This document shows positions 1-22,416 of a DNA stretch of 22,416 bases, piece after piece. The DNA is from a virus, in the IMG/VR virus record IMGVR_UViG_3300008108_001548, positions 1 through 22,416 of that record; one strand, 5' to 3'. The translations under genes were made by a program, and so were the position numbers. The notes under the pieces were generated by a model, which saw only the letters and a program-made list of their open reading frames with translations, made no database searches and was not told the DNA's origin. Every line of letters begins with the position of its first letter. Within the stretch, counting starts at the first letter, position 1.

Positions 1-114
1 CCCATAATCTTTCCAGTTACCAGTCATCAAATCCGCCCAGTTGCGGAATGAATGATTGATACTCTGCCAACCAGTCATCCAGCAGTGCATGATCCAGTAA
101 TCAAACCAATTCAT
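1..114 (-). CDS. Trp-rich small protein, 3' end beyond window
   Basis: An ATG at 114 opens a frame that runs for 38 codons to the window edge without a stop. It begins MNWFDYWIMHCWMTGWQ and is strikingly rich in Trp, with five in the first 27 residues. A weak purine-rich stretch (AGAAAG) lies about 5 bases upstream of the ATG. It sits 44 bases downstream of the stalk-protein gene, at the end of the same leftward cluster. I do not recognise the family. Trp-rich amphipathic character could mean membrane association, but the C-terminus is missing, so function is open. Confidence 0.5.
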   Translation of the reverse strand, partial: MNWFDYWIMHCWMTGWQSINHSFRNWADLMTGNWKDYG

Positions 115-158
115 TTTGGTCTTTCTATTTGCTGTGCCAGGAACTGCTCTGCTGAAGA

Positions 159-566
159 TCATTTGTTCATTTGGAGAGTAGGGACAGGCATTCCACCTTC
201 GGTGGGAACATAGATGGTTACGTTGCCATTCTTGCTACCATCTTCAAGACCAGTGATATACAGGTATTGGAGATACTCACGGTTATCTTTCAGACTGTCA
301 CCGATGATTTGGTTTGCCTTAGCAACACCAGTAGCACGAATGATCTCAGCATCAGCAAGTTGTTGTGCTGAATCTTTCTTTGCTTGTGCTTCCAACACTG
401 CTACCTGGCGAGTATATTCTGCTTTTTGAAGCTCTGCTTTACCAGCAAGAGATTGTTGCCACACATTGTATTGTGGACCACCAATAAAGATGAGACCACC
501 AAGTGCAAACACAACACAAACTACACCAATTGCAGCAGGTTCAATATATCCGTTTTGTTTGTTCAT
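159..566 (-). CDS. Prohibitin/SPFH-stalk-like membrane protein lacking the SPFH domain
   Basis: A 135-aa protein. Residues about 10-32 form one hydrophobic membrane segment (AAIGVVCVVFALGGLIFIGG). Residues about 38-90 form a charged Ala/Glu/Lys helix with coiled-coil character (AELQKAEYTRQVAVLEAQAK). The C-terminal part has the pattern seen at the end of prohibitin/band-7 proteins: EYLQYLYITGLEDG, then NGNVTIYVPTEGG. In SPFH proteins that tail follows a membrane-proximal SPFH domain of more than 100 residues, which is absent here; the membrane anchor joins the stalk directly. The start overlaps the 40-aa gene's stop (ATGA), so the two are translationally coupled. It may insert into or compete with host prohibitin/HflKC-type rings (inference). 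Confidence 0.75.
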   Translation of the reverse strand: MNKQNGYIEPAAIGVVCVVFALGGLIFIGGPQYNVWQQSLAGKAELQKAEYTRQVAVLEAQAKKDSAQQLADAEIIRATGVAKANQIIGDSLKDNREYLQYLYITGLEDGSKNGNVTIYVPTEGGMPVPTLQMNK

Positions 567-685
567 TTGTAAGTCTCCACAGTAGATTCAAGAAGTTCAT
601 TCATAGTGCGACGAGCACGATAGTTTTGAATAATGTCCATTACACAATATCCAAAAGCAAATCCTGCCATAATAGTAGTAATCAT
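563..685 (-). CDS. 40-aa single-span membrane protein
   Basis: A 40-aa frame beginning MITTIMAGFAFGYCVMDIIQ. A hydrophobic segment covers residues about 2-19, followed by a basic stretch (NYRARR) and a short acidic tail. That layout suggests an N-out, C-in single-span protein by the positive-inside rule. Its ATG shares bases with the TAA of the upstream 101-aa gene (TAATG). Its TGA overlaps the ATG of the stalk-protein gene (ATGA). Such tight coupling on both sides is the main reason to call it. The family is unknown; it may work with the neighbouring membrane-anchored stalk protein. Confidence 0.65.
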   Translation of the reverse strand: MITTIMAGFAFGYCVMDIIQNYRARRTMNELLESTVETYK

Positions 686-990
686 TATGCTACTCCATTT
701 GCTGAATCAAAGTCTTCCAATGCTTTATCTAATTTACCCCAGTCCCATGTACGTTCGATGATACCAATGTCAAACCCAAACTTATACGCCCAGAACATGA
801 TACTGATTAGACTACCAGTACCAGAACTGATCTTGATGTAAGGCCAACCAGGATAGTCATTCCAACTAACTGATGCTTGAAGCAGTGACCAGTTCTTGAA
901 TGGTTTGGGCATGTGTTTACCTGTATTCAAGATTTGAACATACCAGTCATGTCCAAAGTCTTTACGATGATTGAATTTAATGAGGTTCAT
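685..990 (-). CDS. Hypothetical protein, 101 aa
   Basis: A compact protein starting MNLIKFNHRKDFGHDWYVQI. It is rich in aromatic residues (several Trp, Tyr and Phe), with a hydrophobic stretch at residues about 58-76 (TGSLISIMFWAYKFGFDIG) and an acidic C-terminus. I see no signal peptide and no catalytic motif. Its ATG overlaps the stop of the 158-aa gene as TGATG, with a purine-rich GAGAAAGA upstream. Its stop overlaps the next small gene as TAATG. The composition looks like a folded protein of the kind common in marine T4-like phage accessory regions. I cannot name a function. Confidence 0.75.
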   Translation of the reverse strand: MNLIKFNHRKDFGHDWYVQILNTGKHMPKPFKNWSLLQASVSWNDYPGWPYIKISSGTGSLISIMFWAYKFGFDIGIIERTWDWGKLDKALEDFDSANGVA

Positions 991-1466
991 CAGTCTTTCT
1001 CCATATAAAAGAGTTTCTCCCCAATTTCATGAATCTCTTTTAGCTGATCATCAGTATACTTGGTGAAGATGTCATAACGATTGAAGTTCTGAACTGTTCC
1101 CATTGGACCTTTCTCAAGTCGTGCCCATACTTCATCTGCTTCTTTAAACTCTTCATACTTCTTACGAAGATCTTCATCCATAGTCAGTTCATACTCAGCA
1201 CAGACCTTACGTTGATCTTCCTCACGGACACAATCATTGAACACCAACGACATGGCACCACTACGGATAGATACAGGATCCATACCTACACAGAGCATGA
1301 ACTTCTCAAACAGTTTGAAATACTGCTTGGCATTGAGATCTGCTGCTGGAGCAGTGATGAGATAATGCTCTTCAGGGACAAAATCATCATCAGACCAGGA
1401 GGATGATCCATAGGTGGGGGTCCAGGTTGCATCAAATTTAAATTGTACTTCAGCAGTGTAGGTCAT
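990..1466 (-). CDS. Hypothetical acidic protein, 158 aa
   Basis: I place the start at the ATG at 1466 (MTYTAEVQFKF) rather than at an in-frame TTG at 1475. The ATG forms an ATGA overlap with the TGA of the lipoprotein gene, the coupling pattern used throughout this cluster. There is no clear Shine-Dalgarno for either start, so expression probably depends on coupling. The protein is acidic, with a helical, charged middle (residues about 85-125, including EEDQRKVCAEYELTMDEDL) and a C-terminal half rich in Asp/Glu/Lys. No transmembrane segment or known motif is visible. The family is not recognised. Confidence 0.75.
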   Translation of the reverse strand: MTYTAEVQFKFDATWTPTYGSSSWSDDDFVPEEHYLITAPAADLNAKQYFKLFEKFMLCVGMDPVSIRSGAMSLVFNDCVREEDQRKVCAEYELTMDEDLRKKYEEFKEADEVWARLEKGPMGTVQNFNRYDIFTKYTDDQLKEIHEIGEKLFYMEKD

Positions 1467-1639
1467 TGGGGGCAAGATTTGTAGAAAGTTCCTTCAACAT
1501 AGCAGGAGAACATTGATTTGTCCACCTTTTTTGGGGATTTGGTTACATATTCAAAATAACTTGAAACGGGGTCGTTCGATACGATGATTGGTACGTCCAA
1601 GCACCCCATGAGCAAGCAGGCAGAAAGTACAGTAATCAT
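1463..1639 (-). CDS. Small predicted lipoprotein, 58 aa
   Basis: A 58-aa frame starting MITVLSACLLMGCLDVPIIV. The short hydrophobic N-terminus ends in LLMGC, a good fit to a signal peptidase II lipobox with lipidated Cys13. The mature part would be about 46 residues with two more cysteines (Cys46, Cys55), possibly disulphide-bonded. It starts inside the stop of the AbrB-like gene (ATGA at 1639-1636) and ends inside the start of the 158-aa gene (ATGA at 1466-1463). Membrane-anchored phage lipoproteins include outer-membrane spanins and superinfection-exclusion proteins; either is possible, but neither is shown by the sequence. Confidence 0.65.
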   Translation of the reverse strand: MITVLSACLLMGCLDVPIIVSNDPVSSYFEYVTKSPKKVDKSMFSCYVEGTFYKSCPQ

Positions 1640-1830
1640 TCTTCCACTTTACGAATGATTACTGTTTTGTCCTCTTCATTTACAAGCCATTCTAGCACAT
1701 CACCATCATACCATTCTAGCTGATCCATAATCTCATCTGGAAGAGGAAGAATAAGATCCTCACCATCTTCATCGAGAGTAACAGTATAAGGTATATTCTG
1801 GGTTGTATCGATCGATGTACTTTCTGGCAT
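1636..1830 (-). CDS. AbrB/SpoVT-like small protein
   Basis: A 64-aa protein from the ATG at 1830 (MPESTSIDTTQN). An in-frame GTG at 1839 is an alternative. Residues about 14-62 read like the swapped-hairpin AbrB/MazE fold: a strand with DEDGEDLILPLPDEIMDQL, a turn (EWYDGDVLEW), then a strand ending DKTVIIRKVEE. In that family the pattern is '...G-hydrophobic-LP..h...L...GD.h' followed by a beta hairpin, and members are usually DNA-binding transcription factors or antitoxins. No toxin partner gene is visible. The first 62 bases overlap the end of the upstream gene in another frame, and no Shine-Dalgarno is evident. DNA binding is inferred from the fold only. Confidence 0.7.
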   Translation of the reverse strand: MPESTSIDTTQNIPYTVTLDEDGEDLILPLPDEIMDQLEWYDGDVLEWLVNEEDKTVIIRKVEE

Positions 1831-2092
1831 GAGATTCACATTGAAAATAACAGGTTTTGTTTTCGCTCTTGTCCTCTAGACGATACGGGAATGTATCAAC
1901 ATGAGGAAACAGTTTTAGATCAGAAGAATAGGCGAGCTGTTCGTTGTTCTTCTTCTTTGTTGACGAACGCTTCGGCGGCGGCGAGGTCTTCGATGACTTC
2001 TTCTGTGGTTTGGTCGATGTAGTATTCAATTTTTCCAGATTCTTTGCTAGAGACTTCTGGGTTTTTGAGGTTGTTTGTTTTTTGGTTGCCAT
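1769..2092 (-). CDS. Hypothetical protein with Lys/Ser/Thr-rich N-tail and aromatic C-terminal domain, 107 aa
   Basis: Residues 1-50 are low-complexity and very basic (MATKKQTTSKTQKSLAKN and later KKSSKTSPPPKRSSTKKK). Residues about 60-107 look folded (FPYRLEDKSENKTCYFQC, then HARKYIDRYNPEYTLY). The C-terminal pattern recalls a small domain that, from memory, recurs in cyanophage hypothetical proteins. Its ATG overlaps the upstream stop as TAATG. The basic half is also open in another frame (see the 1920-2099 entry), and its Ser and Pro codons there are mostly TCG/CCG, unusual in this AT-rich genome. Either the two frames are truly overprinted or a frameshift joins them. The end overlaps the AbrB-like gene by 62 bases. 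Confidence 0.6.
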   Translation of the reverse strand: MATKKQTTSKTQKSLAKNLEKLNTTSTKPQKKSSKTSPPPKRSSTKKKNNEQLAYSSDLKLFPHVDTFPYRLEDKSENKTCYFQCESHARKYIDRYNPEYTLYCYSR

Positions 2093-2099
2093 TAGTCAT
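1920..2099 (-). CDS. Possible overprinted 59-aa protein
   Basis: The ATG at 2099 opens a 59-aa frame (MTNGNQKTNNLKN...), almost wholly inside the 107-aa gene. Three things favour it. It has a better Shine-Dalgarno than its competitor (AGGA, 7 bases before the ATG). It shows consistent C-ending codons such as AAC, ATC, GAC, GTC and TTC. It reads as a plausible acidic amphipathic helix (TTEEVIEDLAAAEAFVNKEE). It ends TTC-TGA, and a +1 shift exactly there would continue into the C-terminal domain of the other frame. No family is recognised. It may be a real overprinted gene, the first half of a frameshifted gene, or chance. Confidence 0.4.
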   Translation of the reverse strand: MTNGNQKTNNLKNPEVSSKESGKIEYYIDQTTEEVIEDLAAAEAFVNKEEEQRTARLFF

Positions 2100-2304
2100 T
2101 CCCAAATCCTGCTGATTTCGATTTAAATTCTTCCAGCTTATCCATAATACCATCAAATGACTGGATTTGCTCGATCCGACAAATTAATTCTGAAATGGTG
2201 TTACAAACAACTGGTCGCTCTTGGCGAGCAGCATATGCTAAAGCATTCCTCAATGAGGCTTCTGCTTCTTTAAGAGAGTCTTCTACGGTTTTAGACAATG
2301 CCAT
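2092..2304 (-). CDS. Hypothetical helical protein, 70 aa
   Basis: A 70-aa protein beginning MALSKTVEDSLKEAEASLRN. It looks mostly alpha-helical: two amphipathic stretches (residues 5-27 and 40-65) separated by a short Pro/Val/Cys turn (RPVVCNT). No membrane segment is seen. It overlaps the upstream gene's end by 14 bases, and its TAA overlaps the following ATG as TAATG. A helical hairpin of this size could be a small regulator or binding protein, but nothing in it is diagnostic. I recall similar short proteins in T4-like cyanophages, but cannot assign a role. Confidence 0.75.
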   Translation of the reverse strand: MALSKTVEDSLKEAEASLRNALAYAARQERPVVCNTISELICRIEQIQSFDGIMDKLEEFKSKSAGFGND

Positions 2305-2659
2305 TTAATTTACCATCAATAAAGTGTATTCGGATTCGGGGAAAGGCAGCATAGTTAGCAGTCCAGCTAGCAGGATAGACTTCGACATAATCTGTAATCC
2401 TGTGTGGTTTGATTCTACCACGATTGCCGTTAGAAATCCAGCGAAAATTTGCCCACGTGGCGGTTTCGTGATAACCAGCATCACCAGGCATCAGCTCAAC
2501 AAAATCTGATGTACCAGCATAATCTAGTTCATAGAGACATCCTCGTGGGCACAACCAATAATCTGTCATTAAGCACTCAAGATCTTTAGTTTGCAAATCA
2601 CGATTATAGAATCCAGGACCTAGATCATATGAACAATGAATTGTGTCGAACATTCCCAT
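2291..2659 (-). CDS. Hypothetical protein, 122 aa (MGMFDTI type)
   Basis: The ATG at 2659 has a good Shine-Dalgarno (GAGGA, 7 bases upstream), making this one of the best-supported starts in the cluster. The protein begins MGMFDTIHCSYDLGPGFYN and appears beta-rich and aromatic, with three cysteines in the first 41 residues. A Trp/Asn/Gly/Arg segment (TWANFRWISNGNRGRIKPHR) sits in the middle and RIRIHFIDGKLNG at the end. The MGMFDT- start with an early Cys is a pattern I associate with small conserved phage proteins of unknown function. No catalytic motif can be named. It follows the 54-aa gene by 2 bases. Confidence 0.75.
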   Translation of the reverse strand: MGMFDTIHCSYDLGPGFYNRDLQTKDLECLMTDYWLCPRGCLYELDYAGTSDFVELMPGDAGYHETATWANFRWISNGNRGRIKPHRITDYVEVYPASWTANYAAFPRIRIHFIDGKLNGIV

Positions 2660-2661
2660 GA

Positions 2662-2826
2662 TTATTCCTCATCTGGTGGTGTTTTGGGATTGGCAAACGT
2701 ACCATAGTTGTATGTATAATAGAGGAAATTATTGATGCTACGCTCAATGCCTAGCGATTCCTTAACATCTAACCAAGACTGATACTCTAATTGTAAGTCT
2801 GGTCCAAGTTCAATAGTTACTTCCAT
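2662..2826 (-). CDS. Hypothetical acidic protein, 54 aa
   Basis: I choose the ATG at 2826 (MEVTIELGPDLQLEYQSWLD) over an upstream in-frame start at 2856. The downstream ATG has a close Shine-Dalgarno (AGGA, 5 bases upstream) and gives only a 10-base overlap with the oxygenase gene, whereas the longer start would overlap it by 40. The 54-residue product is acidic, with a likely helix (LEYQSWLDVKESLG), a Tyr-rich middle (NNFLYYTYNYG) and a Pro/Asp/Glu tail. No membrane segment or known domain is visible. Confidence 0.65.
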   Translation of the reverse strand: MEVTIELGPDLQLEYQSWLDVKESLGIERSINNFLYYTYNYGTFANPKTPPDEE

Positions 2827-3428
2827 CGTGGTCCTAATGCCCATCCAACTAAACAATACCTAGTACCAGTTTTGACTGGCAACACCCTATGCCTGACACG
2901 AGAATCAAAAATACACAACGTACCACGTTCTTGTGAGATGAAATAGGAAAAATCACGTGAATCATCAAACAACTGTACCTTACCACCAGTGTAATCATCT
3001 GGATTAGACAGCTGTAAAGTGAAGGATAGTTTCCTAACGTATTCTTTGAGCTCAGTTCGACATTTCATCATTGAAGGAGGTTCATACATGAGACATGATT
3101 GTACATCATCATCTTCATGCCATTTGTAATGGAATCCAGGTCGATACTCAATGTGCTGTACTTCAGTGAAATACGTGCCAATCAAATCATACTGAAAATG
3201 TGTTTCGTTTATCTGTGTGAGATATTGCCACATGAATGGACCAACCCAATCATACGGATCACAATATCTAACACCAGCTCTCCGCCAACCAGGATTGCTG
3301 ACTGCTGTTCCTAATTGTGGAGTTCTATCTTTGAAATACTCGGAAAGATCATCACACAATCCTGCTGGTAGTTTTGTGCTCAACTCAACCCATGGAATAG
3401 GGTTGATTATGTTCAGTTGTCTTGACAT
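2817..3428 (-). CDS. 2-oxoglutarate/Fe(II)-dependent oxygenase (prolyl-4-hydroxylase-like)
   Basis: A 203-aa soluble enzyme with the jelly-roll oxygenase signature. The iron ligands are His104 and Asp106 (in HYKWHEDDD) and distal His180 (in RVRHRVLPVKTGTRYCLVGW). Arg190, ten residues after the distal His, is placed to bind the 2-oxoglutarate carboxylate. Between them lies the usual beta-sandwich, with KLSFTLQLSNPDDYTGGKVQ, a typical 'L..p..Y.GG' turn. The length fits compact phage members. The family couples 2OG decarboxylation to hydroxylation of a protein or small molecule; the substrate here is unknown. The start overlaps the upstream gene by 16 bases. It is one of three 2OG oxygenases in the window. 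Confidence 0.9.
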   Translation of the reverse strand: MSRQLNIINPIPWVELSTKLPAGLCDDLSEYFKDRTPQLGTAVSNPGWRRAGVRYCDPYDWVGPFMWQYLTQINETHFQYDLIGTYFTEVQHIEYRPGFHYKWHEDDDVQSCLMYEPPSMMKCRTELKEYVRKLSFTLQLSNPDDYTGGKVQLFDDSRDFSYFISQERGTLCIFDSRVRHRVLPVKTGTRYCLVGWALGPRWK

Positions 3429-3631
3429 GCCTGAAAGAGTTGATCTTCACGATAGTAAAGAATTTCTTCCCCATCAAGATCCATCATCCATTCTGTGAAC
3501 TCCTCACCAATAGCAACAGCATCTTCAACTCGTTCCTTACTCATAAGGTATTTGAAACGGCGGAAACGATTTTTCATGATAGTCTCGACCTGTTCAGAAA
3601 CAGATTCGTATTCAGATTGAAGAGGGTTCAT
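3413..3631 (-). CDS. Hypothetical protein, 72 aa
   Basis: A 72-aa protein beginning MNPLQSEYESVSEQVETIMK. The sequence is rich in Glu, Arg and Met and looks helical throughout, with a basic patch at residues 20-33 (KNRFRRFKYLMSKER) flanked by acidic helices. It overlaps the upstream gene by 20 bases and the oxygenase gene by 16, so all three are probably translationally coupled. There is no strong Shine-Dalgarno at its ATG. No signal peptide, membrane segment or known motif is seen. Confidence 0.7.
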   Translation of the reverse strand: MNPLQSEYESVSEQVETIMKNRFRRFKYLMSKERVEDAVAIGEEFTEWMMDLDGEEILYYREDQLFQACQDN

Positions 3632-3857
3632 CGGTTACTTTAAGAATGTTGTTGAGATGGTCATAATAGTCAAAGGTCTTACCCTCTGGCAAGATCTCCA
3701 CTATAGCACGAGCGAAGTCGTTTGGGAAGTGTCCCTGAAATCTCCAGAATTTCCTAATTTCTTCTTGATCTAGATCTTCTCTAGGTCTGAGTCGTATTGG
3801 ATCTTCACCAAAATCAATAGGAGCAAATAAATCCGAAATGTGAGCTAGTTTTTTCAT
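3612..3857 (-). CDS. Hypothetical protein, 81 aa
   Basis: An 81-aa protein beginning MKKLAHISDLFAPIDFGEDP. The N-terminal 35 residues are charged (RLRPREDLDQEEIRKFWRF), and the rest contains short hydrophobic helices (FARAIVEILPEG). The ATG overlaps the upstream stop as ATGA. The C-terminus overlaps the 72-aa gene by 20 bases. I find no signal peptide and no motif that identifies a family. Confidence 0.7.
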   Translation of the reverse strand: MKKLAHISDLFAPIDFGEDPIRLRPREDLDQEEIRKFWRFQGHFPNDFARAIVEILPEGKTFDYYDHLNNILKVTDEPSSI

Positions 3858-4099
3858 TTGACAAATGCTCCTGATTGAGTGTACTCTGCTTGAAGTTCAA
3901 CAAGTTGCTGAAGGTGAACAAGAATGTGAGCAACGTGTTCGGTCTCATCCTGACTCATTTCTACTTCATCAAGTTCATATGCTTTATTCCATAGAAATTG
4001 TCCCCAAGTAGCACCAACAGTAGAAATCGGAACACAGTATGCTGTATCATCGATAGACTCCTGAACAAAAGCAACGTCATCAACGACAATGTATTGCAT
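3854..4099 (-). CDS. Hypothetical protein, 81 aa, first gene of the cluster
   Basis: An 81-aa acidic protein starting MQYIVVDDVAFVQESIDDTA. A beta-like N-terminal half is followed by a long Gln/Glu-rich helix (residues about 55-75, HILVHLQQLVELQAEY), which could mediate oligomerisation. It is the first gene downstream of the promoter at 4130-4158, with a leader of roughly 25 bases. Its TGA overlaps the next ATG (ATGA). No family is recognised. Its position makes it likely the earliest product of this transcript. Confidence 0.7.
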   Translation of the reverse strand: MQYIVVDDVAFVQESIDDTAYCVPISTVGATWGQFLWNKAYELDEVEMSQDETEHVAHILVHLQQLVELQAEYTQSGAFVK

Positions 4100-4129
4100 G
4101 GGAATGAAAGCGAAGTGAACTACGTAATT

Positions 4130-4158
4130 AATTTAGCAGAAAAAAAGGAGGGTGTCAA
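4130..4158 (-). promoter_or_regulatory. Sigma70-like promoter embedded in a terminator
   Basis: On the minus strand a perfect -35 box TTGACA (4158-4153) is followed by exactly 17 bases and TAAATT (4135-4130), a 4-of-6 match to TATAAT. The -35 box lies in the loop and stem of the terminator at 4140-4163, and the T-tract falls inside the spacer. It reads toward the cluster starting at 4099. Promoters of this type are read by host RNA polymerase, so early expression is inferred. Confidence 0.65.
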
Positions 4159-4163
4159 CCCTC
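4140..4163 (-). terminator. Rho-independent terminator of the 120-aa gene
   Basis: On the minus strand, a 6-bp stem GAGGGT/ACCCTC closes a TGAC loop and is followed by C and seven T residues. The stem begins inside the TGA stop of the 4162-4524 gene, so transcription would end directly after translation. The loop sequence doubles as part of the TTGACA box of the next promoter. Confidence 0.75.
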
Positions 4164-4524
4164 ACCGAATGTACAGATAACCACCTGCCCAGTCTGCTTT
4201 CTCAAGCAGATACTCACGATCTTTGATCAAGAGCAGATTGTAGCGAGCACCCTTGGCAGGGGCTTTTACACTAGCAGGTTTGTAGACTTCACCAGTCTTT
4301 TTGTCAATGAAAGCGTGAATGCTATCACGACGACCATTGATATACATGAAAATTTTGTGATACTTACGACCAGAAGAATCTAAATCAAAACCATAGTTCT
4401 GAGTCAGGTAACTTGCATTAGCAGTGAGAGCATCACACAGCATCATACCATACTTGACGATGTTCAGCTGAATGGTGTTCTGAGCATCCTTCTGAGCAAC
4501 GTAGGAAGCGAAGTCGGTGGTCAT
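4162..4524 (-). CDS. Conserved-type phage hypothetical protein, 120 aa
   Basis: A 120-aa protein starting MTTDFASYVAQKDAQNTIQL. The ATG has a Shine-Dalgarno-like AGGGG about 7 bases upstream, and a TATAAT box lies some 25 bases before it. The N-terminal 50 residues are helical. The C-terminal half is basic and beta-like, with RRDSIHAFIDKKTGEVYKPA and a GARYNLLLIKDREYLLEK hairpin. The 'DKKTGEVYKP' pattern resembles small phage proteins of unknown function that carry a nucleotide- or nucleic-acid-binding-looking beta hairpin. A monocistronic layout with its own promoter and terminator suggests strong, separately timed expression. Confidence 0.8.
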   Translation of the reverse strand: MTTDFASYVAQKDAQNTIQLNIVKYGMMLCDALTANASYLTQNYGFDLDSSGRKYHKIFMYINGRRDSIHAFIDKKTGEVYKPASVKAPAKGARYNLLLIKDREYLLEKADWAGGYLYIR

Positions 4525-4548
4525 GGGTCATCCCCTGTCGATGTCCTT

Positions 4549-4554
4549 ATTATA
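4549..4554 (-). promoter_or_regulatory. TATAAT -10 box upstream of the 120-aa gene
   Basis: A perfect TATAAT on the minus strand lies 6 bases after the stop of the 41-aa gene and 24 bases before the ATG at 4524. I see no good TTGACA at 15-18 bases upstream (CTCCTA at 17). It may need an activator, or be a -10-only phage promoter. Confidence 0.5.
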
Positions 4555-4559
4555 GGGTC

Positions 4560-4685
4560 TCAGAAGTCCGCTAGGAGGTCCTCTGGGACAGTTTCCACAC
4601 TGTCCCACAGTTCTTGCTCTGCCATCTCTCGAATGATAGATTCCCGAGCTTCGTAGTTGTCAAAAATGTCAATGTCTTCGTACAT
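4560..4685 (-). CDS. Acidic 41-aa protein
   Basis: A 41-codon frame starting MYEDIDIFDNYEARESIIRE and ending in a TGA at 4560. It is strongly acidic (about a third Asp/Glu) and helical, with no membrane segment. It starts two bases after the stop of the preceding gene and ends 6 bases before the TATAAT box of the next promoter, so it fills the gap exactly. There is no strong Shine-Dalgarno. Small acidic phage proteins often bind and inhibit host enzymes or mimic DNA; here that is only a possibility. Confidence 0.55.
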   Translation of the reverse strand: MYEDIDIFDNYEARESIIREMAEQELWDSVETVPEDLLADF

Positions 4686-4687
4686 AA

Positions 4688-4885
4688 TTAAGTGTCAATT
4701 TGGCGTGAATGGTTTCCGTGAACTAATTCTAATTCTTCCCAGTCTCCTCGATGCACAATAAGGCATACGTTTCTAACTGGGTCGTGAGGGAATACTCTTA
4801 TACAGACCGAGACGTAATCATCATCGGCAAACTTCACAATCCCCCTGTGTCCCCTGTAATAAACTTCTGTTCCTTCTGGATACAT
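4688..4885 (-). CDS. Hypothetical beta-rich protein, 65 aa
   Basis: I place the start at the ATG at 4885 (MYPEGTEVYYRGHRGIVKFA) with a GAG 7 bases upstream. An upstream in-frame start at 4975 adds 30 residues of low protein-likeness that lie wholly inside another gene. The protein looks like a small SH3-type beta barrel: 'G-T-E-V-Y-Y-R-G-H-R-G-I-V-K-F', then DDYVSVCIRVFPHDPVRNVC. That fold often binds nucleic acid or protein, but this is inferred from pattern only. It overlaps the upstream gene by 65 bases in another frame. Confidence 0.7.
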   Translation of the reverse strand: MYPEGTEVYYRGHRGIVKFADDDYVSVCIRVFPHDPVRNVCLIVHRGDWEELELVHGNHSRQIDT

Positions 4886-5141
4886 ATGTGAACTCGTCGA
4901 TTGGGTCTTCACTGTAAGCATAAGAAAGAGCGTCTGGGTACATTGTATTGGCAATGTAATGTGCTTGAGCGCCACTGTTGGCGACTAGATACACATCGTA
5001 ATTAAAAACACCATGATCAGGTTCGGCATTTTCATCTTCCCATGCCATTTGAATCTCAACTAAGTAAACATTACCATTTCTTAGATGTGATTCGAAGTCA
5101 TGTGTAATATCAGCAGTCATGAGTATTATATCAGCAGTCAT
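4821..5141 (-). CDS. Hypothetical protein, about 106 aa
   Basis: The core reads FESHLRNGNVYLVEIQMAW, then a domain with FNYDVYLVANSGAQAHYIAN and MYPDALSYAYSEDPIDEF, a convincing soluble alpha/beta protein. The start is uncertain because the first codons are an imperfect 21-base tandem duplication (MTADIIL then MTADITH). The ATG at 5141 overlaps the coiled-coil gene by 11 bases and is used here; the ATG at 5120 is equally possible. The last 22 codons (RRNRSLLQGTQGDCEVCR end) overlap the next gene and may be a read-through tail. The family is unknown. Confidence 0.65.
   Translation of the reverse strand: MTADIILMTADITHDFESHLRNGNVYLVEIQMAWEDENAEPDHGVFNYDVYLVANSGAQAHYIANTMYPDALSYAYSEDPIDEFTYVSRRNRSLLQGTQGDCEVCR
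5107..5141 (-). repeat. 21-base tandem duplication at a gene start
   Basis: The 14-mer ATGACTGCTGATAT occurs at 5141-5128 and again at 5120-5107, exactly 21 bases (seven codons) apart and in frame. Each copy begins with a usable ATG, so the gene carries a duplicated start. The intervening bases differ slightly (coding IIL versus ITH). Confidence 0.75.
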
Positions 5142-5274
5142 AGCTTCTATCGTGCATATCCGACATTTCTTGTTGTAGTTCTTTGATGTAAGCATCCTGA
5201 TCACAAATCTTTTGGTTCTGATCTTTAATCAAAGATTTCATTTCTTCAACCATTGCTTTTTCAGATTCAGTCAT
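5131..5274 (-). CDS. Small coiled-coil protein, 47 aa
   Basis: A 47-aa frame beginning MTESEKAMVEEMKSLIKDQN and continuing QKICDQDAYIKELQQEMSDM. Hydrophobic residues spaced in a heptad-like pattern among Glu, Lys and Gln indicate a coiled coil across residues 5-42. Cys24 and the C-terminal Cys47 are present. It overlaps the start of the 106-aa gene by 11 bases, which supports it as a coupled gene. No strong Shine-Dalgarno precedes the ATG at 5274. It may be a partner or scaffold for a neighbouring membrane protein, but no family is recognised. Confidence 0.6.
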   Translation of the reverse strand: MTESEKAMVEEMKSLIKDQNQKICDQDAYIKELQQEMSDMHDRSYDC

Positions 5275-5344
5275 TGTTGGTAATGTAATGAACAATAATA
5301 CTTATCACTCTTCTGGAGGGAAGAATAAAAGAACTACCCAAATT

Positions 5345-5536
5345 TCAAATACCAGCAGAACTATCAGTTCCACCACTACTGGAGGGAGAGTCATTTTTCT
5401 TCACATAACGAATGTTGTAAGGAGAGTTGAAAAAGCGGCGGAAAGCAACCACAGTAATAAGGAGCGCCGAAGTAACACCAACAAGACCAAGGAAGGTGGT
5501 AGCATCACCAGAAAAAGAATAAGTTTCAGGAGTCAT
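5345..5536 (-). CDS. Single-span membrane protein, 63 aa
   Basis: I take the ATG at 5536 (MTPETYSFSGDATTFLGLVG), two bases after the stop of the RlpA-like gene; an upstream start would overlap that gene. Residues about 13-33 form one transmembrane helix (TFLGLVGVTSALLITVVAF), followed at once by basic residues (RR, then RYVKK) and a Ser/Gly-rich tail. This N-out, C-in layout with a short soluble tail is compatible with a small holin-like or envelope protein. About 70 non-coding bases follow (5275-5344), in which I see no clear terminator. Confidence 0.65.
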   Translation of the reverse strand: MTPETYSFSGDATTFLGLVGVTSALLITVVAFRRFFNSPYNIRYVKKNDSPSSSGGTDSSAGI

Positions 5537-5538
5537 GA

Positions 5539-5841
5539 TTAACCAATAATACGATAACAAACAGTTGCGTTACCCTTTCGGGTGGATTCAATGTGAGCGA
5601 AGGCAGCGTAAGATAGATCTAGATCAGCATGAGAATAAGGACCTCGATCATTCACACGGACAATCACTTGCTTTCCGTTGTCTTGGTTTGTGACACGGAT
5701 TTTACTACCAATCGGAAGATATGGGTGAGCAGCAGTCCATCGATAAGCATCGAAACGCTCACCAGAAGCAGTAATGTTGCCATGGAAACCATCTCCCATA
5801 CCATAGAACGTAGCTATACCACACATTAGACTAGCAATCAT
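5539..5841 (-). CDS. RlpA-like double-psi beta-barrel protein
   Basis: A 100-aa protein that is almost exactly one RlpA domain. The signature elements are in order: GIATFYGMGDGFHGNITASG (residues 8-27), ERFDAYRWTAAHPYLPIG, SKIRVTNQDNGKQVIVRVND with RGP after it, and DLDLSYAAFAHI. RlpA proteins are septal lytic transglycosylases acting on peptidoglycan stripped of peptides, and the double-psi barrel also occurs in expansins. Here there is no SPOR domain, and the N-terminus (MIASLMCGIA) is too short for a normal signal peptide. It may be exported by a holin-like partner or rely on Cys7. The start overlaps the upstream gene (ATGA). Confidence 0.88.
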   Translation of the reverse strand: MIASLMCGIATFYGMGDGFHGNITASGERFDAYRWTAAHPYLPIGSKIRVTNQDNGKQVIVRVNDRGPYSHADLDLSYAAFAHIESTRKGNATVCYRIIG

Positions 5842-6065
5842 TCAAACTCTCCCGTTTGATTGTGATATTCTTGATATCCTGGTTTAAGAGTATCAATCGT
5901 AGAGTACATAGATTGAATAGCAGTTTGATTATCTTGAATAGACTGATTCAGTTGATATTCCATCTTAGAATATCCAGTGATGAGTTGTGATGTAAGAATA
6001 AAATTGATACCAGTGAGAGCAACAAAAGATACTTTCACAATTTTGTATTGATTATCACTTAGCAT
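5838..6065 (-). CDS. Membrane-anchored helical protein, 75 aa
   Basis: I set the start at the ATG at 6065 (MLSDNQYKIVKVSFVALTGI) because the 57 bases upstream in this frame belong to the 49-aa gene, which ends at 6055. Residues about 9-30 form one membrane span (KVSFVALTGINFILTSQLI). The remaining 45 residues are Gln/Asn/Ser-rich and helical (KMEYQLNQSIQDNQTAIQSM), with coiled-coil tendency. The shape is one membrane helix plus an outside coil, that of inner-membrane spanin subunits. It directly precedes the RlpA-like gene with an ATGA overlap. A spanin role is a hypothesis, not shown. Confidence 0.65.
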   Translation of the reverse strand: MLSDNQYKIVKVSFVALTGINFILTSQLITGYSKMEYQLNQSIQDNQTAIQSMYSTIDTLKPGYQEYHNQTGEFE

Positions 6066-6204
6066 AACGGCAATCTGGATGAGGTTTAGAAAGTTCAGCA
6101 CATGCTTGATCATAAGCATCAAACATTTTTTGATCTCGCTGAGCTAGAAAGACATTGTACATGAGAATGCCAATAAAGGCAAGAAAGATGTAGGATGTTT
6201 TCAT
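6055..6204 (-). CDS. 49-aa exported or membrane-anchored protein
   Basis: A 49-codon frame from the ATG at 6204 begins MKTSYIFLAFIGILMYNVFL: a Lys, then an unbroken hydrophobic helix, as in a signal peptide or signal anchor. The rest (AQRDQKMFDAYDQACAELSK, then PHPDCRYAK) is soluble with two cysteines 12 residues apart (Cys34 and Cys46), fit for one disulphide in the periplasm. The ATG shares its A with the stop of the upstream gene (TGATG). The end overlaps the next gene by 11 bases. No family is recognised. It belongs to the group of small envelope proteins around the RlpA-like gene. Confidence 0.65.
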   Translation of the reverse strand: MKTSYIFLAFIGILMYNVFLAQRDQKMFDAYDQACAELSKPHPDCRYAK

Positions 6205-6443
6205 CAATAGAGTTCGTATGGTTCCATGTTGTGCTCAATCACATCCATGAATTCGGAGAATCGATTGAGAGCTTTTTCGTTCATCTTAGAGTCATTTCCA
6301 GCAAAGTAGAAATCGAGAGCATAACGAGCACGAGTTTCGGGTTGTGCCAGCACACGGTCACGTTCTGCTTTTGCTGCTGGCACACGAGAGTTGTAAGCAA
6401 ACATCTCACGGTCAGCGAAGGAGGTGGTGTAGTAGGGATGCAC
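6204..6443 (-). CDS. Hypothetical protein, about 79 aa, disturbed 5' end
   Basis: The soluble, mostly helical core runs from EMFAYNSRVPAAKAERDRVL to FMDVIEHNMEPYELY. The start is unclear: a GTG at 6443 gives 79 aa (used here) and an in-frame ATG at 6404 gives 66 aa, and neither has a convincing Shine-Dalgarno. The whole N-terminal two thirds overlaps the 3' part of the 6281-6643 frame. That unusual overlap suggests the junction of these two genes was altered, for example by a deletion that removed one gene's stop and the other's start. Its stop couples to the next ATG (TGATG). No function can be assigned. Confidence 0.6.
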   Translation of the reverse strand: MHPYYTTSFADREMFAYNSRVPAAKAERDRVLAQPETRARYALDFYFAGNDSKMNEKALNRFSEFMDVIEHNMEPYELY

Positions 6444-6643
6444 GGGACTGTCTTTGAATTAACTGGGGCAAAGTATTTACTTGTCTTTGTATTATAGAAT
6501 CCCCAGATGGATTTAACAGGACTATCGTTAGTATAGCTAAACTTACCGTGGTTACAGATCCAAATAGAAAGAATATTACGCTTATGAGGCATGATTTCAT
6601 AGGAGTAACCAGAAGGAGCTACATGAGGAAATTCAAACATCAT
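6281..6643 (-). CDS. Hypothetical protein with a probably extended C-terminus, 120 aa
   Basis: Residues 1-67 look like a real folded domain: MMFEFPHVAPSGYSYEIMPH, then NILSIWICNHGKFSYTND, SPVKSIWGFYNTKTSKYF and APVNSKTV. I recall similar 'IWGFYNTK...APINS' proteins in cyanophages, where the protein ends soon afterward. From residue 68 on the sequence changes to Pro/Thr/Leu/Gln-rich text (PTTPPPSLTVRCLLTTLVCQ) that is simply the next gene read in another frame. The likely cause is loss of the original stop by a small deletion or frameshift around 6440-6450. It starts 11 bases before the stop of the 59-aa gene. Function unknown. Confidence 0.6.
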   Translation of the reverse strand: MMFEFPHVAPSGYSYEIMPHKRNILSIWICNHGKFSYTNDSPVKSIWGFYNTKTSKYFAPVNSKTVPCIPTTPPPSLTVRCLLTTLVCQQQKQNVTVCWHNPKLVLVMLSISTLLEMTLR

Positions 6644-6812
6644 GTTTTAGATGACCACGGACACATCCCACGTATTGCCACCATTCTTCTTCTGAGAAGT
6701 TGTCGGAAGCATAAGGAATACCAATGACAGCAGCACAATGACGCTGTATAGACTCAGGCGCAACATTAGGATCTTGGAAAGCGGTTACAGTAGCGAGAAG
6801 AAAAGAGAACAT
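6633..6812 (-). CDS. Small secreted protein, 59 aa
   Basis: The ATG at 6812 (MFSFLLATVTAFQDPNVAPE) forms a TGATG overlap with the upstream stop, so I prefer it to an in-frame GTG at 6821. Residues 1-12 are a very short hydrophobic leader, resembling a signal peptide without the usual positive start, with possible cleavage after TAF. The mature part has two cysteines (Cys26 and Cys50) and an acidic-aromatic stretch (NFSEEEWWQYVGCVRGH). Two cysteines in an exported protein suggest a disulphide. The family is unknown. Confidence 0.65.
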   Translation of the reverse strand: MFSFLLATVTAFQDPNVAPESIQRHCAAVIGIPYASDNFSEEEWWQYVGCVRGHLKHDV

Positions 6813-7039
6813 CAGCAGCACACCATAACTTTGACACGGGGAGAAGTGTGAAACTTAGTCACTTGATAATCGTGAGCAAGGATACGTTGGTCTGCTTCAT
6901 ATTTCATATCCTTTTTGCTGATCAGACGTTCGCTCATCTCTTTACCATCAAACGAGGTAACCTGAACAAACTTATCAGTCAGACCAGCAGCAGGATAGAA
7001 ATCAACAACCATGTAACCGTCTTTGGACTTGAGTTGCAT
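6812..7039 (-). CDS. Hypothetical protein, 75 aa
   Basis: A 75-aa basic protein starting MQLKSKDGYMVVDFYPAAGL. It has a strong Shine-Dalgarno (AAGGGA, 7 bases before the ATG) and a TATACT box 26 bases upstream, so it is probably the first gene of the transcript that continues to about 4560. The N-terminal half is beta-like (YMVVDFYP, KFVQVTSFDG), followed by a helix (KKDMKYEADQRILAHD) and a strand ending in KVMVCC. There is no membrane segment. Family not recognised. Confidence 0.75.
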   Translation of the reverse strand: MQLKSKDGYMVVDFYPAAGLTDKFVQVTSFDGKEMSERLISKKDMKYEADQRILAHDYQVTKFHTSPRVKVMVCC

Positions 7040-7064
7040 CGGGTGTTCCCTTGACTACCTTTGT

Positions 7065-7070
7065 AGTATA
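7065..7070 (-). promoter_or_regulatory. TATACT -10 box upstream of the envelope-type cluster
   Basis: TATACT (5 of 6 to TATAAT) on the minus strand, just after the stop at 7073 and 26 bases before a gene with a strong ribosome binding site. No TTGACA is seen at the right spacing. A small inverted repeat (CTAC-AAAG-GTAG) lies immediately downstream. Confidence 0.4.
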
Positions 7071-7072
7071 GG

Positions 7073-7276
7073 TCAGAAAGAAGGCACCACGTCGTTCCGT
7101 AGTCCAGTTTCCGAAGTGTCCATCTCCAACCAGAGCTCATGGAGTTTGTTATACAATGCCGAACAACTTCCATATTCTCTGGCAATTTGGTTTTCTTCTC
7201 TTACAGATAAGAGTTGTAATGCCGAAAGAATGACACCAATTTCATGTACATTAAGATTAACTTTCTGTTCGTACAT
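7073..7276 (-). CDS. Hypothetical helical protein, 67 aa
   Basis: I choose the ATG at 7276 (MYEQKVNLNVHEIGVILSAL) because it has a clear Shine-Dalgarno (GGAG, 6 bases upstream); the alternative ATG at 7309 has none. The protein begins with a short strand and is then helical (IGVILSALQLLSVREENQIA, then YNKLHELWLEMD). The motif 'L...E...ILSALQLL' followed by 'LY.KL' is one I associate with small conserved proteins of T4-like phages, without a known role. It closes the helicase-to-oxygenase operon, overlapping the upstream gene by 20 bases. Confidence 0.75.
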   Translation of the reverse strand: MYEQKVNLNVHEIGVILSALQLLSVREENQIAREYGSCSALYNKLHELWLEMDTSETGLRNDVVPSF

Positions 7277-7505
7277 TTTGTTCTCCACAAAGAATATTTT
7301 TGAAAGCAATTGCTTTATTCAAATACGTCTGATGATAATCAATCATCTCATTAATGCTATCAAGAAGTTCAAAACGAAATGTATCAGCTGTTGTATCATC
7401 ATCTTGTAGATATTCATCTACTGAGTCTGACAACCTAGTTTTTCTTTGCTTTTTAAATTCCAGTTGCCAATCATAATTAATTTCAGGACGAGATTCAATT
7501 GTCAT
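7257..7505 (-). CDS. Hypothetical acidic protein, 82 aa
   Basis: An 82-aa protein starting MTIESRPEINYDWQLEFKKQ. The middle is acidic (SVDEYLQDDDTTADTFRFEL), and the C-terminal half is a long helix (SINEMIDYHQTYLNKAIAFK). The ATG overlaps the stop of the oxygenase gene as TAATG. There is no signal peptide or membrane segment. Coupling to an oxygenase suggests, but does not show, a functional link. Confidence 0.7.
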   Translation of the reverse strand: MTIESRPEINYDWQLEFKKQRKTRLSDSVDEYLQDDDTTADTFRFELLDSINEMIDYHQTYLNKAIAFKNILCGEQNVRTES

Positions 7506-8089
7506 TAGTCAGATGCCCTCCAGCGATATGTTTTGGTGTCAAGCGAGTGAACGATTTCAATAATTTTTTTGGCATTTTCTTCGGCTGAATATCTAGTACC
7601 AGAAGTAATTGGTTTTACCATGTGTGGATAAAGGAAGCATGATGGAAATATTAGCACATCCCCTTGTTTCATGTCAATCTGTTCTTTGTTCAACATAAAT
7701 TCTCCACCTTCGTAATTATCATTGAATACACCGACAATACTAATAATGGGAATTCCTTTCCGAGTACCATCAAATAAGCTATGAATGTGATCTACATGCT
7801 CAGCAATACCTTCACCAACAGAATATTTGTTAAAGCGAACTCCACAAAATTCTGTTACATTCATATATTTTTTTTCGTAACGAGAGACAAAATCTATGAT
7901 AGGTTGTCTCATTTCACTCATCAATTCCAAATCATATGTGGTTACAAAATCTTTAACATCATGCCACTTATTACTACCATACCATCGATGAGGTTTCCAA
8001 TCCAGTTGCTCTAATCTTTGAATAGCATCATCACAAAATTCAGCAGAGAATACAGTTTCTTTATGAACAAATTCATTCAGATTTTTCAT
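7505..8089 (-). CDS. 2OG-Fe(II) oxygenase with an unusual C-terminus
   Basis: A 194-aa protein with the iron-binding HxD at His98 and Asp100 (GIAEHVDHIHSLFDG), the strand-turn IVGVFNDNYEGGEFMLNKEQ, and GDVLIFPSCFLYPHMVKPIT carrying distal His156. Arg166 in SGTRYS would bind 2-oxoglutarate. In most relatives a hydrophobic strand (for example 'YsivsW') follows this Arg. Here the sequence switches to a charged helix (AEENAKKIIEIVHSLDTKTY). The core is intact, so activity is plausible; the changed tail could be a new partner-binding helix or a frameshift. It overlaps the membrane-protein gene by 17 bases. The substrate is unknown. Confidence 0.88.
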   Translation of the reverse strand: MKNLNEFVHKETVFSAEFCDDAIQRLEQLDWKPHRWYGSNKWHDVKDFVTTYDLELMSEMRQPIIDFVSRYEKKYMNVTEFCGVRFNKYSVGEGIAEHVDHIHSLFDGTRKGIPIISIVGVFNDNYEGGEFMLNKEQIDMKQGDVLIFPSCFLYPHMVKPITSGTRYSAEENAKKIIEIVHSLDTKTYRWRASD

Positions 8090-8312
8090 CAGATAACTTA
8101 TACTCCCTTCTCATTTTGTTTATTTCACGCTTAATCTTCCAATTTTGGATTTTAATTGTAGTGCCAATAGTTAAGAGATACCATTGCCTTTTAATTTGGA
8201 CCCATAAATTTTTTAATTGTAGATCCAAATAAACTCCTACATTCGGATCAATGATCATAAGAGCTAAGACTATAGCAAATACGCTAATTAAAGCACTGTA
8301 ATATAAACCCAT
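8073..8312 (-). CDS. Membrane protein with basic cytoplasmic tail, 79 aa
   Basis: A 79-aa protein. Residues 3-22 form one membrane helix (LYYSALISVFAIVLALMIID). After a short loop the rest is strongly basic and helical (IKIQNWKIKREINKMRREYK), which puts the C-terminus in the cytoplasm. It begins 5 bases after the stop of the upstream oxygenase gene and overlaps the next one by 17 bases, so it lies between two 2OG oxygenases. A basic tail could bind nucleic acid or a membrane surface. Nothing identifies a family. Confidence 0.7.
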   Translation of the reverse strand: MGLYYSALISVFAIVLALMIIDPNVGVYLDLQLKNLWVQIKRQWYLLTIGTTIKIQNWKIKREINKMRREYKLSDEKSE

Positions 8313-8317
8313 AATTG

Positions 8318-8944
8318 TTACCAGATATTTAAGCTTGATTTTGCCTTACGATCATCAATTTCTTCACCACCCTGAAGTTTATGTACTAGTTTACGGAACA
8401 TACAATTCCATAAGATAATTTTTTTCCCAGACTTAATCTTACTACTTTTATGTATATGGTAATTATCTACTGGAAAACAGAGCACATTAGCTTTCTTTGG
8501 AACTACTTTTAGTTTATCATTCATAAACATAGTGTTTCCACCATCATACTCATCATTCAAATAAATGATATAAGAAACTTCAGGAACATTATAAAAAGAG
8601 TGATCTTGATGCCATTGGTAAAAATCATTCTCATCATAGGTTCTAAGAATATTTTTGCCATACCATGTAAGATTACTTAATCTGTCTTTATCCCAGTCAT
8701 ACCACATCCATTTATTCTCTACAATGTACGTATGATGTACTTTTGACATCAGATTCCAGGCACAGTCATCAAGTATTTTGTGTGGGGTTACATCATAAGT
8801 ATTATTTTTTCGGTTTTCATTTCTAAATTCATGAATTAGCTCTACATCTAGATTCTCGAATATAGAATAAAACTCATCACACTCTTCGGGTGTGATGAGA
8901 CCCTCGTATTCCCAAATATATTTTGTGTGCTTTGTTACTTTCAT
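8318..8944 (-). CDS. 2OG-Fe(II) oxygenase, 208 aa
   Basis: The enzyme core shows HxD ligands His112 and Asp114 (DFYQWHQDHSFYNVP), the strand YIIYLNDEYDGGNTMF, and the second half VLCFPVDNYHIHKSSKIKSG with the distal His at 165 (His163 is the other candidate). The 2OG-binding basic residue appears to be a lysine (Lys174 in SGKKIILW) instead of the usual Arg, which is known in some subfamilies. The N-terminus (WEYEGLITPEECDEFYSIFE) resembles the first helix of prolyl-4-hydroxylase-like enzymes. Its ATG overlaps the stop of the DNA methyltransferase gene (ATGA). That coupling makes a nucleic-acid substrate conceivable, though protein substrates are commoner. Confidence 0.9.
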   Translation of the reverse strand: MKVTKHTKYIWEYEGLITPEECDEFYSIFENLDVELIHEFRNENRKNNTYDVTPHKILDDCAWNLMSKVHHTYIVENKWMWYDWDKDRLSNLTWYGKNILRTYDENDFYQWHQDHSFYNVPEVSYIIYLNDEYDGGNTMFMNDKLKVVPKKANVLCFPVDNYHIHKSSKIKSGKKIILWNCMFRKLVHKLQGGEEIDDRKAKSSLNIW

Positions 8945-9741
8945 GGGTATTTTACAATAACTAACTCAGTCTTCTCATAACGCTTGGTGCCAGACATTTG
9001 ATATGGGAACGTAAGATACCTGAACTCAGTCCATCCCTCATAGAGTGAACGTACAGCATCGCTGTTGTCATAAGACATCACGAACCCACCTTTATGTTGC
9101 TTCAAGACATCACAGAACGCTTCATGATCAAATGATTTATGAAGGGCACCATCTTTGCCATAATAGTGGCTAACAGTCTCGTAATACGGTGGGTCCAGGT
9201 ACATAAAGTCATTTTGGTGCTTCGGGATCGTGTCGAAGCAACTGCCATAGGCGAACGACACGTTCGGAGCGTGAAAATTCCTAAGTTTATCAATTCCGAC
9301 CAATCGGAACTCTGCTCTACTACGAACGGTAGAACATCCGATCTTACCTGAGTACGAACCCTTGATTGCAATGTAAAATGACACTGCTCGCTCGAACTTA
9401 TCCTCACTATCCAACCCTGGAAGGAAGGATTTGTAGTGATCGCTATCAACTAGTGGATAGTGCTGCTCGGCGGCGTCTGCCAGGCGCTGCCCACCCTCTT
9501 CCATGAGGATCTCCCAGAAGTCTGCTAGGGGGCGGAAAATGTCATACCCTTGGACTTTGATGCCCTCAGATGCCATTAGCATCTCAGTGCTAGCACCACC
9601 CCAGAATGGCGACACAATAGATTCGATGCCTGGATTGACATCACGAATGATCTTGATAAGATCCTTCTTCATACGATTCTTCCCTCCAGCATAACGATAG
9701 AGGGAAGAGTTGGTCACTTTTTGTTGGACAGATGCGGCCAT
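8941..9741 (-). CDS. D12-class DNA adenine-N6 methyltransferase (Dam-like)
   Basis: A 266-aa enzyme with all landmarks of the D12/Dam family, in alpha order. Motif X is RYAGGKNRMKKDL (YAGGK at 17-21). The SAM-binding motif I is SPFWGGASTEM (residues 44-54), followed by YDIFRPLADFWEIL. A substrate-recognition middle region comes next, and catalytic motif IV is DPPY (183-186), followed by the SYDNSD motif near 223. It transfers a methyl group from SAM to adenine N6; site specificity cannot be read from the sequence. Such phage enzymes often protect against restriction. It overlaps the HNH gene by 28 bases and is coupled to a 2OG oxygenase downstream. No strong Shine-Dalgarno is seen. Confidence 0.93.
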   Translation of the reverse strand: MAASVQQKVTNSSLYRYAGGKNRMKKDLIKIIRDVNPGIESIVSPFWGGASTEMLMASEGIKVQGYDIFRPLADFWEILMEEGGQRLADAAEQHYPLVDSDHYKSFLPGLDSEDKFERAVSFYIAIKGSYSGKIGCSTVRSRAEFRLVGIDKLRNFHAPNVSFAYGSCFDTIPKHQNDFMYLDPPYYETVSHYYGKDGALHKSFDHEAFCDVLKQHKGGFVMSYDNSDAVRSLYEGWTEFRYLTFPYQMSGTKRYEKTELVIVKYP

Positions 9742-10574
9742 GAATAGGTGTTACGAAGGACTTTAGCGGTAAACTTTTCTCTATTATACCCTACAACAAT
9801 GTATTTTGACAACTCGATGGCATCACAGACTTCTGTGATGTACTGAGTATTCTGAATAAACCCACGTACATAACGGTCTGCTGCTACTCGACAAATAGCA
9901 AAGATACGTTCTGCCAGACCAGGATCTCCATATTTTTCGTATCTCTTGGGACAAGTAGGAGCGTAAATCCTCAGTTCATCCAGAGTCATACCAAGAATAT
10001 CCACTTTGATCTTTTGCCCTTTGGCAGCTGCTGTTTGTAGATCTTTGTACCATTTGTTGAATTCCTCTTCACCTTTAATGGCACGTCGATACCATCGATC
10101 TACAAATGTAGGCATACTAGATCTCTTACGATTCTCATTGACGTTGTAGAGAACCAGAATCATATTATCAGGATGATCGCCACCGTTGGGTTCGATGTGC
10201 TCAACCTGAAAATCGAGAATATTGTAAGGACCTGTACTAGTATAAGCACACATACCATTCTGATTCAGATACATCTGGCATATCAGAATTCCTCGGGCAT
10301 CTGTAGGATTGTCAGTGATGGATTTGGTTGCTGGATCCCACCAACCAATTTGATTCTGCTGACCAGTTTTACGAATTAGAGCACGTTCTGCTGTAGTGTG
10401 AGCATAATAATACTCTTTTGCAGCTGCCCATGTAGTATCAATAATATTTGCTTTTTGACGAATTAGTTGACTACCAGAAAACAGAGTCTCCTTGTTAGCG
10501 AGGAGACCCTGTACTTGTTGCCAAGTTAGAATTTGGTTGCCAGGGATTCGTGTTGATTTGGGTGTGGTAATCAT
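9714..10574 (-). CDS. HNH endonuclease, 286 aa
   Basis: The HNH motif is at residues about 105-150: MCAYTSTGPYNILDFQVEHI, then EPNGGDHPDNMILV and NVNENRKRSS. His126 follows the Val-Glu of the first strand. Asn137, with the Asn146/Arg149 segment, supplies the rest of the metal site. Only one cysteine (Cys109) is near it, so no full zinc-ribbon is evident. The 95-residue N-terminal part (LTWQQVQGLLANKETLFSGS...) and a helical C-terminal part are family-specific and unrecognised. Its ATG overlaps the helicase stop (ATGA), and its end overlaps the methyltransferase start. Being embedded in an operon argues against a simple homing nuclease. Confidence 0.88.
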   Translation of the reverse strand: MITTPKSTRIPGNQILTWQQVQGLLANKETLFSGSQLIRQKANIIDTTWAAAKEYYYAHTTAERALIRKTGQQNQIGWWDPATKSITDNPTDARGILICQMYLNQNGMCAYTSTGPYNILDFQVEHIEPNGGDHPDNMILVLYNVNENRKRSSMPTFVDRWYRRAIKGEEEFNKWYKDLQTAAAKGQKIKVDILGMTLDELRIYAPTCPKRYEKYGDPGLAERIFAICRVAADRYVRGFIQNTQYITEVCDAIELSKYIVVGYNREKFTAKVLRNTYSWPHLSNKK

Positions 10575-11827
10575 GCTGTGGTAGAAATAGCGGGAAGACC
10601 TTTGACAAAGATGGTTTCGACAATAGATTGGAGACGTTTGATGGTAGGAGCACCGTAATTCTTGAATACAGGGACAATGACCTTACCAGAAGGTTTACGA
10701 TACATCTCAAACTTGCCTGGAGTAATCTTACCACAAGCAATGTCATCGGCATCGTCTTTGTTAAGACGAATTACACGACCGACAGTTTGCGCCATCTGAA
10801 TGATATCCAGTTGGCGAAGAAATACGGTATGAGTAAGACCGTGAACGTTGATACCCTCAGACAGAATGCTATAGTGGAAGATCACAAACTTACGGTTAGG
10901 ATCTTTGCCCCAAGCATTGAAAGTGTCAAAGAACTGCTCACGATTGACTTTGTTCTTGTTGACATAAGCACCATACTTGCTGGTGATGTGAAGAACATCA
11001 TAACCACGTTCATGAAACTCACTAAGAATGTTAGTCTTAGAAAGAAGATTGAACATAATCTTGCTGCTAGGAGCGGCGACGAGAATCTTAGCTCCTGGAG
11101 CATCAATGTCATCGATCAAATTAACGAGCATGTCACGGTCATTCTCATAAGAAAATTGACCTTTCTGGCGCTCAATGTCAACCTCATAAGCACTAACCTC
11201 TGGAGGAAGAATAGAACCAGAGTTGACAAGTTCTGGGGCAGGGATGTTGACAAGAATAGGACCGTAAACCATACGGTTGTTCATACCACGACCCATGGGA
11301 GAACGAGTGTGCTTAGGAGTAGCGGTGAAAAAATAATAACGTTTGGCGTCTATATTCAGAACACTTTGAAAGAAGTTACGTTGAACAGCATTGTGTGCTT
11401 CATCATAATAGATAACGTCAATAGGAATGCCAGACTCTACAATACGACCGAGAGAGTTGTAAGTAGTGAACAAGATGACATTAGTATTACAAGTCAGACG
11501 AAGATCGACAAAAGCAGCAATCTGCTCTGGTTTGGTGTTAGACCAGTGATAAGTTTCGCCGCTGTGAACATGACCAGGAACATACTCAACAACACCATTC
11601 AGAAGAGTAATGAACTCCTCACACAGTTGATTGGCGAGCAGAATGCGGGGAGCAACGACAACAATAACTTTATGAATCTGATCCTTAAGATGACGCTCAA
11701 TATCCTTGGCGATGATAATGCTTTTACCAGCACCAGTCGGAGCAATAATCTGACCATGAGTATTATCAAACATAGCAGCGAGAGCACGCTGCTGGCAGGA
11801 ACGAAGAACGACTGTCACAGGGGTCAT
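10571..11827 (-). CDS. SF2 DEAH-box helicase (UvsW/ResIII-like)
   Basis: A 418-aa protein from the ATG at 11827 (MTPVTVVLRSCQQRALAAMF). An upstream in-frame TTG would place the coding start across the TATAAT box. Helicase motifs follow in order: Q-like start LRSCQQRAL, Walker A APTGAGKS (29-36), Ia VVVAPRILLANQL, II DEAH (142-145), III TAT (168-170), V SEGINVHG (323-330) and VI QMAQTVGRVIR (344-354). This is a complete two-RecA-fold ATPase of the UvsW and type III restriction helicase group. UvsW-like enzymes unwind branched DNA during replication and repair. It lacks any visible extra nuclease domain; the HNH protein encoded directly next (ATGA) could serve that role. Confidence 0.92.
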   Translation of the reverse strand: MTPVTVVLRSCQQRALAAMFDNTHGQIIAPTGAGKSIIIAKDIERHLKDQIHKVIVVVAPRILLANQLCEEFITLLNGVVEYVPGHVHSGETYHWSNTKPEQIAAFVDLRLTCNTNVILFTTYNSLGRIVESGIPIDVIYYDEAHNAVQRNFFQSVLNIDAKRYYFFTATPKHTRSPMGRGMNNRMVYGPILVNIPAPELVNSGSILPPEVSAYEVDIERQKGQFSYENDRDMLVNLIDDIDAPGAKILVAAPSSKIMFNLLSKTNILSEFHERGYDVLHITSKYGAYVNKNKVNREQFFDTFNAWGKDPNRKFVIFHYSILSEGINVHGLTHTVFLRQLDIIQMAQTVGRVIRLNKDDADDIACGKITPGKFEMYRKPSGKVIVPVFKNYGAPTIKRLQSIVETIFVKGLPAISTTA

Positions 11828-11843
11828 TGCTGATGATGTGATT

Positions 11844-11849
11844 ATTATA
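11844..11849 (-). promoter_or_regulatory. TATAAT -10 box of the helicase operon
   Basis: A perfect TATAAT on the minus strand lies 16 bases before the helicase ATG and 6 bases after the T-tract of the upstream terminator. No close TTGACA match is found; the best candidate (GCGCCA) lies in the terminator loop at 19-base spacing. The leader would be only about 10 bases, without a clear Shine-Dalgarno. Confidence 0.5.
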
Positions 11850-11855
11850 CAGCAC

Positions 11856-11879
11856 AAAAAAGGGGAGCTGGCGCTCCCC
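11856..11879 (-). terminator. Rho-independent terminator after the ParB-like gene
   Basis: On the minus strand, a perfect 7-bp stem GGGGAGC/GCTCCCC with a GCCA loop is followed directly by six T residues. It starts 8 bases after the TAA of the ParB-like gene. This is a strong intrinsic terminator, so the ParB-like gene and the helicase operon are separate transcripts. Confidence 0.9.
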
Positions 11880-11887
11880 TGTGACAG

Positions 11888-12889
11888 TTATACAGGTGGA
11901 ACCACCGTGTCTTCAACCCCAGTCACTTGGGGCACCCATCCAACAAGAGAGATAAACTCAAAGTCTTCTCCATTGTTATGAGCTTCTTTGATCTTAGGAG
12001 CAAGAAGATTCAATGCTTTATTCATCTTCCGAACAGATTTTAGAGCTGCTTCCCTCTCAGGATCTGCCTGCTCAGCATTGAAACCGTTAAGATAACCAGC
12101 AACAGGCTTGACAACAGAAGTGTCAGCATATGTTTCAAGAACTTCCTTAAGAGTACGAGCAAGATAAGTATCGTTATTCTTTGCCGACCAACTAAGGAAC
12201 AGCGGGATTTCTTGATCGCTGGAAGTATCAGATGTCACATGTTCTTGCCACCACTTTTTAGCACTCTTGGCATCAAATGGGGACATGGTTTCTTTACAGA
12301 GCTTACTGCCAATTACCGAGTTGACAATCTCTTTTACCTTAGCATCAGACCAAGGATGATCAAATCGACTGAACCAAGCAATTCCCTCTTGCTGGGTTGT
12401 CTTGTTGATACGATCGAAATACTTACGAAGACGCTTCTTGGCATCATCGACAGTCAACGGCTTAGCAACCATATGGTTGTTCATGCCTAGACCGATTTCA
12501 TCAAAAGCGTCATCTTCGACAAAACCTTCCCTAAGTTCAACAACTTGAACACAGATAAACTGGTATCCGAGGTTACGAAGTGCTTCTACTCGGTTATTAC
12601 CATCGTAGACAGTGCCATCGGGGCTAACAATCGGTGGTGTCTTTGTAGTATCAAATCCGCGGGTACTGTAACTTTGCTCTAGAGCATGTACATTCTTCCA
12701 GTCAATACCTTGAGCACGAGCTGGATTGATTTTTAGTCCTGCTTGATTAACATTCTTGAGATCATCGATACAGACAACACGGTATCCTTTGTTGATTGTA
12801 CAAGAAAAAGATTTTAACGGGCAGTTTTCAGTCCACCAAGCAGCATCAGGCATACCACAGGGAGGATCAAATTTTTTGAATTGTGACAT
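11888..12889 (-). CDS. ParB-like (ParB/Srx fold) protein, 333 aa
   Basis: Start at the ATG at 12889 (MSQFKKFDPPCGMPDAAWWT); an in-frame TTG at 12928 is less likely. The ParB-type segment lies at residues about 60-118: IDWKNVHALEQSYSTRGFD, PPIV, DGTVYDGNNRVEALRNLGYQ. The DGNNR box (96-100) corresponds to the 'GeRR/GhrR' nucleotide-binding motif of ParB/sulfiredoxin-fold proteins. The long helical remainder (about 200 residues, with KRLRKYFDRINKTTQQEG and a C-terminal helical repeat) is unrecognised and could bind DNA. ParB-fold phage proteins include nucleases and CTPases; which activity applies here is unknown. It stands alone between a sigma70-like promoter and a strong terminator. Confidence 0.8.
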   Translation of the reverse strand: MSQFKKFDPPCGMPDAAWWTENCPLKSFSCTINKGYRVVCIDDLKNVNQAGLKINPARAQGIDWKNVHALEQSYSTRGFDTTKTPPIVSPDGTVYDGNNRVEALRNLGYQFICVQVVELREGFVEDDAFDEIGLGMNNHMVAKPLTVDDAKKRLRKYFDRINKTTQQEGIAWFSRFDHPWSDAKVKEIVNSVIGSKLCKETMSPFDAKSAKKWWQEHVTSDTSSDQEIPLFLSWSAKNNDTYLARTLKEVLETYADTSVVKPVAGYLNGFNAEQADPEREAALKSVRKMNKALNLLAPKIKEAHNNGEDFEFISLVGWVPQVTGVEDTVVPPV

Positions 12890-12950
12890 AGTAAAAACTA
12901 GCAAGTTTGCTTCGGGTTGGCGAACCAATCAGGTTCTCACCAACAAACGT

Positions 12951-12979
12951 AATATAACACGAAAAAGGGGGTCTGTCAA
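12951..12979 (-). promoter_or_regulatory. Near-consensus sigma70 promoter inside a terminator
   Basis: On the minus strand TTGACA (12979-12974) is a perfect -35 box, followed by exactly 17 bases and TATATT (12956-12951), 5 of 6 to consensus. It would give a leader of about 55 bases before the ParB-like ATG at 12889. The -35 box sits in the loop and stem edge of the terminator at 12962-12984. Confidence 0.8.
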
Positions 12980-12984
12980 CCCCC
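12962..12984 (-). terminator. Rho-independent terminator ending the structural block
   Basis: On the minus strand, a 6-bp stem AGGGGG-type arm (GGGGGT/ACCCCC) closes a 6-base loop TGACAG and is followed by five T residues. It lies 12 bases after the stop of the 130-aa gene. Its loop is part of the TTGACA box of the following promoter. Confidence 0.8.
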
Positions 12985-12995
12985 TGTGCCACTTT

Positions 12996-13388
12996 TCAAA
13001 CTGCCTCTGGTCTCGCTTCCCTCAGACCGTTATGCCCATCATTTCCCCTAACATATAATCCGTTGGAGTAAATGACATATTGAATGAAGTAATCAGGATC
13101 GCCATCCCTGCTTCCAGGGAAGTTATCTCTACAGAACTCCCAAGCATCTTCTTCATTAGTAAATTCAACAAAAATAAATTCATTATATAATAGTTTATCA
13201 AAAATATCTGGAGATTCCGATTGCATATTCATATAATATGCCGAATAGATGGCATTTGCTTTAGTAGCATCATCAACACCATCAGGACCAGTAGTTCTGA
13301 TTAAAACCATCGTTGATTGTGTTGCTGCTGTATAATGAATCATCCAGTCTTTGAAATTTCTGGTCGTTACATATCCTGGGGTTGCCAT
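12996..13388 (-). CDS. Hypothetical protein, 130 aa, last gene of the structural block
   Basis: A 130-aa protein starting MATPGYVTTRNFKDWMIHYT with a strong Shine-Dalgarno (AGGAG, 6 bases upstream). It is a soluble alpha/beta protein, with STMVLIRTTGPDGVDDATKA, an aromatic stretch IYSAYYMNMQS, FIFVEFTNEEDAWEFCRDNF and YFIQYVIYSNGLYVRGND. No known domain is recognised. It begins one base after the chaperone gene ends, so it is probably co-expressed with tail-fibre genes and may be a small virion or assembly protein. The terminator follows directly. Confidence 0.75.
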   Translation of the reverse strand: MATPGYVTTRNFKDWMIHYTAATQSTMVLIRTTGPDGVDDATKANAIYSAYYMNMQSESPDIFDKLLYNEFIFVEFTNEEDAWEFCRDNFPGSRDGDPDYFIQYVIYSNGLYVRGNDGHNGLREARPEAV

Positions 13389-13389
13389 A

Positions 13390-14226
13390 TCAAGCTCCTA
13401 TATTTAAATTTTCAATAATAGCACCAGTTAAACCGCTATTAATTTTGTACTGTTCAACCTTATCCCAAATTTCTTTAGCAACAGGTATACCATTTGCCAA
13501 TCTAGATTGCTCCGAAATAGCAGCAACTTTAATATTACCAACTAACGCTTCAGTAGCAAATACTCCAGTTCCTTCAATAGTGAACGAGAAGTGTGCTGGA
13601 ACAGAGAGATACTCAGTAGTATGTTCTGGATCAATTTCATGATATTTAAATGGATCGATTGGCCATTTAAATTCTTCATCATAAATTAAGAAATCTAAAA
13701 TATCTTCAAACTGAGCAGGACCCTTAACATTTTCACGAATCCATTGTCTATATTTGGTCCACAATTCTAACTCTCCTTCAAATGTTTCTGTAGCATCTGG
13801 TAATTGAGTCCAATCAGAATTTCTCAAAAGCATTTTACATTTATTTTGCTTATCCATATCAACAGCAGTGAGATATTCAGATGACGTTGCTACATCAACG
13901 ATTGCTTTTGATCTAATGATTTCATCATCAAGTTGCTGTACTTGAAGAGCTGCTTTCATAATATTAAACAACTCCTTAACCTGACCGAGATCTAGATCTT
14001 TATATTCATATCTCTGCCATCTAGATTGTTTGGTGTTAAAATCAAATTTTAATTTTTCTTTTTCTAAGATATATTCACCATCTTCAAAAATAGAAAAACT
14101 AACAATTCTATCGTTTTCGTGTGACCATTCATCTGGCATATGATCATGTAAATTTTGATTCACTTGGGCACTCAGCTTAGTAATAGCATAAACATATTCA
14201 CCAGATTGCTTCGTTCTAACCACCAT
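13390..14226 (-). CDS. Tail fibre assembly chaperone-like protein, 278 aa
   Basis: The central segment (residues about 130-167) matches the phage tail assembly chaperone pattern: CKMLLRNSDWTQLPDATETF, then ELWTKYRQWIRENV. The 'L..sDWtqlpD......W..YR..lR' signature is typical of short proteins encoded just after tail-fibre genes, as here. It is flanked by a helical acidic N-terminal region and a C-terminal part of about 100 residues (PFKYHEIDPEHTTEYLSVPA...) that I do not recognise, so the protein is longer than the minimal family. The ATG at 14226 has only a weak Shine-Dalgarno (AGG close by). The frame continues upstream past one TAA to a better start at 14319. Confidence 0.75.
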   Translation of the reverse strand: MVVRTKQSGEYVYAITKLSAQVNQNLHDHMPDEWSHENDRIVSFSIFEDGEYILEKEKLKFDFNTKQSRWQRYEYKDLDLGQVKELFNIMKAALQVQQLDDEIIRSKAIVDVATSSEYLTAVDMDKQNKCKMLLRNSDWTQLPDATETFEGELELWTKYRQWIRENVKGPAQFEDILDFLIYDEEFKWPIDPFKYHEIDPEHTTEYLSVPAHFSFTIEGTGVFATEALVGNIKVAAISEQSRLANGIPVAKEIWDKVEQYKINSGLTGAIIENLNIGA

Positions 14227-14268
14227 TAACCTGTGAAGAGCATCCCATTCTAATATTGGTTTACGCTC

Positions 14269-14319
14269 TTATGGTGGCAGATTTCTTTCAAATTGAAACT
14301 CTTCAGGATTGAATGCCAT
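14269..14319 (-). pseudogene. Separated 5' end of the chaperone gene (16 codons before an in-frame TAA)
   Basis: The ATG at 14319 (MAFNPEEFQFERNLPP, then TAA) has an AGAG 6-7 bases upstream and lies about 20 bases after a CTAAATA box. It is in the same frame as the chaperone ATG at 14226. After the TAA the frame stays open with protein-like text (ERKPILEWDALHRL) straight into MVVRTKQSG. This suggests one original gene of about 309 codons cut by a nonsense codon. It could also be a short leader peptide. Confidence 0.5.
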
Positions 14320-14340
14320 TTGTAACTCTTACTTTCTAAC

Positions 14341-14347
14341 TATTTAG
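14341..14347 (-). promoter_or_regulatory. CTAAATA late-promoter-like box
   Basis: CTAAATA on the minus strand overlaps the TAA stop of the fibre gene and lies about 21 bases before the ATG at 14319. It shares TAAATA with the T4 late promoter TATAAATA. The same heptamer occurs before two other structural genes. Confidence 0.4.
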
Positions 14348-16554
14348 AAAGCTTTAATCAACCACTTGACCCATGTATAAGGACTTACAAGTGGAACATC
14401 AGTTTGTGGATCTAAAGATGGAGTTGGAACTAATTGTTTTGATTGAGATAAAACGAACGTTCCAGGAAGAACCTGTATACCAACTCCAAGGGCGGTAAAA
14501 GTTACATCAACACTACTATTAACTCCACCAGCAAAGCTGTTCAAAGCAGAGCTAGCAGTTCCTCCAGTTTCATTATTTCCATAACCATAAACATTATCAC
14601 TAGAAGTAGGATCTGTTAAAGAAACATAATGAGTGTGTTTTAATTTTTGAGTTGGACTATAAGATTTAACAGTAACTTCTTTTCTTGGGATATCTAATGA
14701 TGTAACAAATTTCAAAGCATCACCTTCCCCACCAGCAGTTCCACTATTTCCTGGGAATGGCTGATTAGCAAGATCAATATAATCATCAATTTCATTATAA
14801 AATGTTGTTCCAGATTTCATATTGTCTTGAATGACTGTAACTCCATTTGAATATGAACCCATAGATTCCACACCTTCATATCCAGGGTTGGTTCCACCGC
14901 CCCAATTAGTAACATTACCATTCCACCAAGCAGGATCTTTAGATCCACAATACTGTGATTTCGGTAGATTGTTATTATCTAAATTATAGTCATCGGTATG
15001 ATACCCCCAAAGGTTGAAAGCAATTGTAGTGGAGGAAGTGAATGTAGCAGCAGTCGGAGATCCAATATTATTAGTTCCAACAGCTACGGATTGACTATAT
15101 CCACCTTTACCACCCCAGTTAATTCTTCCTTTAAACGATCCTGGGTCTGCTTTACCAGTAATTAGATCATGGAAATGTAGGGGAACATCATAAATTTTTT
15201 CTTCTTTGAGTCCGACAGGACAAACAGCAGATCCAATTGTAGTGAACTCAATTGTTCCTGTTACATCTTGATAACCAGTGGTAGTAACAGTAGCAATACC
15301 AAAGAAATTAGAATCTTGGGCTGGTTGCCCAACGGCGGGTGATGCCACCTGATCAATTTCTCCAACAGCTGGATCACCAATGTTATTAACGTACCAATAT
15401 CCACCAAATGATCCTGGCTCTTCATTACCTGGAGCACCAGATTGTTTTGTTCTCTTATACTCTGGAGACAATCCAGGTGAAGCTAACTGATTTCCATCAA
15501 TAACACCAGTTCCTTTTAGATATCTGTTTCTCATATCAGGAAGTCTGAAATAAGTATCAGATCCAACTTGTTTTGATCCGTATTTAAATTCCAGAACTTT
15601 ATATAAAGCTGGATATTCTTTTGGATTTAAGTATTCACCATTACAATACATAAATCCATGGAATCTAGAATTCAATTTACCATCAAGAACACCCCAACTA
15701 TCATCTTGAGTAGCATCTTGGAAGACTGGCATCATACTACCAACTGGCATACCATCCAACTTAGCACTGTAACGAATTTGTGATGGTCCAACATATTTGA
15801 CTGGTGTGATCGAACTGTACCATTGACCAAAGATTGGATCCTGTACGTCAGCAGGAGTTTGTACACTAAAACTAGTTCCAAAAGATCCAACATATAATTG
15901 ACCAGTTCTAGTAAATCCATCAATAGGAGAAGATTTAATCCTTACACGAATTGTCGTGCCATTTGTAACCGTGGCGGCAGAACTAATTGGATAAAGATTA
16001 TAAGCACCACCATTAATTGACACTTCCATTCCATTTGTAGCAAATAAAGCTACAGATATTCCATTGGCAAGACCAGTAATAGTGATAGTCTCAGCAGATT
16101 CTGTATATACATTAGGTCCAGAAGCAAATTGTGGTGTGAAGGAAAATGGATTTGGATCACTTCCAAATTGACCAGCAGTTATGACATTCCATGTCGTTTG
16201 ATAGTATCCAGCAGTTGAAGCAGCGAGTCCAGTTTTTGTATTAAAAACTCTTGTTTCACCAACAGCATCCGAAGTTGTATACACTAAGGAAATGGTATCA
16301 AAATTTTCTAAAGTTGTCTGGGAAATGCCTTGTGCCAGTAAAATACCATTTTTCTTAATTTGTGGTAGTGCCCCACCAGGATTTACATCGCCAGCTCCAG
16401 ATTCTACAATAAAATCAACTATAGTATCGATTCCCTGAATCAGTACAGTATTGCTTTCATATTCTGTTAATAAGTCGGCTCCTGTAACTGTAATCCACGT
16501 AAACCCATTGGGGGTACTGTCAGCTTCAACACCAGTAGATACAGACCAAGCCAA
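14344..16554 (-). CDS. Tail fibre, C-terminal part with collar domain (frame 3 of a split gene)
   Basis: A 736-codon frame whose only start is a TTG at 16554; it is almost certainly the 3' part of a longer fibre gene. Residues about 133-235 are an Ig-like repeat (DPNPFSFTPQFASGPNVYTE, TITITGL, ATNGMEVSINGGAYNLYPIS, IRVRIKSS). Residues about 270-350 form a phage tail collar domain (FMYCNGEYLNPKEYPALYKV, LEFKYGSKQVGSDTYFRLPD, MRNRYLKGTG). The rest is Gly/Asn/Ser/Thr-rich beta-structure with HFHDL and KLKHTHYVSL motifs, as in receptor-binding fibre tips. The upstream frame joins it in register if one copy of the CTTGG duplication at 16546-16555 is removed. Confidence 0.85.
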   Translation of the reverse strand: MAWSVSTGVEADSTPNGFTWITVTGADLLTEYESNTVLIQGIDTIVDFIVESGAGDVNPGGALPQIKKNGILLAQGISQTTLENFDTISLVYTTSDAVGETRVFNTKTGLAASTAGYYQTTWNVITAGQFGSDPNPFSFTPQFASGPNVYTESAETITITGLANGISVALFATNGMEVSINGGAYNLYPISSAATVTNGTTIRVRIKSSPIDGFTRTGQLYVGSFGTSFSVQTPADVQDPIFGQWYSSITPVKYVGPSQIRYSAKLDGMPVGSMMPVFQDATQDDSWGVLDGKLNSRFHGFMYCNGEYLNPKEYPALYKVLEFKYGSKQVGSDTYFRLPDMRNRYLKGTGVIDGNQLASPGLSPEYKRTKQSGAPGNEEPGSFGGYWYVNNIGDPAVGEIDQVASPAVGQPAQDSNFFGIATVTTTGYQDVTGTIEFTTIGSAVCPVGLKEEKIYDVPLHFHDLITGKADPGSFKGRINWGGKGGYSQSVAVGTNNIGSPTAATFTSSTTIAFNLWGYHTDDYNLDNNNLPKSQYCGSKDPAWWNGNVTNWGGGTNPGYEGVESMGSYSNGVTVIQDNMKSGTTFYNEIDDYIDLANQPFPGNSGTAGGEGDALKFVTSLDIPRKEVTVKSYSPTQKLKHTHYVSLTDPTSSDNVYGYGNNETGGTASSALNSFAGGVNSSVDVTFTALGVGIQVLPGTFVLSQSKQLVPTPSLDPQTDVPLVSPYTWVKWLIKAF

Positions 16555-19172
16555 GCTCCTCCATTTATTTGAACTTCGGCACCATTTGTAGCAACAACAT
16601 CAACAGGAATAGTAATGCCAGAAATTGTTACTGTTTCACTGTAAATTAATGTATTAGGATTAACATTCGTTACATCAGTGAAGAAGAATGGTGCTGGTTC
16701 GGAATCGGGCGGATCGCCAGTATTGATATTCCAGTTAGCTGGAATATTACCAACAGTAACGTTTACTGTGTAAGTTGTGTTGTATAAAGATCCTACTGTC
16801 CCTCTTAATTGTATATATTGATTATTAGAAACTGACGATGCTCCCCAAGCACCACATGTTCCTGATGTTGGACCAGTACAGACTCTCGCCTGAGCAGAAA
16901 ATCCTGGGGAAGATAGTTGAATTGGAACTGATCCTGTAATGCCAGTAATTTGTACGATATTAGATTCTACAGTGGTATTAATTGCTGCTCCATCAACTTC
17001 ACTAAAGCTATATGGATTTGGACTAATATCTTGTTGTGGAAATTCAATATAGACAGCACCAGATTGTCCAGCTGGAGCACCAATTCCAGTAGGCGAAGCA
17101 GATCCTATTGGAGTTACATAGGTAGGATTATAATAAACACCACCACCATTACCACCAGTACCATCAAGATCTGTAGTTTGTATCACTCCGCCAGAACTAT
17201 CCAATTTTTGAGTTAATAATACACCAGCAGATCCATCATATCCACCGCCACCACCACCAGGACCACCGCCCTGTCCAGTAGCATTAGGAGCAGCATCACC
17301 AGGAAGATTTAAGTTTACAGTCGATGTTGATAATGGTCCATATCCACCATTATTTCCATACTGTGCTGATGTAGGAATAGTTGTATCTCCACCAGCACCT
17401 GCTCCTCCACCCCCTCCACCTGCCATGGCTATAAGAACATTATTAGAGAAAGTAATAGCAGCTGCTCCACCACCGCCGCCGCCACCACCAGACTTATCAC
17501 TAGGACCAGAATTGCCACCATTGCCACCATAAGCATATCCAAAACCACCTATTCCACCTCCTCCACCTTGTACATAGTTAGATCCATTCCCACCAACAGA
17601 TGGAGCATATACTCGAATTTTATAATCTGGTTCACCACCACCATTTAATGGCCATGCTGATGTAGGAATAGTAACAGTTCCTCTAAAGATATTACCGCTT
17701 CCACCAGGACCACCCTCAGAATTAGGAGCATCATCTCCACCCTTTCCTCCACCAGCACCAACAAGTGTTAGATAGAAAAATTGAGATCCAAAAGCAGGTA
17801 TATCATATTCAATATAATTACTTCCGCCAGGTCCGCCTTGCCAACTAGAATCGACAAACGTACCTTCATTATTGAATTGTATCGTATAGATTCTAAAAGT
17901 ATCTTGTACCCCACCAATAGAATATGTTAATTGCTGTAAAGCACCAGAGGTTACAGAAGCATTTTGTCTAACGTAGAGGATACTGTCAGTTGCTTGAAGA
18001 GTTACAGTACCACCCCAATTCACTCCATCTCTACTCAAACTACCAGAACCAGAAACGATTGTAGCGGTTGTATTAAGATCCAAACCATCAATTGCTACCT
18101 GAGCGATATGTTCTTGACCAGGATTCGATAGATATACTGGATCGGCATGGAATGGATATGGTACTGTTCTTGCTGCTCTAGTTGTTAAAGATAATGTCGC
18201 TGTTTTATCGGCATATGTTGGCGAAGATGGCCCAGATGTTGGGTTTCCTACTGTTGGATTACCGCTAGGAGGTCCTTGTAACCTAACAGTAGCAGAAGCT
18301 GAGGCACCAAAAGTAGTATTAGCATTTACTTTTAAATTGACAACATCTCCATTTTGTACAGATAATTGTTGTACCCAACTGCCTGTATTATTTTTTCTTA
18401 TTTGTCCAGCAGTGCCATCAATAATGGCATTAATTTGTACTGTAGATCCATTTAAAGTAGCTACTTTGTTTTGAATATTAGCAATAGTTTCGCTAGTACC
18501 ACTATAAGGAGACTCTAAATTACTATAACTTCCAGAAGTGTATTCTGTACCCAACCCACTGATAGGAAGGTCGGCAAAATACATAAATCCAGATTCTGCT
18601 AATATATTGGTAGAAGTAGTAGAAACTGTAACTTTTTCATATTCTAGAATTGTAAACTGACAATTAACAGCTGCTGGATTTGATGATGGTGTTGGTACGG
18701 TGATTACATCACCTGCCTGATAACCATATCCAGGATCGACAATGAATACTCCTGTAGCAAAATTATCAATCGCTCCAATATCTTGCTTGACTTTCATTCC
18801 ACTTCCAGACCCACCAGTGGTGCTGTAAGTTGTGCCAAATACAAATCCAGATCCAGTTATAAATCCAACTTGACCAGCATTTGTTTTTATATTATATGTA
18901 AATATTGGCGAAGCAGTAATAGCATTTGGATATCTATCAACCTCAGTCCAAATTTGCCAATCATCTGTAACGTTTCCGTTAGTTTGTACTACTCGATAAT
19001 CTCCGTAAGTATTGGTAGATCCATAAGTGCCACTAGTGTTATTTTCATATCCACCAGTTAAAGTATCTCCGTTTACAGCAAAAATTGCCAGAGATCCATC
19101 GGATTTGTCAGTATAAGATGGACCATTAATAATTCTGGTATTTACAGTATCACCAAGAACTAACCCCGTCAA
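16467..19172 (-). CDS. Tail fibre, middle part with glycine-rich domain (frame 2 of a split gene)
   Basis: A 901-codon frame starting at a TTG (19172). Protein-like text continues upstream in frame to about 19350 (DYYTQDISIANIDGDAVLRA) without any ATG, so this is not a true start. Residues about 450-715 form a Gly-rich domain (YLTLVGAGGGKGG, then long glycine runs) of the type common in phage fibres. Residues about 730-870 contain two Ig-like repeats (NPYSFSEVDGAAINTTVESN; VDVVATNGAEVQINGGAW). After GGAW the frame turns to nonsense-like LGLYLLVLKLTVPP and stops. The natural continuation is in the next frame, reached by removing 5 bases. Extracellular virion adhesin. Confidence 0.85.
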   Translation of the reverse strand: MTGLVLGDTVNTRIINGPSYTDKSDGSLAIFAVNGDTLTGGYENNTSGTYGSTNTYGDYRVVQTNGNVTDDWQIWTEVDRYPNAITASPIFTYNIKTNAGQVGFITGSGFVFGTTYSTTGGSGSGMKVKQDIGAIDNFATGVFIVDPGYGYQAGDVITVPTPSSNPAAVNCQFTILEYEKVTVSTTSTNILAESGFMYFADLPISGLGTEYTSGSYSNLESPYSGTSETIANIQNKVATLNGSTVQINAIIDGTAGQIRKNNTGSWVQQLSVQNGDVVNLKVNANTTFGASASATVRLQGPPSGNPTVGNPTSGPSSPTYADKTATLSLTTRAARTVPYPFHADPVYLSNPGQEHIAQVAIDGLDLNTTATIVSGSGSLSRDGVNWGGTVTLQATDSILYVRQNASVTSGALQQLTYSIGGVQDTFRIYTIQFNNEGTFVDSSWQGGPGGSNYIEYDIPAFGSQFFYLTLVGAGGGKGGDDAPNSEGGPGGSGNIFRGTVTIPTSAWPLNGGGEPDYKIRVYAPSVGGNGSNYVQGGGGGIGGFGYAYGGNGGNSGPSDKSGGGGGGGGAAAITFSNNVLIAMAGGGGGGAGAGGDTTIPTSAQYGNNGGYGPLSTSTVNLNLPGDAAPNATGQGGGPGGGGGGYDGSAGVLLTQKLDSSGGVIQTTDLDGTGGNGGGVYYNPTYVTPIGSASPTGIGAPAGQSGAVYIEFPQQDISPNPYSFSEVDGAAINTTVESNIVQITGITGSVPIQLSSPGFSAQARVCTGPTSGTCGAWGASSVSNNQYIQLRGTVGSLYNTTYTVNVTVGNIPANWNINTGDPPDSEPAPFFFTDVTNVNPNTLIYSETVTISGITIPVDVVATNGAEVQINGGAWLGLYLLVLKLTVPPMGLRGLQLQEPTY
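16546..16555 (-). repeat. 5-bp tandem duplication (CTTGG twice) at a frame break
   Basis: The minus strand reads GCTTGGCTTGGTCT. Removing one CTTGG gives GGA GCT TGG TCT GTA TCT and joins the two fibre frames without a gap (GGAW-SVSTGVEADS). The duplicated unit is exact. Confidence 0.85.
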
Positions 19173-19344
19173 AGACTGAACCCAAGAACCAGTACCATTT
19201 TTTCTAATGGTAATATCACCAGTAGATGTTGCTCTTAATACAGCATCGCCATCAATATTGGCAATAGAAATATCTTGGGTGTAATAATCTACACCACCAT
19301 CAGCAGGAATTTTTGTATCTACTCTATCTGTAAATTGATAGCTA

Positions 19345-19788
19345 TTAATTCGTATAATTTGCCGTTATACTTGTTCTCCAAGAATCAAATCCCCCATTTC
19401 TATAAATTCTGAACTGAGCAGTGCTATTGGCAGTGCTACTATTTTTGGGACCGATATCAATGGCAGATATTGTAGCTGGAATAGGAACTTCAATATCAGA
19501 AATATCAATTACTTGAGAATAGTAAGTAGTGTTTCTTTGGAAAGTACTTGTTGCTCCAGAACTACTAGTTCCATTGAAAGCACCAGTAAATCCAGATTGG
19601 TTTGTGAAGGAAAATGTTTGTGGGGTTGCATCAGGAATCTTAGTACCGAAAGTAACTCCATCGGGATCGGATCCATTACCAATTTTTACGTTAACAAGTA
19701 CGCTTTGATTCCAATAATTTGGAGTAACGTATCTAATTTGAATATTATCCCCGTTGCTTACATATACGGGAGTTGATGAGAATGGCAT
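19345..19788 (-). CDS. Tail fibre, N-terminal part (frame 1 of a split gene)
   Basis: A 147-aa frame with a real start: ATG at 19788 with Shine-Dalgarno AGGG 6 bases upstream and a CTAAATA box about 36 bases upstream. It begins MPFSSTPVYVSNGDNIQIRY and contains one Ig-like repeat (TFSFTNQSGFTGAFNGTSSS; YSQVIDISDIEVPIPATISA; AQFRIYRNGGFDSWRTS). The stop (19347-19345) falls in the middle of a repeat. A second frame opens 20 bases earlier and continues the same domain. Deleting one T in GAATTAAT gives ANYTNNSYQFTDRVDTKIPA in register. The intact gene would be 14344-19788, about 1,800 codons, a virion fibre. Confidence 0.8.
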   Translation of the reverse strand: MPFSSTPVYVSNGDNIQIRYVTPNYWNQSVLVNVKIGNGSDPDGVTFGTKIPDATPQTFSFTNQSGFTGAFNGTSSSGATSTFQRNTTYYSQVIDISDIEVPIPATISAIDIGPKNSSTANSTAQFRIYRNGGFDSWRTSITANYTN

Positions 19789-19809
19789 TGATTACCCTAT
19801 CACACTACA

Positions 19810-20001
19810 CTATTCCTTAGTGTTATTTAGGTCTGATTGTCTGACGTTAATCCATGGTCCGTTATTAATTCTAACTTGAATTGGTTTATCAGCTGTAATT
19901 TCTGCTTTTTCCCCCTCATCTATATCTGGTTTAAAGATATTTGATTTATAAAAAGGATCTTTATCTGGATGTAAATCATAAGTTACTGGAAATTTATTCA
20001 T
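19810..20001 (-). CDS. Small structural-type protein, 63 aa
   Basis: Start at the ATG at 20001 (MNKFPVTYDLHPDKDPFYKS) with a strong Shine-Dalgarno (GGAG, 6 bases upstream) and an ATGA overlap with the upstream stop. The C-terminal half (AEITADKPIQVRINNGPWIN followed by VRQSD) resembles the last 25 residues of both downstream-numbered fibre paralogs (VQVNVNGSGWKDIRQI and VQISKNGGTWQDLRSI). The three proteins thus share a terminal strand-turn-Trp motif, perhaps a docking element in the tail. No known family name can be given. Confidence 0.75.
   Translation of the reverse strand: MNKFPVTYDLHPDKDPFYKSNIFKPDIDEGEKAEITADKPIQVRINNGPWINVRQSDLNNTKE
19824..19830 (-). promoter_or_regulatory. CTAAATA late-promoter-like box
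   Basis: CTAAATA on the minus strand lies inside the last codons of the 63-aa gene, 36 bases before the fibre ATG at 19788. It shares TAAATA with the T4-type late promoter, and its spacing allows a leader of about 28 bases. Of the three copies, it is the best placed. Confidence 0.45.
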
Positions 20002-20207
20002 AATGTGCTCCAATAATTGTTAGCAATATTTTGTACTAAATCGTCTTCGGATGAAAGATCATCTCCCTGTGAATAGTAATTTACTATTCTACCAGAATCT
20101 ACTAATTGATCATCTTGATAGGTATTTACAACTTTAGTAACACCAATTTGTTTCATAACTGGTCTCACTTCAATTGAATCTAAAATAATTTCTCTTCTTA
20201 CAGCCAT
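19998..20207 (-). CDS. Small structural-type protein, 69 aa
   Basis: A 69-aa protein beginning MAVRREIILDSIEVRPVMKQ, followed by IGVTKVVNTYQDDQLVDSGR and an acidic tail (GDDLSSEDDLVQNI) ending in NNYWSTL. The 'RR..ILDSIEVRP..KQIG' start recalls, from memory, small proteins encoded between tail-fibre genes in T4-like cyanophages. It lies 16 bases downstream of the lectin-fibre stop and is coupled to the next gene by ATGA. No clear Shine-Dalgarno is seen (AATAAAACGCC before the ATG). A virion or assembly role is inferred from position. Confidence 0.75.
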   Translation of the reverse strand: MAVRREIILDSIEVRPVMKQIGVTKVVNTYQDDQLVDSGRIVNYYSQGDDLSSEDDLVQNIANNYWSTL

Positions 20208-20220
20208 GGCGTTTTATTAT

Positions 20221-20227
20221 TATTTAG
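20221..20227 (-). promoter_or_regulatory. CTAAATA late-promoter-like box
   Basis: CTAAATA on the minus strand overlaps the TAA stop of the lectin-fibre gene and lies 13 bases before the ATG at 20207. The leader would be very short, so this copy is less certain than the one at 19824. Confidence 0.3.
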
Positions 20228-21390
20228 ATCTGTCTAATATCTTTCCATCCAGATCCATTAACATTTACTTGAACACTACTATTATCACTCTTTATTTCTA
20301 CTGGAATATCAACATCATTTACTGGTATTTGTCCAGTAGTTAAGTATTGAGTAGGCGTATTTGTTATGAGGTCAATATCTGTATATGGATAGGCATTAGA
20401 AATATTTCCAATATCAAAATCTTCCGCTACTCTAGGAGCTTTTGTGATTACATTGACGTTGAAACTAGATGGACCTACAGTTACTGGTATTGTTTTAGTG
20501 TTTGTCTTACCGTATATACCAGTAACACCAGTAAGATCTGTATTATAAGCTAATGTAGTTGTTCTCATTCTCAAAGTATTTCCAGCATTAACGTTAATTG
20601 GATTGCCAAATGCTCCCCCGATACTAAATGTAGTTCCAGAAGCAGATGTACTTACGCTAATTGGCATATCAATACCACTCAAAGTACCCAAAACTAAATC
20701 TGTTGTTGTATTTGGATCTAAATTATTGAATGTAGTTGTCCAACTATTAGTAGTAGTGTTGTCATTATATGCTTGTACAGTTATAGTAGAACTAGTAGAC
20801 TCATTCAATTCATTATAAACTGTTAATGTGTAAGTTCTACTTGCTGGACTATTAGATCCGACAACAGATTGTGGAAGATTAGTGATGCTTCTAGTACCAG
20901 AAACACTTACGTTCCATGATTCACCAGCAGAACTAGTCAAAGTAGCACTCAATCCGTTGTTGCTACCCCAACTTAAAGTAGTGCTATATTGTGGAGATCC
21001 AGTAGTACTACTTTGTGGATTTGGAGATGCGAAAAAAGAAGTAATAGTTGGTACAGGTACAAATACCTGAACCGTACCTTCTGCCAGAAGTTGAACATAA
21101 AGTCTTTTATATGTACCAACACAAGGATCTCCAAATGTTCCATTATCTGGACTAACACAACCGCTAGTTCTTCCTATAAAAGCACCAGAAACTACACCAC
21201 CAGAATTTCCAGCATGACACCCGCCATAAGAATATCCACCACAACCACCATTAGGTGTTCCATAACTGGCAAATTGAACCTGTGTGAATGTAGTGCCAGA
21301 TGGAGCACTTAGACACAAAGGGTCATAACTATAAACCTCTCCTTTTTGTCCACAGACAGTGTATGATACTGGTACACTTTTAAATCCCAT
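20224..21390 (-). CDS. Fibre/adhesin with SUEL-like lectin domain, 388 aa
   Basis: Start ATG at 21390 with an excellent Shine-Dalgarno (AAGGAG, 8-9 bases upstream), directly after the upstream TAA. Residues about 20-103 match the D-galactoside/L-rhamnose-binding (SUEL) lectin pattern: FASYGTPNGGCGGYSYGGCH, GCVSPDNGTFGDPCVGTYKR, LYVQLL, with cysteines at 26, 50, 58, 78 and 90. The family binds rhamnose or galactose. Then comes an Ig-like module with TLSWGSNNGLSATLTSSAGE, a repeat with LGTLSGIDMPISVSTSASGT, and a C-terminal part (EDFDIGNISNAYPYTDIDLI... GSGWKDIRQI) shared with the next paralog. A virion receptor-binding role is likely. Confidence 0.82.
   Translation of the reverse strand: MGFKSVPVSYTVCGQKGEVYSYDPLCLSAPSGTTFTQVQFASYGTPNGGCGGYSYGGCHAGNSGGVVSGAFIGRTSGCVSPDNGTFGDPCVGTYKRLYVQLLAEGTVQVFVPVPTITSFFASPNPQSSTTGSPQYSTTLSWGSNNGLSATLTSSAGESWNVSVSGTRSITNLPQSVVGSNSPASRTYTLTVYNELNESTSSTITVQAYNDNTTTNSWTTTFNNLDPNTTTDLVLGTLSGIDMPISVSTSASGTTFSIGGAFGNPINVNAGNTLRMRTTTLAYNTDLTGVTGIYGKTNTKTIPVTVGPSSFNVNVITKAPRVAEDFDIGNISNAYPYTDIDLITNTPTQYLTTGQIPVNDVDIPVEIKSDNSSVQVNVNGSGWKDIRQI
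20663..20692 (-). repeat. 30-base identical segment shared by the two fibre paralogs
   Basis: An identical 30-mer occurs here and at 21833-21862, coding LGTLSGIDMP in both genes. It marks the most conserved part of the duplicated C-terminal halves and could serve for recombination between them. Confidence 0.8.
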
Positions 21391-22416
21391 TTAAATACTC
21401 CTTAAATCTTGCCAAGTTCCGCCATTTTTACTAATTTGTACATTAGAATTATCAGTTTTTACTTCTACAGGTATTTCCACATCATTGATTGCTATTTGTC
21501 CAGTAGTTAGGTGTTGAGTTGGTGTGTTTGTAATCAGATCAATATCTACATATGGATACTTATTTGTCAAATTCCCAATATCAAAATCTTCCTGAATTCT
21601 AGGAGCTCTCGTCGTAACAGTAACATTGAAAGAAGAGAATCCAATCGTTACTGATATTGTTTTGGTATTTGTTTTTCCATAGATGCCAGTAGAACCAGAA
21701 ATATCAGTATTAAACGCCAATGTTGTTGTTCTCAGAAAAACTGTATCACCATTATTAAAAGTTCTTGGATTACCATATGTTCCAGCAGAAGTACCAAAAG
21801 TAGTTCCAGAAGCAGTTGTAGTAGCTACAATAGGCATATCAATACCACTCAAAGTACCCAAAGCAAGATCAACAGTAGTATTAGGCTCCAAATTGCTAAA
21901 AGAAGTAGTAAAACTGTTAGATAACGTAGCGTCATTTTTAGCAGTAACTGTTAAAGTGGCTGGGTTACCATTTGTTAATGTACTAGTACAGTAAGTATTG
22001 AAGCAAGCAGTTAAAGTATATGTTCTAGAAGCAGGAGAATTAGAACCAGCTACAGATTGAGGAAGATTTGTAATATTATAAGAGGTTAATCCAGTAACAT
22101 TAATATTCTCTCCACTAGAACTAGTTATCGTCAAACTATTAGCATCATTAACATTCCAGTTTAACGTAGTCGTATATAAAGGGGTTCCACCAGAACTCGT
22201 TTGATTAAGTGGATTGGCACTAAAAGAAACTATCTCAGGAACAACGGAGACATATTGAACATTAATATATCCACCCCCACCGTTTGTAGATTGAGCGGCT
22301 AAAGTACTATAACTAGTATTCCATGCGCTTCCACCACCACCACCACCTGCTCCACCACTTGAGTTATCACATCCACCAGATCCACCACCACCGCCGCCAG
22401 ATCCACCGCCACCACC
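21391..22416 (-). CDS. Fibre/adhesin paralog with Gly-rich N-terminus, 5' end beyond window
   Basis: The frame is open from the window edge (GGGGGSGGGGGSGGCDNSSG...) through 341 codons, so the start lies beyond 22416. The visible N-terminal part is Gly-rich (GAGGGGGGSAW, NGGGGYINVQYV) with one Cys. It is followed by the same Ig-like module (TTTLNWNVNDANSLTITSSS), repeat (LGTLSGIDMPIVATTTASGT) and C-terminal block (EDFDIGNLTNKYPYVDIDLI, GGTWQDLRSI) as the lectin paralog downstream. The two genes are therefore a tandem duplication with different N-terminal parts. It ends 0 bases before the next ATG and supplies that gene's ribosome binding site. Virion adhesin. Confidence 0.85.
   Translation of the reverse strand, partial: GGGGGSGGGGGGSGGCDNSSGGAGGGGGGSAWNTSYSTLAAQSTNGGGGYINVQYVSVVPEIVSFSANPLNQTSSGGTPLYTTTLNWNVNDANSLTITSSSGENINVTGLTSYNITNLPQSVAGSNSPASRTYTLTACFNTYCTSTLTNGNPATLTVTAKNDATLSNSFTTSFSNLEPNTTVDLALGTLSGIDMPIVATTTASGTTFGTSAGTYGNPRTFNNGDTVFLRTTTLAFNTDISGSTGIYGKTNTKTISVTIGFSSFNVTVTTRAPRIQEDFDIGNLTNKYPYVDIDLITNTPTQHLTTGQIAINDVEIPVEVKTDNSNVQISKNGGTWQDLRSI

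Follow-up and report, generated by a model that had tools for sequence, protein, structure and literature searches.

The locus and its elements

The window, i.e., the whole stretch of 22,416 nucleotides analysed here, carries genes for a tail chaperone, a short tail fibre, a SUEL-lectin virion protein, the UvsW helicase, Dam and a 2OG oxygenase. Its source is a T4-like cyanophage, a marine cyanobacterial virus. On the minus strand, the last gene of the tail/structural block is followed by a gene of 333 aa and then by the uvsW helicase gene. The features around the boundary between the block and the 333-aa gene are listed below.

12996–13388, minus strand: upstream gene, 130 aa, phrog_4883, last gene of the tail block
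12985–13008, minus strand: 24-bp palindrome AGAGGCAGTT-TGAA-AAGTGGCACA, putative regulator-binding site, centre at about -52.5 to -53
12966–12985, minus strand: predicted terminator hairpin AGGGGGTT-GACA-GACCCCCT, 8 bp, fold -13.6 kcal/mol
12974–12979, minus strand: -35 box TTGACA, spanning the loop and the upper part of the stem (sequence), constant while the stems vary
12962–12966, minus strand: T-run of the terminator (T5), inside the promoter spacer (sequence)
12951–12959, minus strand: extended -10 box TGT-TATATT (TGTTATATT), 17 bp from the -35 box, a spacing at which relatives show a peak
12944, minus strand: predicted transcription start, placed by sequence only, from the -10 box
12890–12944, minus strand: predicted 5' leader, beginning directly with a hairpin (-16.7 kcal/mol, z -2.35)
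11888–12889, minus strand: downstream gene, 333 aa, phrog_27790, weak ParB-like signal

The composite element is a stretch of 35 letters, AGGGGGTTGACAGACCCCCTTTTTCGTGTTATATT, read from the window sequence at 12985-12951 of the minus strand. From 5' to 3' it consists of A12985, GGGGG (12984-12980), TTGACA (12979-12974), G, ACCCCC (12972-12967) and TTTTT (12966-12962), after which the letters continue with CG, TGT (12959-12957) and TATATT (12956-12951). The preliminary description of this DNA had claimed a hairpin with a T-run at the end of the structural block, with TTGACA in the loop and stem edge, 17 bp before TATATT. The sequence reads as claimed, and the element lies 10 bp past the stop of the 130-aa gene, the last of the block. 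Our predicted +1 (about 12944) and predicted RNA 3' end (about 12958-12961) also agree with the positions given there. That description was correct in the anatomy; it left the strand unstated and missed the palindrome at 13008-12985, a further composite at 11880 and the PeSL cassettes already known from phages (see below).

The promoter at 12979-12951 agrees with a primary-sigma promoter in 11 of 12 box letters, in the 17-bp spacer and in the TG before the -10 box. A promoter scan of the window found 62 promoter-like sites when 62.0 were expected by chance, and this site was the best of them. Such a generic scan is therefore uninformative alone, and the case rests on comparison. The terminator has the form of an intrinsic one: a GC-rich hairpin with a T-run immediately 3' on the transcript side. 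Since the T-run lies on one side of the hairpin only, the direction of the terminator is the minus strand only. Termination may be partial, because the T-run is short (T5, then CG). A search of the window against Rfam gave no match. A particularly stable type of tetraloop could have explained TTGACA; we rejected this, as the loop is neither UUCG nor GNRA. Cyanophage terminators otherwise favour the CTTCGG loop. The T4 late-promoter motif TATAAATA has no exact copy in the window, and near copies are not in excess.

The 333-aa gene starts about 55 nt past the predicted transcription start. The ParB-like match of its product is weak and sub-threshold. Relatives of the protein are present in S-MS29 (44% identity) and S-CAM3 (29%), with a weak one in P-SSM2; among viral contigs, relatives were sought and none was confirmed. 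The weak relative, PSSM2_038 (L094, 40905-42293), has an N-terminal stretch in common with the 333-aa protein. A swap of an unrelated gene into the same slot of P-SSM2 was considered and rejected on account of this relationship. The predicted transcript (12944-12890, minus strand) opens with a stable hairpin, GUUGGUGAGAACC...GGUUCGCCAAC, and the leaders of related loci likewise have inverted repeats at their 5' ends.

Recurrence of the element

The preliminary description had made its reading depend on recurrence in related genomes, and the element does recur. The exact 18-mer GGGGGTTGACAGACCCCC was found in at least 87 viral-contig stretches and was absent from 257 Gb of bacterial and archaeal genome contigs. 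To count independent cases, the downstream flanks were clustered, which gave 35 clusters. A T-run was present in 22 of them and a -10 box in 29; all 22 clusters with a T-run have a -10 box. TATAAT (with up to one mismatch) stands at a spacer of 17 in 16/35 clusters and at any other spacer in 0-3.

In 10 whole cyanophage genomes, TTGACA (with up to one mismatch) lies in the loop of 31 of 256 terminators. Among the 180 permutations of this hexamer, TTGACA ranks first in the cyanophage terminator loops (the mean is 7.8). The terminators of T4 and KVP40 show no excess of such loops (3/114, rank 71). A -10 box stands at the right place after 21 of the 31 cyanophage terminators with a -35 loop vs. 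39 of the 225 others (p = 2e-8). The same link between loop and -10 box is seen in 123 further viral-contig terminators of the form GGGGGT-N6-ACCCCC-T5: after removal of near-duplicates, the -10 box follows in 11/16 cases with a -35 loop vs. 14/78 (p = 1e-4). The loops of 225 of the 256 cyanophage terminators are not TTGACA. Thus, the fusion of promoter and terminator in cyanophages is common and is not the rule.

We also took the promoters as the starting point. The set comprised 121 distinct viral promoters that combine TTGACA and TATAAT with a T5 in the spacer, and in 30 of them a hairpin, which had to contain GC, covers the -35 box. When the 5' arms were swapped between these promoters as a control, the mean was 1.6 hairpins and the maximum 5. 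In a set of 146 perfect extended promoters, for which no T-run was required, only 3 have a hairpin over the -35 box. The flipped-stem pattern ACCCCNTTGACANGGGGTTTT was found in one viral contig only, with a poor -10 box. A match in Staphylococcus phage SA2 is a promoter with a T-run and no hairpin, and was rejected. A match in a Leuconostoc phage has an AT-rich hairpin over the -35 box and is plausible but weak.

Some contigs carry a different arrangement. In five of them (L018, L048, L079, L084, L085), GGGGG-TTGACAG-ACCCCC stands without a T-run and is followed by a hairpin GACCTCC-TATATAATAT-GGAGGTC. This second hairpin has the -10 box in its loop, just upstream of a tRNA-like sequence, so that both promoter boxes are within palindromes.

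Covariation of the stem

The stems of the recurring elements vary widely, e.g., GACCCC/GGGGTC, GGGAGGTC/GACCTCCC, AGGAACCC/GGGTTCCT and GAGAGAGTC/GACTCTC. The substitutions in them are compensatory; TTGACA, the T-run and TATAAT are constant. In an alignment of 16 elements, each of the 7 stem pairs has substitutions at both of its positions, and 94.6% of the cells are paired; the slid controls of this alignment reach at most 68%. Most of the 16 rows had been picked as hairpins, so these values are an illustration, and the fair test is the count of 30/121 that starts from promoters. Constant -35, -10 and T-run together with a covarying stem are what is predicted if selection acts both on a promoter read in DNA and on a hairpin read in RNA. 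A protein operator is unlikely, since an operator would keep the letters of the stem constant.

Homologous positions show the same. Before the relative of the 333-aa gene in S-MS29, there is a fused element with the stem GACCCC/GGGGTC in place of GGGGGT/ACCCCC. Before the weak relative of P-SSM2, the fused element is AGGGGGTTGCACACCCTCT, with a T-run and TACAAT. In S-CAM3, the position before the relative keeps TTGACA-17-CATAAT and a remnant stem of four pairs, and the T-run is lost. This comparison indicates that the promoter is more stable than the terminator, which is superimposed on it.

The upstream palindrome

Directly upstream of the hairpin lies the palindrome AGAGGCAGTTTGAAAAGTGGCACA (13008-12985), which ends 28 nt before the -10 box. 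It has 2 mismatches to the consensus TGTGNCAGTT-N4-AA(C/G)TGNCACA. Several cyanophage genomes show a strong enrichment of the palindrome TGTGNCAGTT-N4-AACTGNCACA; its consensus is not enriched in T4 and KVP40. The window contains three such palindromes (13008-12985, 11903-11880 and 4607-4584) with the -10 box at 28, 30 and 29 nt, respectively, vs. 0.04 expected at up to 3 mismatches on one strand. Among 360 flanks of exact palindromes in viral contigs, TATAAT stands at 29 nt in 66 and at 30 nt in 47, i.e., in 113 of the 360, and at most other distances in about 3. Near terminators, the palindrome is present in 24/63 cases with a -10 box vs. 4/200 cases without one. No -35-like box at all was found in 17 of these 24 terminator-linked palindrome promoters. 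A palindrome 28–30 nt before the -10 box marks a class of cyanophage promoters, mostly without TTGACA.

The position of the centre (about -53) and the symmetry suggest that the palindrome may be the site of a dimeric regulator. In bacterial genomes it is rare, with a weak -10 peak. Exact copies also occur in contigs of Nostocales and Acidobacteria (L603, L606, L625, L632, L643 and others), mostly without a -10 box at the phage distance. The palindrome may be the early regulatory element of cyanophage Syn9, which Doron et al. (2016, ISME J) reportedly described as novel, conserved, cyanophage-specific and located upstream of early genes.

Other elements in the window and in cyanophage genomes

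The window contains two fused elements and one further terminator-promoter composite, as well as a palindrome promoter that has no terminator. Besides the element at 12985-12951, they are as follows.

11844–11903, minus strand: second composite, before uvsW, with a palindrome (11903-11880), a hairpin (11880-11861) and TATAAT (11849-11844)
4549–4607, minus strand: palindrome 4607-4584 with TATAAT at +29, without a terminator
4130–4163, minus strand: third element, fused, GAGGG-TTGACA-CCCTC with a T-run and TAAATT (a weaker -10 box)

The composite before uvsW is also present in P-SSM2 (42316) and S-CAM3 (50459). The listed start of the uvsW reading frame is a TTG upstream of TATAAT 11849-11844, and the ATG at 11827 is the likelier start (window 11857-11827, minus strand). 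Of the 10 cyanophages, 8 have 2–4 fused elements each with the -35 box in the loop, S-PM2 has one and Syn9 none. In four further fused elements (L494, L519, L534, L561), the -10 box stands only about 10 nt before the ATG, which suggests leaderless mRNAs or mRNAs with a very short leader.

Comparison with known systems

Composite cassettes of T4-like phages, called PeSLs (promoter-early stem-loops), are said to have been described by Arbiol et al. (2010) and Comeau et al. (2014). In PMC4503421, where they are cited, they appear as composite promoter-terminator cassettes. Like a PeSL, the cyanophage element is a small intergenic composite of a stem-loop terminator and a strong sigma70-type promoter between co-directional genes, and several copies occur per genome between co-directional, variable genes. 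The PeSLs of RB49, whose sequence we checked, are arranged in tandem: TTGACA stands about 10–20 nt past the stem, after the stem-loop and its T-run. In the cyanophage element, unlike this, the hairpin contains the -35 box and the spacer contains the T-run, so that the two signals are superimposed. The cyanophage form also adds the upstream palindrome.

Terminator and promoter overlap in Vibrio phage KVP40 as well, in the form AGGGTTGAC-TACG-GTCAGCCCT-TTCTTG-TATTAT. However, its -35 box lies in the 5' arm and not in the loop, and its stems are near-identical copies. About ten such near-identical elements were seen in KVP40, including those at 29140, 39856, 54582, 85855, 100190, 109856, 121373 and 139741. 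The cyanophage form is thus a compressed variant of a described phage element, and the PeSL papers may already note the overlap.

Discussion

We consider it highly probable that the element is a composite transcription boundary of a T4-like cyanophage, in which a terminator and a host-type promoter occupy the same DNA. RNA polymerase that has passed through the tail/structural genes would transcribe the G-rich arm, the loop and the C-rich arm, and the RNA hairpin with the U-run would end the structural-block transcript at about 12958-12961. The same double-stranded DNA would serve as a primary-sigma promoter: the loop would be its -35 box, the 3' arm of the hairpin and the T-run would fill the 17-bp spacer, and the holoenzyme would initiate there. 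The 333-aa gene, and probably uvsW too, would be transcribed from about 12944, and the 24-bp palindrome upstream probably binds a regulator of this promoter. We infer from the letters of the genomes compared the activity of the promoter and the terminator, the 5' and 3' ends of the transcripts, their timing and a binder of the palindrome. The idea that one stretch of DNA is both a terminator-type hairpin and a promoter -35 box, already put forward in the preliminary description, is borne out by the anatomy, the loop enrichment, the peak at spacer 17 and the covariation. Selection thus keeps both the terminator and the sigma70-type promoter. Cyanobacteria are not known to have Rho, which gives intrinsic terminators weight in this group.

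If there were only a terminator here, TTGACA and TATATT would be chance matches in AT-rich DNA. The window does contain as many promoter-like sites as shuffled sequence. This reading is nevertheless very improbable: no other permutation of TTGACA is as enriched in the loops of cyanophage terminators, the -10 boxes are found only at spacer 17, and in S-CAM3 the promoter boxes persist though the T-run is gone. The opposite case, a promoter with an inverted repeat that serves as an operator or arose by chance, draws on the fact that repressor operators typically are palindromes over the -35 box. We regard it as improbable, since pairing is kept while the stem letters vary freely between phages, unlike in an operator, the T-run lies 3' of the stem and has no counterpart 5' of it, and hairpins accompany T-runs (30/121 vs. 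3/146).

It is also conceivable that the boundary is a PeSL-like recombination cassette, retained mainly for the exchange of gene modules that repeated copies make possible. Several composites and palindrome promoters lie within 22 kb, the rare 333-aa gene is bracketed by two composites, and an exchange of modules has been proposed for PeSLs (PMC4503421). The copies within one genome differ in the stem and so offer little homology, the density of PeSLs in S-PM2 is too low for this according to Puxty et al., and the slot in P-SSM2 looks syntenic, since the neighbour gene is a weak relative. Such a role seems unlikely to us, and it is compatible with a composite boundary. A coupling device, in which the polymerase would remain bound after termination and pass directly to the overlapping promoter, or would block that promoter while terminating, is a doubtful explanation as well. 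The E. coli polymerase stays on the DNA after intrinsic termination and restarts nearby in vitro (PMC6978380, PMC11347151), and the distance between terminator and promoter is here about zero. Recycling of this kind could let a terminator feed an adjacent promoter; the E. coli signals are separate, whereas those of the phage overlap, and the evidence comes from the E. coli enzyme in vitro. Sequence alone does not distinguish coupling from a plain saving of space.

For the composite boundary that we favour, the overlap may serve to save space, to insulate, to block the promoter during termination or to hand over the polymerase. The preliminary description proposed insulation of an early unit that the host polymerase would transcribe; transient occlusion or hand-over is as possible as insulation, because a terminating polymerase would cover the promoter, and the downstream unit may or may not be early. 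A bolder version is tentative at best: a widespread phage class of promoters in terminator loops, in which the polymerase would be passed straight on, a regulator at the palindrome would set the balance, and late and early units would be coupled and not insulated.

In the element, one signal read in RNA and one read in DNA are superimposed in one short sequence, and both are kept by selection. This makes it a clean natural system to ask if a terminating polymerase is reused on the spot, and it provides a simple search rule for the operon boundaries of cyanophages. We know of no Mot-type middle control in cyanophages. The sharply positioned palindrome points to a putative regulator of cyanophage promoters.

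Follow-up and report, generated by a model that had tools for sequence, protein, structure and literature searches.

The DNA analysed here, hereafter the window, is the whole of one IMG/VR virus record (IMGVR_UViG_3300008108_001548; 22,416 bp), which is AT-rich, contains no Ns, and gave zero matches in tRNA and Rfam scans. Its minus strand carries, between positions 14344 and 19788, a short tail fibre gene of the T4-gp12 type with a tail collar domain (phrog_4924), which in this record is present as three pieces. All three minus-strand pieces, namely 19788–19345, 19172–16467 and 16554–14344, match PHROG 4924 (short tail fibre), with E-values across the pieces of 1.3e-71, 2.3e-15 and 2e-8. The last, C-terminal piece also matches the Collar family PF07484 (39.2 bits against a cut-off of 24) and contains the motifs HFH and HTH; the HxH pattern is kept in four relatives and is a candidate equivalent of the C-terminal His-X-His zinc site of T4 (His445/His447).PMC3004832 In T4, gp12 is the short tail fibre of the baseplate, and the host receptor is bound by its C-terminus.PMC3004832 A search by sequence for a solved structure matching the C-terminal piece found none.

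Judged from sequence likeness, the owner of this gene is a cyanophage-like myovirus. In tblastn searches of phage records, the C-terminal frame matched Synechococcus and Prochlorococcus phages, cyanophages, and one marine phage, the middle frame matched only Synechococcus phages, and the best match was to Synechococcus phage Sf-FR1. The short tail fibres of cyanophage T4-like myoviruses (PHROG 4924; SfFR1_28 in Sf-FR1) resemble the window gene in several respects: the family is common to all three window pieces, the collar domain and HxH motifs lie near the C-terminus, and the downstream order is the same, i.e., a phrog_4697 chaperone homologue, a 130-residue ORF, and a DNA helicase. The difference is that the window gene is in three pieces, with ~57 and ~44 residues absent at the breaks.

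The tail fibre gene in the window and in its relatives

A profile scan enlarged the set of relatives to 17 records corresponding to 15 distinct sequences; apart from the isolate phage Sf-FR1 these are IMG/VR contigs, and two records are partial at the 5′ end. In two cases (L003 and L028, L026 and L032), a pair of contigs from separate metagenomes has one and the same fibre protein, and these phages were apparently recovered repeatedly. The fibre is a single ORF of 1853–1951 codons in Sf-FR1, L002, L005, and L003, and whole copies among the relatives go from 1806 to 2090 codons. The nearest relative, L002, with ~79% DNA identity, was used as the reference. A near-identity search of phage records returned no match.

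The original prediction described two minus-strand frames, 16467–19172 (901 codons) and 14344–16554 (736 codons, with TTG as its sole start), overlapping at a CTTGG pair in tandem at 16555–16546, and it took them for one fibre gene that is split at this point. The frames, the start codon, and the pair, whose text is CTTGGCTTGG, are as described, and the split gene is supported by the relatives. A continuous ORF crosses the site at 16546–16555 in 17 of 17 related records, a gene boundary is found there in 0 of the 17, and no relative has the natural boundary with an ATG that would speak against a split gene.

Alignment to the reference reveals that the gene extends further upstream than these two frames. 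Its N-terminal piece (19348–19788, minus strand), with the true ATG at 19788, has 147 codons and is 86% identical to residues 1–147 of L002. It ends at a first break, break A (19343–19361, minus strand), where ~185 bp net are absent with respect to L002 and residues 148–204 (~57) have no counterpart; all relatives covering these residues have them. The middle piece (16551–19361, minus strand), which holds the 901-codon frame, is 82% identical to residues 205–1140. As read from this alignment, the TTG at 19172 that opens the 901-codon frame is not a gene start, and the frame continues the ORF 19345–19788 across break A. The C-terminal piece (14347–16554, minus strand), formed by the 736-codon frame and carrying the PF07484 collar and the HxH motifs, is 84% identical to residues 1185–1921. 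The DNA alignment to L002 contains no further net frame-breaking change over the 5.7-kb fibre gene, which, with its two breaks, is not the intact ORF found in the relatives.

All three pieces appear to be under strong purifying selection, with dN/dS values against L002 of 0.10–0.15 (0.11, 0.15 and 0.12 from the N- to the C-terminal piece), as obtained with a simple Nei-Gojobori count at which synonymous sites are near saturation. The 60–64 codons on either side of the CTTGG site are constrained at least as much as the pieces overall. Because both the pieces and these flanks are still constrained, the break at this site is either recent or not real: the gene was whole until a very short time ago, or still is in the actual phage.

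Missing sequence at the CTTGG site

The claim that a 5-bp duplication splits the gene did not survive comparison with the relatives. At this second break, break B (16546–16555, minus strand), ~139 bp net are absent with respect to L002, a length not divisible by three, which is why the frame is lost. Residues 1141–1184 of L002 (44 residues) have no counterpart in the window and have one in every covering relative. Nor is the text that results from removing one CTTGG a native fibre repeat, as had been proposed, since all relatives have the repeat stretch that it lacks.

The same conclusion is suggested by a model of the L002 repeat domain (pLDDT 92), a predicted beta-sandwich with seven strands. 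The domain residues absent at break B, 49–92, cover the predicted strands 62–68 and 81–88, i.e., at least two of the seven. According to this model, dropping one CTTGG reopens the frame, yet the beta-sandwich domain stays without its second half. A fold search with the domain gave weak matches only, none of them below an E-value of 0.001. In a pattern search of genome contigs, one MAG contig had related repeats and one did not. One contig (L021; NZGE01000063.1), binned as Magnetococcales MAG MED694, contains several repeat copies that are 40–53% identical to the beta-sandwich repeat of the fibre, and is possibly a phage contig inside a MAG bin.

Regarding the tandem pair, in L002 GCTTGG stands to the left of the seam and TGG to its right, and because this Trp codon flanks both sides, the tandem look needs little chance coincidence beyond the preceding CT. 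Exact 5-bp tandem duplications number 25 in the window, compared with an average of 21 (range 10–33) in first-order Markov sequences, and the exact 10-mer CTTGGCTTGG turns up in 4 of 100 shuffles. Tandem Repeats Finder reported no array at the CTTGG site. When the junction and its flanks were searched for elsewhere in IMG/VR, with the window's own and near-identical records left out, only the nearest relative was returned, and it lacks the junction.

Other lesions and the origin of the junctions

The fibre gene is not the only one affected. After it comes a tail assembly chaperone homologue (phrog_4697; 13390–14319, minus strand), which starts with an ATG at 14319 and has an in-frame TAA at codon 17 (14271–14269), where L002 has GAA; the relatives read through, and the homologue has 309 residues. 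An alternative genetic code was considered for this TAA and rejected, since several window genes, the fibre included, end in TAA. Two other genes have losses that keep the frame: the gene at 9714–10574 lacks ~46 residues near 9935, which are present in both relatives compared (L018 and L019), and the gene at 4162–4524 lacks ~31 residues near 4390, which are present in all three relatives compared (L018, L019, and L020). These two losses may be natural divergence; in the genes compared, the relatives have no loss as large, save for one cut by a contig end.

The CTTGG site is thus a deletion seam: ~139 bp net of the fibre gene, which encode the second half of a beta-sandwich domain, are lacking exactly at CTTGGCTTGG, and the CTTGG pair is just the place where the two sides meet. 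We consider it probable that this seam arose as an artefact when the IMG/VR record was assembled or its gaps were closed, and that it is not a functional feature. If so, the seam near 16550 and its sister seam near 19350 would both derive from faulty assembly or gap closing, and the nonsense codon and the two other window-only losses would probably have the same origin. An assembly error or an inactivating mutation had been listed among the possible causes in the original prediction, and the unbroken genes of all the relatives support this part of it. An artefact is favoured because the clean losses cluster in one record that bears no sign of relaxed selection, and because a 22-kb record with several independent lesions, some of them in genes on which a virulent T4-like phage should depend, is better accounted for by the quality of the record than by biology. 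Among marine metagenome contigs, a cyanophage-like one has been reported as a probable misassembly,PMC11727651 and misassembled or chimeric viral contigs of this kind likewise have several clean seams inside conserved genes of one contig, with the difference that they were judged by read depth and the window seams purely by sequence comparison. As for the way in which the seams might have formed, the exact words that their flanks have in common are of 6–8 bases at most, with 8 as the maximum across a seam. A simple repeat collapse of the de Bruijn type is therefore unsupported, and the artefact reading has to assume gap closing or chimeric joins instead. Against an artefact count the absence of Ns, the in-frame nature of two of the four losses, which could be natural divergence, and the existence of real sub-kilobase deletions in phages, such as a 39-residue in-frame deletion in an HP1p17 protein.PMC4893331

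The main rival account is of real and recent deletions of ~185 and ~139 bp in a phage lineage that is defective, or in a minor genotype, whose chaperone gene also gained a stop; its genome would have been sampled before it decayed further, or while mixed infection complemented it. This account is possible, even if we find it rather unlikely. The lesions are clean, much of the remaining record consists of intact ORFs that match the relatives well, and a very recent lesion would still be accompanied by the purifying selection that is seen. However, two large and independent frame-breaking deletions in one gene, together with a nonsense codon in the next one, are unlikely for a virulent phage, which cannot do without its short tail fibre. 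Moreover, a second copy of the lost stretches was looked for in the window and only weak paralogous repeat matches were found, and the junction occurs in no other IMG/VR record once the window's own and near-identical ones are set aside. That the losses are real and that a sub-population with large adhesin deletions and the chaperone stop persists, either because mixed infections complement it or as a second-fibre host-range variant, seems to us quite improbable.

There is scarcely any likelihood left for the slipped-strand phase-variation switch put forward in the original prediction, in which a 5-bp unit would turn the fibre tip on and off. It has in its favour the exact CTTGG tandem pair, a single copy of which would open the frame. 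Unit gain or loss cannot switch the gene, however, because ~44 repeat codons that all relatives have are absent with either number of units; it becomes less likely still because of the nonsense codon in the next gene and of break A, which lies upstream and cuts the frame off from its start codon regardless. The site resembles simple-sequence contingency loci in that a short tandem pair lies where the frame of a surface-binding gene breaks, but differs from them in that there are two units only, in pairs that are common by chance and form no array, that coding sequence is missing there, and that a second break lies upstream, so that no change in unit number restores the full native protein. A narrow literature search found no paper on a phage fibre gene switched in this way. 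Similarly hard to credit is the idea that two genes naturally meet here and that the second is translated separately, from the TTG at 16554–16552. A purine-rich GGAGGAG does lie upstream (16562–16556), though at one base from the TTG it is too close for a usual ribosome-binding site, but such a boundary is absent in every relative, all with one ORF, both frames sit inside one domain, and the TTG belongs to the junction text. A programmed frameshift was rejected because codons are missing and not merely out of frame, and the footprint of a transposon with a 5-bp target duplication because, between the two copies, native sequence has been lost.

A seam in a metagenome contig can be misread as a phage phase-variation switch, and when a short tandem pair coincides with a frame break, slippage should be considered only after relatives have been compared for missing sequence. 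The present record deserves to be flagged as unreliable at 16546–16555, ~19350, 14271–14269, ~9935, and ~4390.

Other genes of the window

The region 20224–22416 contains two tandem paralogous structural genes, each having the same relatives as matches, and the first carries a SUEL lectin domain (PF02140). A D12-class adenine DNA methyltransferase (PF02086) is encoded at 8941–9741 and is 89% identical in L018. Opposite the helicase gene lies a plus-strand ORF of 401 codons (10628–11833), which, as matching antisense ORFs are carried by the relatives, is probably a by-product of codon usage.
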